A stretch of 64,000 nt of DNA from Deltaproteobacteria bacterium ADurb.Bin207 (GTDB lineage: Bacteria > Myxococcota_A > Polyangia > Polyangiales > Polyangiaceae): NCBI GenBank assembly GCA_002070115.1, contig MWCO01000028.1:1-64000 (forward strand). The letters are read 5' to 3'. Position numbers and translations under genes: made by a program. The notes beneath the pieces were generated by a model. That model was not told where the DNA came from, searched no databases, and saw nothing but the letters and a program-made list of their open reading frames with translations. Positions 1-64,000 of this stretch are shown here, in pieces (positions within the stretch are counted from its first letter, which is position 1; every line of letters begins with the position of its first letter).

Positions 1-1
1 C

Positions 2-994
2 ACCGGAGGTCAAGCAGGCGCGGGGGGCGGGGGACCTACCGCGGGCTGGCTTTATACCATCGACGGCGACCCGCATATTTACCTCGACGGGGGCGGGTCG
101 ACGGGCGTGTGGATGGGCCGCGGGGTCAACCTCGATGACCTGTTCTTATGCGGGTACAACTACGGCCTTTGGATGGACAGCCCCCATGATGGCGAACACG
201 CCTTGCTTGGCCTCATCGACGCCATGATGGCCTCGTGGAAACCCAATTTCGTCCGCGTCTCCCTCGGCATGAACAGCTATAGCCCTGTCGTGCATTGGCA
301 AGCCGGTAGTGACTACACCACGGCCATGACGAACGTCATCGAGCACCTGGGCTCGTATGCAGGAGTGTTCGTGCTCGTATCGCTTCGCAGTGACACCACG
401 ATGGTCGAGCCGGGTGGAGGTGAATGCGGCCAAGGAGACGACGCCGTATGCCTGCCGTCGAACGCGACGGACGACGTATATCGAGCGCTCGTTCAGTCGT
501 TTCATGACAAGCCTTATGTCCTGTTTGGGATTGCGAACGAGCCGGGGGGCAATGGTTCGTCGAATAGCGATATTCGTGCGCGGATGGAGCACGCGGTTTC
601 GGTCATTCGTGCGCAAGAAGATGCCCTCGGTTCCCCCCATCACCTCATTGCGGTGCAAGGCAACCAGTGGACGAGTCAGATTGCGTTTTACGCTGCCGAT
701 CCGCTGTCTTTCGACAACGTCGTTTACGAATACCATGCATATCCGCCCATCGCCTCCGAATACACGTTTTCGAACATTCCGGTCATCATTGGCGAGTATG
801 GCCCAAGTGGTTCGGACACGTCATTTTCACTGGGATTTTTCGCAGATGTCGAGGCCAAGCAGATTCCGAATCTTGCCTGGTCCCTGTCGCCCTACTCGAA
901 TTGCGCGCCTGATCTCGTTGCGGTGACGCATGATGCCTCGCTGACGACAACCGCGTGGGGAGACGTCGTGAAGGCCTATCTTCAGGCGCACTGA
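2..994 (+). CDS. GH5-like secreted glycosidase (cellulase family), 5' end missing
   Basis: The reading frame is open from base 2, so the gene begins before the window; a GTG at 107 would only be an internal codon. The first ~35 codons give a Gly-rich linker followed by a beta-strand segment. The rest reads as a (beta/alpha)8 glycoside hydrolase of the GH5/cellulase type: a RVSLGM strand, the acid/base motif NEPGG (Glu codon at 539) and the nucleophile motif IIGEYGP (Glu codon at 794), spaced as in clan GH-A. Known role of the family: retaining hydrolysis of beta-glucans or beta-mannans outside the cell. The Gly-rich upstream part suggests a linker to a signal peptide or lipoprotein anchor outside the window. 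The exact substrate cannot be read from this sequence. Confidence 0.75.
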   Translation, partial: TGGQAGAGGGGPTAGWLYTIDGDPHIYLDGGGSTGVWMGRGVNLDDLFLCGYNYGLWMDSPHDGEHALLGLIDAMMASWKPNFVRVSLGMNSYSPVVHWQAGSDYTTAMTNVIEHLGSYAGVFVLVSLRSDTTMVEPGGGECGQGDDAVCLPSNATDDVYRALVQSFHDKPYVLFGIANEPGGNGSSNSDIRARMEHAVSVIRAQEDALGSPHHLIAVQGNQWTSQIAFYAADPLSFDNVVYEYHAYPPIASEYTFSNIPVIIGEYGPSGSDTSFSLGFFADVEAKQIPNLAWSLSPYSNCAPDLVAVTHDASLTTTAWGDVVKAYLQAH

Positions 995-1084
995 CGGTCG
1001 CGGCGGAATGAAATGCGGTCGTCTTGCCCTGCCATGGCCTTGGGATTGACGCGGTGAGGGTTTGACGATTACACGTAAGCTGGT

Positions 1085-2302
1085 TTGCTCACCTCTGATC
1101 TCATTCGTGTTCGAAGACGCGGTCAACGCATCGAGCCGCTGGTTTTGTCTCCCAGGCAATTTCAGGCGGCCATCCCTCTCGCGGAAGCGTTGATCAACGT
1201 TTTTCAAAGCAACATCGGCTCCACCATGGAAGAGCTGGACGAGGCTCTTCGCAAGGTCGCGGACGCAGAGCCCAACCGTATGCAAGTTGCTGGATTTATT
1301 AAGTTATTACGTGATCGGTGTGAGATCGGGACAGCCCCGGAATGCGATCCGGCGGCGTTGCGCGCGGAGGTGTTTCGCTTGGCCACGCAACAGCGGCGCG
1401 CGCTTGGAATCCGCGAACCGTTCCACCGTTCGGCGGTCATCGATGCTTGTGCGGCCCGGCACCACTGCACGCCTGAACAACTCGAGTCCATGCTATTCGC
1501 GGATCTTCCGGGAGCACAGCTTCTTTCGAGTATGCAGCCCATCACGCCCATCGATCTGTTGCATCGGTACAATCTCGCCTTGGCGCAAGGCATCTTGCTG
1601 CGCTCCACCCAGGTCACGATTCACCTCGTCCCCACCACGGCCACGCGCATTCGACAACTCATCCGTGCCATGAGGTTTCGTCGATTGATGTTTCAAATCA
1701 CGGGCTCAGCACAATCCGGATACGAAATCGTGCTGGATGGTCCCATGAGTCTATTCGAATCCACGCAGCGATACGGCATTCAATTGGCCTTATTTCTTCC
1801 TGCGCTCGTGGCCGAGGAAGGATGGAGCCTCAAGGCCAGGCTTCGTTGGGGCAAAGAACGTAAGGAGGCGGTGCTTAGCATCAGCGACCAGGATGGCTTC
1901 GTATCACCCTACCGAAAGGACTCCACGGAACTCGAAGAGATCAGCACTCTCGTAGAATCCTTCTCGCGCCTCGACTGCCCATGGTCCGTGCGACGCTCCT
2001 CGCGCATTTTTCACTTGCAAAACCAGAGTCTATTCGTTCCGGACCTGGTTTTCGAAAAAGATAATAAGCTGCGCGTCTACCTCGAAGCTTTCGGAACCTG
2101 GAATAGGGACGCGGTTTTCGATCGCGTTCAGATCCTTCAACAGGAATTGGGCGAGCGATTCATCCTCGCAGTCAGCAAAAAATTGCGCGTGAGCCCGGAG
2201 ATCGCTTGCGATGATTTCCCATTGCGCATCTTGGTGTATGGCTCCGCCATCTCGGCCCATTCGGTATGGCGATTGCTCGAAGATATCGTCAAAGACGTCT
2301 GA
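1085..2302 (+). CDS. DUF790-family putative PD-(D/E)XK nuclease
   Basis: The 405-residue protein starts at a TTG; this start is chosen because the family's N-terminus (MLTSDLIRVRRRG) begins there. Near residues 315-350 the segment VPDLVF followed by VYLEAFGTW has the order of the PD-(D/E)XK nuclease core (Asp, then Glu on the next strand), which fits the family description. DUF790 proteins often accompany an XPB/Rad25-like helicase in archaea and some bacteria, but no helicase gene is adjacent here. The biological role is not established. The last ~34 bases of the gene have an imperfect copy at 5768-5801 (see findings). Confidence 0.7.
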   Translation: MLTSDLIRVRRRGQRIEPLVLSPRQFQAAIPLAEALINVFQSNIGSTMEELDEALRKVADAEPNRMQVAGFIKLLRDRCEIGTAPECDPAALRAEVFRLATQQRRALGIREPFHRSAVIDACAARHHCTPEQLESMLFADLPGAQLLSSMQPITPIDLLHRYNLALAQGILLRSTQVTIHLVPTTATRIRQLIRAMRFRRLMFQITGSAQSGYEIVLDGPMSLFESTQRYGIQLALFLPALVAEEGWSLKARLRWGKERKEAVLSISDQDGFVSPYRKDSTELEEISTLVESFSRLDCPWSVRRSSRIFHLQNQSLFVPDLVFEKDNKLRVYLEAFGTWNRDAVFDRVQILQQELGERFILAVSKKLRVSPEIACDDFPLRILVYGSAISAHSVWRLLEDIVKDV

Positions 2303-2519
2303 CGGTTTCCAGGAGGGCGAGGAAAACGCCAGCGGATTTCTGCCGATGATCCCCAGGCAGACGAACCTTCATCAACCTGAAGCCCTTTGTTGCGTCGATC
2401 ATCTCCAACAGCACCCTCGTACGAGGGAAATCCCTGGGGTCATGGGAGGGACTGGTTTGCGTTGGGTGATAACGAATGGTCGGCTATAGGGGAATTATAT
2501 CGACCGCTGTTTTCGATCC

Positions 2520-4451
2520 TCATCCATGCCAGGCCGCGCACTTTCCCACGGTGTCATCGTGGATGAAGTTGTGGAATCGCCCCAACCAATAGGCAACCAG
2601 GTAGTCGACTCCCGGATAGGTCATCGCGGGATCGCCTGCATCAAAAAGCCCCCAGGGATGACGCTGCCAGAGGAAATCAGACACCACGCGTTCCCCCACA
2701 TCGACGGCGCCCGTATGCTGGGTCTGATCCGGACAACCGTCCTGATGGGGTAAGTACTTCGGATCTTGGGTCAGGTTCACAGCTACCCTGATGCGAGGAG
2801 GAGGTGGGAATTGAGCCAATTGTGTTTTTGCCTCCCCGGGGATGGCAGCGGAAACGCCAGGCGCAACCCCAGCGTAAATAAATGAAAAGAAAGAGTTTTT
2901 TGTCGTCTCGAAGGTTTTCCACATCCGAGATTCCAAGACATGGGAAACCATGACCCCCCGTCTTCCCAGGTCAGGTTCGAGTCGGGCCAGATTGTACATG
3001 GGTTCCATGACGATGTTGTTGGCGTAATACCCTTTTCCACATGAATTCGAATAGAACCACCCCGACATGATAGGAATCCAGTCGTTGATATTTCCGCCCA
3101 ACCCCGTATTGCCTTCATAAAAGGCGAGGATTTCGTCGTGCTGGTTTTCGTAAGCTTTCACGCCATCCGTCACCATCAGCGCAACGCTGAAAAAAGAAGC
3201 GAGCATCACCGCACTATCCGCCCGTGGAACCGTCGAGGGCACAATCGAGGAAATCAACGGTATCTGTTTGAGAAGCAAAGCGAGATTGGGTAAGAATTCC
3301 TGAAAGCCATACGCCTCGGAATCGTCGTACTTGCCCGTATCGACATGCAAACTCACGGCGCCGTTTTCCATCTCCGCGGAGTTGATGACGGCAAACCGGA
3401 TTTTTACGTTCAAGGGGCCCACGGGAGTCCCGTTGACTTTCACCACCACAGGCATCGTGCGCTCTTTCATGAGTTCCTGAACGAACTTGACAACATCTTG
3501 GCGAATCAATTCTCGGGTTGGCTCATCATTTTCGCCGAGAGCCTCGTACGCCAACGCATAACCGAGCATGACACCTTGGTACTGGTCGCGACTGATATGC
3601 CCGATATAATCGTATTTTTTGCCTTGATACGATACGTCGCAATGACAGCGCTTCACGGAACAGTCCAAGTCACTGAGTATCACAGGATGAGGAGTATTCG
3701 AAGGGGCTACATACCGGGCTAACACGCCGGGCTCCCCGGTTACGTTGAACCATAAATGCAGGGTTTCCACGAGATCAACGACGGCTTTTCGCGCATCCGA
3801 AGCGTCGGTCGTTTTCAACCGCAACGCCTCCGCGGCCAGGTACGTTCCAGTCCAAATGGCTGAATCTCCAAGTCCCCCCAAAGACTCGACAGTCTTGTAG
3901 TCCGGCGGATCTTGATAACGTGCGTTGCCAATCCCACCATAGGCCATCCCATCGCGGTGCAACCACAGCGCATACGCCCTGGCCCGGTCGTGCAGGCTTT
4001 GGCCAGGCTCGGAGGCAACCCAATCGCCCGAAACCACATCCCACAACTCACAAACCTTGCCCGCTTCCGCTTCCCCAAGCCGACATGCATCGCTGCATTC
4101 TCCCTGGACACACTCTCCGCCGACACATCCCGCCCCGGCCCCACAGGTCTGCTCCTTCCATTGCCCCTTGTCACAATAGCGGCGAGTTATGTGGTCAACA
4201 CACACGCTCTCGTTCGAAAAGCATGATGGCGTAAATACGTCCGGCTCGACCACGTCCTCGCCACCAATCACGTCGGAATCAGCATCGTCCGTGACGTCGG
4301 GAAAGGAAGTATCCGATGCTGCCTCGGAAGCCACTTCTGCCTCGGCATCCGCGACTGCGGAATCCACGGGCCCGTGGGCGGCCGAGCTTTCGGAGCTATT
4401 TCCACATCCGCTCATGAGGGCGAGTCCAAGAAGCAAAGCTATTCTTCTCAC
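2520..4451 (-). CDS. Large lipoprotein with Cys-rich neck and helical C-terminal domain
   Basis: The 643-residue protein starts with a clear lipoprotein signal (MRRIALLLGLALMSGCG, lipobox MSGC). Residues ~20-75 are an Ala/Asp/Glu/Ser-rich spacer of the type that lifts myxobacterial lipoproteins off the membrane. Residues ~76-125 hold about ten cysteines in an EGF-like spacing, probably disulphide-bonded. The remaining ~500 residues look largely helical, with Trp/Tyr-rich segments that could form an alpha-toroid, but no catalytic motif was recognised. The gene stands alone on the minus strand between two plus-strand genes. Function unknown; a surface carbohydrate-interacting role is only a guess. 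Confidence 0.75.
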   Translation of the reverse strand: MRRIALLLGLALMSGCGNSSESSAAHGPVDSAVADAEAEVASEAASDTSFPDVTDDADSDVIGGEDVVEPDVFTPSCFSNESVCVDHITRRYCDKGQWKEQTCGAGAGCVGGECVQGECSDACRLGEAEAGKVCELWDVVSGDWVASEPGQSLHDRARAYALWLHRDGMAYGGIGNARYQDPPDYKTVESLGGLGDSAIWTGTYLAAEALRLKTTDASDARKAVVDLVETLHLWFNVTGEPGVLARYVAPSNTPHPVILSDLDCSVKRCHCDVSYQGKKYDYIGHISRDQYQGVMLGYALAYEALGENDEPTRELIRQDVVKFVQELMKERTMPVVVKVNGTPVGPLNVKIRFAVINSAEMENGAVSLHVDTGKYDDSEAYGFQEFLPNLALLLKQIPLISSIVPSTVPRADSAVMLASFFSVALMVTDGVKAYENQHDEILAFYEGNTGLGGNINDWIPIMSGWFYSNSCGKGYYANNIVMEPMYNLARLEPDLGRRGVMVSHVLESRMWKTFETTKNSFFSFIYAGVAPGVSAAIPGEAKTQLAQFPPPPRIRVAVNLTQDPKYLPHQDGCPDQTQHTGAVDVGERVVSDFLWQRHPWGLFDAGDPAMTYPGVDYLVAYWLGRFHNFIHDDTVGKCAAWHG

Positions 4452-4957
4452 GCGTGCTCCTCCTTGCTTTCACCCGAAGACCGAGTGAGACGCATTCGCT
4501 TCAGGTATATCACTACCTTTGCGAGCGTGCCGATCGAAAGTCGAGGTGCCAAACCCATCGGGTTTTTCGCTTCTCCCAGGGGTGGGCCGTCCCGACCGCG
4601 GAGAAGATGAGCACACGACTGGGCAAGGTGACGAAATCAAATACCAAGGATATTGCAACCGGCGCGGTCATGAGAAATCTCGTGCAGCAGGACCACGCGG
4701 ATGATTCCTTCGGGCCCTTGGATGACGTAGGACACTTGCGCCTCCACGCGCTTACGCAATCACCAAAAGCACAACAAGTTGCGCCATCTTGTCGTCATGA
4801 GGGGGCGCGGTCCTTCCGCAAGGATGGGTAGCGTCGAAGCTCCTACCGTGCGATATATCAGCCTGTCATCAAGACAATTGAACGGACTGGTTCAATGGCA
4901 ATGGCTGCGGCGATGCTGGCAGCCTGACTGCGTACATAGGCCCGAGGGGAGTCCATC
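4452..4957. other. 506-bp intergenic region upstream of a small lipoprotein gene
   Basis: No convincing gene. The left end should hold the promoter of the minus-strand lipoprotein gene, the right end the leader of the lipoprotein gene at 4958, whose start is preceded by GAGGGGAG. A 40-codon minus-strand frame at 4637-4759 contains an HEISH motif but has no homology I recognise (see rejected items). Confidence 0.4.
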
Positions 4958-5323
4958 ATGAAAAAAATCCTGTTCTTTGCATTAGGTCTGACTTTGTCCA
5001 CGTGGATGGTCAGCGCTTGTAGCGATGACGACGGTGGGTCGGGCGGTGGCTCGAACGGTGGGTCGGGCGGTGGCTCGAACGGTGGGTCGGGCGGTGGTTC
5101 CCATAGCGACACGTGTCCCATCTTGCCAGGCGACGATGCCTGCAATCAGTGCGCGAAAAGCAAGTGCTGCACTGAATTCACCGCCCTTTCCAGCGCCTTG
5201 TCCGCGTGTTTTGACGCATGCCAGGGTAAGGACTGTAGTGCGTGTAAAAACCTCCCTGAAAAAGACGCCCTGTACGCCTGCTTAGATACACACTGCAAGA
5301 CGGTTTGCGCGGATCGGAAATGA
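4958..5323 (+). CDS. Small Cys-rich lipoprotein with Gly/Ser repeat linker
   Basis: The 121-residue product has a lipoprotein signal peptide (MKKILFFALGLTLSTWMVSAC, lipobox VSAC at the end), then a linker made of three near-identical 8-residue units GGSGGGSN. The C-terminal ~70 residues carry about twelve cysteines, many in CxxC or CxxxC spacing (CNQCAKSKCC, CSACKN, CKTVC). Such small disulphide-rich lipoproteins are common on myxobacterial outer membranes; their functions are mostly unknown. A strong ribosome binding site (GGGGAG) lies about 8 nt before the ATG. Part of its 3' end is repeated in degenerate form just downstream (5348-5384). Confidence 0.8.
   Translation: MKKILFFALGLTLSTWMVSACSDDDGGSGGGSNGGSGGGSNGGSGGGSHSDTCPILPGDDACNQCAKSKCCTEFTALSSALSACFDACQGKDCSACKNLPEKDALYACLDTHCKTVCADRK
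5033..5104 (+). repeat. 3 x 24-bp tandem repeat encoding the Gly/Ser linker
   Basis: Three consecutive 24-bp units encode GGSGGGSN, GGSGGGSN and GGSGGGSH inside the small lipoprotein gene. The first two copies look identical in DNA and the third differs only near its end, so copy number is probably variable between strains. Confidence 0.85.
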
Positions 5324-5767
5324 GGGACAAGCATGTGCCATAAGCGTCCTGAAAAAGACGTCTTAGCCGCTATAGATACATACTCAGCGCGGCCTTGACA
5401 GGCGCCGAGACACCCACTCTCACGCTTTTCATTCCGGAAAGCCGGGCCGCTGATTTCGAAGGCGATACATCGGCGCGAGTCTCGTAACACTCCGTATTCA
5501 AAACGAAATCCGAACTGGCATGGTTCGATCGGGTCGCGGCGGCTGGTATCGCCGGCGACGTCATCTTGGCCATAAGCGCGTACGCGACTCCGTCATGTTC
5601 CGAGGTTACGCTCCTATATGAGGCTAAAATGATAGAAAGGAAGCCGCCTTCCCACCAAGAGCCGCCGGCTCGGTGCCGCACTCTTGTCGAGGGCTAAGTC
5701 GTCGGCACCCAACCACCAGGCATCCTTCCGATGGTTCCCGCGGGCGGCCCGAGCGCCGTTTGAACTA

Positions 5768-5816
5768 CGATTGCTTGAAGACATTGCAAAAGACGTGTGA
5801 CTATTTCCCGGAAATT
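5768..5816 (+). pseudogene. Remnant of a second DUF790 gene 3' end
   Basis: Bases 5768-5801 match 2271-2304 at 28 of 34 positions by eye. In the matching frame they encode RLLEDIAKDV and a TGA, against RLLEDIVKDV and a TGA at the end of the intact DUF790 gene. Similarity continues for about 15 bases past the stop. Upstream of 5768 the similarity is lost. This is best explained as the tail of a duplicated, mostly deleted copy. Confidence 0.5.
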
Positions 5817-5828
5817 CGACAGATACAC

Positions 5829-5837
5829 TGCTAGAAT
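5829..5837 (+). promoter_or_regulatory. Candidate extended -10 promoter for ddh
   Basis: TGCTAGAAT fits the extended -10 pattern TGnTATAAT with one mismatch in the hexamer. It lies about 34 nt before the ATG of the diaminopimelate dehydrogenase gene. No good -35 hexamer is present at the right distance, which extended -10 promoters tolerate. Inferred from sequence only. Confidence 0.35.
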
Positions 5838-5870
5838 TGTCACGGCGGAGCCGCACGGTAGCGAACCCTC

Positions 5871-6863
5871 ATGATCATGAATCAGCCCATTCGCATCGCG
5901 ATTGTCGGATATGGTAACCTCGGACGCGGTGTGGAAGCCGCGGTCGCGCGTTGCCCGGACATGAGCCTTTCGGCCATTTATTCTCGACGCCCTGCCGCAT
6001 CGATCCAGACGCTATTCGGAAACGCTCCCGTCTATGAGATGGAAGCGTTGAACGGGCGCGCCAACGAAACGGATGTATTCGTGTTATGTGGGGGCTCCAA
6101 AGAGGATTTGCCGCGTCAAGGGCCGCAACTGGCGGCGCTAGGCAACACGGTCGACAGCTTCGATACGCACGCGCGCATTGCGGAATACTTTTCGGCGATG
6201 GATGAAGCGGCTCGCGCGGCTGGACACACCTCCATCATTTCGGTGGGTTGGGATCCGGGGCTTTTTTCCATCCACCGCGTGCTAGGAGAGGCTTTTTTAC
6301 CCGATGGTGACACGTATACCTTCTGGGGGAAGGGAGTGAGTCAGGGGCATTCGGATGCGCTTCGTCGGGTGGAGGGGGTCGCCGACGGCGTGCAATACAC
6401 CGTGCCCATCGAACGCGCGATCGAACAGGTGCGCAGCGGCGCGCGGCCGCGCTTTTCGCCTCGTCAAATGCATCGACGCGAGTGCTTCGTGGTGTTGAAA
6501 GATGGGGCCAATGCGGATGCCGTACGGCAAGCTATCGTCTCGATGCCTCACTATTTCGACGAATACGAGACAGTCGTCACGATTGTCGATGCGCGGACTT
6601 TGGATGCCGAGCATCGTGGCATGGCGCATGGCGGATTCGTGATTCGCAGTGGCAGGACGGGAAGCGATCATGAGCAGCGTCTCGAGCTCGGATTATCGGC
6701 GAGCAGCAATCCGGAGTTGACATCGAGCATCCTGGTGGCTTATGCGCGCGCGGCCGTGCGACTACACCGCATGGGAAAAATCGGCGCGCATTCGGTCTTC
6801 GACGTGGCTCCCGGTTGGTTGTCCCTCAAGAGCAACGAGCAGCTTCGAGCTGAATGGCTCTGA
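5871..6863 (+). CDS. ddh: meso-Diaminopimelate D-dehydrogenase
   Basis: The 330-residue protein matches the Ddh family in length and order. It has an N-terminal Rossmann fold with IAIVGYGNLGRG, the segment VLCGGSKEDLP, the substrate region around DSFDTHARI, and the conserved SVGWDPGLFS and FWGKGVSQGHSDALR segments, ending in an oligomerisation domain. Ddh makes meso-diaminopimelate from tetrahydrodipicolinate, NADPH and ammonia in one step, feeding peptidoglycan and lysine. ATG at 5871 or 5877 (third codon) could both start it. The gene stands apart from other lysine genes here. Whether it works in synthesis or degradation is unknown. Confidence 0.9.
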   Translation: MIMNQPIRIAIVGYGNLGRGVEAAVARCPDMSLSAIYSRRPAASIQTLFGNAPVYEMEALNGRANETDVFVLCGGSKEDLPRQGPQLAALGNTVDSFDTHARIAEYFSAMDEAARAAGHTSIISVGWDPGLFSIHRVLGEAFLPDGDTYTFWGKGVSQGHSDALRRVEGVADGVQYTVPIERAIEQVRSGARPRFSPRQMHRRECFVVLKDGANADAVRQAIVSMPHYFDEYETVVTIVDARTLDAEHRGMAHGGFVIRSGRTGSDHEQRLELGLSASSNPELTSSILVAYARAAVRLHRMGKIGAHSVFDVAPGWLSLKSNEQLRAEWL

Positions 6864-6996
6864 GCGAGTCGAGCCTGGCGCGACAGAGGCAGGCGAAAGC
6901 GAGCGGGAGAGTGGAAACACACGAAACGGGGGGAGCCGCGGCTTCCGCACTTCAAATTTCATAGCTATTTTCAGATAGTTACAGCAGGATGGTCCA

Positions 6997-8247
6997 ATGA
7001 ATCATCGCGGTTGGTTGGTCACGGTGGCGGGGTTGGTTCTGAACCTTGCGTTGGGCGTGTTGTACGCCTGGAGCATGTTCAGCAAACAGCTTTCGGAGAC
7101 GGTGGAGGCAGGCGGATTCGGGTGGTCGAAAACGACTGCCACGCTACCGTACACCTGTGCGATCGCATTTTTTGCCGTGATGATGATTCCGGCCGGGCGT
7201 TTTCAGGATCGCATGGGGCCGCGGATCGTCGCCACCGTGGGGGCGATTTTATGTGGGCTGGGTCTCATCGTGGCCAGCTTCGGCTCCGCAGATTCCATAT
7301 GGCCCGTCATCCTTGGCTTCGGAGTCATGGCGGGAACGGGGATAGGACTTGGTTATGCGGCAGCGACACCGGCGGCGGTCAAGTGGTTTGGACCGGAAAA
7401 AAAAGGACTCATCACAGGGATCGTGGTGGCCGGCTTTGGTCTTGCGCCCGTGTATATCGCACCACTTTCCCGTTCCCTTCTCGCCGCGTATGGTATCTCC
7501 CGTTCGTTTCTGATCTTCGGTGTCGTGTTTCTCGTCGTGGCGACGACCGCGGCCCAGTTCATGTTTAATCCGCGGCAAAACGATGCGGGTGCCGATTCGA
7601 AATCGAAAGCATCTTCCGAAAAACCGGGTGAGGATCGAACCTGGTCGGAAATGCTTCGAACGCCCGCTTTCTGGACACTTTATGCACAATACGCGTGTGG
7701 TGCGACAGCGGGTCTGATGATCATTGGGCATATGGCCAAAATCGTCTCGGTGCAATCGGAAGGCGCGATTCAAACGGGGTTTCTTTTCGTCGCGGTGTTG
7801 GCCATCTTCAACGCGGCGGGGCGTGTGTTGGCGGGGGTAGCCTCGGACTTCATCGGTCGAAATGCCACGATGATCATCGTATTTTTGGCGCAAGCCATCA
7901 CGCTTTTTTTCTTTTCCCAATTCACGACGGTGACTGCTTTTTTGATCGGTTCCGCGCTCATTGGCTTCAATTACGGCTCATGTTTGTCGCTATTTCCCGC
8001 GACCGCCGCGGACCTCTGGGGAACCCGTCATCTCGGTCTGAACTATGGCATTCTCTTTACGGCGTGGGGCGTGGGAGGCGTATTCGGCCCGATGTTGGCC
8101 GGAACCATCGCCGACGCCACGGGCAGCTATTCGACAGCCTACCAGGTCGCTTCTGGACTATTGATCGTGGCGGCCGTACTGGCAGCCATCCATCTTTTCA
8201 CAAAGCGGGCGGCCGCGCGGCAAAGCCCAGCGCCTTCGGGATCGTGA
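6997..8247 (+). CDS. OFA-family MFS transporter (oxalate/formate antiporter type)
   Basis: The 416-residue protein has about twelve membrane segments and the OFA-family N-terminus: RGWLVTVAGLVLNLALGVLY, then the YAWSMFSKQL segment and the MFS loop GRFQDRMGPR. A hydrophilic central loop at ~195-215 (rich in Lys, Ser, Asp) separates the two six-helix halves. Known relatives exchange oxalate for formate or carry other small carboxylates. The substrate here cannot be assigned. One speculation is a carboxylate linked to the catabolic cluster at 14.6-25.9 kb, but nothing in the immediate context proves it. Confidence 0.85.
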   Translation: MNHRGWLVTVAGLVLNLALGVLYAWSMFSKQLSETVEAGGFGWSKTTATLPYTCAIAFFAVMMIPAGRFQDRMGPRIVATVGAILCGLGLIVASFGSADSIWPVILGFGVMAGTGIGLGYAAATPAAVKWFGPEKKGLITGIVVAGFGLAPVYIAPLSRSLLAAYGISRSFLIFGVVFLVVATTAAQFMFNPRQNDAGADSKSKASSEKPGEDRTWSEMLRTPAFWTLYAQYACGATAGLMIIGHMAKIVSVQSEGAIQTGFLFVAVLAIFNAAGRVLAGVASDFIGRNATMIIVFLAQAITLFFFSQFTTVTAFLIGSALIGFNYGSCLSLFPATAADLWGTRHLGLNYGILFTAWGVGGVFGPMLAGTIADATGSYSTAYQVASGLLIVAAVLAAIHLFTKRAAARQSPAPSGS

Positions 8248-8309
8248 ACCCACACGCTATCCCTGGCTATCTCGGTTGACGAATCCTCGTGGTGGAGGAT
8301 AGTCGTTTC

Positions 8310-8609
8310 ATGCCTTCTCATCGCTTGGTTGCGGTCATGGGTGTTGTGCTTGCGATGTTTTGCGGATGCAAGTCCGAGAAATCCACCTCGGGCCGGTGGG
8401 TCGCCTGCACCTGCCCTTACCTCACGGACTACGATGAACCGGCCAAGCACACGCTCCGGGTTTGTGTTCCGGATGGTGAAAACGCGGAGGAAACCGCGTT
8501 CGGATGCGCTTCGAAGCTCGTCCATGGTCCCGCCGAAGCCTGCCGCTGTGATCCGCCCGCGGAGGTCTGCGACTCCCCCAAAGCTTGTATTTCCAACGAA
8601 TATAAGTAG
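8310..8609 (+). CDS. Small Cys-rich lipoprotein
   Basis: The frame could begin at a GTG at 8289, but starting at the ATG at 8310 puts a typical lipoprotein signal at the N-terminus (MPSHRLVAVMGVVLAMFCGC, lipobox FCGC). The mature part of ~80 residues contains about ten cysteines (CTCPY, CRCDPP and others) and shows no known domain. It is followed at once by nadC, so the two may be co-transcribed. Function unknown. Confidence 0.6.
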   Translation: MPSHRLVAVMGVVLAMFCGCKSEKSTSGRWVACTCPYLTDYDEPAKHTLRVCVPDGENAEETAFGCASKLVHGPAEACRCDPPAEVCDSPKACISNEYK

Positions 8610-8694
8610 CGACTCCCATGGCATGCGGGAACGACCCGCAGGCTTACTCCCCTTCCCTCTTCCTGTCCCGATCGCCTCGTGTACGCTGCACCGT

Positions 8695-9540
8695 ATGTTG
8701 TTGCCCATTCATTATCAGAATCTTGTCGAACAGGCGTTGCTTGAAGACCTCGCGGGAGGCGACATCACGACCATGGCCACCGTTGCGCCTGACACGCGAG
8801 CGTATGCCCTCGCGGTCGCAAGAACGTCGATGGTCGCCTGCGGGGCGGATGTATTCTCCTGCGCGTTCAGGCTCGTCGATGCCACGCTGCATGCCTCGTT
8901 GCTCGTGCGCGATGGCGAGGAAGTGACGGCGGGAACGACGCTCTGGCGTGTGGAGGGATGTGCGCGCAGCATATTGATGGCCGAGCGGGTCGCCCTCAAT
9001 TTCGCGCAGCGAATGACAGGCATTGCCACGCGTACGCGGGCTTTCGTTCGCGCGATTCCTCCGGGGTTACCGACACGCATCACGGATACTCGCAAAACGA
9101 CCCCGGGCCTGCGCATCCTAGAACGCTATGCCGTTCGAAAGGGAGGTGGACATAATCACCGCGACGATCTCGCAAGCGCCGTCCTCATCAAAGACAATCA
9201 TATCGTTGCGGCGGGAGGCATCCCTGCCGCGGTGGTTCGCGCGCGAAACCACGCGCCCCATACGACCCGAATCGAAGTCGAAGTCGATACGCTCGCGCAG
9301 CTCGAAGAGGCGCTCGCAGCGGGAGCAGACATCATCCTGCTGGACAATTTCTCCTTAGAAAACACGAAACGCGCGGTGGAACTCACCCAGGGAAAGGCGC
9401 GCTTGGAAGTATCCGGAGGCGTGAATCTCGATCAAATAGCCGCCATCGCTCAACTCGGGATCGACATCATCAGCGTGGGTGGTCTTACCCACTCATCGCC
9501 CGCCGCCGACATCGGTCTCGACATGGAACTGTTGCCATGA
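8695..9540 (+). CDS. nadC: Nicotinate-nucleotide pyrophosphorylase (carboxylating)
   Basis: Quinolinate phosphoribosyltransferase, converting quinolinate and PRPP to nicotinate mononucleotide and CO2 in de novo NAD synthesis. The frame is open further upstream, but the ATG at 8695 gives the standard 281-residue length and N-terminus. Diagnostic segments include EDLAGGDITT near the start, RKTTPGLRILERYAVRKGG with the substrate-binding Arg/Lys/His residues (HNHR), DNHIVAAGG, LLDNFS and VSGGV. The stop overlaps the birA start by 4 nt (ATGA), indicating one operon. No nadA or nadB is in the window. Confidence 0.95.
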   Translation: MLLPIHYQNLVEQALLEDLAGGDITTMATVAPDTRAYALAVARTSMVACGADVFSCAFRLVDATLHASLLVRDGEEVTAGTTLWRVEGCARSILMAERVALNFAQRMTGIATRTRAFVRAIPPGLPTRITDTRKTTPGLRILERYAVRKGGGHNHRDDLASAVLIKDNHIVAAGGIPAAVVRARNHAPHTTRIEVEVDTLAQLEEALAAGADIILLDNFSLENTKRAVELTQGKARLEVSGGVNLDQIAAIAQLGIDIISVGGLTHSSPAADIGLDMELLP

Positions 9541-10313
9541 CTCCTTTCGATATCGCCTCAATAAATAAGCGATTTTCCGAAGCAGAACACTCGTATGGCA
9601 AGCCGATCTTCTACCTGGAAGAAACATCTTCCACCAATGATGAAGCGGCCATACTGGCTCGCGCTGGCGCAAGTCATGGCACAGTCGTGATCGCGGACCA
9701 TCAGCGAAAAGCGCGGGGACGTGGGGGAAAGCCCTGGTATTCGGAACCCAATACCAACCTCGCTTTCTCCCTTGTGCTTCGCCCCCGCGTGCCCATCACG
9801 CACTTGCCCGCCATCACCCTTGTCATGGGTCTGGCGGTGGCGGAAGCCGTCGAGACTTTCGTCGACGTCCCCGCGGGCATCAAGTGGCCCAACGACGTTC
9901 TGCTGCGAGGGCGAAAAGTCTCGGGAATCCTTGTGGAATCTTCCTTGTCCCAGGACCGGTGTGAGTACGTGATCGCAGGCATGGGGATCAACGTGTTGCA
10001 GCGCTCTTTCCCTTCGGCCATCGAAGCGAGAGCCACATCGATCGTGCTCGAAACCCACCGGACGGTGACTCGCGAAGAGGTATTGTGGCAAGTGATCATG
10101 AGGTTGGCGCTGCGACTCGAGTCTTTCGAAAGCGGTGCATTGCCAGAATTGATGGCGGAGGTAGCGAAGAGAGATGAAGTGAGGGGTCGAAAGGTTCAAG
10201 TAGGAGACGTGCAAGGTGTGGCGGACGGCATCGATCAGAGCGGTGAGCTGCGTGTGATTCTGAACGGAAGGGTGCAAACGGTGCGGGCGGGAGAAGTGAC
10301 GTTCGTGGACTGA
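9537..10313 (+). CDS. birA: Biotin-[acetyl-CoA-carboxylase] ligase
   Basis: The 258-residue enzyme attaches biotin to carrier proteins through biotinyl-5'-AMP. It has the catalytic loop KARGRGGKPW, the strand IKWPNDVLL with RKVSGILVE, and a small C-terminal SH3-like domain. It lacks the N-terminal helix-turn-helix of the E. coli bifunctional repressor, so it is a monofunctional ligase. Its start overlaps the nadC stop (ATGA), and a gap of about 115 nt follows, so the nadC-birA pair probably ends here. Confidence 0.95.
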   Translation: MTPFDIASINKRFSEAEHSYGKPIFYLEETSSTNDEAAILARAGASHGTVVIADHQRKARGRGGKPWYSEPNTNLAFSLVLRPRVPITHLPAITLVMGLAVAEAVETFVDVPAGIKWPNDVLLRGRKVSGILVESSLSQDRCEYVIAGMGINVLQRSFPSAIEARATSIVLETHRTVTREEVLWQVIMRLALRLESFESGALPELMAEVAKRDEVRGRKVQVGDVQGVADGIDQSGELRVILNGRVQTVRAGEVTFVD

Positions 10314-10428
10314 CGTTCAATAATATATTGTATTTACACATCTTTTTTGATTATTCGCCGCCCTTCCGGACCCTTATGCAGCAAACGGCGTCGGCAGGAG
10401 CAATCCGTGCTACACGCGCAGCGCAGTC

Positions 10429-11661
10429 ATGACGGCCGACATTTCAGGTGACAACTCGCACGCTCTTCGAGAGGCGTACATAGCGTTTACGATTCGTCTC
10501 GCATGGGCCTTGCATCGTTATGGGGCTCCTGCTCATCGGCTCGAGGAAGTATTGCAGCTCATGTCTGCTCGGTTTCATTTGCCGGGGCAGTTTTTCTCGA
10601 TGCCTACGGGGCTTCTATTTTCGTTTGGTGCCTGGGAAAACCAGCAGACGCTATTTTTGCGGGTGGAGCCGGGTGATGTGGATTTGCAGAAGCAAGTGAA
10701 GCTCGATGCTCTTGCGGAGCTGGTGGCCTTGGGCGAACTCGAACCGCGTGAAGGCGTGGAGCAAATCGAGGCCATTGTTCAGGAGCCAGCGCGGTATGGC
10801 ACCGTGTTGAGTCTGGCCTGTTATGGCCTCGCTTCCGGCGCTGCATCGCGTTTTTTTGGAGGGGGATGGCGTGAGATCGTCGTATCGTGCACGACGGGTC
10901 TGATTGTGGGAATCATGGCGATGGTGATGGCGAAGCGCACGTCGACTTCGCGCGTCTTCGAGCCTCTGGCTGCCGTGCTCTCCTCGTTGTTGGCCGCGCT
11001 TGGCGCGTGGTGGTTGGGCTCGCTATCGACTTCGATTGCGGTGCTGGGAGGTTTGATCGTTTTGGTCCCCGGCTTGACGGTGACGACTGCGCTCAACGAG
11101 CTTGCCACGAGAAACCTGATGTCCGGAACGGGTCGTCTGATGGGAGCGGTCATGATCTTTCTCGTGATGGGGGTAGGCGTTGCGTTGGGAACGCAGCTTG
11201 CGGAATTCGTTCCGGAGCGAATTGGCAGCACCATCGCACTACCGGCGTGGACCGAGGGGATTGCGTTGGCTGTCGGGTTGATCGCTTTTTCCGTCCTGTT
11301 TCGGGTGCCGATGAAAGAAACGCCGTTTACGTTTCTCGTGGGTGCCGTGATCTACGGCATTGCGCGACTCGCCACGGCGAGCACGGGAGCGGATCTTGCG
11401 GTAGGGCTCGCTGCATTCTCGCTCGGAGCCGCCGCCAATTTATATGCAAGGTTGCGTCGGCGCCCCTCGGGAATCGTATTGGTCCCTTCGTTGATGCTCC
11501 TTGTACCGGGCAGTATTGGTTTTCGAAGTCTTGTTTCGTTGCTCGAACACAACGTGCTATCCGGTGTGGAAGCCGCGTTTCGGATGATCATGGTAGGCGT
11601 ATCGCTGGTGACGGGGTTGTTGCTCGCCAATCTCGTGCTTCCTCCGCGACGCGCGTTATGA
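10429..11661 (+). CDS. ThrE-type threonine/serine exporter
   Basis: The 410-residue protein fuses the two ThrE domains. The N-terminal cytosolic part (residues ~15-125) carries the hallmark HRYGAPAHRLEEVL and the MPTGLLFSFG segment. About ten membrane helices follow (LSLACYGLASGAASRFFGGG onward), including the LVPGLTVTTALNELATRNL and LLVPGSIGFR repeats typical of the DUF1212/DUF3815 halves. Family role: export of threonine or serine driven by the proton gradient. The leader at 10314-10428 includes an AT-rich stretch that may hold the promoter. Confidence 0.85.
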   Translation: MTADISGDNSHALREAYIAFTIRLAWALHRYGAPAHRLEEVLQLMSARFHLPGQFFSMPTGLLFSFGAWENQQTLFLRVEPGDVDLQKQVKLDALAELVALGELEPREGVEQIEAIVQEPARYGTVLSLACYGLASGAASRFFGGGWREIVVSCTTGLIVGIMAMVMAKRTSTSRVFEPLAAVLSSLLAALGAWWLGSLSTSIAVLGGLIVLVPGLTVTTALNELATRNLMSGTGRLMGAVMIFLVMGVGVALGTQLAEFVPERIGSTIALPAWTEGIALAVGLIAFSVLFRVPMKETPFTFLVGAVIYGIARLATASTGADLAVGLAAFSLGAAANLYARLRRRPSGIVLVPSLMLLVPGSIGFRSLVSLLEHNVLSGVEAAFRMIMVGVSLVTGLLLANLVLPPRRAL

Positions 11662-11875
11662 CGATGATGGTTTCGGTCTGTGGCAACACGTTGAGTCTGA
11701 CCGTAACGGCAACGGCGACATGACTTTCGTTTTCGCCACCGCTTATCGAAGCACTCGCCCCCTTCGACCGAAGCCTTATGGGCCAGGGCAATGGCTCGCG
11801 CCGACGGACCTTATCATCCGTTCAGATATCACTGAGTTTTGGCGACAATCCGCGGAACGTGGTCCAATAGGCAAA

Positions 11876-12613
11876 ATGGGTCCTCGTTCTTCTCGTACCG
11901 CTTGGTTCCGTGCCGCCGTGGTTCTTTGCGCGGTTCCAATTCTCACGACTTCTTCGTTCGCGGCAGCGCAGACAGCCAAGAACGCGAGCAAGGATCCCTG
12001 TGATCCGACTTATGTTCCCAAAAAAGGGGAAACGCCTCCCGCCTGTCCAGCGGTGAAGGACTTGGTGCTCGAGCGGTCGGATGGTGCCAAACCGTTTGCG
12101 GCAACGCCGCCGCCGGTGGAAAAGCCTCCGCCCCGCGCAAAGACCACCACGCCTCCAGCGCGGGCGATCGTCAATTCACCTGCTTTTCGGATGCAACGGG
12201 ATGGGTCCTCCAAAGTCTTCGTGCAGGTGCATGGCACACCTTCCGTACGTCAGATCACAACACGAAACGGAGTGGTTTTCGTACTGACCGATTGTCGCGT
12301 ACCCGTATACAACAACCGTCATGCCTTGATGACCCATTACTTCAACACGCCCATCGCGGATGCGCGGCTGAGACAGTTCCGCAACGACGTTCATTTCAAC
12401 ATTGATCTCCGAGCCAATGCGACGCCGACGGCGAGATTGTTGGAACTGGTTCCTGGTCAGGTATCCGTACTCGAAGTGACATTCCCGCCAGGTCATTATT
12501 ATGAGTCGATTCCGAGCGATCCTCCGCGAGGCCGGAAACGGACTGCGCACGGCAGGCGATCGCGGGAAAGTCGAAGAGATGGCGGAGGCGTGCTGGGACC
12601 GCCGGCACCATAA
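11876..12613 (+). CDS. Secreted AMIN-like domain protein
   Basis: The ATG at 11876 is preferred over an upstream in-frame ATG at 11720 because it places a signal peptide at the N-terminus (SSRTAWFRAAVVLCAVPIL followed by ...SFAAAQTA). A Pro/Lys-rich spacer (residues ~30-100) precedes a ~110-residue beta-rich domain with the pattern SKVFVQVHGTPSVRQI, VFVLTDCRVPVYNNRHAL and VSVLEVTFPPGHYY. This resembles AMIN domains, which bind peptidoglycan or target envelope complexes. It lies 23 nt before an LptD-like gene, so the two likely work at the envelope together. The domain call is moderate. Confidence 0.55.
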   Translation: MGPRSSRTAWFRAAVVLCAVPILTTSSFAAAQTAKNASKDPCDPTYVPKKGETPPACPAVKDLVLERSDGAKPFAATPPPVEKPPPRAKTTTPPARAIVNSPAFRMQRDGSSKVFVQVHGTPSVRQITTRNGVVFVLTDCRVPVYNNRHALMTHYFNTPIADARLRQFRNDVHFNIDLRANATPTARLLELVPGQVSVLEVTFPPGHYYESIPSDPPRGRKRTAHGRRSRESRRDGGGVLGPPAP

Positions 12614-12636
12614 AGGGATAGGACGCCACATCGCTG

Positions 12637-14466
12637 ATGATCGCATGCCTTGCGTGTAGGCGTTGGACCATGATGGGGACGGTGCTTGGTTTGGGTTTCG
12701 TCGCGCCCGTTTCTCTGGCCCAAGAGCAGCCTCTTTGCCTGGAATTTCAGGCAGATCGTGCCAAAATCGACCTTTCCACCCGTCGCCTCGAGTTGCAAGG
12801 TCATGTATCGGTGCAGGCGGGCAAGTACGGGCTCCACGCCGAATCTTTGCAGCTCGGAAAACAAGAAGAAAGCTTGCAAGTGGTTGGGCCCGCCACCTTG
12901 ACGTTATGTCCGTGTGATCGCGCGCCCATCGAGCTGGATTTCGATCGTGCAACCCTCGAGTTCGCCGGAGATATCACCATGACCAGCCCTACCTTGCGGG
13001 TGGGGGATACGCCTGTGTTTTGGCTTCCTTGGGTCTGGTTTCGTTCCTGGGACCAACCGGGATTGCTCCCCCCAAAACTGGCCTGGAGAGGGGATGGGGG
13101 CCTTCTGTTGGGCCCTGGGTTCCATCTGCCGTGGAAGGATGGTGTCGGACAGCCAGCTCATCTAGACCTATACATATCCGGATATACCCGAGGAGGCTTC
13201 GAACTGGAGTCTTCGATCACGACGACTCGATCCCGTACCAACATGCGCTTCGACCGAATGCATGGCGATCTCGTGCGTCTCGAGTCCGAGGGATCCCAAC
13301 CGAGTGCTGGGCCCGGGGGACTCACCTGGCGTGTGGATACGGTGGGAGGTTCTCGGGGCGTGACGGGATTGATCGACATCCGAGAGGCGTATCGTCCATT
13401 CGATGAAGCGGCTGCTCATGTGGAGGTTCAGCCGTCTTCCTATTCATGGCTGTACGCCGGGGTGGCAGGCACGGGCATTCGCGGTCGCGATCGATTGCAT
13501 TGGGGACCGTCGTTGCTGGCGCATGCAGGAGGAGCCCTTGGCATCCACAGTGGGTGGGAGGCATCCGGAAAGGTGCGTGTGCTCGATGATGCAAACCAGG
13601 ATGCCGCTCATCTCACCATGGTACGAGCGCGCTGGTTTGCGGCTCCCATCCTCGGGCCTTCGAAGATATCCGTGGACGGGCAATCCATCGCGCGTTCACT
13701 ATCCTTATACGGACACTCATCGATGGATGTCGTTGCCTGGTCCACCTCGGAAGCCTCCTTTCCTTTCGCGAGATCCTATGCCTCCACGGTTCACCTCATC
13801 GAACCGTTCGTTCGAGTCGTGGGACTATCGTCCGCGCGCACCGCGGAGCCGTCCATGGCGCTGCTTCCGCCAGCGATCGCCGGGGGCAGCCGGTGGACCG
13901 CAACCGTGGGAATACGGTCCGACCTGGGTCCGCCGGGGGCGAGCCGGGGCTTTCGATGGGAGGCTTTGGCGGGTAAGCTAGGGGATTTCGAAGGAAATAC
14001 CATAGATTCGGCTGTCGTGGCGCGCGCCGGGCTGGTGCAGGATTGGGTGACGATTCAGGCACAAGCCGCTGTGTTGACGCGGAGCGAATACCAGCGCGCG
14101 TTCCTCCTCGCTCGCACTTCGGTGGGAGGCATGCATTCCGCGAAAGCAAATATCGACATCGCCTCTCGTTCCAACACTGACCCCGTGGATGCGGCGGCGT
14201 TCGAGCCTTCCACCCAAATCGCAAACCCCTGTGGCGTGCTATCCCAATCGGGTACATCTTTGTCCGTCGGAGGGCATCTCCCGCTAGGCTCCACGATTCG
14301 AGCGGAGGTCATGAGCGATTGGGATTTAGGGGAAAAAGCCTGGTTATCCACCGGTTCCGGGCTGGTGCTGGAGCATCCCTGCGGCTGTTTGCAGGGACGT
14401 GCATGGGTGAGTCGTCGCGTGGGAAGGGAAGGGACGGATGCGTGGCTGGCCCTCGAACTCCAATGA
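12637..14466 (+). CDS. LptD/OstA-like outer-membrane protein
   Basis: The 609-residue protein has a signal peptide (start at 12637, or Met at 12670: MMGTVLGLGFVAPVSLA). The N-terminal ~110 residues form an OstA/LptA-like jellyroll repeat: QADRAKIDLSTRRLELQGHV, then GKYGLHAESLQLG and PIELDFDRATLEF. The segment TPVFWLPWVWFR next to a Gly-rich LLGPGFHLPW matches the LptD junction where the barrel begins. The rest alternates as beta-strands. LptD inserts lipopolysaccharide into the outer leaflet. At ~610 residues it is shorter than the E. coli protein, and it could be a paralogue with another lipid or glycan cargo. Confidence 0.6.
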   Translation: MIACLACRRWTMMGTVLGLGFVAPVSLAQEQPLCLEFQADRAKIDLSTRRLELQGHVSVQAGKYGLHAESLQLGKQEESLQVVGPATLTLCPCDRAPIELDFDRATLEFAGDITMTSPTLRVGDTPVFWLPWVWFRSWDQPGLLPPKLAWRGDGGLLLGPGFHLPWKDGVGQPAHLDLYISGYTRGGFELESSITTTRSRTNMRFDRMHGDLVRLESEGSQPSAGPGGLTWRVDTVGGSRGVTGLIDIREAYRPFDEAAAHVEVQPSSYSWLYAGVAGTGIRGRDRLHWGPSLLAHAGGALGIHSGWEASGKVRVLDDANQDAAHLTMVRARWFAAPILGPSKISVDGQSIARSLSLYGHSSMDVVAWSTSEASFPFARSYASTVHLIEPFVRVVGLSSARTAEPSMALLPPAIAGGSRWTATVGIRSDLGPPGASRGFRWEALAGKLGDFEGNTIDSAVVARAGLVQDWVTIQAQAAVLTRSEYQRAFLLARTSVGGMHSAKANIDIASRSNTDPVDAAAFEPSTQIANPCGVLSQSGTSLSVGGHLPLGSTIRAEVMSDWDLGEKAWLSTGSGLVLEHPCGCLQGRAWVSRRVGREGTDAWLALELQ

Positions 14467-14587
14467 GCAAAGAAGACCGGAACTTCGTCTGTCACGACGT
14501 GCGTTTGCGTGGCCGTCGTGGCGCCCTTGCTTCTGATGAAGTATTTTCAGTTCTCTCCATTCATCTTGCGAGCCGTCGAGGAGGCTT

Positions 14588-16282
14588 ATGAAAACCATCC
14601 GACCACCATGGTCCGAATCCGCACCAACACCCGGCTCGTTTCGCTCCATCGCGAAGTACGGAAATCCTCGGGCATTCAAGCATCCCAGCGATGCGTGGGT
14701 GCGCATGATGATGCAAGAGTTCGGGATGACCGAGGATGATTTCCTCCAGCGCAGGCAGGAAGGGCTTGAATCTGTCGTGGTGGATAAACCATCGAGGTTA
14801 TCCGAGGCGCAACTCAATGCCCTTGCCGCGATCGTGGGGGACGTCAACGTAGCGGTAGATGATTATAGCCGTGTTCGTTATGCCTCCGGCAAGACGGCGG
14901 AAGAGATCTTGGAACTCAGACACGGGGTGGTTCGTGAAATCGCGGATGCGGTCGTGCATCCCCGCGACAAGGGTGACGTGCAAAAGCTCGTGGAGTTTTG
15001 TGCCAGGGAGCGTATTGCCATCACGCCCTATGGCGCTGGTTCGTCTGTCAACTTCGGATGTCGTCCCTACGCGGGCGGAATATCGCTCGCGTTGGGAACG
15101 CATATGAACGCGGTGCTCGAAATCAATGAAGTCAATCAAACCGCTCGCGTGCAACCGGGAATTCTGGGTCCCGCCTATGAATCTGCCTTACAAAACGCAC
15201 CCGAGCGCTTCGGTTGTCAGCGTCGATACACATGCGGGCACTTCCCTCAATCGTTCGAGTATTCCTCGGTGGGAGGTTGGATCGTCACGCTCGGATCGGG
15301 GCAAGCATCGACCTATTACGGCGATGCTTACGACCTTGTATTTAGCCAGGAGTACGTGACGCCGGCGGGTAGTTTTCGAACCATCGAGGTGCCTGCAACC
15401 GCGACGGGGCCAAGGATCAACGACATCATGAAGGGCTCGGAAGGAGCGTTTGGGGTTTTGGTCGAGGCCACGATGAAGATCTTCCGATATGCGCCGGACA
15501 ATCGTGCGCGATTGGGATTCATGTATCCATCATGGGAAGCGGCGGTCGATGCCAGTCGGCAGATCATGCAAGGCGAATTTGGGTTTCCGGCGGTGTATCG
15601 GATCTCCGATCCCGAAGAGACCGACCGCGGGCTCAAGCTCTATGGGGTGCCAGGATTCGCGGATCCGCTGCTGGAACGATTGGGTTTCGAACCGATGAAA
15701 CGCTCCCTGTGTCTGGCCTCGGTCGAAGGCGATCGCGACTACACACGCCTTGTGTCGCGAAAGATCAAACAGATCGCCAAACGACATGGGGCGATATCGC
15801 TGGGAAGCATCGCGATGAAAATGTGGGAGCGCACGCGCTACGCCGAACCTTATATGCGCGACGATCTCAATGATTTCGGGATTTTGATCGACACGTTGGA
15901 AGCGGGCGTCACGTGGGACAATCTGCATCGCCTGCATCAGGGCGTCCGATCCTTCGTGAAAAGTCGCCCGGCAACGATGTGCATGACGCACGCATCGCAT
16001 TTCTATCCACAGGGAACGAATCTATATTTCATCTTTCTCGCCCGTATGGACCTCGAGGAGTACGTGGCGTTTCAAACGAAAATTATCGATAAAATCGTCG
16101 AAAACGGGGGTACCCTGAGCCATCATCATGGGGTGGGACGGCTCCTGGCGCCGTGGATGAACGAACATCTTGGCGTCGAGCAGATGGCAATCCTTCGCGC
16201 GATCAAACGTCATTTCGATCCGGACAACATCATGAATCCAGGGGGACAGCTCGGGCTCGATGAAATTCCGCCGAGGCGTTGA
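14588..16282 (+). CDS. Alkyldihydroxyacetonephosphate synthase-type FAD enzyme
   Basis: The 564-residue protein belongs to the VAO/FAD-linked oxidase family. The FAD-binding PP-loop is TPYGAGSSVNFG, followed by HFPQSFEYSSVGGW with the GDAYDLV segment, which closely mirrors alkylglycerone-phosphate synthase. The C-terminal SHHHGVGRLLAPW carries the His cluster that in AGPS contacts substrate. AGPS swaps the acyl chain of acyl-DHAP for a fatty alcohol, the step that creates ether lipids, which myxobacteria use in development. Its place just upstream of a molybdenum hydroxylase operon leaves open that it oxidises a hydroxy acid instead. Family confident, substrate not. Confidence 0.7.
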   Translation: MKTIRPPWSESAPTPGSFRSIAKYGNPRAFKHPSDAWVRMMMQEFGMTEDDFLQRRQEGLESVVVDKPSRLSEAQLNALAAIVGDVNVAVDDYSRVRYASGKTAEEILELRHGVVREIADAVVHPRDKGDVQKLVEFCARERIAITPYGAGSSVNFGCRPYAGGISLALGTHMNAVLEINEVNQTARVQPGILGPAYESALQNAPERFGCQRRYTCGHFPQSFEYSSVGGWIVTLGSGQASTYYGDAYDLVFSQEYVTPAGSFRTIEVPATATGPRINDIMKGSEGAFGVLVEATMKIFRYAPDNRARLGFMYPSWEAAVDASRQIMQGEFGFPAVYRISDPEETDRGLKLYGVPGFADPLLERLGFEPMKRSLCLASVEGDRDYTRLVSRKIKQIAKRHGAISLGSIAMKMWERTRYAEPYMRDDLNDFGILIDTLEAGVTWDNLHRLHQGVRSFVKSRPATMCMTHASHFYPQGTNLYFIFLARMDLEEYVAFQTKIIDKIVENGGTLSHHHGVGRLLAPWMNEHLGVEQMAILRAIKRHFDPDNIMNPGGQLGLDEIPPRR

Positions 16283-16589
16283 CCCATCGATGCGGTCTCG
16301 GACACCGTTGCGCGGTTGATCGCGAAAACGTGGTATTTCCAGGTTTATCTCACACGTCGTGGGGCGAAGGGCTCGAGAATGTCGCAAGCCGCAATCCACG
16401 AAGGGCCTGTGTATCGTTCGAAGGAGCGAATCACCCCAACCGTGGGAAATTCCATCGCTGCTCGCGGATTGGGCTGCCATCCAAGGTTTCGGGGATGGCT
16501 TTTGTCCGTGCTGCTTCGAGCGTTGGGTGTTGGTTTCGAGCCTGGCGCGCTCGTGGTATGAAGCGTCTTTCCTCTCTCATGGTGCCAAC
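16283..16589. other. 307-bp intergenic region before the molybdenum hydroxylase operon
   Basis: No supported gene. A frame in phase with the downstream FAD subunit is open from 16359, but its translation (rich in Arg, Ser and Cys) does not resemble the family, so it is treated as leader. It probably contains the promoter for the CoxM-CoxS-CoxL-FdrA-DUF1116 operon; no clear sigma70 hexamers were recognised. Confidence 0.4.
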
Positions 16590-17414
16590 ATGAATTTCGC
16601 ATACGAGAAACCAACAACCGCGCAAGCGTTGTCGAGGTTGCTCGAGCAAGGTGGGGCCGGCGCGAGCCTTCTCGCTGGCGGAACGGACTTGCTCGTGCAG
16701 CTTCGAGGCCGTCTCATCGAACCCAAGCTCGTCATCGATCTCAAGGGTGTCGAGGAATTGTCACGTCTTGACCATCACGACGATGGCAGTGTGACGATTG
16801 GAGCCACGGTGACAGCCAACCGAGTCATCGATGACAAGCGATTGTCAGGTGCGATGGCGGCGCTTCCCCACGCGTGCTCGCATATTGCGGCCTTTGCGAT
16901 CCGCAATCGCGCCACGATCGCGGGAAATATTGCGAACGCTTCTCCTTGTGCCGATTCCGTACCGCCCCTTTGCGTGCTCGATGCGGAGGTGGAGCTACGA
17001 ACGACCACCGCGACGCGTCGTCTTTCACTACCCGCGTTCATTCGCGGTGTTCGGGCCACGGTGCGTGCAAAAAACGAATACATCGCGGCCATTCACGTTC
17101 CCGCGCAACCCAAAGGAACGCGCTCGTTCTTCCGGAAACACCAGCGCGTGCGAGGTCATGATCTAGCCCTGGCCAACGCCGCGCTTCTTCATGATCCGGA
17201 GCGAAAACGATTGCGTGTAGCCATTGGTTCGTGCAGTCCAGCCCCGGTGGTCGTCGTGCTCGATGACCTATTCGAATCGCTCGATGCCCAGGAAGCGGCT
17301 CGTCGATGCATGGCCGCCATTATTCCCATTTCCGACGTTCGTGCGAGCGCAGAGTACCGAACCGATATGACTGGTGTGCTCGTTCGTCGTCTTTTCGACG
17401 ACTTGAAAGCGTGA
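16590..17414 (+). CDS. Molybdenum hydroxylase FAD subunit (CoxM/XdhB type)
   Basis: The 274-residue medium subunit of a xanthine dehydrogenase-family enzyme. The start at 16590 is chosen because the family begins with MNFAYEKPTTAQALSRLL. It shows the FAD-binding motifs LLAGGTDLLVQLRG (residues ~25-38) and TIAGNIANASPCADSVP (~108-125), and a C-terminal CO-dehydrogenase flavoprotein domain ending in RTDMTGVLVRRL. The FAD takes electrons from the 2Fe-2S subunit and passes them to NAD+ or another acceptor. The next gene begins 10 nt downstream, so the three subunits are translated from one message. Confidence 0.9.
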   Translation: MNFAYEKPTTAQALSRLLEQGGAGASLLAGGTDLLVQLRGRLIEPKLVIDLKGVEELSRLDHHDDGSVTIGATVTANRVIDDKRLSGAMAALPHACSHIAAFAIRNRATIAGNIANASPCADSVPPLCVLDAEVELRTTTATRRLSLPAFIRGVRATVRAKNEYIAAIHVPAQPKGTRSFFRKHQRVRGHDLALANAALLHDPERKRLRVAIGSCSPAPVVVVLDDLFESLDAQEAARRCMAAIIPISDVRASAEYRTDMTGVLVRRLFDDLKA

Positions 17415-17424
17415 GGAGGCAGCG

Positions 17425-17904
17425 ATGGAGTATGACATCGAAGTCACCGTCAACGACGTGCGTTACAAGGCCCGAATTCCTGCCAGCTTCACGCTCCTTC
17501 AGCTTCTTCGGGACGTGCTTCATTTGACGGGCACGAAGGAGGGCTGTGGGATTGGGGAGTGCGGAGCATGCTCGGTCGTATTCAACGGCGAGTTAGTCAA
17601 CGCTTGTCTGGTTCTTGGCGTAGAGGCCAATGGGGCCACTCTTCGCACCATCGAGGGAGAAGCGAAGGGCGAGCAACTCAGCGATCTTCAACGATCTTTC
17701 ATCAAACACCATGCAGCGCAGTGTGGTTTTTGCACGCCAGCGATGATTCTGACGGCCGGGGATTTGCTTCGCCGCATTCCTACGCCGACCGATGAACAAA
17801 TCATCGAGGGCATTGCGGGCAATTTGTGCCGATGCACGGGATACGAAGCCATTGTGGATGCCATTCGTGAGGTAGCTCGCGATGCTAAGGGAGGTGCCAA
17901 GTGA
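17425..17904 (+). CDS. Molybdenum hydroxylase 2Fe-2S subunit (CoxS/XdhC type)
   Basis: The 159-residue small subunit holds both iron-sulphur clusters of the enzyme. The plant-type 2Fe-2S ligands are in CGIGECGACSVVFNG and a later Cys in NACLV. The all-helical C-terminal domain has CGFCTPAMILTAGDLL and GNLCRCTGYEAI for the second cluster. This cysteine set is complete, so electron transfer should be functional. A good ribosome binding site (GAGGAGGCAGCG in part) precedes the ATG. Its stop overlaps the GTG start of the large subunit. Confidence 0.95.
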   Translation: MEYDIEVTVNDVRYKARIPASFTLLQLLRDVLHLTGTKEGCGIGECGACSVVFNGELVNACLVLGVEANGATLRTIEGEAKGEQLSDLQRSFIKHHAAQCGFCTPAMILTAGDLLRRIPTPTDEQIIEGIAGNLCRCTGYEAIVDAIREVARDAKGGAK

Positions 17905-20279
17905 CCGTCCCCTTTCATTCTGACAAACACCAATATGTGGGTGGCAACGAAGAGCGTCTCGACGCCGTCGACAAGGTGACGGGAGCGGCCTCTTATGTTC
18001 ATGAGATGGCCATCGCCGGCATGCTTCATGGCCGGATGAAAGTGAGTCCCCACGCTCACGCGCGCATCAAAAGGGTGGACACATCGAAAGCGGAAAAAGT
18101 CGAGGGTGTGCGGGCGATTGTCACCGGTGCCACCTTGGACATGACGCTTGGATTGTATATGTGTGACCGTCCCATCCTTGGACGCGATGTGGTTCGTTAC
18201 CAGGGAGAGCAGGTGGCGGCGGTAGCGGCGGAAACGGAATACGCGGCGCGGCGTGCCTGTGAACTCATCGAAATCGAATACGAACCGCTGCCCGCGGTCT
18301 TCGATCCGGAAGAAGCGCTTGCGGACAATGCCGTGCGCGTTCATCCGCAACTTCACACCTACAATCACATGCGCGGTGTGTTTTTCCCGCAAGCCAACAC
18401 CAATATCGCGCACCATCAAAAGATTCGAAAAGGCGATATCGAAGCAGGATTTGCCCAGGCCGATCGCATCTTCGAACACCGCTTCACCAATCCTCCCGTC
18501 GCCCACGTCCCCATCGAAACCCATGTCACCATTGCGCAAGCGCTGCCCGGAAAGCGCGCGCACATCATTTCCTCGGCGCAATCGCCGTTTACCGTACGCA
18601 ACCTATTTGCCATCGCGTTTGGCATGCCCCACAACGCCGTACGTGTGCAAATTCCTTATGTAGGCGGCGGATTTGGCGGCAAAGCGGGCATCCATCTCGA
18701 ACCACTCGCCTATTGTCTGTCGCGCGAAGCAGGCGGGCGACCCGTCAAAATCACGGCAACGCGCGAGGAAGAATTCAACGTATTGCCGTCTCGCCAAGGT
18801 CTGACCACGTACGTAAAAACCGGTGTCAAAAATGATGGACGCATCACCGCCCTGCAAGTCAAATTCTTGTGGGATGCCGGAGCGTACGCCGATTACGGGG
18901 TCAACATTGGGCGCGCTGCGGCAACCTCCGGCGCGGGACCTTATGTCGTCGACCACTGCTGGATCGATTCGTTGGTCGTGTACACCAACAAGCTATATGG
19001 CACCGCTTTCCGCGGCTTTGGTCATCTTGAAGTGCTTTGGGGCATCGAACGAAACCTGGATCTCATCGCGCATGCCTTGCAAATCGATCCTTATGAGATT
19101 CGTCAACGAAACGTGTTGCGAGCCGGCACCACGACCATCACCGGCGAAAAAGTTACTCCCAATCACGGAAGACCAGACCTGTGTCTGGAAACCGTCGCCA
19201 AGGATATCGGCTTCGAAAACCGTACGAAAGCGAGCACCACGGGTCCGTTGCCGAAGGGCAAAGTGCGCGGCAAGGGAATCGCCCTATTGCAAAAATCCCC
19301 GGCCATGCCCGTGTTTACGTCTTGCTCCGCCATCGTCAAATTCAACGAAGACGCTTCTGTCAACGTGCTCATTAGCGGCGTGGATTACGGGCAAGGCACC
19401 TACAGCTCCCTTGCCAACATCGTGGCTCAGGAACTGTCGATTCCTCGCAACAAAGTACAGGTCGTCTACGACTGCGATACGGCGACCCAGCCTTACGATT
19501 GGCAGACCGTAGCGAGTCGCTTTCAGGTGATGGGCGGCAACGCATGCATCGACGCGTGCCGAGATTGCGTGGCGCAGCTCAAACAAGTCGCCGGGCAGGT
19601 GTTACGCGCCCCCGAACACGAACTCGTTTGTGAAGACGAACGAGTATACGTGCGTCATTCGCCCGATCAGGGCCTTTCCTACCGCGAGTTGGTCCTTGGC
19701 TATACGTATCCGAATGGCAATAGCATCGGTGGCCCGATCATCGGTCGCGGCAAGTATATCGCCCAGGGCCTGACCCATCTCGATCCCCAGACGGGACAAG
19801 GTAAAGCGGCTCTCGATTGGACGTACGGCGCCCATGGCGTCGAGATCGAAGTCGACACGGAAACGGGGGAACTCGAGATCATCAATATCTCATCGGCTTT
19901 CGATGTGGGCAAAGTCATTCACGAAGGAATGTGTCGCACGCAAGTGCAAGGGGGCGTGTTGCAAGGATTGGGCTCGGCCTTGTTCGAAGGTTTCCGCTTC
20001 GATGAACGAGGACGAATGCTCAACCCATCGTTCGTCGATTATAAAATTCCCACAGCCAAAGACAAACCACGTCAGATGCGACAGCATTTCATCGAGACGC
20101 CACAGCTCGATGGCCCGTATGGCGCGCGCGGCGTGGGAGAGCATCCGATGATTTCCGTGCCGAGCGCTGTCGGAAACGCGATTTTCGACGCTACTGGCGT
20201 GGATATCAAGGATCTTCCTCTCACCTCGGAGCGCGTTTACATGGCGCTCAAAGCAGCTCGAAAAGCGCGGGAGGGTTGA
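17901..20279 (+). CDS. Molybdenum hydroxylase catalytic subunit (xanthine dehydrogenase family)
   Basis: The 792-residue subunit binds the molybdopterin cofactor. It starts at GTG 17901, overlapping the CoxS stop (GTGA). Domain order is normal: an N-terminal a/b hammerhead (residues ~15-125), then two molybdopterin-binding domains with GGGFGGKAG, the segment TAFRGFGHLE near residue 370 (XDH-type rather than the CO dehydrogenase loop), and a C-terminal DGPYGARGVGE carrying the catalytic Glu region. Such enzymes hydroxylate purines, pyridines or other N-heterocycles with water. Tight coupling to FdrA and DUF1116 suggests a substrate that later yields a carbamoyl group. The precise substrate is not readable. 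Confidence 0.9.
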   Translation: MTVPFHSDKHQYVGGNEERLDAVDKVTGAASYVHEMAIAGMLHGRMKVSPHAHARIKRVDTSKAEKVEGVRAIVTGATLDMTLGLYMCDRPILGRDVVRYQGEQVAAVAAETEYAARRACELIEIEYEPLPAVFDPEEALADNAVRVHPQLHTYNHMRGVFFPQANTNIAHHQKIRKGDIEAGFAQADRIFEHRFTNPPVAHVPIETHVTIAQALPGKRAHIISSAQSPFTVRNLFAIAFGMPHNAVRVQIPYVGGGFGGKAGIHLEPLAYCLSREAGGRPVKITATREEEFNVLPSRQGLTTYVKTGVKNDGRITALQVKFLWDAGAYADYGVNIGRAAATSGAGPYVVDHCWIDSLVVYTNKLYGTAFRGFGHLEVLWGIERNLDLIAHALQIDPYEIRQRNVLRAGTTTITGEKVTPNHGRPDLCLETVAKDIGFENRTKASTTGPLPKGKVRGKGIALLQKSPAMPVFTSCSAIVKFNEDASVNVLISGVDYGQGTYSSLANIVAQELSIPRNKVQVVYDCDTATQPYDWQTVASRFQVMGGNACIDACRDCVAQLKQVAGQVLRAPEHELVCEDERVYVRHSPDQGLSYRELVLGYTYPNGNSIGGPIIGRGKYIAQGLTHLDPQTGQGKAALDWTYGAHGVEIEVDTETGELEIINISSAFDVGKVIHEGMCRTQVQGGVLQGLGSALFEGFRFDERGRMLNPSFVDYKIPTAKDKPRQMRQHFIETPQLDGPYGARGVGEHPMISVPSAVGNAIFDATGVDIKDLPLTSERVYMALKAARKAREG

Positions 20280-20281
20280 TC

Positions 20282-21823
20282 GTGGATCGACTCATCATTC
20301 GAAACGATGCGTACTTCGACTCTGTCTTTCTGATGTCGTTGTCCGCGGAATTATCGGAGACTCCCGACTTGAAAGTGGGGCAAGTCGTACTGGGCACGCC
20401 ACCCAACAAGCAACTCCTTCAATCGCAAGGATTCGATGCTACCGTGCTCGATCCCCTCGGCCCGACGGACCTTATCGTGGCTCTTCGCGCAGATTCGGAA
20501 TCGACTTTGATTACTGCGGAAAAACGATTTTTCGAACTGCTGAATCGTCGCCAACCTTCTGCCTCCCACGATGCGATCGAACGCCCGATCGGACTGGACG
20601 GAGCGCTTCGTTCCCAGCCCGAATCCAACCTCGTCGTGATTTCCGTGCCAGGAGCTTATGCCACCATGGAGGCACAGCGAGCGCTTCAGGCCGGGCTTCA
20701 TGTCATGCTGTTTTCGGACAACGTATCGGTGCAAGACGAGATCGCTCTCAAACAGCAAGCCGCCAAGCGTGGGCTGTTGATGATGGGGCCGGATTGCGGA
20801 ACCGCGATCATCAATGGCGTCATGCTGGGATTCGCCAATGCGGTGCGCTCCGGACCCATCGGACTCGTGGGTGCGTCGGGGACCGGAACGCAAGAAGTCA
20901 CTTGCCTGATTCACAAACTTGGCTCCGGCGTTACCCAGGCCATCGGTACGGGAGGACGAGATCTAACCCAGGCCGTGGGAGGCATTACCACGCTCTGTGC
21001 CATCGACGCCTTGGCCGCCGATCCCGCGACACGGGTGATCGTGGTGGTATCCAAACCTCCCGCCGAAAATGTGGCGAAGCAAGTGCTCGATCGGCTTGCT
21101 CATGTGAACAAACCTTCTGTCGTTCATTTCGTAGGGCTGGATCGATCGGACAAAAACGGCTCCGTGCAATTCGCGCCCGATTTGGCATCGGCTGCACAGG
21201 CCGCGGTTCAACTCGCCGAAGGCAAGCCGGTATCCATGCTGCGCTCACCGCTTCCCGCGGACCTGCTCAACCGCGCCCGAAGGGCGAAAACCTCCAAACA
21301 GGTCGCATTGCGAGGCTTGTTTACCGGAGGAACCATGGCGGCAGAAGCCTTGGCTCATTTACAAGCGCCTTTGGGACAAGTCCTATCCAATCTTGGACAG
21401 GGAAGCGCTCCTGCGACGGTGGTGCTGCCTCATCAACATGCCATCATCGATCTGGGGGGCGATGAGTATACGCAAGGCCGTCCGCATCCGATGATCGATC
21501 CTTCGCCGCGCGCCGAACGGCTCATGGCAGAAGCGGAAAACGATCGTTTGGCGGTGGTATTGCTGGACGTGGTGTTGGGAACCGGCTCGCACGCGGACCC
21601 CGCGGGTGCCATGATTCCTGCCATTCGGCAAACACAACAACGCGCAAAGGACAGAGGACAACACGTCACCGTGGTGGCTTCGGTAACCGGTACCGATGGA
21701 GATAGTCAGGGGCTCGACGGGCAGATCGCCAAACTTCGGCAAGCAGAGGTAATCGTTCTTTCGAGCAACAGGGACGCCGTGCGTTTCGCGCACGCGGTGA
21801 TCGACGAGGCATTCGATGGCTGA
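20282..21823 (+). CDS. fdrA: FdrA-family protein (AllF-like, acyl-CoA synthetase fold)
   Basis: About 513 residues. The GTG at 20282 is preferred over a TTG at 20276 because the GGAGGG at 20270-20275 is then 6 nt upstream. Two CoA-ligase-like halves are visible, with MGPDCGTAIINGV, GPIGLVGASGTGTQEV and VGGITTLCAIDAL typical of FdrA. In E. coli, FdrA, YlbE and YlbF are reported to be subunits of oxamate carbamoyltransferase (AllFGH). Here FdrA sits between the molybdenum hydroxylase and DUF1116 in one operon, so the complex probably releases a carbamoyl group from a ring-opened product. No AllH/DUF2877 or carbamate kinase gene is present. Confidence 0.85.
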   Translation: MDRLIIRNDAYFDSVFLMSLSAELSETPDLKVGQVVLGTPPNKQLLQSQGFDATVLDPLGPTDLIVALRADSESTLITAEKRFFELLNRRQPSASHDAIERPIGLDGALRSQPESNLVVISVPGAYATMEAQRALQAGLHVMLFSDNVSVQDEIALKQQAAKRGLLMMGPDCGTAIINGVMLGFANAVRSGPIGLVGASGTGTQEVTCLIHKLGSGVTQAIGTGGRDLTQAVGGITTLCAIDALAADPATRVIVVVSKPPAENVAKQVLDRLAHVNKPSVVHFVGLDRSDKNGSVQFAPDLASAAQAAVQLAEGKPVSMLRSPLPADLLNRARRAKTSKQVALRGLFTGGTMAAEALAHLQAPLGQVLSNLGQGSAPATVVLPHQHAIIDLGGDEYTQGRPHPMIDPSPRAERLMAEAENDRLAVVLLDVVLGTGSHADPAGAMIPAIRQTQQRAKDRGQHVTVVASVTGTDGDSQGLDGQIAKLRQAEVIVLSSNRDAVRFAHAVIDEAFDG

Positions 21824-23270
21824 TCGAAGTATTGTGGATTTGTTTGGTAAGAATCTTTCGTTGATCAACCTCGGCTTGCCTTCGTTCGGCAAAGACCTGG
21901 CTGACCAGGGCGTGAGCGTGGTGGATGCGTCGTGGCAACCACCTGCCGCGGGGGATACGAAAACGATCGAAGCCCTCACGCGATTCATGGCCTGGCCTGA
22001 GGCGGCCCATCGAAAAGTGAACGAAGCCAATGCCCTGGCGGTCAAAACGCTTCGAGAGGCGCAACCGGTCATCCTCGACGTACGCACGGCACGAGACGTG
22101 GTCCCGGGTATGCACGACAAGCTGGTGCTGCATGCGGGTCCACCCGTGACATGGGAGCGCATGTGCGGCCCGATGCGCGGAGGAGTCATCGGCGGATTGC
22201 TCTACGAAGGGCTCGCTAGCACGCGCGAAGAGGCAGAAAAACTCGCGGCTTCAGGTGAAATTACCTTCGAACCTTGTCACCATCACGCATCGGTAGGGCC
22301 GATGGCCGGCATCATGACAGCCTCGATGCCCGTATGGATCATCGAAAACAAAACCTTTTCCAATCGCGCCTACTGCACCCTTAACGAAGGGCTCGGCAAG
22401 GTACTTCGCTATGGTGCCTTTTCCGAGGAGGTATTGACTCGGTTGCGATGGATGCGCGACGAGCTGGCGCCCGCTCTTTCGACGGCACTTGCGGCCAGTG
22501 GACCGATCGATTTGCGCACGGTCATTGCCCAGGCTTTGCAGATGGGCGATGAGGGGCATAATCGAAACCGAGCGGGCACATCCCTCGTATTTCGTTTGCT
22601 CGCGCCTCATCTCGTGGATTCTGCATTACCGCGAGAGGTGGTCGCGCGGGTGCTGCGCTTTCTCGATGGCAATGATCACTTTTTCTTGAACCTCACGATG
22701 CCCGCGTGCAAAAGCGCGGTGGAACCCATCCGCGATATCCCGTTTTCCACGGTGATTTCCACCATGGCCCGCAACGGTACGGACTTCGGCGTGCGATTGG
22801 CCGGATTGGTCGATCGCTGGTTTACGGCCCCGGCATCGAAGGTCGATGGGCTGTATTTGCCGGGCTTTTCCGCCGACGATGCCGCTTTGGATATCGGGGA
22901 CTCGGTGATCACGGAAACCGCGGGAATCGGAGGCTTCGCCATGGCTGCTGCCCCCGCGATCGTGCGATTCGTAGGCGGTTCTGCCGCGGATGCGCTTCGC
23001 GTGAGCAAGCGCATGTATGAAATATCCCTCGGAGAACACCCCGTGTACCAGATCCCCGCCCTCGATTTCCGCGGAACACCCACGGGCATCGACGTTCGGG
23101 CCGTGGTGGAAAAAAACGTGCTGCCCGCCGTAAACACCGGAATTGCCCACAAAGAACCGGGAATCGGCATGGTGGGCGCCGGTCTGGTCGTACCTCCCGT
23201 CGCATGCTTCCGACAGGCTTTCCAAACCTTCGTGAGCGTGTACGAAGAGCAGGCCAAAGCGCTCGGCTGA
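21816..23270 (+). CDS. DUF1116 protein (YlbE/AllG-like)
   Basis: The 484-residue protein overlaps the end of fdrA by 8 nt, so the two are translationally coupled. It begins DRSIVDLFGKNLSLINLGLP, as DUF1116 proteins do, and contains PVTWERMCGPMRGGVIGGLL, CHHHASVGPMAGIMTASMPV and GDEGHNRNRAGTSLV. These conserved His, Cys and Asn residues likely shape an active site. In E. coli the homologue is reported as a subunit of oxamate carbamoyltransferase with FdrA. It is the last gene of the operon that begins at 16590; the following gene is convergent. Confidence 0.85.
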   Translation: MADRSIVDLFGKNLSLINLGLPSFGKDLADQGVSVVDASWQPPAAGDTKTIEALTRFMAWPEAAHRKVNEANALAVKTLREAQPVILDVRTARDVVPGMHDKLVLHAGPPVTWERMCGPMRGGVIGGLLYEGLASTREEAEKLAASGEITFEPCHHHASVGPMAGIMTASMPVWIIENKTFSNRAYCTLNEGLGKVLRYGAFSEEVLTRLRWMRDELAPALSTALAASGPIDLRTVIAQALQMGDEGHNRNRAGTSLVFRLLAPHLVDSALPREVVARVLRFLDGNDHFFLNLTMPACKSAVEPIRDIPFSTVISTMARNGTDFGVRLAGLVDRWFTAPASKVDGLYLPGFSADDAALDIGDSVITETAGIGGFAMAAAPAIVRFVGGSAADALRVSKRMYEISLGEHPVYQIPALDFRGTPTGIDVRAVVEKNVLPAVNTGIAHKEPGIGMVGAGLVVPPVACFRQAFQTFVSVYEEQAKALG

Positions 23271-23480
23271 CAATCGTTTTCGCAACGCCCCACGCGCATT
23301 GTCCGCAATCCTCCCCACTGCACGATTTCTTCCGCCCTCGCGACTCGTTTGTTGTCATCCGATCGCGACTGAAGGCCGCACGCATCCCAGGATTTCGAAT
23401 CGGGGATGGGCCGTCAACAATAGGTTAGCTATTTGAAAATATTATAGAAATTGGGATCGGTTCGCAGGCTCGCTCGCCAA

Positions 23481-24341
23481 TCACAGCATCCCGCGCGGAT
23501 GTGTACATTCGGGAACGACGTCGCCGTGCTTCGTCAACTTGCGCGTGGCTTTCACTTTCATGAGTTGTTCGTACTCGCTGTCTTCCACGAAGGCCACGAT
23601 ACGGGCGATGCATGATTCGCCATCGACGAGGCGCCAGGGGAAGCAGCCGATGGTGCATCGTTTGCCGTTGAGCAAGTCGATATCTCCGCCGAGGCATTCG
23701 GCGTGGATGATGCCGTGATTGAACATTTCCAGATGCATGAGCTGATACTTGCCGTCTTCGAAGATCTCTTCCAGCGTTTTGCCGTATTTGTTTTGCATGT
23801 GGCGATCGCATTCTTTGGCGAAACGCGGCATCCACGTTCGGATGGCGGTATTGAAGGGATGGTCGGCGCTTCCGCAGTCCACACCGATCCAGCGCAGCTT
23901 CTTTTTCTTTGCCCATTCGGCAAACTCACGGTCGGGTCCTGGATGCTGCACCATGTACCGGACTTCATCCGCGGCGGGTTGGTCCCAGCCATACTTGTGA
24001 TAGCCGGTATTGATGATCAAAATATCGCCTTCGCGAACGTCGGCGCGGTCTTCCACCATTTTGGAAGTGTAGATGTCGTAATCACCGACGGCATCCGACA
24101 GGTCCACGACGACGCCTGGAGCCACGAGATAATCCAAAGAAAGCTCGGCGATATCTTTTCCGGGGGTATAAAAATGAATCTCGCCGTCGAGATGCGTGCC
24201 CACGTGATTGGAGTGCGTGAGCAATTGGCCGTTCGCCCCATTCGGCGCCAGGCGTTTGAAGTACTTCATTTGAAGCGGTTCGTACGTTGGCCACGCGGGG
24301 GTGCCGATCCCGAGGGGGATGGTCAAGTCGATGAGTTTCAT
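23481..24341 (-). CDS. Cyclase-family metal-dependent hydrolase (isatin hydrolase/kynurenine formamidase type)
   Basis: The start at 24341 (MKLIDLTIPLG, 286 residues) is preferred over an upstream frame extension because a GGAGAA lies 6 nt before it. The metal motif HSNHVGTHLDGEIHF (His-x-Gly-Thr-His-x-Asp with a following His) is the signature of the cyclase family (PF04199), whose members open cyclic amides and formamides such as isatin or N-formylkynurenine. A second conserved stretch is INTGYHKYG. It is convergent with the FdrA/DUF1116 operon and divergent from the amidase, so it probably supplies a ring-opening step in the same pathway. Confidence 0.85.
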   Translation of the reverse strand: MKLIDLTIPLGIGTPAWPTYEPLQMKYFKRLAPNGANGQLLTHSNHVGTHLDGEIHFYTPGKDIAELSLDYLVAPGVVVDLSDAVGDYDIYTSKMVEDRADVREGDILIINTGYHKYGWDQPAADEVRYMVQHPGPDREFAEWAKKKKLRWIGVDCGSADHPFNTAIRTWMPRFAKECDRHMQNKYGKTLEEIFEDGKYQLMHLEMFNHGIIHAECLGGDIDLLNGKRCTIGCFPWRLVDGESCIARIVAFVEDSEYEQLMKVKATRKLTKHGDVVPECTHPRGML

Positions 24342-24542
24342 GTCGTTCTCCTGCTGCCGTAGCGAATGGATACCGATGTCAATCCCGAGAGCCATCGATC
24401 CCACGATGGGACCCGCATCTCAAAGGGAGCACGAGGCAGCATCCTTCCTGCTATGCGGCATGTCAAGCACGTCGGTGTTGACCTACGACGACGAAGCTCG
24501 CAACCTTGCCACCTCGTTGAACGCCCCCATGCGGAGGTACCC

Positions 24543-25868
24543 ATGAATGCCGTCGCGTCGCCGATTCAGTCCCTCATCCAAGCGTATCGCAAAAGGTCCC
24601 GCTCTCCGGAACAGGAGGTGAAAGAGCGGCTTTTGCATATCGAAAAACGCAATCCCACGCTGCTGGCGATCCGCGAAACCTTCGAAGAAACTGCTCTGGA
24701 AAAGGCTCGCTCGCTACCTCGAGACTCTTCGTCGATCGATGCGATGCCTCTTTATGGGGTTCCCGTCGTCATCAAGGATAGCGTGTCGCGTGCGGGAAAA
24801 CCGCTTCGCGCGGGCCGAAAGGATGCAGCGGGAGCGGTGGCCTCACAAAACGCGTTGCTCGTCGATCGACTGGAGAAAGCGGGGGCGATCGTCATTGCCT
24901 CTGCCAACATGGATGAGCTTGCTTATGGTGTGACCGGCACCAACCCGCATACGGGACAGATGCGCAACCCGCGCGATGAGCAGAGGCATCCGGGAGGCTC
25001 GAGTGGTGGGTCCGCGGCCGCGGTTGCCGATGGGATGGTTCCTATCGCGATCGGTACGGATACAGCCGGTTCCGTGCGCATTCCCGCTTCGCTTTGTGGG
25101 GTGGTGGGGATTCGTCCCTCCCACGGTCTTTTGCCATCGCAAGGCATTGCGCCCCTGGCTCCAAGCCTCGATGCGCCGGGCCCAATCGCTCGAACGGCGC
25201 GAGATGCGGCCTTGATGTTATCGGTGCTTGCCGACAAGCCGAATATCGTGAGCCCCCATCCGACATTGACCGCGCGGACGGCCATCGTTCTTGCGGTAAA
25301 AGGTGCATTTGCGGTGGATGTGGATCCGAAAGTCCAGGCCTTGTTCGAGCAAGCTTGCCATGTCTTCCAGTCGATAACGGGAAGACTCAAGTCCGAGACG
25401 ATAGACGCGCTGGCGCTTGCTCCTCGCGCTTCGGGTCCCATCATCGGTGCCGAGGCCGCGCTCGCATGGCAAGCCGAGTTCCAGGCGCATCCTGAATGGT
25501 TTGGAGAGGAAGTGGCCGGTCACCTCACCAAAGGGGCGGCGATCAAGGCCGTGCGCTACTTGCAAGCGCAAAAGGAACGCCAATCGATCGTTCGCGCTAT
25601 CGATATCCTCTTTACCTTCTCCGACCTGCTCATTCTTCCCACGACCCCCATCGTATCTACCCCGGCACAAGAGCCAGGAACGCAACTGCCTTTCTTGGCG
25701 CTGACCGTGCCGTTCAGTCTCGGTGGTTATCCAGCGGTTTCCGTACCCATGGGCGAGGTCGACGGGCTTCCCGTGGGGCTACAGATCGTGGCTCGCCGCG
25801 GCGATGACTACCTGGCCCTTGCCGCGGCCATCGCTTTCGAAGCTGCCTTCCAAGCTGCTCGCCCATAA
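24543..25868 (+). CDS. Amidase-signature family amidohydrolase
   Basis: The ATG at 24543 follows a GGAGG at about 24533 and gives 441 residues. The Ser-Ser-Lys catalytic set is clear: VPVVIKDSV (Lys), PGGSSGGSAAAVADG (cis-Ser region) and TDTAGSVRIPASLCG (nucleophilic Ser). The family hydrolyses amides, carbamates and ureido compounds such as allophanate, and also includes GatA; the short N-terminus and absent GatB/GatC argue against GatCAB. Shared position with the cyclase and FdrA genes supports a role in removing an amide or ureido group. Divergent transcription from the cyclase leaves about 200 nt for two promoters. Confidence 0.85.
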   Translation: MNAVASPIQSLIQAYRKRSRSPEQEVKERLLHIEKRNPTLLAIRETFEETALEKARSLPRDSSSIDAMPLYGVPVVIKDSVSRAGKPLRAGRKDAAGAVASQNALLVDRLEKAGAIVIASANMDELAYGVTGTNPHTGQMRNPRDEQRHPGGSSGGSAAAVADGMVPIAIGTDTAGSVRIPASLCGVVGIRPSHGLLPSQGIAPLAPSLDAPGPIARTARDAALMLSVLADKPNIVSPHPTLTARTAIVLAVKGAFAVDVDPKVQALFEQACHVFQSITGRLKSETIDALALAPRASGPIIGAEAALAWQAEFQAHPEWFGEEVAGHLTKGAAIKAVRYLQAQKERQSIVRAIDILFTFSDLLILPTTPIVSTPAQEPGTQLPFLALTVPFSLGGYPAVSVPMGEVDGLPVGLQIVARRGDDYLALAAAIAFEAAFQAARP

Positions 25869-25895
25869 CCAACACACGGACCCAGGGGAATGCGC

Positions 25896-25923
25896 TTGCG
25901 ACGGTTAAGCGCTCGGGTATGGT
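25896..25923 (+). promoter_or_regulatory. Weak candidate promoter for hydF
   Basis: TTGCGA and TATGGT are separated by 16 nt, each matching four of six consensus positions. A start site from it would fall at or just before the hydF ATG at 25930, implying a leaderless or very short leader message, consistent with the absence of a clear ribosome binding site. Low support. Confidence 0.2.
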
Positions 25924-25929
25924 CCGCCC

Positions 25930-27252
25930 ATGGCTCGCGTCGACCGGCTTCATATCGGTATTTTTGGAAGAATCAACGCTGGCAAGAGCACCCTCATGAA
26001 CGTGCTCACGCAGCAGCAGACCTCGATTGTGGACCCAACCCCCGGCACCACTGCCGATATCAAAGCCGCGGTGATGGAAATTCATTCCCTCGGCCCGGTC
26101 AAAATCCTCGATACCGCCGGACTTGACGAAGGCAACGTGCTTGGGGCCAAAAAACGCGACAAAACCTTGTCTGCCCTCGAACAAGTCGATATCGCCGTGC
26201 TCGTCGTAGACCCCGTACAAACCTTGCAATCGGGGGACTTGACCATCGAAGAGCAAGTCGCCAACACCAGCCGTCGACTCGGCCAAAGCCTCGTGATGCT
26301 CTGCAATCTGCACGCGGACCACGAGAGTCGATTGCAGGCATGCGGAGCGACCCTCGAACAAGCCCTGGACCATTGCAAAAGTGCGTTGCCCGATCGCGCC
26401 GGAACGCCCTTTTTGGTGACGGACTTGACGCAACGAGGCGCGCTCGAAGCGGTGATAGAACTTTTGGGAAAAGGGCGTCCGAGCCCTCAAAAGCCCGTGC
26501 AGCTACTACCTTTTGTCGGGGGTTCGGCTCCCGTTCTGCTTCATATTCCGTTGGATGAGGAGTCACCGAGTCATCGGTTGCTTCGACCGCAAGAGATGGC
26601 CATCGAAGCGCTGCTGCGTCTGCGTGTCCCGGTGGCGGTGACCCGTGTTGATCTGAAACTCGCACGCACGGGAAACGCCTTGATGCAAACTCGAGAAAAA
26701 GACAAATTTCTTAGATTTTTCAATATGTTAGGTGGAGAAGGGGGAGTCCAGCTCGTGCTGACCGACTCGCAGGCCATCGACCTGATGCATGCGTGGCTAC
26801 CGGCGCTGGTACCTTTGACGACGTTTTCGGTCATGATGATTCACCAGAGTTGCGGTGGAGATCTTGCGCTTTTTGCCGAAGGGACACGGGTGTTGGGTAC
26901 GCTACGGCCTGGGGATCGGGTGCTCATTGCGGAGGCCTGCAATCACGACCGCATGGCAGAGGATATCGGCACGGTACAGATCCCGAAAAAGCTTGAACAG
27001 CGCATTCCGGGAATTCACATCGACCATGCATTCGGAAGGGAATTCCCCGATCCGCAAAACCTGCGTGCCTATCGGCTCGTCATTCATTGCGGCGGTTGCA
27101 TGATTAGCAAACAGCAAGCGTCAGCCCGGATTTCCCGTCTTGTGGAAGCGACAGTTCCGGTATCCAATTATGGATTGACCCTGGCCTGGCTCGAAAGCGC
27201 GACAGCCCTCGAGCGCGTGCTTCGTCCGTGGCTCCCCAACTCCTCGAAATAA
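25930..27252 (+). CDS. hydF: [FeFe]-hydrogenase H-cluster maturation GTPase HydF
   Basis: The 440-residue protein has the three HydF domains. The N-terminal GTPase shows G1 GRINAGKS (residues 13-20), G2 Thr in PGTTADIK, and G3 DTAGLD. A dimerisation domain follows. The C-terminal cluster domain carries CNH and, about fifty residues later, HCGGC, matching the HydF Fe-S ligand pattern. HydF is the scaffold on which HydE and HydG assemble the diiron subcluster before transfer to apo-hydrogenase. The G4 region reads NLHAD instead of NKxD, so nucleotide specificity may differ. It lies 61 nt after the amidase gene and 117 nt before the large fusion gene. The reading as HydF, rather than another Era-like GTPase, is secure. 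Confidence 0.92.
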   Translation: MARVDRLHIGIFGRINAGKSTLMNVLTQQQTSIVDPTPGTTADIKAAVMEIHSLGPVKILDTAGLDEGNVLGAKKRDKTLSALEQVDIAVLVVDPVQTLQSGDLTIEEQVANTSRRLGQSLVMLCNLHADHESRLQACGATLEQALDHCKSALPDRAGTPFLVTDLTQRGALEAVIELLGKGRPSPQKPVQLLPFVGGSAPVLLHIPLDEESPSHRLLRPQEMAIEALLRLRVPVAVTRVDLKLARTGNALMQTREKDKFLRFFNMLGGEGGVQLVLTDSQAIDLMHAWLPALVPLTTFSVMMIHQSCGGDLALFAEGTRVLGTLRPGDRVLIAEACNHDRMAEDIGTVQIPKKLEQRIPGIHIDHAFGREFPDPQNLRAYRLVIHCGGCMISKQQASARISRLVEATVPVSNYGLTLAWLESATALERVLRPWLPNSSK

Positions 27253-27369
27253 CAGGGAAAACCTGGCATCCCGGCCAATGCACCGCCCTTCGCGTGCTTT
27301 TCGCGCCCCCACTCAGCGCCTATCCGATATCCCATTGACTTTCCTTTCACCATGGCTTTCCCTTGATTC

Positions 27370-30300
27370 ATGCCGCAAACCTTTCCGGATACGCTGGAAG
27401 CCTGGACCCAGGACCCCTGCCCCCCACGAGCCCTCGACGTATTGACCGTCGCGGAACAAACGATAGGAAGTGCCGCCCAGCAGCAAGAAATCTGGCACCA
27501 CTTTCTCGATATCACACGTCTTTCGGCATTTCTTTCCGCGCTGCCGGACCGGGAGCATCGCAACCGATGGGCAGAAATATGCTTGCAAGCTCTCGATTCT
27601 ACCCATTTCACGTTGGAAACCCTGCTCGACCAACGCACGAGGCGCCATCCGGACCGGATTCTCTTCCAAGAAAGGGATGCCAGCCAATCGTCCGGTTGGT
27701 CTTACGCGCAAGTACGTCGCCGAGCCCGTCGAATCGCAGCCGGACTGCTCGCGCTCACGGACACCCCCCGCGTCGCCATTTTCGCCGATAATGGTGTGGA
27801 TTCTGCCTGTACGGACCTTGCCTGTCTCGCGTACGATATCCTCGATACGCCCCTGAACGTCCACTTCGATACGGCAACACTTACGAATATCACGGAACGG
27901 CTCGCCATCAATATCGTGGTGACGGACTCGGACAGCCATTATGCCCGTTGGCTCGAAGTCCGTCAGGCCACGAAGCTGCCATTTCGGATTCTGCGCACGG
28001 ACAATGCTTCGTCTCTCGAACCGCAGGATACATCCCTTGGTGCGATTTATGCCCCCCTGGGGGAAGAAGAGGTCGAGGACAGGTTGAGCCATCGCAAGCG
28101 TTTAGGGTGGAAAGAGGCGGCGACGGTGATGTTTACGTCGGGCAGCACGGGCGAGGCCAAGGGCCTTGTGTTTTCCCAGCGCAACTTGGTTTCCAAACGT
28201 TTTGCACGGGCCGCCGCCTTGCCCGCGGTCGATGAACAGGAAGTCCTATTATGTTATCTTCCGCTCTTTCACACGTTTGGCCGCTACCTCGAGATGCTGG
28301 GCATGCTGTTTTGGGGCGGTACGTATTGTTTTGCGGGAAATCCTTCCGCGGAAACTCTGCTGACACTGCTGCAAAAAGTTCGACCCACGGGATTGATATC
28401 GATTCCCCTTCGTTGGACCCAAATCCATGACCATTGCCTATCGAGCATGAACAAATCTCCGGGGGTTCCCGCGCGTACGACCTTCGAAACCGAGACGGGG
28501 GGGCGGCTTCGGTGGGGGCTGTCGGCCGCGGGGCGTCTCGATCCCAAGGTATTCCGTTTCTTTCATAAAATGGGGGTCGAGCTATGCTCGGGGTTTGGAA
28601 TGACGGAAGCCACGGGGGGGATCACGATGACGCCTCCTGGCGAGTATCGCGATGGTTCCGTAGGGATTCCCCTGCCTCTGATGCGGACTCGCATCAACGA
28701 TATCGGTGAATTGCATATTGGCGGTCCGTATGTGGCTCATTACTTGGGAGATCCGCCGGAGGGCGAAGACCCATGGATTGCGACGGGGGATTTGTTCATG
28801 CCGCAGGCCGACGGGCACTTGGAGATCGTGGATCGGATCAAGGATATTTATAAAAACAGCCGAGGGCAGACGATCGCGCCGGGAAGGGTGGAGCAGAAAT
28901 TCGCGGATGTACCTGGAATCAAACGAGTTTTTTTGGTTGGGGACGGCCGGGATTACAACGCCTTGCTCATCGTTCCGGACCTTTCGGACCCCATCATGAA
29001 CAACTTCGAACCGTCGCCGATCGACGATCCCGACGCTCCGATACGCACTTATTATCGTCAAATCGTGAGCGCGGCCAACAAGGATCTGGCTCCTTACGAG
29101 CGTGTGGTCAACTTCACCCTGGTGGAACGGGACTTCTCCGCGGACCAGGGAGAACTCACCGCCAAAGGAACGTATCGTCGTAAAACCATCCAGGAGAACT
29201 TCGCTCCCGCGATTCGCGAATTATATCGTAAACGTTTCGTGGAATTGCGTGTACGGCAATGGTCCATTCGCATTCCACGCTGGTTTTTCCGTGACTTGAC
29301 CGAATTGGAGACGGATATCGTGGCGGACGATCTGGGGCTGTGCGACGAGCCTTCGGGACGGCGCCTGGACATGCAAGAAGGCTCGGAACCGGGCAGTGTG
29401 CGCATCGGAGATCTGGAATATGCCTTTGATACGAATATCATCGACCTGGGGCAATTGGCTCGTCAGCCCTTTTTGTGGGTTTCCAATGCTGCCTTGGTCG
29501 CTTTTGCCCCGTGCAAGGATGGGTGGGACGTCACTCTCGACGGGGTTTCGCCGCGGGTGTTGTTGCCCTGGAAAGCCCCTGTCCTCACGGAAAAAGAAGC
29601 AGGATTGGAACGCGTGCCTCCCTCGTTGCGCCTGCTCGAGGTCCATCGTGTAAGTCTCGATGCCCTCTATGGTCGAGGACAGACAGCTCTTGAAGCGGCC
29701 AAAGAACTCAGCCGTATGCTCGAAAGCATCGACCCTCGGACCGGCGAGCTGGTCCGTCGGCGATTGGAAGCCCTGGCGCGGCATCCGGACTTGGAAGTGC
29801 GCTGTCATGCCTATCAATCTCTGTTATTGTCCCTTCGGGTGCCCACCTATGATTCGATGCTCCGATCGTTCGTCCAGGCAGGATTGAAGTTTTTGAACGA
29901 GGAGACCATCGAGATCATCGCGCAGGAAAAGCCCGAGCGCAGGCGTCTCGAAGCGTTCCGGCAGCGTTTGCACGGGTATCGTTCCCAGCTTCCCTGGCCG
30001 GCCCCTGACGATACACGAAGCGTATTTATTGATGTTTTCAAGCTTTTGGCCAGTCTGGCTCGGTATCATCCGGAATTCTATGGCGCCGTGCGAGAAGAAC
30101 TCGTTGCGTGGATCATGCATGAGCCGGCCCCTAAGCTCGCTGCGGCGGCAGAGCGAGAATTGCATGCGCTGGCCGCTCGTTTCGAGCAGTCCCTGACGGG
30201 GTCCTGTGCGGATCCGGCGAGTTGGCAGGGTCGCATTGTGTTTCAGGATGGCCTCCATGCCGAAGAGGCGGCGCAACTGCAGCGCATCATCGTGGGAACC

Positions 30301-31986
30301 AGTTTTCTCAAACAAGCCATCATGCTGTCCACCGATGAAGAAACATGCGATATCGAGCGAATCGTTCCCGATGGTATTTGGGTATCCCGAATTTCCACGT
30401 TGCACCAGCATGCCTCGTACCGCGTAAGTATCAATACGGATACGGGAAAGCATTACGATCTTCAGATTGTCATTCCCAAGGATATCAGTCATGAGCATGT
30501 GCTTCGGACGATCTATTGGATCATTGGGATTCGTGGATATCCCTTTGGGCAGCCGGTATTGCCGAAATTCGGGTGTTGGAGACCGGAGTTAGGGGCTCTG
30601 GCGCTTGCTTACGTCAGTGATTTGACGGTCTGGGAGCGGATACGGGCGTTTGCGAGTTTTCGGATACCCGGTACGGAATATCCTCCCCCCGAGGCGTGGA
30701 GAAAGCTGTTTGTCCGCGCGATGGCAGCGTTTTTCGCGGGTTGGCGAGCGAGTGGTCGTCGCATCGTTCCCGGCGCCATCAATCCTTCCAACGTGGCGGT
30801 TCCGGGACCGGATTTCCAGGAGGGGACGCAGATTCTATCCCTTACGGATTGGAAACCCTACGATGGGCCGAAGACCCTCGTGGCTCCCCTGGTGCGCAAC
30901 TTTTACGTACAAACCGTCAGTCATTATCCCTGGTGCGCCAAACATCTCGATCCGGATTGGATCCTGCAGGCCTGCATCGAAGCCATCGGAGAAGAAGAAG
31001 GAACCAATTTTTTGCGAGAATTGGATATCGTGATGGGCAGCGAAAAGATTCCAGGGGCGGGCATTCCCTGGCATGACCGGATCGAGCCGTTTTTGTCGAG
31101 ATTGCAGACCCATCCGTTCGTTCCATTGGCCGTATCCTGCGCCGAACAGCGTTACCATAAGTGGCAACGGGAGAATCCGGATGCGACGAGCACGGCCAAA
31201 GAGCAATGCGTGTTGGCGGTACAAGCGCTTTATGGTTTCGAGCGCTTTCCGGCCTGGGTTCGTTTTCACCTCTATGCGCAAACCTACTTTGCGACATTTG
31301 GCAAGGAAGTCCAGGATACCTTTCAGCGGCTCATCCAAGAGATGGCGCGCAATCCGGGACGCGACGCCACCTCGTTGATTGAGGTTTCCGACTTGCAGGC
31401 CTGGCTCGAGAGCCCGGAAGATCGCGCTGTTTTCAACCGAGCGGTATTCCCCAAAACCCAGCCCACACAACCACTCGAATTTCTCGCGGTCCGCCATGGC
31501 GAGCAACAAAAGGTGATCCTTCAAACGAAAGTATTCGATGTCGATTCCGTACCCTATTGCGTCCGTGAACCCCTCGAACCGTCAGAAGTCGGTAAACTCT
31601 ATCGCCACTATGTCACGGCCGGATTTCATAAAACCATCTCGACCCAGGACCATTATCTCGTCTTGCTCAACGAGACGGAACAGATCGTAGGAGGGCTATC
31701 GTATCGACGCATGGACGACGATGTCGTGCATCTCGATGGGATCGTGGTATCCGGCTATTTGCGGGGACGAGGGCTCAATGGGGCCATGTTGGAGGATTTT
31801 TGCGCAAGAATGGTGAATGAAGGCACGAAGGTAATTCGAACCCACTTCTTCGTTCGGCACTTCTACATGCAGCGCGGTTTCCGTATCGATCGTCGATACG
31901 GTGGACTCGTGAGATTTCTCACGAATGAATCCACTCCCGAGCATCCTCCCTCCTCGATGGTGCTCCCGCACCTGCTCGGCGATTGA
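27370..31986 (+). CDS. Acyl-adenylase / helical / kinase-like / GNAT fusion protein
   Basis: A 1538-residue protein. Residues ~75-640 form an AMP-dependent acyl-CoA synthetase domain: TSGSTGEAKG (256-265), CSGFGMTEATGG (~406-417), a GDLF motif and DRIKDIYKNSRGQ near 490-505, with the late core Lys region GTYRRKTI. Residues ~640-1020 look helical and HEAT-like. Residues ~1020-1330 include INPSNVAV and LSLTDWKPY, which resemble the catalytic and metal-binding loops of aminoglycoside-phosphotransferase-like kinases but lack the usual HxD and DFG residues. The C-terminal ~120 residues are a GNAT acyltransferase (GIVVSGYLRGRGLNGAML, then FYMQRGF). An activator plus acetyltransferase suggests acyl or acetyl modification of a protein or metabolite. 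Its place between hydF and the sensor operon suggests a link to that system; function unknown. Confidence 0.65.
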   Translation: MPQTFPDTLEAWTQDPCPPRALDVLTVAEQTIGSAAQQQEIWHHFLDITRLSAFLSALPDREHRNRWAEICLQALDSTHFTLETLLDQRTRRHPDRILFQERDASQSSGWSYAQVRRRARRIAAGLLALTDTPRVAIFADNGVDSACTDLACLAYDILDTPLNVHFDTATLTNITERLAINIVVTDSDSHYARWLEVRQATKLPFRILRTDNASSLEPQDTSLGAIYAPLGEEEVEDRLSHRKRLGWKEAATVMFTSGSTGEAKGLVFSQRNLVSKRFARAAALPAVDEQEVLLCYLPLFHTFGRYLEMLGMLFWGGTYCFAGNPSAETLLTLLQKVRPTGLISIPLRWTQIHDHCLSSMNKSPGVPARTTFETETGGRLRWGLSAAGRLDPKVFRFFHKMGVELCSGFGMTEATGGITMTPPGEYRDGSVGIPLPLMRTRINDIGELHIGGPYVAHYLGDPPEGEDPWIATGDLFMPQADGHLEIVDRIKDIYKNSRGQTIAPGRVEQKFADVPGIKRVFLVGDGRDYNALLIVPDLSDPIMNNFEPSPIDDPDAPIRTYYRQIVSAANKDLAPYERVVNFTLVERDFSADQGELTAKGTYRRKTIQENFAPAIRELYRKRFVELRVRQWSIRIPRWFFRDLTELETDIVADDLGLCDEPSGRRLDMQEGSEPGSVRIGDLEYAFDTNIIDLGQLARQPFLWVSNAALVAFAPCKDGWDVTLDGVSPRVLLPWKAPVLTEKEAGLERVPPSLRLLEVHRVSLDALYGRGQTALEAAKELSRMLESIDPRTGELVRRRLEALARHPDLEVRCHAYQSLLLSLRVPTYDSMLRSFVQAGLKFLNEETIEIIAQEKPERRRLEAFRQRLHGYRSQLPWPAPDDTRSVFIDVFKLLASLARYHPEFYGAVREELVAWIMHEPAPKLAAAAERELHALAARFEQSLTGSCADPASWQGRIVFQDGLHAEEAAQLQRIIVGTSFLKQAIMLSTDEETCDIERIVPDGIWVSRISTLHQHASYRVSINTDTGKHYDLQIVIPKDISHEHVLRTIYWIIGIRGYPFGQPVLPKFGCWRPELGALALAYVSDLTVWERIRAFASFRIPGTEYPPPEAWRKLFVRAMAAFFAGWRASGRRIVPGAINPSNVAVPGPDFQEGTQILSLTDWKPYDGPKTLVAPLVRNFYVQTVSHYPWCAKHLDPDWILQACIEAIGEEEGTNFLRELDIVMGSEKIPGAGIPWHDRIEPFLSRLQTHPFVPLAVSCAEQRYHKWQRENPDATSTAKEQCVLAVQALYGFERFPAWVRFHLYAQTYFATFGKEVQDTFQRLIQEMARNPGRDATSLIEVSDLQAWLESPEDRAVFNRAVFPKTQPTQPLEFLAVRHGEQQKVILQTKVFDVDSVPYCVREPLEPSEVGKLYRHYVTAGFHKTISTQDHYLVLLNETEQIVGGLSYRRMDDDVVHLDGIVVSGYLRGRGLNGAMLEDFCARMVNEGTKVIRTHFFVRHFYMQRGFRIDRRYGGLVRFLTNESTPEHPPSSMVLPHLLGD

Positions 31987-32058
31987 ACCCAAATCTCTGT
32001 CATGTTTTTTTGGACATTCGTTTCACAGAACCCTTGAGCCGAGGCGCGCTCATCCATC

Positions 32059-32086
32059 TTGACAGACTAGGGTGCCGTGGTAGGTT
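32059..32086 (+). promoter_or_regulatory. Candidate sigma70-type promoter of the sensory hydrogenase operon
   Basis: A perfect TTGACA (32059-32064) and a weak TAGGTT (32081-32086) lie 16 nt apart in the 180-bp gap before the receiver gene. The spacing is acceptable but the -10 is poor. No palindrome matching the Rex consensus (TTGTGAA-N4-TTCACAA) was seen beside it. Confidence 0.3.
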
Positions 32087-32166
32087 CCGAGATATGGTGA
32101 GCAACATCACGAATTAGAGGCTCGCCCCTACATAGATCCCGAAACCTGCCCGCGCGGAGTGCTCCC

Positions 32167-32574
32167 ATGGCAGAAACAACAATCCTGCTGGTCGATGACG
32201 ACGATGATCTGCTCGAAGTCAACCGTCTCGCCCTCGAAGCGGCCGGCTTCGGTGTGCTTATCGCCCACCATAGTGCCGAAGCTTTGGCTATCGTCCAACA
32301 GCACACGATCCACGGCATCGTTCTCGATGTCATGATGCAAACCCGTGACGAGGGATTTCATCTCGCGCGGGTATTGCGCAAAACACCCCAGACGCGCAAT
32401 GTGCCTATTCTGATGCTCACCGGCGTGAACGCGGAAAGCGCGCGCCAGGGCCATCCGCTGCGTTTGTCCGACGATGACCGAGACGAGATGTGGCTTCCCG
32501 TGGACCGGTTCCTGGACAAGCCCGTCTCTCCCGAGCGTTTGATCGCCATGTTGCGCGAGCTTTTGGGAGAATGA
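32167..32574 (+). CDS. Single-domain response regulator
   Basis: The 135-residue protein is one receiver domain with no output domain. The acidic cluster LVDDDDD, phospho-acceptor Asp54 in IVLDVMM, the switch Thr in LMLTGV and Lys in FLDKPV are all present, so it should be phosphorylated. An unusual ~20-residue insertion rich in Arg/Asp lies between the switch and the Lys. It is the first gene of a compact operon: the Rex gene follows after 1 nt. Likely partner kinases are the hydrogenase-kinase and REC-PAS-kinase proteins encoded downstream; it may shuttle phosphate between them, like a Spo0F or CheY. Confidence 0.9.
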   Translation: MAETTILLVDDDDDLLEVNRLALEAAGFGVLIAHHSAEALAIVQQHTIHGIVLDVMMQTRDEGFHLARVLRKTPQTRNVPILMLTGVNAESARQGHPLRLSDDDRDEMWLPVDRFLDKPVSPERLIAMLRELLGE

Positions 32575-32575
32575 A

Positions 32576-33310
32576 ATGAGCAAAAAGCCGGGACCCCATC
32601 GCCCCAGCGCTCATGGTCAGCGCGTGCAGGAATCTTCCGTGCCCTTGCCGCGTCCGCTTCTCGTCAGGCTTGCGGCCTACCACCAAATTGCGACTCAGCA
32701 TGGCGAGGAGGGAAATACAACGATCCGCTCGGGGCATATGGCCGCGCTTTTGAATATCGACCCGACCCTCGTGCGCAAAGACATGGCTGCGCTCGGGATC
32801 ACCGGAAGGCCGAAAGTGGGATATCCGATTGGCACCTTGCTGCCCTGTCTCGACCGTATCTTGGGTTTGACGGAACGAAAATCCGCCATTCTCATTGGTT
32901 GTGGCGACCTCGGCAGTGCTCTCGCCCGCTATGGGGGTTTTTCGAGATACGGCCTGCAAATCTCCGCTCTATTCGATATCGACCAAAATAAGATGGGAAA
33001 AACCATCGCCGGCCTCACCGTCCAACCCATGGAAAAATGTCGTCGCTACATCGAGATTTTTTCCATACAAATCGCGATCTTGACCGCCCCCAGCCCCCAG
33101 GCGCAAGACATCGCCGATTGGCTCGTCGCCCGGGATATCAAAGCGATTTGGAATTTCGCCCCCGTTCACCTCAAAGCCCCCCCGAATGTCGTGGTGCGCA
33201 ATGAAAACTTAGCGCTTGGACTTGCCCAGCTCCTGCACCAAATCAAGCGCTCGAAAACCACCGCCCCTGCGGCCGAACACGACGCCTTGCGCCGCCGCGA
33301 AAGTGCTTGA
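32576..33310 (+). CDS. rex: Redox-sensing transcriptional repressor Rex
   Basis: The 244-residue protein has the Rex layout. The N-terminal winged helix includes RLAAYHQIA, the segment SGHMAALLNIDPTLVRKDMA, and GRPKVGYPIGTL. A Rossmann NADH-binding domain follows, with ILIGCGDLGSAL, and then a C-terminal swapped helix. Rex senses the NADH/NAD+ ratio and leaves DNA when NADH is high, derepressing fermentative and hydrogenase genes. Encoded 1 nt after the receiver gene and 1 nt before the sensory hydrogenase gene, it couples redox state to this operon. The C-terminal tail beyond ~225 is Lys/Arg/Glu-rich and not conserved in the family. Confidence 0.92.
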   Translation: MSKKPGPHRPSAHGQRVQESSVPLPRPLLVRLAAYHQIATQHGEEGNTTIRSGHMAALLNIDPTLVRKDMAALGITGRPKVGYPIGTLLPCLDRILGLTERKSAILIGCGDLGSALARYGGFSRYGLQISALFDIDQNKMGKTIAGLTVQPMEKCRRYIEIFSIQIAILTAPSPQAQDIADWLVARDIKAIWNFAPVHLKAPPNVVVRNENLALGLAQLLHQIKRSKTTAPAAEHDALRRRESA

Positions 33311-33311
33311 C

Positions 33312-35393
33312 ATGGAAAGCGGACCCATCATTGACACGCTGCAAGACCTTTGCAAACGTTGTTATTCCTGTGTCCGTCGTTGTCCCGCCAAAGCCATTCG
33401 CGTGCAAAACGGCCAAGCCGAGGTCATTGAACAGCGCTGCATCGGTTGCGGTCGATGTGTCCATGCTTGCTCTCAAGGAGCCAAACGGGTCGCCAGCCAA
33501 TTGACTCACGTCGAACAGTTGTGCCGTCGGGGGCAGACCGTGCTCATGTTGGCCCCCTCGTTTCCAGCGGCCTTCGAAACCTGGTCCGCGCACCAAGTGA
33601 TCGCGGCGGCTCGGCAAGCCGGATTTGCCGGCGTGTATGACGTAGCCTTCGGGGCTGATCTCGTAGCGCGCCACCATCGGCAAAGATACGAACGGGAGCC
33701 CGGTCGTCCCATCATCACCTCGGCTTGCCCAGCGGCTTGCGCTTTTATCCAAAAATACGCCGTCGAACTCGTTCCCTTTCTGGCACCCGTCCTATCTCCC
33801 ATGGCTGCCATGGGAAAAGCGCTAAAGACAATCGTGCAACCGGGCTGCTACACGGTATTCGTAGGGCCTTGCTCCGCCAAAATCCGAGAAATCAGAGATC
33901 TGGACGTCGCCCCTTGGGTCGACGCTGTCCTCACGTTTCCGGAACTTGCCGCGTTATTCGAAAGACGTTCCATCGATCCCCGAGTTTTGCCCGAACAGGA
34001 CTTCGACCCTCCCTTTGCCGGCCTCGGCGGCATTTTTCCCATTCCCGGTGGGCTCGCCCGAGCGGCGGAATTGCCCTCGGATTTGCTCGAAAACCACGTT
34101 TTTCAGCTCTCCGGAATCGATGAATTCGTCGATGGAATCGAAAGAATGCGCGAACGAGCCACCTGTGGGGTCCTGCTCGAACAAGAAACCCGGCTTTTCG
34201 ATGTCCTGTTTTGCAAAGGTTGCGTCGCCGGTCCCCTCATGCCTTCCCGAGGAAGCTTGCTCGTACGCAAAGAAAAAGTCGTTGCCTTCATGCGCTCGTA
34301 CACCGGCCGACCTCCCTCGCTCGACAGTGCGACCATGCGGTCGTTGCTGGAAATGGATATTTCAAGATCCTTCGACCCGGACAACCAGCGACGGCAGGAG
34401 CCGACGGAAGAGCAGATTCGAGAGATTCTCGCACAAACGGGTAAATACAATCCGCAAGACGAACTCAATTGCCGGGCTTGTGGTTACCGTTCCTGCCGGG
34501 AGAAGGCCGTAGCGGTGTATCATGGTGTGGCCGAAGTGGATATGTGTTTGCCCTTTTTGGTCGAAAAACTCGTGGCGACGATCGGGCAGCTCAACCGTTC
34601 CCATGAGGAATTGACGGAGGCCCATGCCCAGGTGGTTCGGGTGGAAAAACTCGCTTCCATGGGACAATTGGCAGCGGGAATCGCCCACGAGGTCAACAAT
34701 CCTTTGGGTTCCATCCTCCTTTATTCGCACCTTTTGCGTGAGTCCCTCGAGGGGAGCATACCCCCGAATATCGAACAAGTGCGTAACGATATCGACATGA
34801 TATTACAAGAGGCCACGCGCTGCCGGGGCATCGTGGGGGGACTGCTCGACTTCGCCCGACAATCCAAGGTTTCTCGGGCCCCAGTGCTGCTTTCGGACCT
34901 CATCGACGATACCATACGGGTCAGTCGGACGTTCGCGAGCAGTCAGGACTTGCGGCTCGAAAACCGTAGCCCCGCGGGATTGCCTTTGGCGAACGTCGAT
35001 CGGGACCAACTTCTTCAAGTGTTGACCAACATGGTACGCAATGCTTGTGAGGTGATGCCCGACGGGGGAACGATTTGGCTTCGTGCGGATTGGATTTCGG
35101 AGCGGAATGAATTTCGGATCATCGTGCATGACGACGGCCCTGGGATTCCCGAACAACACATGAATAAACTATTTACGCCCTTTTTTACGACGAAGGGCGT
35201 GGGAAAGGGTACGGGACTCGGCCTTGCCATCTCTTATGGGATTGTGAAGATGCATCGAGGAAGCATTACGGCAAAGAAAAACCTGGATGGTCCGGGGGCA
35301 ACGTTCGAGATCACCCTTCCTGCCGTTCATTCCCAAGCCAATGGCAACGGCAATGGACTTTTGGGCGCGGATACTGCGGGGCAAGCACCATGA
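33312..35393 (+). CDS. Sensory [FeFe]-hydrogenase domain fused to a histidine kinase
   Basis: A 693-residue fusion. Residues ~10-60 hold two 4Fe-4S ferredoxin motifs (CKRCYSCVRRCP and CIGCGRCVHAC). Residues ~75-345 form an H-cluster domain: L1 TSACP (Ala138, Cys139), L2 GPCSAK (Cys187), L3 FCKGCVAGP (Cys301, Cys304). L1 has Ala where catalytic enzymes have the proton-relay Cys, as in sensory (HydS, group D) hydrogenases. Residues ~385-412 add a 4Fe-4S domain (NCRACGYRSC...MC). The rest is a HisKA kinase: His459 in IAHEVNNP, N-box NMVRNACEVMP, G-boxes DDGPGIP and GTGLGLAI. Probably an H2- or redox-responsive kinase, cytosolic as no membrane helix is seen. Start 1 nt after rex; the stop overlaps the next gene. 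Confidence 0.9.
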   Translation: MESGPIIDTLQDLCKRCYSCVRRCPAKAIRVQNGQAEVIEQRCIGCGRCVHACSQGAKRVASQLTHVEQLCRRGQTVLMLAPSFPAAFETWSAHQVIAAARQAGFAGVYDVAFGADLVARHHRQRYEREPGRPIITSACPAACAFIQKYAVELVPFLAPVLSPMAAMGKALKTIVQPGCYTVFVGPCSAKIREIRDLDVAPWVDAVLTFPELAALFERRSIDPRVLPEQDFDPPFAGLGGIFPIPGGLARAAELPSDLLENHVFQLSGIDEFVDGIERMRERATCGVLLEQETRLFDVLFCKGCVAGPLMPSRGSLLVRKEKVVAFMRSYTGRPPSLDSATMRSLLEMDISRSFDPDNQRRQEPTEEQIREILAQTGKYNPQDELNCRACGYRSCREKAVAVYHGVAEVDMCLPFLVEKLVATIGQLNRSHEELTEAHAQVVRVEKLASMGQLAAGIAHEVNNPLGSILLYSHLLRESLEGSIPPNIEQVRNDIDMILQEATRCRGIVGGLLDFARQSKVSRAPVLLSDLIDDTIRVSRTFASSQDLRLENRSPAGLPLANVDRDQLLQVLTNMVRNACEVMPDGGTIWLRADWISERNEFRIIVHDDGPGIPEQHMNKLFTPFFTTKGVGKGTGLGLAISYGIVKMHRGSITAKKNLDGPGATFEITLPAVHSQANGNGNGLLGADTAGQAP

Positions 35394-36958
35394 CAGACCT
35401 TCTTTCGACCCCGGCGGAGTCACCCGCGGCAGAACCCGAACGTCCTACGATTCTCGTGGTGGACGATGAAATCGGCTTTCGAGAGGGGCTTCGACGGATC
35501 CTGGGCCATCGTGGTTATCGGGTAGAAACCGCTTCCGATGGGCAAGAAGCCTTGGACCTGGCGAGCCAACGCGCGTTTGGATTGGCTCTGGTCGACCTGA
35601 AAATGCCGGGAATCGACGGGTTCGAAGTGATCGAACGCCTGCAAACGATCAGCCCGCAAACCGTTTGTATCGTGGTTTCGGCGTTTGCCACGGTCGAATC
35701 CGCTGTCCAATCCACGAAAAAAGGAGCTTTCGATTTCGTGGTCAAGCCTTTCACGCCCGACGACCTGATGGTGGTGCTGCTTCGGGCGGAGGAACGTTGG
35801 CGCTTGATGACGGAAGCGGAGCGTTTGCGACAAGAGAGAGATAGCCATCTACTTGAAATTGCAACAGAAAAAGGTCGTCTCCGCACGATCATCGACTCGA
35901 TGGCCGATGGAATCATGGTGGTGAACATCGACACGAATATCGTGTTGGACAACCCGGAAGCACGGCGGCTTCTCGGGCGTGTATCGATGTCCCGTCTCGA
36001 GGGCCAGGTGGCGGATTACTTCGAGGACGAGGCGTTGGTACAAGAGATTCGGGCGATGTTGACACGGGGAGACGCTCTTCCCGTCACCCGCGAGACCAAG
36101 CTTTCCACACCGGGTCCGGAGCAGCCAGACCGCTATTTACGCGCCACGCTCGCGCCCATCACCGAAGGCCCCCCTGACACCCCTCCGCTCGGTGTGGTGG
36201 TCATTCTGACCGACGTGACCCAGGACAAAGCGTTTGAGCGGATGAAAAACCTCTTCGTTTCCATGGTGGCCCATGAACTCAAAGCGCCCATCGGCGCTGT
36301 GGAATCTTACTTGGAATTGATTCGCATGGGAGCCCTCGATGGCGACCCCGCTCGCATCAAAGCCGTCGCAGAACGCTGCCTATTGCGAACCCGCTCGCTG
36401 CTCGACCTGATTCGAGACCTGACCGAAATGACCCGTCGGGAAGGAGGATTTCTCGAGCGCCGCTTGCAGCGCATCGATGTATCGGCCTTCGTCGCCGAAA
36501 TTGTCGAATTCCAATCCGCGCAAGCCGCTTCCCGAAACATCACCTTGCATTTCGAGGCGCCGAAAACGCCTCCGATCCTCGTGGCAGACCGCGGCGATAT
36601 CGAGCGAATCATCACGAACTTATTGTCCAACGCCATCAAATACAATTTGCCCAACGGGCGTGTGGACGTTCGACTTGGGACATCCAGCGGAACGATCGTC
36701 CTCGAAGTCACGGATACCGGGGTCGGAATGTCCCCGGAAGATGTCGCTCGTTTGGGGGAAGAGTTTTTCAGAGCCAAAAACGCCCACACCCGTACCGTCA
36801 CGGGAACGGGCCTCGGCATCGCGTTGGTGAAACGGGTCGTCGATAGCTACCACGGCGCTCTCGAGGTCGACAGTGCTCTGGGCAAAGGCAGCACGTTTCG
36901 CGTCATTTTGCCGGCGGCCCCCTCGGCATCGATCACAACGAAAGGAGGTTCCGTATGA
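35390..36958 (+). CDS. REC-PAS-histidine kinase hybrid
   Basis: The 522-residue protein begins with a receiver (residues ~17-130; LVVDDE, acceptor Asp in LVDLKMP, VKPF). A short coiled linker leads to a PAS domain (~165-285, with IIDSMADGIMVVN and VVVILTDVT). A HisKA domain has the His in MVAHELKAPIG, and the HATPase domain ends with NLLSNAIKYN, DTGVGM and GTGLGIAL. No membrane segment is visible, so it is cytosolic. It overlaps the hydrogenase-kinase gene (ATGA) and hydG (ATGA). The N-terminal receiver may accept phosphate from the upstream kinase and gate the second kinase, so a phosphorelay is plausible. Confidence 0.9.
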   Translation: MTDLLSTPAESPAAEPERPTILVVDDEIGFREGLRRILGHRGYRVETASDGQEALDLASQRAFGLALVDLKMPGIDGFEVIERLQTISPQTVCIVVSAFATVESAVQSTKKGAFDFVVKPFTPDDLMVVLLRAEERWRLMTEAERLRQERDSHLLEIATEKGRLRTIIDSMADGIMVVNIDTNIVLDNPEARRLLGRVSMSRLEGQVADYFEDEALVQEIRAMLTRGDALPVTRETKLSTPGPEQPDRYLRATLAPITEGPPDTPPLGVVVILTDVTQDKAFERMKNLFVSMVAHELKAPIGAVESYLELIRMGALDGDPARIKAVAERCLLRTRSLLDLIRDLTEMTRREGGFLERRLQRIDVSAFVAEIVEFQSAQAASRNITLHFEAPKTPPILVADRGDIERIITNLLSNAIKYNLPNGRVDVRLGTSSGTIVLEVTDTGVGMSPEDVARLGEEFFRAKNAHTRTVTGTGLGIALVKRVVDSYHGALEVDSALGKGSTFRVILPAAPSASITTKGGSV

Positions 36959-38415
36959 ACCTTCCGGACTCAAAACAACAATCCAACAAGGCAGAGCCCG
37001 TACAAGCTCAACCCATGCCAACGACAGCCATGGCGCCTGATAAAGTCATTGTCGACGAAGCGCGAATCGCCCATACCCTATCGAGTTGTGGCGGCTCCGA
37101 TCCCGTGCATATCCGCGAAATCATCGCCAAAGCCAAAGAGTTGCGGGGGCTCGACCTCGAAGATACCGCTGCGCTTCTCACCTGCGATGACCCAGCCCTG
37201 CTCGAAGAAATCTTTGCGGCCGCCAGCTATGTCAAAGACGCCATCTACGGGCGCAGGGTCGTGCTCTTTGCCCCTCTTTACTATTCCAGCACATGCGTAA
37301 ACAATTGTTTATATTGCGGTTTTCGCAGAGACGCCAAGCGTTCGCGTCGCACCCTTTCCCTCGAAGAGGTGGCGCGGGAGGTGGGCGCGCTCGAACGAGA
37401 AGGACATCGGCGATTGTTAGTGATTGGCGGTGAAACCCCCGGCCCCAAAGCGATCGGTCGTTTGATGGACGTCATTCGCACCGTGTACGAGACGCGAGAT
37501 GGGGGTGAGATACGACGTGTCAATGTGGAAACGGCGCCGATGACGATCGAGGAGTTTCGGCAGCTCGCCCAGGCGCGTATCGGCACCTACGTGGTATTTC
37601 AAGAGACCTATCATCGGGCCACCTACAAGGCCATGCATCCCGATGGGCCCAAAGCGGATTACGATTGGCGGATCGAAGTCATGGATCGGGCCATGCGCGC
37701 GGGAATCGAAGATGTCGGCATCGGCGTGCTGTACGGCCTGTACGATTATCGCTTCGACACGCTTGCGCTGCTCGAGCATGCGCGTCATCTCGAAACGGTC
37801 CACGGCACGGGGCCGCATACGATTTCCGTACCTCGGGTGGAACCCACGCCCGATGCTCCTCTTTCCCTCGCTCCCCCCGCTGCTCTTACCGACCTCGACC
37901 TTTGCAAAGTCGTGGCGATTCTCCGTCTTTCCGTCCCTTACACCGGAATCATCCTATCGACCCGGGAGCCTCCGCAATTGCGGGACAAGCTGCTGGACCT
38001 TGGTGTCTCACAAATGAGTGCCGGTTCCTGTACCGAACCCGGGGGGTATGCCGGCGAACATGATTCCGCGAGCCAATTTCCTGTCGCGGATACGCGCTCG
38101 TTGGACGACGTGATTCGCTCCATTGCCCATCATGGCTATTTGCCAAGCTTTTGCACGGGCTGCTATCGCAAGGGAAGAACCGGGGCGGACTTCATGGAGC
38201 TTGCCAAGCCGGGTCTCATCCGCATGCATTGCCTGCCCAATGCCTTGTTCACGTATCTCGAATACCTCATGGATTATGCGTCCGAGGCAACGCGACAAGT
38301 CGGTCTCGACCTCATCGAAACCCAGGTCGAGCATGAAGTGCCTCCCGCTCGACGCAACACGGTGCGCAAGATGATTGAGAGGATTCGAGCGGGGGAAAGA
38401 GACCTATATCTATAA
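36955..38415 (+). CDS. hydG: [FeFe]-hydrogenase H-cluster radical SAM maturase HydG
   Basis: The 486-residue enzyme cleaves tyrosine to make CO and cyanide for the H-cluster. The radical SAM cluster motif CVNNCLYC (Cys114, Cys118, Cys121) fits CX3CX2C. The HydG-specific auxiliary cluster is present as CTGC with a third Cys 22 residues later (Cys400, Cys403, Cys426), exactly the CX2CX22C pattern that separates HydG from ThiH and HydE. The RVNVETAPM and FQETYHR segments also match. It overlaps the upstream kinase gene by 4 nt (ATGA) after an AGGAGG. HydE is not in the window, so it must be encoded elsewhere or be replaced. Confidence 0.95.
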   Translation: MNLPDSKQQSNKAEPVQAQPMPTTAMAPDKVIVDEARIAHTLSSCGGSDPVHIREIIAKAKELRGLDLEDTAALLTCDDPALLEEIFAAASYVKDAIYGRRVVLFAPLYYSSTCVNNCLYCGFRRDAKRSRRTLSLEEVAREVGALEREGHRRLLVIGGETPGPKAIGRLMDVIRTVYETRDGGEIRRVNVETAPMTIEEFRQLAQARIGTYVVFQETYHRATYKAMHPDGPKADYDWRIEVMDRAMRAGIEDVGIGVLYGLYDYRFDTLALLEHARHLETVHGTGPHTISVPRVEPTPDAPLSLAPPAALTDLDLCKVVAILRLSVPYTGIILSTREPPQLRDKLLDLGVSQMSAGSCTEPGGYAGEHDSASQFPVADTRSLDDVIRSIAHHGYLPSFCTGCYRKGRTGADFMELAKPGLIRMHCLPNALFTYLEYLMDYASEATRQVGLDLIETQVEHEVPPARRNTVRKMIERIRAGERDLYL

Positions 38416-38605
38416 CCGTCGCCCCCGTGACGATTGGCCCTCGCATCGATAACTATCATTCCCTCCGCTCGCCCACTGTTCTTACGCCATCTTCCTTGCG
38501 TGAGCCTCGACAACCATGAGCGTGCGTGTCCCACTAGCAGGTGCCAACCCGTTTGACTCGTCGCGTCTTTGACGACAAACTCAGGGACTACCTTTTTCTC
38601 CAACG

Positions 38606-40459
38606 ATGGAGCCTGACGTGCGAACCGGTCACTTGCTCATGCTGGCGGCGTTGTCATCGATTCCCATCGGTTGCATAGGGGACTCGTTTTCATCGGAAGA
38701 ACCTGGCCCCATTTCTTCACCTGACGCTTCTTCGGATGGTTCCGACGCTTCTTCGGATGGTTCCGACGCTTCTTCGGATGGTTCCGACGCTTCTTCGGAT
38801 GGTTCCGACGCTTCTTCCGACGCCGTTACCGAGCGTGAACCCGACGTTCCTATCGACAGTATGCCGGAGGATGGGAGCGACGAAACCGATCAAGGCGGGA
38901 ATGAAGCGGGGAAAACGGCGACTGGCGCCGCGTGTAACGAGGACGACGAGTGTGAAACCAACATGTGTCAGGACGGCGTATGTTGTGAATCCGTCTGCGA
39001 TCCCTGTTTTTCCTGTGGACAGCCAGGTCACGAGGGGCAGTGCTTCGCTGTCCCCGACGGAGAAAACCACAACGAGGCGTGTGGACCGGCTGGTTCACCA
39101 TGCATGGGAGTTTGTGATGGCTCCGGTCATTGTACTTATCCGGTGGGAGCCAATTGCGATGACCCCCATTGCGACAGCGACCCGTGGAAACAAGTTTTGT
39201 TTCAATGCAATGCCGAGGGACTCTGCGAGGAACAAATCGTTTCTTGCTCCCCGTTCCTATGCAAACAAGCCGAATGCTTGAGCAAGTGCGACGACTCCGA
39301 CGATTGCGAGGATGACGCGTATTGTGCCTCGTCGGAATGTGTTCCGAAGCTTGTCTTCGGACAGACGTGTACTCAAAACGTCGAATGCCTTTCGTCCCAT
39401 TGCGCCGATGGTGTTTGCTGCAACGACTCATGCAGCGGAGTCTGTGAAACCTGTGCATTCGCAGGCAAGGAGGGACAGTGTGTGGCTGTCCCATTGGACA
39501 TGGATCCCGACGACGAGTGTCAGGGGGATGGATCGACATGCGCGGGAACGTGCAGTGGTCAGCGTTCTTGCGTTTTTCCTGTCCACGGCGAGCCCTGCGG
39601 GGAATCCCAATGCGATGCGAACCTGAACGCTGCCCATGAACTGATTTGCAATGGCGAGGGGAAATGTGTCGAGAACGTACAAAACTGCGGGTTGTACGAT
39701 TGTCATAAGGACATCGGGTCTTGTCTTTATAGCTGTAGTCAGGATCAGGACTGCATCGACGATGCGTTTTGTAATAACGACGTCTGCGTTGCCAAAAAAT
39801 CGAATGCCTCGCCTTGCGAGAATAGCATCGAGTGTTTGAGCGGATACTGCGAGCCCACCAGCCACGGGAAGCAGTGTTGCAACACGGCCTGTCCGCATCC
39901 CTTGAACTGCTCGACTGGCGAATGTTTGTGTGACACTGTCGTCTGCAGTCCCGGTGTGAATTGCGTCCCATGGTATCGCGATCGCGATGGCGACACCTTC
40001 GGCAACCCCAACGAGATGAAGTTGGGTTGTGAGAATGCGCCACCGAATATCCCCGGGGAGAAATACGTCCGGAACATGGATGATTGCTTTGATTTGAACC
40101 ATCTCGCGCGACCGGGTCAAACCGCCTTTTTCCCAGAACACCGTGGTGATGGCAGCTTCGACTATGATTGCGATGGCAAAGAAACGAAGCAGTTCGACGA
40201 CACGAATGACCCCGTCTGCAAGGATTGTAAAACCTACTCGAAATGCCTGTATTGCGGGATCTTTTCGTATAATACGTACGGTTATCGATGCAAAACGCCA
40301 ACGTCATCGGACAACACTTGTGGTCCGTTGGTTACGCAAAGTTACAAGCAATTGCGGCCCTGCGGACAATCGGGAACTCTGTATCGGTGCAACAACGACG
40401 ACAAACTGTGCGACACTGCTGAGGTGCCCACTCACGACGTCGTTCAACAATGCCGATGA
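38606..40459 (+). CDS. Large Cys-rich lipoprotein with Asp/Ser repeat stalk
   Basis: The 617-residue protein has a lipoprotein signal (LLMLAALSSIPIGC, lipobox PIGC) near residue 23. Starts at ATG 38606 or GTG 38618 are both possible. A stalk of four 7-residue repeats (DASSDGS) follows. From residue ~110 there are dozens of cysteines in repeating ~90-residue modules (CETNMCQDGVCC, HCADGVCCNDSC, SGYCEP...CC), the fold of myxobacterial surface proteins of the TIL/Dickkopf-like kind. It is probably displayed outside the cell and heavily disulphide-bonded. The stop overlaps the next start, so the three following genes may form one unit. Function unknown. Confidence 0.75.
   Translation: MEPDVRTGHLLMLAALSSIPIGCIGDSFSSEEPGPISSPDASSDGSDASSDGSDASSDGSDASSDGSDASSDAVTEREPDVPIDSMPEDGSDETDQGGNEAGKTATGAACNEDDECETNMCQDGVCCESVCDPCFSCGQPGHEGQCFAVPDGENHNEACGPAGSPCMGVCDGSGHCTYPVGANCDDPHCDSDPWKQVLFQCNAEGLCEEQIVSCSPFLCKQAECLSKCDDSDDCEDDAYCASSECVPKLVFGQTCTQNVECLSSHCADGVCCNDSCSGVCETCAFAGKEGQCVAVPLDMDPDDECQGDGSTCAGTCSGQRSCVFPVHGEPCGESQCDANLNAAHELICNGEGKCVENVQNCGLYDCHKDIGSCLYSCSQDQDCIDDAFCNNDVCVAKKSNASPCENSIECLSGYCEPTSHGKQCCNTACPHPLNCSTGECLCDTVVCSPGVNCVPWYRDRDGDTFGNPNEMKLGCENAPPNIPGEKYVRNMDDCFDLNHLARPGQTAFFPEHRGDGSFDYDCDGKETKQFDDTNDPVCKDCKTYSKCLYCGIFSYNTYGYRCKTPTSSDNTCGPLVTQSYKQLRPCGQSGTLYRCNNDDKLCDTAEVPTHDVVQQCR
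38723..38806 (+). repeat. 4 x 21-bp tandem repeat encoding DASSDGS
   Basis: Four perfect 21-bp units followed by a 10-12 bp partial copy, inside the stalk of the Cys-rich lipoprotein. Identity between copies points to recent expansion and likely length variation between strains. Confidence 0.9.
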
Positions 40460-41424
40460 TGCGCGAGCTTCGTTTCCATTCACGGCTTCGTTGGGGTCTG
40501 CGACGGCTAGTGCTCGCATGGGTTTTCGTGATCCACGTGGCCCATGCACAAACGGCATCCGAAGTTGAACAGGCCAAGCGATTGTTCGCCGCGGCGGAAG
40601 AGGATCAAGCGAACCTGCGCTGGGCGGAAGCCTTGGAAAAACTCGAGCAAGTCGTAATGATCAAAGACACGGCGGGGGTGCGTTTCCATATCGCCGTCTG
40701 TCAAGATCGATTGGGTTTGCCCGCACGTTCCTTGGAAAACTTCGAACGAGCGCAACAGCTTGCGCTTTCTTCGGGAAGCGACGACGTATTGGAATTGGTG
40801 GGTCCGGAAATCGAACGGTTGCGCCAGCGAGTAGCGACGTTGACGATCGAGGTTTCATCGCGGGTTGTCGATGTTCGCATCGACCGGAAGCATTACCCAC
40901 GTGTATCTTCGAAACTCGTCGTTCGACTCGATCCTGGCGACCACCGAGTAACGATCCAAGACTCTGGAAAGACAGTGTTGGATCGTCGGCTGTCGCTCGA
41001 GGCGGGACGAACGGAAGCGCTGTTCGTTTCCCATGAATCCACGATGCCGCGTGAGCGTCTTTCTTCGGATAACCACGCGATGACGTCGGTACGAGCGTCT
41101 GAGACTCCGGGCCGTACGGTTTCCACGGTGGCATGGACGGCGTTGGGAGCTGGGGCGGCTCTTGGAATCGGCGGCTATTTCGCGTTTGCCAAGGCGGATG
41201 ACGTGGCGAAGGATTCTGCCTTCGTGTGTGCCCACAGCCTACGATGCGACCCTGATCGGGTCGATGTGGTTCGCCGATGGGACGCTGCGGCGCTTGGGAT
41301 GTGGGTTGGATCGGCGGTTGGCGTCGGGGTAGGCCTCGGCTTGATCCTCGCGGGGCAACCGAATCAGTCATCGACCGCGTGGGTGGTTACGCCCACCCAA
41401 CTACAAGCAAGGACTGTGTTTTGA
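40450..41424 (+). CDS. Secreted TPR-like protein with PEGA-like domain and two membrane helices
   Basis: The 324-residue protein has a signal peptide (VLAWVFVIHVAHAQT), then a TPR-like helical pair (AKRLFAAAEEDQANLRWAEA and HIAVCQDRLGLPARSLENF). A beta-rich PEGA-like segment follows (VRIDRKHYPRVSSKLVVRLD, DPGDHRVTI). The C-terminal half has two predicted membrane helices (VAWTALGAGAALGIGGYFAF and GMWVGSAVGVGVGLGLILA). This layout is frequent in myxobacterial genomes, often near Ser/Thr kinases; its role is unknown. The start overlaps the end of the Cys-rich lipoprotein gene by 10 nt, and the stop overlaps the next ATG (TGATG). Confidence 0.7.
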   Translation: MPMMRELRFHSRLRWGLRRLVLAWVFVIHVAHAQTASEVEQAKRLFAAAEEDQANLRWAEALEKLEQVVMIKDTAGVRFHIAVCQDRLGLPARSLENFERAQQLALSSGSDDVLELVGPEIERLRQRVATLTIEVSSRVVDVRIDRKHYPRVSSKLVVRLDPGDHRVTIQDSGKTVLDRRLSLEAGRTEALFVSHESTMPRERLSSDNHAMTSVRASETPGRTVSTVAWTALGAGAALGIGGYFAFAKADDVAKDSAFVCAHSLRCDPDRVDVVRRWDAAALGMWVGSAVGVGVGLGLILAGQPNQSSTAWVVTPTQLQARTVF

Positions 41425-41642
41425 TGCCGCGACGAATAGCTTTCGCAGCCCTTGTTTCCGTCTCCGTGGGATGCTCCTTCGACATATTTCATGACACCTC
41501 TTGGCCGAACGCTTGCGATTTGGATCCTTCGTTGTCTGGCTGCTCCGATGGGGGGCCTGGCGATGGGGACACCGAAGATCGAGCTGAACAAGATGAGGCT
41601 CCCTTGACTTCGGAAGGCGGCGATGGCGATTCGAATGGCTGA
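41424..41642 (+). CDS. Short lipoprotein with acidic tail
   Basis: 72 residues: a lipoprotein signal (MPRRIAFAALVSVSVGC, lipobox SVGC) followed by a short segment with two more cysteines and a Gly/Asp/Glu-rich tail. It is too small to assign to a family. The ATG overlaps the preceding stop (TGATG), which supports translation and membership in the same operon as the two genes before it. Confidence 0.55.
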   Translation: MPRRIAFAALVSVSVGCSFDIFHDTSWPNACDLDPSLSGCSDGGPGDGDTEDRAEQDEAPLTSEGGDGDSNG

Positions 41643-41716
41643 AAGCTGCTTTGCACGGAAATAACGGAACAATTCTCCGTTTCTTCCCTCAAAATGGCCC
41701 AGACTCCTGGTGTTCT

Positions 41717-41746
41717 TTGACAGCACTCGCCCTGGATCGATATTCT
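41717..41746 (+). promoter_or_regulatory. Candidate sigma70-type promoter for the FrzS-like gene
   Basis: A perfect -35 TTGACA (41717-41722) and a TATTCT -10 (41741-41746) are spaced by 18 nt, about 60 nt before the ATG at 41810. This is the best promoter match seen in the window. Confidence 0.45.
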
Positions 41747-41809
41747 TGGGGCCCCACTGGGTTGGCAACCTTTTTGGTGAGGTTGCACCAGACGGTTCAG
41801 GAGCCCTGA

Positions 41810-44248
41810 ATGGCCACGAAGGTTCTCGTATTTGAGAGTGACGGTGCGTTCGCCAACGAATTGACCACGGAGTTCCAAGCGCTTGGATGCGAAGTGGATG
41901 TCGTGGACGACGGAAACATCGGCTTGCAAATGGCTGCGAGCCATCGTCCGGACCTCATCCTGCTATCCATTGAGTTACCGCGCACCAACGGCTTTTCCGT
42001 GTGTAACAGGATCAAGAAAGATCCAAGTCTGAAAGACATCCCGCTCATCATCATGTCGAGCATGTCCAACAAAGACACCTTCGAACAACATCGTCGGCTC
42101 CGAACCCGAGCGGAAGACTACCTTCACAAGCCGATCGCTTTCGCGGATTTGCTACAGCGAGTTCAGCAGTTCCTCGAAATCTCTCCTTCCGCCGGCCCCA
42201 GTTCCCTCGAAGACGCCATCATCATCGATGATGATATTTCGTTTGAAGAAAACGATGATGAGGATCTGCACACGGTAATGATGAACCGTTCCTCCTTGGA
42301 AGCCTTCGAAACCGTCGAACCCAAAGCTCCCGCGACAACGGCTGTTTCCACCACGCCGTCGCGACCTCGTCCATCGTCACGAGCCCCAAGCCAGATGGAG
42401 GTTGATGACTTGGACGTCGATGAGTTTGCCGATGCAGCGTTTGACCGGCTCCTCGATGCACCGGAACCGTCGGACCAAAAACCATCGCAGACTGCCCTGC
42501 AGACCCCATCGCAAATCGCAGCGGATACGATGTCCACCGAAGTCCCTCCCATGCTCTTGCAAGAAGGCATCGAAACACGACCAGCCACGATTCCCGCGTT
42601 ACCCGACATCCATTCCGAAGAGTTGGAACGCTTGCGCAATGAACTCGAGCGCATGCAAACCAAAGCGGTCCGGCTCGAACAAGACCTCAGCGCTTCGCGA
42701 GCTGACAACCGTCGTTTGGAAGAACAGGTCAGATCCACCGAACAAGCATCGGCGGAAGTGGAGCGTCTTCAACGCCAGATTGACGAACTCAAATCACGAG
42801 CTTCCATTCCTCCGGGCCGGACAGGCACGGTATCCAGTCGCGAGTTTCTCGATCTTCGTGAAGCTCTCAACAACAAAGACAAAGAGATTCTCGCCCTTCG
42901 CGACCAGATGTCGCAGAAGGAAAAAGAACTGCTCGCCGCCAGGGACGTCAGCTTGTCCCTCGAACGAGAAAAAGCTGATACCCAAGACAAACTCTTGGAA
43001 TTCGAAAAACAAGCCCTCGACTTTCGAATGTCCATCGATCGTCTCACGGTCCAACACGGCGAAGAACAGCAAAAATCCGCTGACTTACAGGCACGACTCA
43101 ACGCGTCCCTTCAACAGATCGAAGAGCAACATACCCGCATCACAGAGCAAGAAGCGCTACGTTTGCGAGAGTCCGAAGAACACGCCGCGACACTAGAGAC
43201 ACAAAAACGAGAGGCCAACCAGGCCCTCGACAACCTCCGAGGGGAACGGGAAACCCTTTCTACCCGCATCACCGAACTCGAAAAAGACCTTAGCGACCGG
43301 AACAACCGAATCACCGGACTCGAAAACGATATCAAGGCCCGAGACTCGCGCATCACCGAACTCGAAGGAAACGTCGGTGACCGAGACAATCGGATCGTAG
43401 GACTCGAAAACGATATCAAGACCCGAGACTCGCGCATCACCGAACTCGAAGGAATCGTCGGTGACCGAGACAATCGGATCGTAGGACTCGAAAACGATAT
43501 CAAGACCCGGGACTCGCGCATCACCGAACTCGAAGGAATCGTCGGTGACCGGGACAACCGAATCACGGGACTCGAAAACGACATCAAGACCCGGGACTCC
43601 CGTATCTCCGAACTCGAAGGAAACGTCGGCGACCGGGACAACCGGATCGCGGGACTCGAAAGCGACATCAAAACCCGGGACTCCCGTATCTCCGAACTCG
43701 AAGGAAACGTCAGCGACCGAGGTCGTCGCATCGATGAACTCGATGCTTCGGTTCGCGATCATCAGTCGCGCCTCGAACAACGAGACGCGCAAATCAAGGA
43801 ATTGCAAGAGCAGGTTCGAGATCGAGAAGCGAAGCTGGCCGATGGGGAATCCCGGGCCAAGGAAAAGGATGCTCGGATCGATGGATTGGAGCAGGATCTT
43901 CGAGCAGCCCGTCAGCGGACGGAAGAAGTGGAAGCCGAGAGAAATGAGCGAGATTCACGCATTCGTGATTTGGAATCGAGTCTTGCCAAGATCATTACGG
44001 ATAGGGATGCCCTGGCGGAAGCGAAGCGAGACTTGAGTGAAAAGCGTTCGGAGTTGGAGGTTCAGCTCGGTGCCTCCGTCGAAAAGGTCGGCCAGTTGGA
44101 GGCGTTGGTTTTGGCGGAACAAGAGCGAGCGAAGAAGCTGCAAGTGAAGTGGGATCACGACAAAGCCTCGCTCGATCGGGCGAAGAACGCGTTGGCGGCG
44201 GTGTTGTTACAAATCGAAGAAGTCGAGGCGCGAGGATTGGAAGGCTGA
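41810..44248 (+). CDS. FrzS-like pseudo-receiver and coiled-coil protein
   Basis: The 812-residue protein starts with a receiver domain (residues 1-125), then an Asp/Glu/Pro-rich linker (~130-265), then a long coiled coil to the C-terminus. This is the architecture of FrzS, a polar protein of Myxococcus social (type IV pili) motility. The phospho-acceptor position is Ser53 (LLSIELP), and the acidic pair at residues 9-11 is ESD, so the domain cannot be phosphorylated normally. FrzS of M. xanthus is also an atypical receiver. Residues 486-625 are five 28-residue tandem repeats (four heptads each), with a sixth degenerate copy. A ribosome binding site CAGGAG lies 7 nt upstream. FrzS identity is by architecture and N-terminal similarity. 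Confidence 0.75.
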   Translation: MATKVLVFESDGAFANELTTEFQALGCEVDVVDDGNIGLQMAASHRPDLILLSIELPRTNGFSVCNRIKKDPSLKDIPLIIMSSMSNKDTFEQHRRLRTRAEDYLHKPIAFADLLQRVQQFLEISPSAGPSSLEDAIIIDDDISFEENDDEDLHTVMMNRSSLEAFETVEPKAPATTAVSTTPSRPRPSSRAPSQMEVDDLDVDEFADAAFDRLLDAPEPSDQKPSQTALQTPSQIAADTMSTEVPPMLLQEGIETRPATIPALPDIHSEELERLRNELERMQTKAVRLEQDLSASRADNRRLEEQVRSTEQASAEVERLQRQIDELKSRASIPPGRTGTVSSREFLDLREALNNKDKEILALRDQMSQKEKELLAARDVSLSLEREKADTQDKLLEFEKQALDFRMSIDRLTVQHGEEQQKSADLQARLNASLQQIEEQHTRITEQEALRLRESEEHAATLETQKREANQALDNLRGERETLSTRITELEKDLSDRNNRITGLENDIKARDSRITELEGNVGDRDNRIVGLENDIKTRDSRITELEGIVGDRDNRIVGLENDIKTRDSRITELEGIVGDRDNRITGLENDIKTRDSRISELEGNVGDRDNRIAGLESDIKTRDSRISELEGNVSDRGRRIDELDASVRDHQSRLEQRDAQIKELQEQVRDREAKLADGESRAKEKDARIDGLEQDLRAARQRTEEVEAERNERDSRIRDLESSLAKIITDRDALAEAKRDLSEKRSELEVQLGASVEKVGQLEALVLAEQERAKKLQVKWDHDKASLDRAKNALAAVLLQIEEVEARGLEG
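43265..43684 (+). repeat. 5 x 84-bp tandem repeat in the coiled coil
   Basis: Five 84-bp units encode 28-residue blocks beginning RI(T/S)ELE and containing the segment DRDNRI. Several adjacent copies are nearly identical at the DNA level, so they arose by recent unequal recombination. A sixth degenerate unit runs to 43768. Each unit is four heptads, so changes in copy number lengthen the coil without breaking its register. Confidence 0.85.
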
Positions 44249-44259
44249 CCGAACCGCTT

Positions 44260-45582
44260 TTACGCCAGACCAGCTTTTTGACGAAGCCGTTTGGCCTGGT
44301 TTCGAGCCTCAGCCATGATCTTGTCTGCATCGTGCCCGAGTAGTTCCCGATTTCGAACCAACCATTTTCCGTCCGCCATGACGTCACGCACGTGTTGAGC
44401 CCCTGAGGCGAATACAAGGGTATCGACGACGTTCACCACGGGAGTTTGCGCGAAGGAGTTTAGAGATATAATCAATAAATCCGCACGCTTACCTACTTCC
44501 AGGGAACCGATTTCTTGTTCGAGATGGAGCACGCGGGCCCCTTCGATCGTGCATCGATTCAGGGCTTGTTGAGCGGAAAAGCGAGCAGGTCCTTTGCGGA
44601 GTTTGGCGAGCAGTCCAGCCAGTCTCATTTCCATCCACGCATCGAGGTTGTTGTTGCAAGCAGCGCCATCGGCTCCGATTCCGACGGCAACGCCGGCTTG
44701 CATCAGTTCATCGAGGGGGGCAATTCCCGATCCAAGCTTGAGATTGGCGCTTGGGCAATGCACCACGCGCGTACCTTGGGCGGCAACGGACCGCACCTGG
44801 CGAGCGGTGAGTTGCACCCCATGAGCCAACACGCACCGCGGCCCTTTTGCGCCCCAGCGGCTCAACACATCGACATCATCAGCGCCGAAAGCGCGACGAA
44901 CGGCTTTTTTTTCTTCGCCATGTTCCGCGGCATGCACATGAAGAAAAGAGCCGGCTTGCATGCGTTCGACCGTCTCGCGGATGAGACGTTCGCTACAAGA
45001 CAGAATGAAGCGAGGTGCATAGGCATAACGAATTCGACCATGGTTTGCGCCATCCCAATGAGCGCATAACGCATCGCTCTGTGCCAAGCTTGCCTTGGTG
45101 CTTTCTCGCAAGGCTCCGGGAACACCTCGACCGCGGTCCATCATGACTTTTCCCCCAAAGACCCGAATTCCGAAACGAAGGCATGCATCGAGGATGACAT
45201 CGTAGCCATGGGTCGAACCCATATCGAGAATCGTCGTCGTTCCCCCAAGCACGAGTTCCGCGAGGGATAGTTCAGCGCTCGCGTGCAGGCTGCGTTCATC
45301 GTGGGCAGCTTCGAGAGGCCAGACACGTTTCTGGAGCCACGTGAGCAACGGAAGGTCCTCCCCCATTCCCCGCATCAGCGTTTGGCATACATGAACGTGA
45401 GTTTGGATGAGGCCCGGGATGATGGCGCATCCGCTGGCATCGACGATTTCGACGGAAGCGTGAGCACGCCGACGCGCGTCAGGTCCTATCGCAAGAATGC
45501 GCCCGTTACGGATGACGATATCACCGCGAACGACGGTTTCTTGGGGATCGCAAGCAACGATATGGCCGTCGGAAACGATCAA
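44260..45582 (-). CDS. Amidohydrolase, MTA/SAH deaminase-like
   Basis: The 440-residue metalloenzyme has the TIM-barrel metal motifs THVHVCQTL, HVHAAEH, LAHGVQL and the catalytic region GADGAACNNNLD, close to MtaD/TRZ-ATZ deaminases of methylthioadenosine, S-adenosylhomocysteine, 5'-deoxyadenosine or 8-oxoguanine. A TTG at 45582 is the formal start, but a CTG at 45591 lies 5 nt after GGAGGT and gives N-terminus MTDLIVSDG; it may be the true start and would overlap the cytidine deaminase stop. It ends 11 nt from the convergent FrzS-like gene. Third gene of a nucleoside salvage operon, so deamination of a purine nucleoside or base is likely. Confidence 0.85.
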   Translation of the reverse strand: MIVSDGHIVACDPQETVVRGDIVIRNGRILAIGPDARRRAHASVEIVDASGCAIIPGLIQTHVHVCQTLMRGMGEDLPLLTWLQKRVWPLEAAHDERSLHASAELSLAELVLGGTTTILDMGSTHGYDVILDACLRFGIRVFGGKVMMDRGRGVPGALRESTKASLAQSDALCAHWDGANHGRIRYAYAPRFILSCSERLIRETVERMQAGSFLHVHAAEHGEEKKAVRRAFGADDVDVLSRWGAKGPRCVLAHGVQLTARQVRSVAAQGTRVVHCPSANLKLGSGIAPLDELMQAGVAVGIGADGAACNNNLDAWMEMRLAGLLAKLRKGPARFSAQQALNRCTIEGARVLHLEQEIGSLEVGKRADLLIISLNSFAQTPVVNVVDTLVFASGAQHVRDVMADGKWLVRNRELLGHDADKIMAEARNQAKRLRQKAGLA

Positions 45583-45587
45583 ATCAG

Positions 45588-46022
45588 TCAGGATGCACCT
45601 CCTTCGTGGGAAGGGAGCATGTCACCACGGAAAGCATCGGGCAGCAGTTTCGCCAAAGATGTCGTACGAGCCATGGTGCCGGGAACGGTGGAGGCCAAGT
45701 GGATGGGAATATCTTGGGCAAACTCCGCGAGTACCTGACGGCACATGCCGCACGGGGGGGTGGGCGAAGGGGCTCCCGTGACAACGGCGATGGCGCGAAT
45801 TTCTCTTTCTCCGCTTGCCACCATGGTATCGACAGCCACTCGTTCCGCGCAAATACACAGGCCAAACGACGCGTTTTCCACGTTACAACCGACAACGATC
45901 CGGCCCGAACCCGTAAGGATCGCCGCTCCCACGGGAAACGTCGAATACGGAACATACGCATTCGATCGAGCGTCCGTAGCGGCATCGACCAATGCATCCC
46001 AGTCGATGGCAGAGCGATTCAC
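45588..46022 (-). CDS. cdd: Cytidine deaminase
   Basis: A GTG start at 46022 overlaps the PNP stop (GTGA) and gives 144 residues, the normal length of the tetrameric, one-domain enzyme. The active-site motifs are present: NASFGLCICAERVA (zinc Cys and catalytic Glu) and PCGMCRQVL (two further zinc Cys). It converts cytidine or deoxycytidine to uridine or deoxyuridine. Translational coupling to PNP upstream and to the amidohydrolase downstream defines a salvage operon for nucleosides. Confidence 0.95.
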   Translation of the reverse strand: MNRSAIDWDALVDAATDARSNAYVPYSTFPVGAAILTGSGRIVVGCNVENASFGLCICAERVAVDTMVASGEREIRAIAVVTGAPSPTPPCGMCRQVLAEFAQDIPIHLASTVPGTMARTTSLAKLLPDAFRGDMLPSHEGGAS

Positions 46023-46864
46023 GATGCGATCTCCTGTGCGGATAGGATAACGAAGCGTCGGATGAGGCGAACGAAGTCCGCGCGAGTACGGTTGGCAACC
46101 TGCTCGACTTCCTTGTGATCGAGAGGATGCGAAGAGATACCCGCGGCCAGATTGGTGATACAAGAGATGGCCGCGGTGCGCACCTGCATGTGTCGAAGAG
46201 CGATGACTTCCGGGACCGTGCTCATCCCTACCGCATCGGCGCCGAGTGTTCGTGCCATTCGAATCTCCGCGGGCGTTTCGTATGTTGGACCAAGGTTGGC
46301 CTGGTACACGCCCTCATGCAATGAGATGCCTTCGATTCGCGCGGCCTTGCGAGCCACTTCGCAAAGACCACGGTCGTAGGCTTCGGTCATGTCGGGAAAG
46401 CGTGTGCCGAACTCATCGATATTCGGGCCGACAAGAGGATTTCGGCCTGTCATGTTGATGTGGTCGATGATGAGCATCAAGTCACCGGCAAGCAATGATG
46501 GGTGTACGCCGCCCGCCGCATTGGTGATCAGCACGGCTTCACAACCGAGCCGGGCGAGCATACGAACGCCAAACACGACCCGTTCGGGTTCGTGGCCTTC
46601 ATACAAGTGGACACGTCCTTGCATGCAAGCGACGGGCACGTTTTCGACGCGTCCCAAGGACAGCACGCCCGCGTGTCCAACGACCCGAGACATCGGCATA
46701 TTGGGGATATCCTGGTATCCGATGCGGGAGGCATCCTCGAGGGTATCGCCGAACGCGCCCAGACCGGAGCCGAGAACCACGCCGATGGTCGGCCGTTGGG
46801 CGTGAACACGGCGGATAGCGGAGACGGCCTCATCGAGAAGGCCGGTGATGGATTGGGTACTCAT
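46019..46864 (-). CDS. Purine-nucleoside phosphorylase (trimeric, PNP-I type)
   Basis: The start MSTQSITGLLDEAV at 46864 gives 281 residues, typical for the trimeric mammalian-like class that splits inosine and guanosine. It has GVVLGSGLGAFGD (phosphate loop), VACMQGRVHLYEGHEP, LITNAAGGVHP, GPTYETPAEIRM and GMSTVPEVIALRH, followed by the Asn-containing CITNLAAGIS. The Asn in ITNLAAG marks 6-oxopurine preference. It is the first gene of the minus-strand operon with cdd and the amidohydrolase. The divergent small gene starts about 100 nt away, leaving a short shared promoter region. Confidence 0.95.
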   Translation of the reverse strand: MSTQSITGLLDEAVSAIRRVHAQRPTIGVVLGSGLGAFGDTLEDASRIGYQDIPNMPMSRVVGHAGVLSLGRVENVPVACMQGRVHLYEGHEPERVVFGVRMLARLGCEAVLITNAAGGVHPSLLAGDLMLIIDHINMTGRNPLVGPNIDEFGTRFPDMTEAYDRGLCEVARKAARIEGISLHEGVYQANLGPTYETPAEIRMARTLGADAVGMSTVPEVIALRHMQVRTAAISCITNLAAGISSHPLDHKEVEQVANRTRADFVRLIRRFVILSAQEIAS

Positions 46865-46966
46865 GGGGCAGGAGGCTACAACGGATGACGGCAAAGGGGA
46901 GCCAGGATGTTGGATTTGGGCACGAAGGGCTGGCGTTGGGGCAGCGTTTTGGCTAGACAGCACCGC

Positions 46967-47302
46967 ATGGCTTCGAAGTTTAGCGACTTTCTCACAGAAA
47001 AGAAGATCGACCCCCGTAGCGTGCTGGCCGCGTCCAAGATGATCGAGCGACTACGTCCCGAGGATCGCGCTATCCGGCTCAAAGAGCGAATCGCCCGTCG
47101 TAGCGAAGACGGGATGCCCGAGGAGATGAAAAAGAATCGGGTCAAGCCCAAGTCGGGAAAGCCGGTTACACGACCCGCCATGCAGGCGGCGCTGGAAGGC
47201 AAAGCCATTTCCGGTCCGCTCAAGACGAGGCTTGTGCGAGCCGTCAATCATATCCTTCAGGTCAAAAAGCTGAATCAAGTGGATATTCGCACGCTTTTCT
47301 AA
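46967..47302 (+). CDS. Small basic protein, conserved-looking, function unknown
   Basis: The 111-residue product (start MASKFSDFLTEKKID at 46967; a longer frame from 46907 is possible) is very rich in Lys and Arg in the middle (RAIRLKERIARRSEDGM, then MKKNRVKPKSGKPV). The C-terminal ~40 residues look like a helical motif (QAALEGKAISGPLKTRLVRA). No known domain is recognised, but codon usage looks genuine. A nucleic-acid binding role would fit the charge, which is inference only. Confidence 0.6.
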   Translation: MASKFSDFLTEKKIDPRSVLAASKMIERLRPEDRAIRLKERIARRSEDGMPEEMKKNRVKPKSGKPVTRPAMQAALEGKAISGPLKTRLVRAVNHILQVKKLNQVDIRTLF

Positions 47303-47636
47303 AACCTGTTCACGCACACGCGCGGTGGATGGTTCCGCCGAGCTAGGGTGTCATGGTTCCGGGCTTGGGATGCCTTGGGGTGTGTTTTGTCATCCCCCCT
47401 CGGGCAACCCTTATGGATTCTCTGCCACCTCGCGCCAAGGACCGCATCATACGCCCCTCATCCCTTCTCGAGCGCCTTTTGGGGGCAGCCATGGGAGGAT
47501 TTGGCGACGGAACCCCTCGTGGCGTCGCTAACCTGATATGCTTACACCCTCTCGCGACTGAGCACCTGAGCTTTGGCGACTGGACCGCGATCCAGCGTCG
47601 AGCAGACCAACCCTGATCAATGAGGATAGGTTAACG
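47303..47636. other. 334-bp leader region of prkA
   Basis: No convincing gene. A frame of 88 codons at 47353-47616 ends just before prkA and reads PPRAKDRIIRPSSLLERLLG in its middle, but it lacks a ribosome binding site and known homologues. The region likely holds the prkA promoter; its clear features are a GAGGAT ribosome binding site just before the ATG and a C/T-rich stretch at 47390-47400. Confidence 0.35.
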
Positions 47637-49697
47637 ATGGGTGAATCTAAGATGAGCATGGTCGATGCGATCGCGAAAATGCAGAACTACGATCTGTATC
47701 GGGATCTGAATTGGGAGGGTTCCTTCGAGGATTACCTCCAAATCGTGCGCGACAAGCCGCAGGTCACGCGCAACGCGTTCCAGCGTGTGTACGACATGAT
47801 CGTCAGCCATGGGACCGAGGAGTACATCGACAACAAGAAACGGCTCGTTCGATATAACTTTTTCCGCGACGAAGCGAATCATGAGGCCGACGCCATCTAC
47901 GGGCTGGACATCCCACTGATGCGCCTGGTTCACGTGTTCAAAGCCGCGGCCCAAGGATATGGTCCGGAAAAACGCGTAGTATTACTTCACGGGCCTGTCG
48001 GATCGTCCAAGTCCACCATTGTTCGCCTGATCAAAAAAGGCTTGGAACAATATACGCGAATCCCGGAAGGTGCCTTATACACATTTCGATGGGTCAACCT
48101 GCGGGAAATGGGGCTGTCCACACAAGAAGACAGCATGAATTGCCCCATGCACGAAGAGCCCCTGCGTCTCATTCCGCAATCCTGGCGGGAAAAAACTATC
48201 GACGATCTCGGTTTATCCAACGATCGGTTTCGGGTTCGTGTTCAAGGCGATCTCGATCCCGCTTGCCGCTTCATATACCGCCATTTGTTGCAAGCCTACC
48301 AAGGCGACTGGGCGAAAATGATCAGCAAACACGTGCGAGTCTACCGTCTGGTCATGAGCGAACAGGATCGCATCGGCATCGGGACCTTCCAACCCAAAGA
48401 CGAAAAAAACCAAGACTCCACCGAACTGACGGGCGACATCAACTACAGAAAGATCGCGGAATATGGCTCGGACAGCGATCCCCGCGCTTTCAACTTCGAT
48501 GGTGAATTCAACATTGCCAATCGAGGAATCGTCGAATTCGTCGAGGTTCTCAAACTCGATGTCGCCTTCTTGTACGATCTGCTCGGCGCTTCTCAAGAAC
48601 ACAAAATAAAGCCGAAAAAATTCGCGCAAACAGACATCGACGAAGTCATCATTGGGCATACCAATGAAGCGGAATACACAAAACTTCTCAACAACGAGTT
48701 CATGGAAGCGCTGAGGGACCGAACGATAAAAATCGATATTCCCTACATCACACGCCTATCCGAGGAGATCCGCATCTACGAAAAGGACTTCTCAGCACAA
48801 AAAGTGCGCGGCATCCATGTCGCTCCCCATACCCTCGAGGTGGCAGCCATGTGGGCCGTACTCACCCGGCTCGAGGACCCCAAAAAGCATTCCCTGTCAC
48901 TCATTCAAAAACTCAAGCTCTACGATGGCAAAGTCCTGCCCGGATATACACAAGACAACGTCAAAGAGCTTCGGAAAGAATCCAAACGCGAGGGCATGGA
49001 GGGAATTAGCCCCCGCTACGTCCAAGACAAAATCTCCAATGTCCTCGTCAACGACATGGGCGAAGGCACCATCAATCCCTTCATGGTCCTCAACGAACTC
49101 GAAAAAGGTTTGCGTCACCATTCGCTCATCAGCAGCGATGAACAGCGAAAGCGCTTCGCGGAAGCCATCGGTATCGTCAAACTCGAATACGAGGACATCG
49201 TCAAAAACGAGGTGCAGCGCGCCATCAGCGCCGATGATGACTCGATCGACAAACTCGCTTCCAACTACATCGACAACGTCAAAGCCTTCACACTCCGAGA
49301 AAAGGTGCGAAATCGCTATACCGGGCAAGATGATGAACCCGATGAGCGACTCATGCGATCCATTGAAGAAAAGATCGACATCCCCGAAAACCGAAAAGAG
49401 GATTTCCGTCGAGAAATCATGAACTTCATCGGAGCCCTTGCGGTCGACGGAAAGCGCTTTGATTGGCGAACCAATGAACGACTTCGGACCGCTCTTCAAC
49501 GAAAGCTATTCGAAGATCAGAAAGACTCCATCAAACTCAAGACCCTCGTGGCTTCGGTGGTCGACAAGAAAACCCAAGAAAAAATCGATACCATCAAAGA
49601 CAAACTCATCCAGTACTACGGCTACAACGAGGTGAGCGCCACGGACGTCCTGAACTTCGTGGCTTCGATTTTTGCCCGCGGCGACGCCAAAGAATAA
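47637..49697 (+). CDS. prkA: PrkA-family serine protein kinase/AAA protein
   Basis: The 686-residue protein matches PrkA/YeaG in length and order: an N-terminal regulatory part, an AAA core with Walker [10 protein letters not shown] (residues 119-127), the Cys-containing [29 protein letters not shown], the NRGIVEFVE and [12 protein letters not shown] strands, and a C-terminal PrkA kinase-like domain ([13 protein letters not shown] onward). PrkA proteins act in stress, starvation and sporulation; some work has suggested AAA protease activity rather than kinase. The usual partners YeaH and SpoVR are not next to it here. A possible role in fruiting-body development is inference. Confidence 0.92.
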
Positions 49698-49726
49698 CCG
49701 TTGGCTAAACGTTTTCCGCATACGGT

Positions 49727-50110
49727 TTAGCGCGTGGGTGGCGCGCTTTGGCCCTGCGGCGACAAAAGATGAGGTTGCAACTGCCGCCACCCTCGATCGA
49801 GATCCCTCTGCCAAGCCGGTAGTATCGACCCGGGATACGTTCGCCCAATCGCGTACGCTTGCAACATCCACCGACGCGCTTCCTCATAGTTTCCCAGCAC
49901 GAGCATCGATAGTCCTCGATAGGTTGCGTACTCGGCTTGTCGAGACGGCGGCTCGGAACCAATCTCCTGCTCGTAATGCTGCAGCACTTCCGCCGATTCG
50001 ATATAGCGCCCTTGTTCGTAAAGATTTCGCCCCCTGTCGACATACCCGCCACAAGCCACAACGCTCGTCGATAACAGAACGGCAATCCGGTGTGTTGCAC
50101 ACAATCTCAT
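49727..50110 (-). CDS. Small TPR lipoprotein
   Basis: Starting at the ATG at 50110 places a lipoprotein signal at the N-terminus (MRLCATHRIAVLLSTSVVAC, lipobox VVAC); longer starts at 50128 and 50152 are possible. The mature protein of ~107 residues contains one or two TPR-like helix pairs (GRNLYEQGRYIESAEVLQHY and GLSMLVLGNYEEARRWMLQA). Such lipoproteins often scaffold envelope complexes. It lies 150 nt downstream of the large TPR gene on the same strand and could be co-transcribed with it. Confidence 0.6.
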   Translation of the reverse strand: MRLCATHRIAVLLSTSVVACGGYVDRGRNLYEQGRYIESAEVLQHYEQEIGSEPPSRQAEYATYRGLSMLVLGNYEEARRWMLQAYAIGRTYPGSILPAWQRDLDRGWRQLQPHLLSPQGQSAPPTR

Positions 50111-50261
50111 CGAACACCCATGGCTCATCCGGTCTTCACCGTAGCGTATCATGGCCCGACAGGCACGCTACGGTACCCGTGTAAAGCACATCACGATCGT
50201 ATCGAGCATCGGCTCCAGGGCAATGCGCCCACTACCATCGCTTCTCGCCACTCACGCAGGT

Positions 50262-53249
50262 TCAGCGAGAAGGTTTGCCTGCGTCGAATAAGTCCGCAAA
50301 AGCCTGATCGAAGTCGTCCATATCCGAAGCGGCAGGTCGAGCCGGTTGCGTCGATGGCTGCAACGTTCGAACACGTTGGGAAACGTCCCGGAACCCCGGA
50401 TCCCGTCTCATCACTTTGTCGAAGTAGTACAGCGCTTCTTGTGGGTTATCCCGAGACTGATAGATGGCGCCAAGTTCGAAGTACAGCGCGAGTTCTTGTT
50501 CCACGGTCTTGTGCTCCGCGTGCAAGCCGCGGATGAAGGCTTCGATCGCGCCATCCAAGTCCCCGATTTCGGTGCGAATCAACCCGATCATGGACCAACA
50601 TACACACTCGCGTTTTGCATCTCTCGCGGCCATCGTGAATTCGGCGATGGCATCGGAATGAAGCCCCATCTCTTTGTAGGCCATCCCCAAGTCGTAGTGG
50701 GTTTGGCTATCACTTTCCGAAACCTGCGCTTTCACACCTTCCTTGAACTTGGCGAAAACCTCCTCCACATCCACTGGCTTGCCAAAACCTTCAGGAATCT
50801 GCGGTTGCGGTGAGAACGGCTCCACATCCATCTGTTCGAGCGAAGCGGCAATGTCGAAAGCATTGTCATGCGCTGACTCCAAATATGGAGCTTGAGACTG
50901 CCTATGATCGTCGCTGGCTTCCCCGGCCATGGCTTCAGCGATCTCTCTTGCACGCTCCAACAGCAATGGATGATTGGGAAAGCGCCCCATTTGCTCTTCG
51001 AGCACCCCCATCGCATCCTCGAATAGTCCCCGTGACGCAAAAAAATCCGCTTCTTCAAGGGCATCTTCGAGAGAATCCCCTCCGCGAAACCCTCTGGTTC
51101 CCGCAAGAGGCGAAAGCGATATATCGGTCGCTTCGACGCGAGGTGAATGCGAATCCTCCTGTCCGAAACCGGAGGCGTCTTGCTGAAATTCAGCACCGAA
51201 ATAATCTTCTCTCACCGAGGAAGGAGCAGCAAAACCGATGTGCAAGTCATCCATCGATTCTGGCCCCCGATCCTCATCCGACAACGGGAAACTCGGCAGC
51301 GGTTCCTTTTCCACAAAAGGATCATCGAGCAGCGTTTGGAATGGCATTCGCTGCATTCCATCCATCGCTGCAAAAGGATCATCGGCCGTCAACAGCGACG
51401 AATAATCAGCCTGCTCCGCGGCAGGAACCGATGACATGGCATAAGAAGGATTGATTTCTTCCAAGTCATAGGAAGGCAACGGTTCGGCTCGTTCGTAACC
51501 TCCGGAAAACGAATCAACCTCCTGCATGAAATCAGAGGTGGAATGCGGAACACTGTCGATCGCCGAACGAGAAGACCTATCCGTCCACGAAGAAATGTCA
51601 TACCCAAGATGAACCAAAAGGTCTCGTGCGCCGATATGGAGGGGATCGAGGGCAAGAACTTCGGACAACAATTGTGCACCCGATTGCACGTCTTGCGCCT
51701 TGAGATACATGCCCGCGATGATCATGAGTTCTTCGCAAGCGCTCGAATAATCCCCGGCCTCGATGAGCATTTCTTTCAACGCAAACCGCAGATCGAAAGC
51801 GTCGGGTTGCACATCCAAACCAGCCCGTAAGGTTTCAATGGCCTGGTCGATCAAGTGGTGACTTCGAAATGCGCTCGCGTTCGCAAGGACTTGCTGCGCA
51901 TAAGCCGCCATGTCGAAAGGTTCGATACCCACTTCCTCGACAGGCTCGAGAGCTTCGGGAACACGAACCGTTCGGATGGACCGAGGAGCTTCGTCCATCG
52001 TGGGCCGAACGCCAACCTCGGTATCCGTCAAAGGCTCCAACTCCTCAAACCCATCACCAAGCCCAAAGTCCTCTTGGTGAACCGCACTAACCTCGAGGAC
52101 CCCTTCGGGTTCGGCCGCATCGCTGGATTCGATTTCCAGTTCGACACTCACCATATCGGAGAAAACAACGGCCTCTTCCGACACTTCGATCACGGCGTCC
52201 TCGGACGTTACCGTCGAAACCTGCACCGACGGAGGCGGCTCGGAACGAGGCGCAGGAAATGCCGATGCGCGCTCTGCCGCGAGAATCGAGCGCGCCAGGG
52301 CTTGCACCGCTTCGTCTTCGGGCGCCTCTTTGATCAAGGCTTGCGCCGCTTCTTTCGCAATCGCAAACTCGCCCTTGTCTCTTGCGATTCGCGCGATCTC
52401 CTTGCGCACTTCCGTGGCTTTCGGTGCCTGCCCAATCGCTTCAAACGCTCTCGAAAGCAACATCAACGTGTTGAGATCTCGATTGTCCGCTTGAAAGCAA
52501 ATCTGCAGCTTCGAAAGAGCCTGCATGCCATCGTCATCACGACCACGATCGAGATAGATTTCCGCCGCTCGACGCGCCAACGCCGGATCGAGCTTTTGAA
52601 AAAGCATCCTCTCGATCACCTTCAACGCGTCGTCACTTCGGCCCATCCCGAGCAGAATTTCCGAAGCCATCGAGTACTGACTCAACGCCTCGTCCGTCCT
52701 GTCTTGCCCCAACAAAGCCTCGGCCAATCGCAATCGTGTGAGTGGATTGTTGCCGTTGATTTCGACGATCTTCTGAAAGATCTCGATGGCTTCATGATTT
52801 CGACCGGAACGCTGTAAGTGAGCCGCATACTCGTCGTAGGCCGCAAGCGCATCGCTCGTCAGCCCAAGGTCCTGATAAAGCTGCGCCAACTGCGGGATGA
52901 TGTGCGCGTACTTCTCCGTCAGTTCGGCGGGCTGCTTGCGTATGCTCTCCCGAATCTGTTTGTATACGGCGATGGCCTTGAGCAAAAACCCCTGCGCCGC
53001 ATAGTAGCGCGCTACCCGCTCGTAGGTGGCGATCGCCGCATCGAAATCCTGTGTCCGCGCTTGAAGATCACCGATCTTCAACAACGTTCGCGCATCGTTG
53101 GGATCCTCCCGGACAATCTTTTGGTACTCGGCGATAGCTCGGTCAAACCGCTTCTTCTCGACGTACTTCTGGGCAGTCTGGAGGACCTTTTCTCGGTCGG
53201 TGAGCACGGTAGCGTGGACTCCGGAGAGGGCCGCAGGAACAACATTCAC
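50262..53249 (-). CDS. Large cytosolic TPR protein, possibly SgmX-like
   Basis: The 995-residue protein (GTG 53249; a GTG at 53207 is also plausible, with GGAG upstream) begins with a dense array of TPRs: QKYVEKKRFDRAIAEYQKIV, TQDFDAAIATYERVARYYAA and others to residue ~320. A long acidic, Ser/Pro-rich disordered stretch (residues ~335-790) with a further helical patch follows. A second TPR array ends the protein (THYDLGMAYKEMGLHSDAI, LYFELGAIYQSRDNPQEAL). There is no signal peptide. The N-terminal repeats resemble the TPR protein SgmX, which in Myxococcus is recruited by FrzS to activate type IV pili. The FrzS-like gene is 6 kb away, which supports but does not prove this. Confidence 0.6.
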   Translation of the reverse strand: MNVVPAALSGVHATVLTDREKVLQTAQKYVEKKRFDRAIAEYQKIVREDPNDARTLLKIGDLQARTQDFDAAIATYERVARYYAAQGFLLKAIAVYKQIRESIRKQPAELTEKYAHIIPQLAQLYQDLGLTSDALAAYDEYAAHLQRSGRNHEAIEIFQKIVEINGNNPLTRLRLAEALLGQDRTDEALSQYSMASEILLGMGRSDDALKVIERMLFQKLDPALARRAAEIYLDRGRDDDGMQALSKLQICFQADNRDLNTLMLLSRAFEAIGQAPKATEVRKEIARIARDKGEFAIAKEAAQALIKEAPEDEAVQALARSILAAERASAFPAPRSEPPPSVQVSTVTSEDAVIEVSEEAVVFSDMVSVELEIESSDAAEPEGVLEVSAVHQEDFGLGDGFEELEPLTDTEVGVRPTMDEAPRSIRTVRVPEALEPVEEVGIEPFDMAAYAQQVLANASAFRSHHLIDQAIETLRAGLDVQPDAFDLRFALKEMLIEAGDYSSACEELMIIAGMYLKAQDVQSGAQLLSEVLALDPLHIGARDLLVHLGYDISSWTDRSSRSAIDSVPHSTSDFMQEVDSFSGGYERAEPLPSYDLEEINPSYAMSSVPAAEQADYSSLLTADDPFAAMDGMQRMPFQTLLDDPFVEKEPLPSFPLSDEDRGPESMDDLHIGFAAPSSVREDYFGAEFQQDASGFGQEDSHSPRVEATDISLSPLAGTRGFRGGDSLEDALEEADFFASRGLFEDAMGVLEEQMGRFPNHPLLLERAREIAEAMAGEASDDHRQSQAPYLESAHDNAFDIAASLEQMDVEPFSPQPQIPEGFGKPVDVEEVFAKFKEGVKAQVSESDSQTHYDLGMAYKEMGLHSDAIAEFTMAARDAKRECVCWSMIGLIRTEIGDLDGAIEAFIRGLHAEHKTVEQELALYFELGAIYQSRDNPQEALYYFDKVMRRDPGFRDVSQRVRTLQPSTQPARPAASDMDDFDQAFADLFDAGKPSR

Positions 53250-53760
53250 AGCGCGCGGCCATTCATGGAAATCTACGGGTTCCCATAAGGATCCGTCAAG
53301 GAAAGTGCAGGTCTTTCGTCATGCACCATCCCAAAGCCGCAAGGACAACGAATGGGCAGAAACGACGACCTTCGATAAGTATAGTCCCCAACGAGTACCC
53401 ATGCCTTGCAAAGGTAACGGTTGGCTTCTCACGATCGAATGAACGCGCTCATCAACCATGAAACATCACAACCACATCCGCCAGCCCAAGCGCATCACCC
53501 ACGGCAATTGGCTCTTTCACAACCCAATATTCCCTGTTTTTCTAGTTGGCAGAGCGCTTTGAACCATGGCGTATATGACATGATATGACATGGCGTGACA
53601 ACCAACGTGGGGTCGTTTTTTTCGCCAACTTCCACCAACCCGTTCAACCAACAGCCCCTCGCTCACCCCAACCACCTTCCCTCACCATACCCGCTCCACC
53701 GCATGACACCCCCCCGAACCCGCACAGCCCTGCCCCCGCCACGCTACAGTCTTCCGTCCC
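53250..53760. other. 511-bp intergenic region, no gene seen
   Basis: The left side should hold the promoter of the large TPR gene. A short direct repeat (TATGACATGA/TATGACATGG, 53572-53591) is present. The right part is C-rich and gives only Pro-rich low-complexity frames. From about 53761 the decayed tldD begins, so the promoter of that former gene may lie here. Confidence 0.4.
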
Positions 53761-54617
53761 ATGCCCCCCTGTCCGGAACCCACCGCTTTCGTTGCCAACG
53801 ACTCACTCTCGATCAAGGAGGACATCCGCAACCGCTTGCTTCGTAAAGCGCTGGAACAGCGAGAAAACTAAGCTGACCTTTTTCTGAATATCGATCCCGC
53901 GGCTCCTACTGCGTCGAAGATAATTCGCCCACGTTTGCGAAATCGCCCCACAACAGCACCCCTGCATATCCCCAAAGCACAGACCAATCTCACGCCAACC
54001 GTTCGTGCCATGGTCATCGCATCGAGTGACGGTGCCGTCATTCGCGATGTCCATCCGATGGTTCACTTCCCTAGCAGCACTGCATGCGAACACTACGACA
54101 TGCGCATCACGGGCTCCCATGGGCGCGGATATCGAACGTACCATTTCATTTTCGAGCCTCATGGCATCGGAACCCACGCAAAAATCGCAGCGTATCAAGC
54201 GCTGGGGTTATTCCAAACGCACTCCGCTCCCGCCGGCACATTGGATATCGTTCTCGCACCCGAGATAGCGGAATCCTGTCGCATGAAGCCATTGGGTATC
54301 GCCTCGGAGCGGACTACATTCGAAAACGTGCCAAGCACATTGATGGAAGACAGATCGATATTTCCAGCGGAGACTTCGTTTGTTCTCTTACGGAAAGCTT
54401 TCTCATCGAAAACGGACGCATCACCGCGCCTATTTCCGGTGCGAACATCATCGGCAACGGCTCTGAAATCTTTCGACGGGTCAAGCATGTCGACTTCGAT
54501 GTCGCCGCATCCGGTGGCGTATGGATCAACAGAAGAGCAGGGCAATCCACTCCGACCAGGGTTGGATGCCCGACCGTTGCGATCGTCGGCATTACGGTGA
54601 GTAGCAAAAAAAGGTGA
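53761..54617 (+). pseudogene. tldD: Decayed TldD metalloprotease gene
   Basis: Pieces of TldD occur in correct order across frames. N-terminus 53761-53868 (SLSIKEDIRNRLLRKALEQR) runs into a TAA at 53869, then ADLFL, then a frame change near 53887 giving YRSRGSYCVEDN. The middle domain (VIASSDGAVIRDVHPMV, APAGTLDIVLAPE) is in another frame to about 54270. A second shift gives LSHEAIGYRLGADYIRKR. The C-terminus (SFLIENGRITAPISGANIIG, VGCPTVAIVGITV) ends at 54617. The active site HEAxGH has become HEAIGY, losing a metal-binding His. Total length (~285 codons) is far below ~480, so internal segments are gone. TldD with PmbA matures microcins and degrades proteins; this copy cannot work. Confidence 0.85.
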
Positions 54618-54622
54618 ACCCA

Positions 54623-56994
<2,372 letters not shown>

Positions 56995-57232
56995 TCACCC
57001 CGAACCGATATTACCAGAGGCCCTAGCTTCAACCCTCTGCCGAATGAGTTCGAGCGCACCCTAATGCCACGGGCCCAAGGACGCCAGCCCCGTTGCACGA
57101 GACGATGTCGATCGATTGGCCCTCGCTCGAGATGGTTGACCGCCGGTTACGCCCCACCGAGCTACACCATCAAAGACGACCCTTCGCCTGGCGCTTGACC
57201 TTCCCATGTCCCGGCACCAAGCTTGGATCGAT

Positions 57233-57445
57233 ATGGCTGAAGACAACGCACCCAAACCTGTTTTTTGCCTGCGCAACCATACGAGTAAAGATGCCAGCGA
57301 GCATCTGGCTTGCCCGTATTGTTTCGGGAAAAAACGAGAAACCATCGAAGAAGGCGAGCGAAAAGACTTCTGCGACTTCGACCCGGACCAGGACCCGATT
57401 ACGTTCGGCTTTCCGGACTCGAGTTCACGTAACGCCGGAACATGA
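57233..57445 (+). CDS. Small CxxC protein, possibly zinc-binding
   Basis: 70 residues starting MAEDNAPKPVFCLRNHTSKD at 57233. It has a Cys then a CPYC pair (ACPYCFG) and a Cys in DFCDFDPDQDPITFGFP. The four cysteines could bind one zinc. No named family, but the pattern reads as a conserved domain rather than random sequence. It ends 3 nt before the end of the convergent kinase gene. Confidence 0.55.
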   Translation: MAEDNAPKPVFCLRNHTSKDASEHLACPYCFGKKRETIEEGERKDFCDFDPDQDPITFGFPDSSSRNAGT

Positions 57446-57447
57446 CG

Positions 57448-58800
57448 TTAGGGCGTCGAGGCGGAAGGCAGCGGTGCCGGTACTGAACTCTCCGGTTTCG
57501 GGGGTTTTCGCACCTGCATGACCACATCCAGAAGCACTCGCTCCCCCGGGTTGATTTGCACCGTTCGACGTTCGTCCGGCGCATTCGGATGACGAAGCGT
57601 CACATGATGCAACCCGGCAGAAAGCGGGATGGGTCTGGCAAAAGGCGTGGTTTCCACCTGCAAACCGTCCACCAGCACATGAGCCCAAGGCTGCGCCACC
57701 ACGAGCAGGGATCCGGCTCGGGCGGGAACCAACAACAGCGTGCCTTGACCCGAGGTGGCCTGCGCCTCGATCTCCGAACGAAATACGAAATGAATCGCTA
57801 CTCCTCCCACCACGAGCAAAGCAAGCATCATGAGTTGGAGCCGCAGCGCAGGCATCACACTCGGTGTAACCATCAAATCCCCAGGCCGATCCGCGGGATC
57901 CTCGTCCACATACACAGGACGATCGATGATCCGCGCCCGAACCAACGCCGCCGTGATGACCTGACGCCGAGGTGAGGAAGACAAGTTGCCGAAAGCCTCT
58001 TCCAGCGCGGCGCAAAGTTCTTTGGCAGAAGCATAGCGATCCGCAGGCAGCTTCTGCAGACATCGCGCCACGATCTGACTCAGCGCCCTGGGCGTCGTGG
58101 CTCGATCCAAACTCTTCGGCTCATCGTGACGCACACAATGCGCCAGCGTTCGCTGATCGGTAGCTTCAAACGGACGACGCCCCGAAAGCAGCTCATAGAG
58201 CACCACCCCCATGGCAAAAACATCGCTTCGCGGATCGACCGTCTCACCAAGGATTTGCTCCGGTGACATATACGATGGAGCGGCCAATGCCGCGTTGACG
58301 TCGAGCGGCTCGGGTGATGTGGGCATCGCTTCGGCATACGCAGCCCCAAAGTCGATGAGAACCACCCGACCATCGCGCCCCACGATAACGTTAGACGGAC
58401 GAACGTCACAGTGAATCACCCCATTCGCATGAGCATGGGAAAGCGCTCGGGCCAGTTCGACAGCAATCGCCACCGCACACGGCACATCGAGTTTTTCCAC
58501 ACGCGACAACAATTGCCGAAGGGTTAGCCCATCGACATACTCCATGGAAAACCACATCGCATGACCGTCGCGGCCATGGTCCAGAATGCGCGCGATATTG
58601 TCATGACGCAGATGGGATAAAATCCGTGCCTCCCGCTCCAGCGACAGAGCAAAGGGAGACGTGGGCGCTATCGAAGGCTTCAGCGTTTTGATCGCTACTT
58701 CACGCCCAAGAGGATGCTGCACACCGCGAAACACCTCCGTGACATGCCCCGAAGCAAGGGCATTGGTAACGCGACAGGAGCCGAATTGCTTGTTGTCCAT
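57448..58800 (-). CDS. Eukaryote-like Ser/Thr protein kinase with PEGA-like extracytoplasmic domain
   Basis: The 450-residue protein has an N-terminal kinase (residues ~5-275): Lys38 in VAIKTLK, catalytic loop VIHCDVRPSNV (His130, Cys131, Asp132; a non-RD kinase), the metal DFG at 150-152 in LIDFGAAY, APSYMSPEQILG and SDVFAMGVVLYELLSG. A membrane helix (LQLMMLALLVVGGVAIHFVF) follows near residue 330. The last ~90 residues form a PEGA-like beta domain (VLVDGLQVETTPF, GLHHVTLRHP). The N-terminal glycine loop is poor (GSCRVTNALASGHV), so ATP binding may be unusual. It is likely a membrane sensor kinase; substrates unknown. It converges on the small CxxC gene. Confidence 0.92.
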   Translation of the reverse strand: MDNKQFGSCRVTNALASGHVTEVFRGVQHPLGREVAIKTLKPSIAPTSPFALSLEREARILSHLRHDNIARILDHGRDGHAMWFSMEYVDGLTLRQLLSRVEKLDVPCAVAIAVELARALSHAHANGVIHCDVRPSNVIVGRDGRVVLIDFGAAYAEAMPTSPEPLDVNAALAAPSYMSPEQILGETVDPRSDVFAMGVVLYELLSGRRPFEATDQRTLAHCVRHDEPKSLDRATTPRALSQIVARCLQKLPADRYASAKELCAALEEAFGNLSSSPRRQVITAALVRARIIDRPVYVDEDPADRPGDLMVTPSVMPALRLQLMMLALLVVGGVAIHFVFRSEIEAQATSGQGTLLLVPARAGSLLVVAQPWAHVLVDGLQVETTPFARPIPLSAGLHHVTLRHPNAPDERRTVQINPGERVLLDVVMQVRKPPKPESSVPAPLPSASTP

Positions 58801-59162
58801 GGTAGCAAAGCCTGGGAAAGCCGGCTTCTTGGGCGAGCCAATCTACCACTACCCGGGCCAGAGGATAGAGCCGATCCATGGCTTATCATGCCTCGACCGC
58901 CCCTTGTCCTTCGCCCTTTGCGGAACGAGCCGTTCGCGCTACGAACGGGCAGGTGAAACGTGTTTTTTTTGCTGCCTTTGCGTTGGGCTTCGAACGGATT
59001 TGTCAAAATTCAACCGCCAGTGGTAACCAGACGCATCCTCGGCTCGTATTCCAACGATGACGCGCTTTGATGGGTCGCCATGCGCAATGAAATACATATT
59101 CATGACGGAAAAGCCCAACGTTGCACTCACGATCGATCTTTTTGCCTATCTACGGGTCCCGC
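58801..59162. other. 362-bp intergenic region, no gene supported
   Basis: It separates the minus-strand kinase from the plus-strand TMTC-like gene, so it should hold divergent promoters. A 38-codon frame at 59057-59173 (containing KPNVALTIDLFAYLRVP) has no recognisable function. No clear sigma70 pair was found. Confidence 0.35.
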
Positions 59163-61538
59163 GTGAACGATAGGGAATCGAGCCTCCCCCCCTCTCCCGC
59201 CACGAGCACGGCCGTGCCTCGAAAACAGGGGAGTATCCAAAGCCTGTGGACGTGGCTCGCGGAATATTTCGTGGGAGAGGCCCCCTCGTTCTGGATAGCG
59301 ATGGTGCCCATGCTCATCCTGTCCGCGCTGCTTTTCACCCGAAGCCTGACCTCGAACTATATTTTCGATGAACAGGAAGCCCTTCTCGCCAACCCCTACG
59401 TCAATGGCACCAAACTCAATTTTGCCGACGCGGTCCGAAGGGACTTCTGGGGACTGCCTCCGGATCGAAGCGTCGGTTCGTATCGCCCCCTGCCCAACTT
59501 CGTATGGCGTGGGGTGTGGGACGGACAAAAAGCGCTGACCCACGGCGTCAATTGGACCCTTCAACGACTGGAGCCCATCGCCATCCAGGCTCGCCGTCCA
59601 GCCCATCGTCCCGGATGGTTCAGTTGGCCGAACCTGGCTGGATTGCTCATCGGGGGTCCAGCCCTCGCCGCGCTCATGATCCAGATCACACGAGCGAAAA
59701 GCCGTCGAAATCGCTGGGCAACGGCTGCAGCGGCCGTGCTTGTGGGAAGCTTGGTAGCTTCCGGCTCGCTCGGTTGGTTGTTCACCCTTTCGGGAGGCGC
59801 CGGAGTCGCCGCCCTGCTGCTCCTGCTCCTGCCCGTCATCGCCCTTCCCACGGCTGTCGTCGGCGGACTCGGGTTGTTTGCGCTCGCTATCCTGCCCACA
59901 CAACCGCATCCACCGGTCATGCAACCGTGGCTATTTCATTGGCTCAACGTCCTTTTTCATGCGGCCAACGGTGCCGTGCTGGTATGCGTGGTCCACGGCA
60001 TTACACGACGTCGCGGGCTCGCTTGGCTGACGGGAACGATCTTTGTCACCAGTGCCGTGCTCACCGAAGCCGTCAGTGGAGTCGTGGGTATCGCCGATGT
60101 GATGGGAGGGCTGGGAGCGTCCCTTGCGCTGCTGTCTTTGCGTCTACCAATGTGGGCGATGCCGTTCACGGTGTTTGCGGCAGTCGTATTTGGCTTGTTC
60201 TCCAAAGAAAGCGCGTTGGTTTGCATTCCTCTCATCCCTTTTGCCGCTTTCGTTTTTGCTCCTCTGACTCATGAGCGACGCCCGTTGCGATGGCTTCGCG
60301 GCACGCTGGCTTTCACGGGTGCCGCGGGAGCGCTCGTGCTCTACGTTTATTTGCGCAAGCTCTGGTTTCCCGCACCCATGCCGGAAGAGTTGCGCACGCC
60401 TCTGCCCGAGACCGCCAACTTGCTCGAGCACGGAATGCATTGGTTTCGAGGATGGTTTCATCAGGCTCCTCTTCCCCGAGATCCCTTGAACAACCCGTTG
60501 GTCGATGCTCCCAACATCAAGTACCAGACCGCCGGTGCGTTGCGCGTATTCTTTCGAGGATTGGTGCAGGTCGTATTTCCCCGGCAACTCTCCGGCGATT
60601 ATTCGGCGCCCCAGGAGCCCGTACCCCAACACCTTTTCGAAGTAGAAAATGTGCTCGGAGCCGCGGCTTTCGTCCTCATACCCATCATCGCCATCGCGCT
60701 AGCCATTCGCGCCTGGTGGATAGAACGCCGAGTCTTTCGACTTCTTTGCGGTTCAACGGGTCGCTCGCGCAAAGAACTCGACCCCAATCTCGCCCGACTC
60801 CGCCTGCCGATGCTCGGCATGCTCGGAGCGGTTGGCTTGATGTGGGTGGTGGTAGCCTATTTTCCGCATTCGAATATCCCCGTGCTTTTGCCAACGGTTC
60901 GCGCGGAGCGCTTCTGGTATTTTCCCGTCATTGGCTCCAGCCTGGCTCTCGCCGCGGGGTTCACGTGGCTGTACGAATCCACACGCCAACGGTGGCATGG
61001 CGCCCTTGCCGTGGGCATTTGCGCCGCTTTTTTGACCTTTCAAGCTGCCAGAGCACGAACCCACGCATTTCACTACGCCGACGATCTCGCCTTCTGGGAC
61101 GCTACCCGAAAGGCTGTCCCCAGAAGCGCCAAGGCACACCTGAATTATTCGGTCATGTGGGGCGCAAGGGGCAGGCTCGACATCCGTTTGCATGCCAACA
61201 AGGAAGCACTCGCGCTCGCTCCCTCTTGGCCCATGGCCTATATCTACCTGGGCGATACCTTATGCCGTCTGCACCGGCCCGAAGAAGCGTGGCCTTATTA
61301 CCAACAAGGTTTCGAAAAAGCGCCGGGGGACCCAAACCTGATCGCCCTATCCCTGCAGTGCCTCTGGGATGAAGTGGCGTTGGAGGACCACCGCGACGAA
61401 CTTCTGACGATGTCCAAAAAACACCCGGGTTCGTGGCTCGAGTACCTCGTCAACGATATTTTCAACCACGGGGAAGAAAACAACGGGGTAGATCCGAAGT
61501 ACCGTCCTCGTGGGTACAACGAAGGACCACGGGAATAG
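59163..61538 (+). CDS. TMTC-like multispanning membrane protein with C-terminal TPRs
   Basis: About 791 residues from the GTG at 59163 (a TTG at 59121 is also open). It starts with a cytosolic stretch, then a helix (WIAMVPMLILSALLFTRSLT) and the loop SNYIFDEQEALLANPYVNG, followed by SYRPLPNFVW, which resembles the catalytic loop of TMTC and other GT-C mannosyltransferases. Many further membrane helices run to residue ~640. The C-terminal ~150 residues are TPRs (HLNYSVMWGARGRLDIRLHA, AYIYLGDTLCRLHRPEEAWP). Eukaryotic TMTCs attach mannose to Ser/Thr of secreted proteins; bacterial relatives are uncharacterised. A protein or lipid glycosyltransferase is a fair inference. Confidence 0.65.
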   Translation: MNDRESSLPPSPATSTAVPRKQGSIQSLWTWLAEYFVGEAPSFWIAMVPMLILSALLFTRSLTSNYIFDEQEALLANPYVNGTKLNFADAVRRDFWGLPPDRSVGSYRPLPNFVWRGVWDGQKALTHGVNWTLQRLEPIAIQARRPAHRPGWFSWPNLAGLLIGGPALAALMIQITRAKSRRNRWATAAAAVLVGSLVASGSLGWLFTLSGGAGVAALLLLLLPVIALPTAVVGGLGLFALAILPTQPHPPVMQPWLFHWLNVLFHAANGAVLVCVVHGITRRRGLAWLTGTIFVTSAVLTEAVSGVVGIADVMGGLGASLALLSLRLPMWAMPFTVFAAVVFGLFSKESALVCIPLIPFAAFVFAPLTHERRPLRWLRGTLAFTGAAGALVLYVYLRKLWFPAPMPEELRTPLPETANLLEHGMHWFRGWFHQAPLPRDPLNNPLVDAPNIKYQTAGALRVFFRGLVQVVFPRQLSGDYSAPQEPVPQHLFEVENVLGAAAFVLIPIIAIALAIRAWWIERRVFRLLCGSTGRSRKELDPNLARLRLPMLGMLGAVGLMWVVVAYFPHSNIPVLLPTVRAERFWYFPVIGSSLALAAGFTWLYESTRQRWHGALAVGICAAFLTFQAARARTHAFHYADDLAFWDATRKAVPRSAKAHLNYSVMWGARGRLDIRLHANKEALALAPSWPMAYIYLGDTLCRLHRPEEAWPYYQQGFEKAPGDPNLIALSLQCLWDEVALEDHRDELLTMSKKHPGSWLEYLVNDIFNHGEENNGVDPKYRPRGYNEGPRE

Positions 61539-61566
61539 TAGGGTGTAATATTAATATCTAATTCGC

Positions 61567-61592
61567 ATTCCTGGTTCCTAGTTCCTGGTTTT
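61567..61592. repeat. Left arm of inverted repeat with 8-bp internal period
   Basis: ATTCCTGGTTCCTAGTTCCT followed by GGTTTT contains three copies of TTCCTRG. Its reverse complement is found at 61796-61820 with one indel and about three mismatches. Confidence 0.6.
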
Positions 61593-61795
61593 CAGATCCG
61601 TTTCGCTTGGCAATATAAATCCTTCACATAATTCCATTATTCGCAGTGATAAAAGGTATCCTTTCCCGATTTGGGTGCATCTGTCCCCGGTCCTTCCCTT
61701 TTCGGTTAGCTATGGCGGGGAGAGGGCCAGGTTGGGACACAGTTCGCAAAAACAAACCAAAACAAGTAGCTAAAATTAGAATTAAAATCATAACT

Positions 61796-61820
61796 AAAAC
61801 TAGGAACTAGAAATAGGAAT
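61796..61820. repeat. Right arm of the same inverted repeat
   Basis: AAAACTAGGAACTAGAAATA followed by GGAAT is the near reverse complement of the left arm at 61567-61592. The arms are separated by about 203 bases. Confidence 0.6.
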
Positions 61821-61866
61821 TGGGGGCCGCCCCAAGCTGGCTGTCCCCTTGCCTGGAAATCGCACC

Positions 61867-63234
61867 CTAATCCGACAACAAAGCCCACCCCGCATCGTCC
61901 GCGGCCAATCGGCCCGCGTGTTGTTCTTGCGAAGAGCCACCGGCCATCGCCTCGACCACGGCATTCATGGCGGCACTGCGCGCCATGAGCGTGCTGAGCC
62001 GGCTCGGGGCATCCATTCCTCCCACGCCGTAGGCTCGTACCGCCCTTGCCAATAGCTTCCGATATGCCGTTTCCGACAGACGCAACGCCAGGAGATCCAA
62101 GATAAGATGAGGAATTCCGAAGCCTTGCGCCATTGTCAACACCGCGTTGACGAGGTTCATCGCGATGGATTGGTTGGCGCAATGAAAAGGATGAAGCCGA
62201 ACGAAGGTCTGATGAAAGGAAGCCAAGCCATCGGTCATCGCTTGCATGTTCCGATTGCTCGCGGCTTTGACCGCCCCCATCAGCTCCCCCGCAAGCTTAT
62301 CCCAATGCCGGTCCACGATGGGTCGCGGAGGACAAAACCACGGACCGAAAGAATCATCTTTTTCCGACCGAGCCGTCACAACTCGCCCCCAATCAACCCC
62401 ACCCGATGAAAATATCCGGCTTGGAGCCAGAGCTTCGGCATCATCCAACGAACGGTACAAAGCGTCGTGATAGGCCTGCCCACCGAGCAGCGATACGTTG
62501 ACCCTCGGACCATCGAGAAAGATGGTTCTTTCCCCGCGTTCGAGAAGACGCGGCATATCCAGGTACAGCGCGCCGGGCGCCACGGTCTGATCAGCGATGG
62601 GGCTCGCAGGTTTGTAGAAGCTGTTCAGGTGCCGCCCCAACAACGCCAAGACATGCAACTCCCGCAACAGACGAAGGACATCCGCGGTGCTCGATAACGC
62701 TTCGAGATGCAAACGCGCATACGCACGAACGTCGATCATATTCTCCCAATAGGCTCGTTCTATCCCGTAAGGGACAGTGGGAAATCGTGTGATTTCGGTG
62801 CCGGAAAGATCGTTTTCGAGCTGGGCGATCGCGGCCGGCGCGAAGACCACCCACCCGAACGAGGCGCGGAGAAAGCTGGCAAAACAGCCGGGGGATACGC
62901 CCGAATCCCACCGTGCTTCGAGCAAGGTTCGCTGCCCATCGAAGGCGCGCAGGATCCGCTCCGCTTGCTGAACCGTCACACCATCCAACACGATTTCGTG
63001 AAACGGACGAGCGCTGATCAATACGGTGCGTTTGTTTTTGTGAGCCACCGACAAGCCCGGAAGAAGAGAAACGACGTCTTGTTTGCGAGGCTCGAAACGA
63101 ACGCGCGTCTGGCTGAACAGATAATCGCGTGACGATGGGGTGCGTTGGGTCTTCAACCATTCCTGGTAGGCTTGTAGTTCGGGGCACGCCGCGAGAATTT
63201 GGGGGCATCGTTGTTGGAACGCGGTAAAAGCCAT
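61867..63234 (-). CDS. Fic-fold protein with degenerate active-site loop
   Basis: The 455-residue protein has a C-terminal Fic-like domain: a run CPPRPIVDRHWDKLAGELMG at ~301-320, then FHQTFVRLHPFHCANQS with the motif HPFHCANQS at 348-356, where active Fic proteins have HPFxxGNGR. The His and Phe are kept, but Gly and Arg are replaced, so AMP transfer is doubtful. The N-terminal part has a small helical segment (VTVQQAERILRAFDGQRTLL at ~87-106) that resembles PqqD-like or winged-helix domains. It is transcribed alone. A pseudo-enzyme, regulator or Fic with a new donor is possible. Confidence 0.6.
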   Translation of the reverse strand: MAFTAFQQRCPQILAACPELQAYQEWLKTQRTPSSRDYLFSQTRVRFEPRKQDVVSLLPGLSVAHKNKRTVLISARPFHEIVLDGVTVQQAERILRAFDGQRTLLEARWDSGVSPGCFASFLRASFGWVVFAPAAIAQLENDLSGTEITRFPTVPYGIERAYWENMIDVRAYARLHLEALSSTADVLRLLRELHVLALLGRHLNSFYKPASPIADQTVAPGALYLDMPRLLERGERTIFLDGPRVNVSLLGGQAYHDALYRSLDDAEALAPSRIFSSGGVDWGRVVTARSEKDDSFGPWFCPPRPIVDRHWDKLAGELMGAVKAASNRNMQAMTDGLASFHQTFVRLHPFHCANQSIAMNLVNAVLTMAQGFGIPHLILDLLALRLSETAYRKLLARAVRAYGVGGMDAPSRLSTLMARSAAMNAVVEAMAGGSSQEQHAGRLAADDAGWALLSD

Positions 63235-63364
63235 GTCGGGATGCTACTCTGGCGAGCCGAGGGGAGGTAGCCGGCGCGGAGGCGTATCCGTAATATTGTT
63301 TTCGTGGCTTCGTGAGGAGCAAGCGACCACAAAACCAAAATCTGCTGAATCTTCAGCGGGCTTT

Positions 63365-63414
63365 CAGTCGGGGCGAGTGGATTCGAATCACCGACTCGTT
63401 GACCCCCTGCGCAG
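63365..63414 (-). pseudogene. 3' fragment of a tRNA gene (proline-like)
   Basis: On the minus strand the sequence contains AGGGGGTCAA (3' side of an anticodon stem), a T-arm with the loop TTCGAAT flanked by GGTGA/CCACT, and an acceptor 3' strand CGCCCCGA followed by CTG in place of CCA. The 5' half (acceptor, D-arm) is absent upstream, where GAGCCTGCGCAGG appears instead. The order and sequences fit a tRNA-Pro end. Such fragments are left by integration at tRNA 3' ends. Identity of the tRNA is uncertain. Confidence 0.45.
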
Positions 63415-63611
63415 GCTCAAGGAGTAAAGTTCTGCAAATTCAATGAGTTACAATGATGCTGCGGTCCCGCCACGGGGAAAACAGGTACTGTTCTGTACCC
63501 GGTTTGTAGCCGCTCTGCCGTCGCCTGTTCGACCCAACAGCACCACGGCGTGGACCGTCGCGAATGTGATCAAGCAGTCGTAGACGTCGTCGTGACGGTG
63601 AGGTAATGATT

Positions 63612-63623
63612 TGTGAATTCACA
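63612..63623. promoter_or_regulatory. 12-bp palindrome upstream of the truncated gene
   Basis: TGTGAATTCACA is a perfect palindrome just before the ATG at 63625. It resembles joined halves of CRP/Rex-like sites (TGTGA...TCACA) but without the normal spacer, so binding by those regulators is unlikely. It could be an operator of another kind, or chance. Confidence 0.2.
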
Positions 63624-63624
63624 C

Positions 63625-64000
63625 ATGCAACTGCAACAGATCGCATATGCCCTTGTTCTCATGCTGGCGTTCGGCGCGTACTGGTGGTGGAGGAGCCGCG
63701 GTCGAGGCGGTCGCCAGACGGAGGTGTATCTCGGCCTGTCTCCGGGAGAGGAGCTGGAGACGTACGCAAGCGGTCGCCATCATCTCGACTTCGGTGTCGC
63801 CGATGTCGGAGCGGCCGCGCTAGGTATGGAGCGCGTCGGCAAGAACGTCACACTCGCCAAGACACGCCAAGGCAGCCTCATCCTGCGCACCGAGGGCGCG
63901 CCTCCGCTGCGCCTGCAGCCCGGCCAGCTCCGGGTACGCTGCATCAAGGAGAACGTCGAATCGCGGGCGGGTTTCGCCGGGACGGCCGAACCGGCCGACA
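63625..64000 (+). CDS. Membrane-anchored protein of unknown function, 3' end missing
   Basis: The frame is open from ATG 63625 (or GTG 63613) to the window end, 125 codons. It begins with a single membrane helix (QIAYALVLMLAFGAYWWW), then an Arg/Gly-rich linker (RSRGRGG), then a beta-rich part (ELETYASGRHHLDFGVADVG, SLILRTEGAPPLRLQ). Type I membrane topology with a cytosolic domain is likely. The codon usage is strongly GC-ending, more so than the upstream genes. No family is recognised. Confidence 0.55.
   Translation, partial: MQLQQIAYALVLMLAFGAYWWWRSRGRGGRQTEVYLGLSPGEELETYASGRHHLDFGVADVGAAALGMERVGKNVTLAKTRQGSLILRTEGAPPLRLQPGQLRVRCIKENVESRAGFAGTAEPAD

Follow-up and report, generated by a model that had tools for sequence, protein, structure and literature searches.

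Positions 32167-38415 likely hold a Rex-controlled sensory operon derived from an [FeFe] hydrogenase operon. This is the best explanation of the block as a whole, and it draws on the observed gene content, H-cluster ligands, homology, gene order, operator enrichment and receiver kinship. The block lies in a stretch of 64,000 nucleotides (the window), which is nearly all of contig C28 in a genome of 6.55 Mb (G000; 220 contigs, 97% complete, contamination estimate 4.4%) from Deltaproteobacteria bacterium ADurb.Bin207. Statements about the whole genome come from profile and pattern searches.

Genes of the block and their transcription units

The genes and candidate regulatory elements are as follows.

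25930..27252, plus strand: hydF, [FeFe] hydrogenase maturation GTPase (TIGR03918, HydF_tetramer/dimer domains)
27370-31986: 1538-aa fusion of an AMP-binding ligase (AMP-forming), about 750 aa without a Pfam family, and GNAT
31907..31924, unstranded: Rex-like operator, perfect palindrome TCGTGAGATTTCTCACGA, within the fusion gene at its 3' end, some 240 nt 5' of the receiver start codon
32059..32064, plus strand: TTGACA, possible -35 element of the receiver-Rex-sensor-HydG operon
32095..32112, unstranded: Rex-like operator TGGTGAGCAACATCACGA, 54 nt 5' of the receiver start codon
32167..32574, plus strand: stand-alone receiver (REC; PF00072), with phospho-acceptor Asp, Thr and Lys present
32576..33310, plus strand: Rex, NADH/NAD+-sensing repressor (NCBIfam Rex 215 bits, above cut-off; PF06971, Put_DNA-bind_N; PF02629, CoA_binding)
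33312..35393, plus strand: HydS-histidine kinase, the sensor (PF02906 142 bits, PF04060, PF00512, PF02518)
35390..36958, plus strand: REC-PAS-histidine kinase, downstream partner of the sensor (PF00072, PAS, HisKA, HATPase)
36955..38415, plus strand: hydG, radical SAM maturase (TIGR03955 502 bits, above cut-off)

All seven genes are long open reading frames with strong profile matches and are not chance; the matches confirm the positions and families assigned to them by an earlier, sequence-only reading of the window. HydF scores 293 bits, under the curated TIGR03918 cut-off of 325.6, but it carries the CxH...HCxxC cluster motif and a full set of domains (GTPase, dimerisation, cluster). Both the winged-helix N-terminus and the Rossmann NAD(H) domain were detected in Rex, and the HydG translation shows CX3CX2C and a C-terminal cluster motif. 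The open reading frame of the sensor opens with a TTG at 33216, has its likely start at the ATG at 33312 and ends at 35393. It encodes, in order, a ferredoxin-type 2x[4Fe-4S] domain, Fe_hyd_lg_C, an FeS motif (Cx2Cx4Cx16C), a long helix, HisKA and HATPase. Just 3' of hydG, positions 38606-40459 encode a Cys-rich protein that looks secreted or like a lipoprotein and repeats the unit DASSDGS.

The last five genes had been described as overlapping or at most 1 nt apart, and from receiver through Rex, sensor and REC-PAS-kinase to HydG we indeed count a 1-nt gap twice and a 4-nt overlap twice. This spacing supports co-transcription of the sensor with Rex, with which it had been proposed to work. 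Longer gaps separate HydF from the fusion (117 nt) and the fusion from the receiver (180 nt). Operon limits are based here on gene spacing and conservation: the five genes from receiver to HydG (32167-38415) are a probable single operon with two Rex-like operators upstream. Scans for sigma-70 promoters and terminators gave results no better than chance. The TTGACA at 32059..32064 has the same hexamer 5' of the operator in the closest relative, G216, and it was missed by the sigma-70 consensus scan, making it a weak candidate.

The proposal that all seven genes form one unit finds no support in the comparison with relatives. hydF is probably a separate transcription unit that serves all H-cluster proteins in the cell; in G216 it lies on another contig and does not adjoin the five-gene block. 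The fusion also looks like a separate unit. Its middle region occurs in 7 of 318 class genomes, some of them without hydrogenase genes. The hyd loci of relatives, whether from the class or from many phyla, all lack it, and on that ground the fusion was rejected as a member of the module.

An H-cluster domain joined to a histidine kinase

Judged from its domain make-up set against the HydDB descriptions, the sensor belongs to the [FeFe] hydrogenases of group C1, which are linked to histidine kinases and putatively sensory. Domains and motifs bear out the earlier description of the window's H-cluster protein as a kinase-linked sensory type. PF02906, PF00512 and PF02518 occur in a single protein of about 693-725 aa, with two [4Fe-4S] motifs at its N-terminus. 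It retains the L2 Lys and all four H-cluster ligand Cys, the latter kept in 104-105 of 105 relatives (A1 alignment), while positions C299, M353 and M497 (CpI numbering) are A, G and L. The C-terminal motif Cx2Cx4Cx16C is exact in all 105 HydS-kinase sequences aligned. The ligand Cys, the three replacements and the C-terminal cluster fit the published description of group C. A catalytic group A HydA was rejected as the identity of the sensor, whose motifs read TSACPA, VGPCSAK and DVLFCKGC against the required TSC[CS]P, MPCxAKK and ExMxCPGGC.

In a model of 463 residues (pLDDT 88), with a HydABC-type hydrogenase as its best PDB match, the last element is a helix (residues 413-462), which heads straight towards HisKA with no PAS domain. 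We know of no experiment showing H2 sensing by any histidine kinase-linked sensor. HydDB defines group C1 by its link to a histidine kinase, calls its sensing role "putative" and describes its genes as usually co-operonic with a group A hydrogenase (PMC5037454). The window protein shares with this group an H-domain, N-terminal 2x[4Fe-4S], the C-terminal cluster motif and HisKA-HATPase in one protein, but it has no hydCBA in cis, and Rex, a receiver and HydG stand in its operon. TmHydS and TamHydS, both putatively sensory (PMC10055695, PMC8163306), likewise keep the ligand Cys, have C299, M353 and M497 replaced and carry Cx2Cx4Cx16C. TmHydS ends with a PAS domain and TamHydS without one, whereas in the window sensor the cluster leads through the helix directly to the histidine kinase.

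H-domain proteins with Cys motifs that adjoin an ATPase-like gene were also seen at L079 (G010:C122), L080 (G039:C103) and L078 (G215:C77); the L2 Lys is gone in L080 and L078 (TPCPVE, TPCSAI). In G010 and G039 (94-97% complete) neither HydE nor HydG was found above threshold, so that these H-domain proteins may carry only a [4Fe-4S] cluster.

Catalytic hydrogenases in the genome and gene order in relatives

The profile search of the genome returned five strong matches to Fe_hyd_lg_C and one weak one. Canonical catalytic HydA proteins, with intact L1/L2/L3 motifs (TSC[CS]P / MPC[TS]AKK / E[VF]M[ACST]CPGGC), are encoded at C17:20371 (TSCSPAW, IMPCTAKK, EVMSCPGGC), C45:25541 (TSCSPGW, LMPCSAKK, EFMACPGGC) and C121:8432 (TSCCPAW, IMPCTAKK, EVMTCPGGC). 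NuoF/NuoE-like partners, as in electron-bifurcating enzymes, accompany HydA on C17 and C45, PFOR lies about 3 kb downstream of the C45 operon, and the HydA on C121 is preceded by a GltD-like gene. hydE is present at C57:29373 (317 bits, above cut-off). The HydG of the window is the only one in the genome, and its HydF is the only convincing one. With catalytic HydA present, these maturases must therefore serve the catalytic hydrogenases as well as the sensor, as does HydE.

The sequence-only reading had inferred a self-contained H2/redox phosphorelay for which HydF and HydG are kept without any catalytic [FeFe] hydrogenase. The window does lack a second Fe_hyd_lg_C gene and hydE, and to that extent the statements "no catalytic hydrogenase" and "HydE is missing" hold for the window only. 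The genome search that the reading had called for found both beyond it, and the catalytic operon and hydE just outside the window that it had named as counter-evidence exist in substance, on other contigs. Set against three catalytic HydA with intact motifs, HydE and a single-copy HydG, we give the self-contained phosphorelay next to no credence: it could stand for this genome only if C17, C45, C121 and C57 were contaminants without exception. With the contamination estimate at 4.4%, that is unlikely, and the Rex/sensor/kinase sets of C17 and the window are homologous.

A further H-domain operon, group D-like, runs off the contig end on C48. This locus (L024, 7699-13233) encodes a group D-like HydS-ATPase fusion, DRTGG-like and PHP-like proteins, an ATPase, HydC and HydB; its H-domain has no L2 Lys (VACPAQQ).

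An H-domain gene occurs in 39 of the 318 class genomes, and the sensor query has a match in 36. The usual operon in these relatives reads Rex-HydC-HydB-HydA-REC-HydS-kinase-REC-PAS-kinase-HydG-AspA-HydF, sometimes with HydE, and many phyla share one operon, Rex-HydCBA-(REC)-HydS-kinase-REC-PAS-kinase-(HydG-AspA-HydF-HydE); the AspA-HydF association was already known. Across 80 named sensor loci from many phyla, HydA is nearby in 67, REC-PAS-kinase in 72, Rex in 31 and HydG in 20. Where the flank reaches at least 6 kb on each side (32 loci), HydA is nearby in 31. The window block is this widespread [FeFe] hydrogenase operon, rearranged, with hydCBA not in cis. The operons at L060, L066, L069, L073, L104 and L164 have the same protein families in largely the same order, but the window lacks hydC, hydB, hydA, aspA and hydE in cis. 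The C17 operon of the same genome (L020) encodes homologous Rex, receivers, HydS-kinase and REC-PAS-kinase; unlike the window it has hydCBA and no hydG, and its sensor sits on another branch of the tree.

The five genes recur as an identical block in G216, a genome from a different genus in the family, 3 kb from a convergent GltD-HydA-REC; its sensor is 58% identical to that of the window. L069, L073, L067 and L136 also have runs of Rex-HydS-kinase-HydG that no complete hydCBA interrupts; at L069 and L073, hydCBA follows farther downstream. In the sensor tree the window and G216 join L096 and L165 (support 100/99), and no member of this clade has a directly adjacent HydA. No HydA was found upstream at L096 and L165 as far as their sequence extends. 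All checked genomes of the clade, including those of L096 and L165, encode a catalytic HydA elsewhere.

The genome G088 (95% complete; L067 on G088:C16, and G088:C35) has a HydS-kinase as its sole Fe_hyd_lg_C gene, together with Rex, HydG and HydE. A truncated 81-aa HydC-like ORF adjoins the sensor, and the congener G087 holds a HydA fragment. We dropped G088 as a sensor-only genome in support of the self-contained phosphorelay: it may be a real case, a recent loss or an assembly gap.

Candidate Rex operators, receivers and the path of the signal

No site for the exact Rex consensus TTGTGAANNNNTTCACAA, with up to 3 mismatches allowed, lies before the operon in the window. The deviating palindromes were found by comparing the upstream regions of the window and G216: TGGTGAGCAACATCACGA has a counterpart at the same place in G216 (TCGTGAAAAATATCACGA) and another before Rex on C17 (CTGTGAATATTATCACAG). 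The pattern TSGTGA-N6-TCACSA, in whose design the site at 31907 played no part, has 7 sites in the 6.55 Mb genome, two of them upstream of the window operon. Upstream of the 46 Rex genes in hyd loci, the strict form TGTGA-N6-TCACA occurs in 17 cases and a looser form in 35, where 0.44 and 1.27 would be expected. We infer that Rex binds at 31907-31924 and 32095-32112. The half-sites in the window, TCGTGA and TGGTGA, depart from the Rex consensus. CRP-like proteins favour a similar sequence, and this resemblance to CRP-type sites counts against the Rex reading. In Caldicellulosiruptor bescii, Rex represses the FeFe hydrogenase genes and hydG (PMC6391272). There a Rex operator lies 5' of a hydG unit, the position of the Rex-like sites in the window; that unit has no sensor kinase and its Rex binding has gel shift evidence, whereas Rex control in the window is predicted. 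A palindrome resembling the Rex-like operators of the window (TCGTGAATGGAATCACGA, G000:C9:40417-40434) falls inside a predicted gene and is probably due to chance.

Searched against the whole genome, the window receiver finds, after itself, four receivers beside H-cluster genes (one on C121, two on C17, one on C45), which score 52.6-64.8 bits; the next best scores 38.3. The window operon encodes no DNA-binding response regulator, which counts against our explanation. The kinship of the hyd-linked receivers suggests trans wiring from the window kinases to the catalytic hydrogenases, and signalling in trans would be the most economical wiring, given that the closest kin of the window receiver are those at catalytic loci. 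Control of distant hydrogenase genes, put forward in the sequence-only reading, is plausible. We offer as a tentative proposal, somewhat short of even chances, that the group C1 sub-lineage of the window, G216, L096 and L165 left its cognate hydrogenase and became a trans-acting master sensor. Its signals would go out through a receiver subfamily dedicated to it, with one member next to every catalytic hydrogenase; these receivers may act on the enzyme itself or on how it is expressed, with no DNA-binding regulator involved.

As to signal, phosphotransfer route and direction of control, the H-cluster domain, with its catalytic-rate residues replaced, would sense either H2 or the redox state of the ferredoxin pool. 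Its state would pass to the C-terminal [4Fe-4S] cluster (Cx2Cx4Cx16C) and then along the long helix to the histidine kinase, which may phosphorylate the REC-PAS-kinase, the small receiver or both. Each catalytic HydA gene has a receiver gene of the small receiver's subfamily as its neighbour, which makes the catalytic hydrogenases probable targets of the signal in trans. From the known action of Rex, the operon would be repressed at the two GTGA-N6-TCAC operators until NADH rises, so that sensor and HydG would be made when fermentative H2 evolution is needed. HydG, the nearby HydF and the HydE on C57 would mature the H-clusters of sensor and catalytic hydrogenases alike.

Two other readings touch on parts of this scheme. 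The sensor domain might hold no H-cluster and act as a plain [4Fe-4S] redox sensor for the kinase. Its proton-transfer Cys is missing, and its L3 is CxxC, one residue short of the CxxxC in solved hydrogenases; among 105 aligned histidine kinase-linked sensors, L3 is CxxC in 70 and CxxxC in 34. The CxxC counts against our preferred explanation as well, H-cluster assembly in this subtype being only predicted. With the four ligand Cys and the L2 Lys all retained, HydG in the same operon, and an active H-cluster bound by TmHydS and TamHydS despite similar substitutions (PMC8163306, PMC10055695), we hold a plain [4Fe-4S] sensor to be quite improbable.

The sensor could also be a local autoregulator, controlling with Rex only its own operon and thereby the supply of HydG, while the distant catalytic operons, unconnected to it, would each answer to regulators of their own. 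C17 indeed has a complete set of its own (Rex, HydS-kinase, REC-PAS-kinase), and the enrichment of Rex-like operators is seen 5' of the window's own operon. We find this unlikely: C45 and C121 have a hyd-type receiver and no cognate sensor nearby, their receivers are the closest kin of that in the window, and control of HydG alone would still gate all hydrogenases.

This explanation removes the puzzle of maturases without a hydrogenase and puts in its place a testable wiring scheme, in which a single sensor kinase with an H-cluster, probably controlled by NADH, has its partner receivers beside each of several hydrogenases. The trans arrangement of the sensor sub-lineage and the hyd-linked receiver subfamily appear new, to the extent that we found neither described in the open-licence literature. 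The literature treats what sensory [FeFe] hydrogenases signal to as putative, and the receiver subfamily names specific candidate partners for phosphotransfer.
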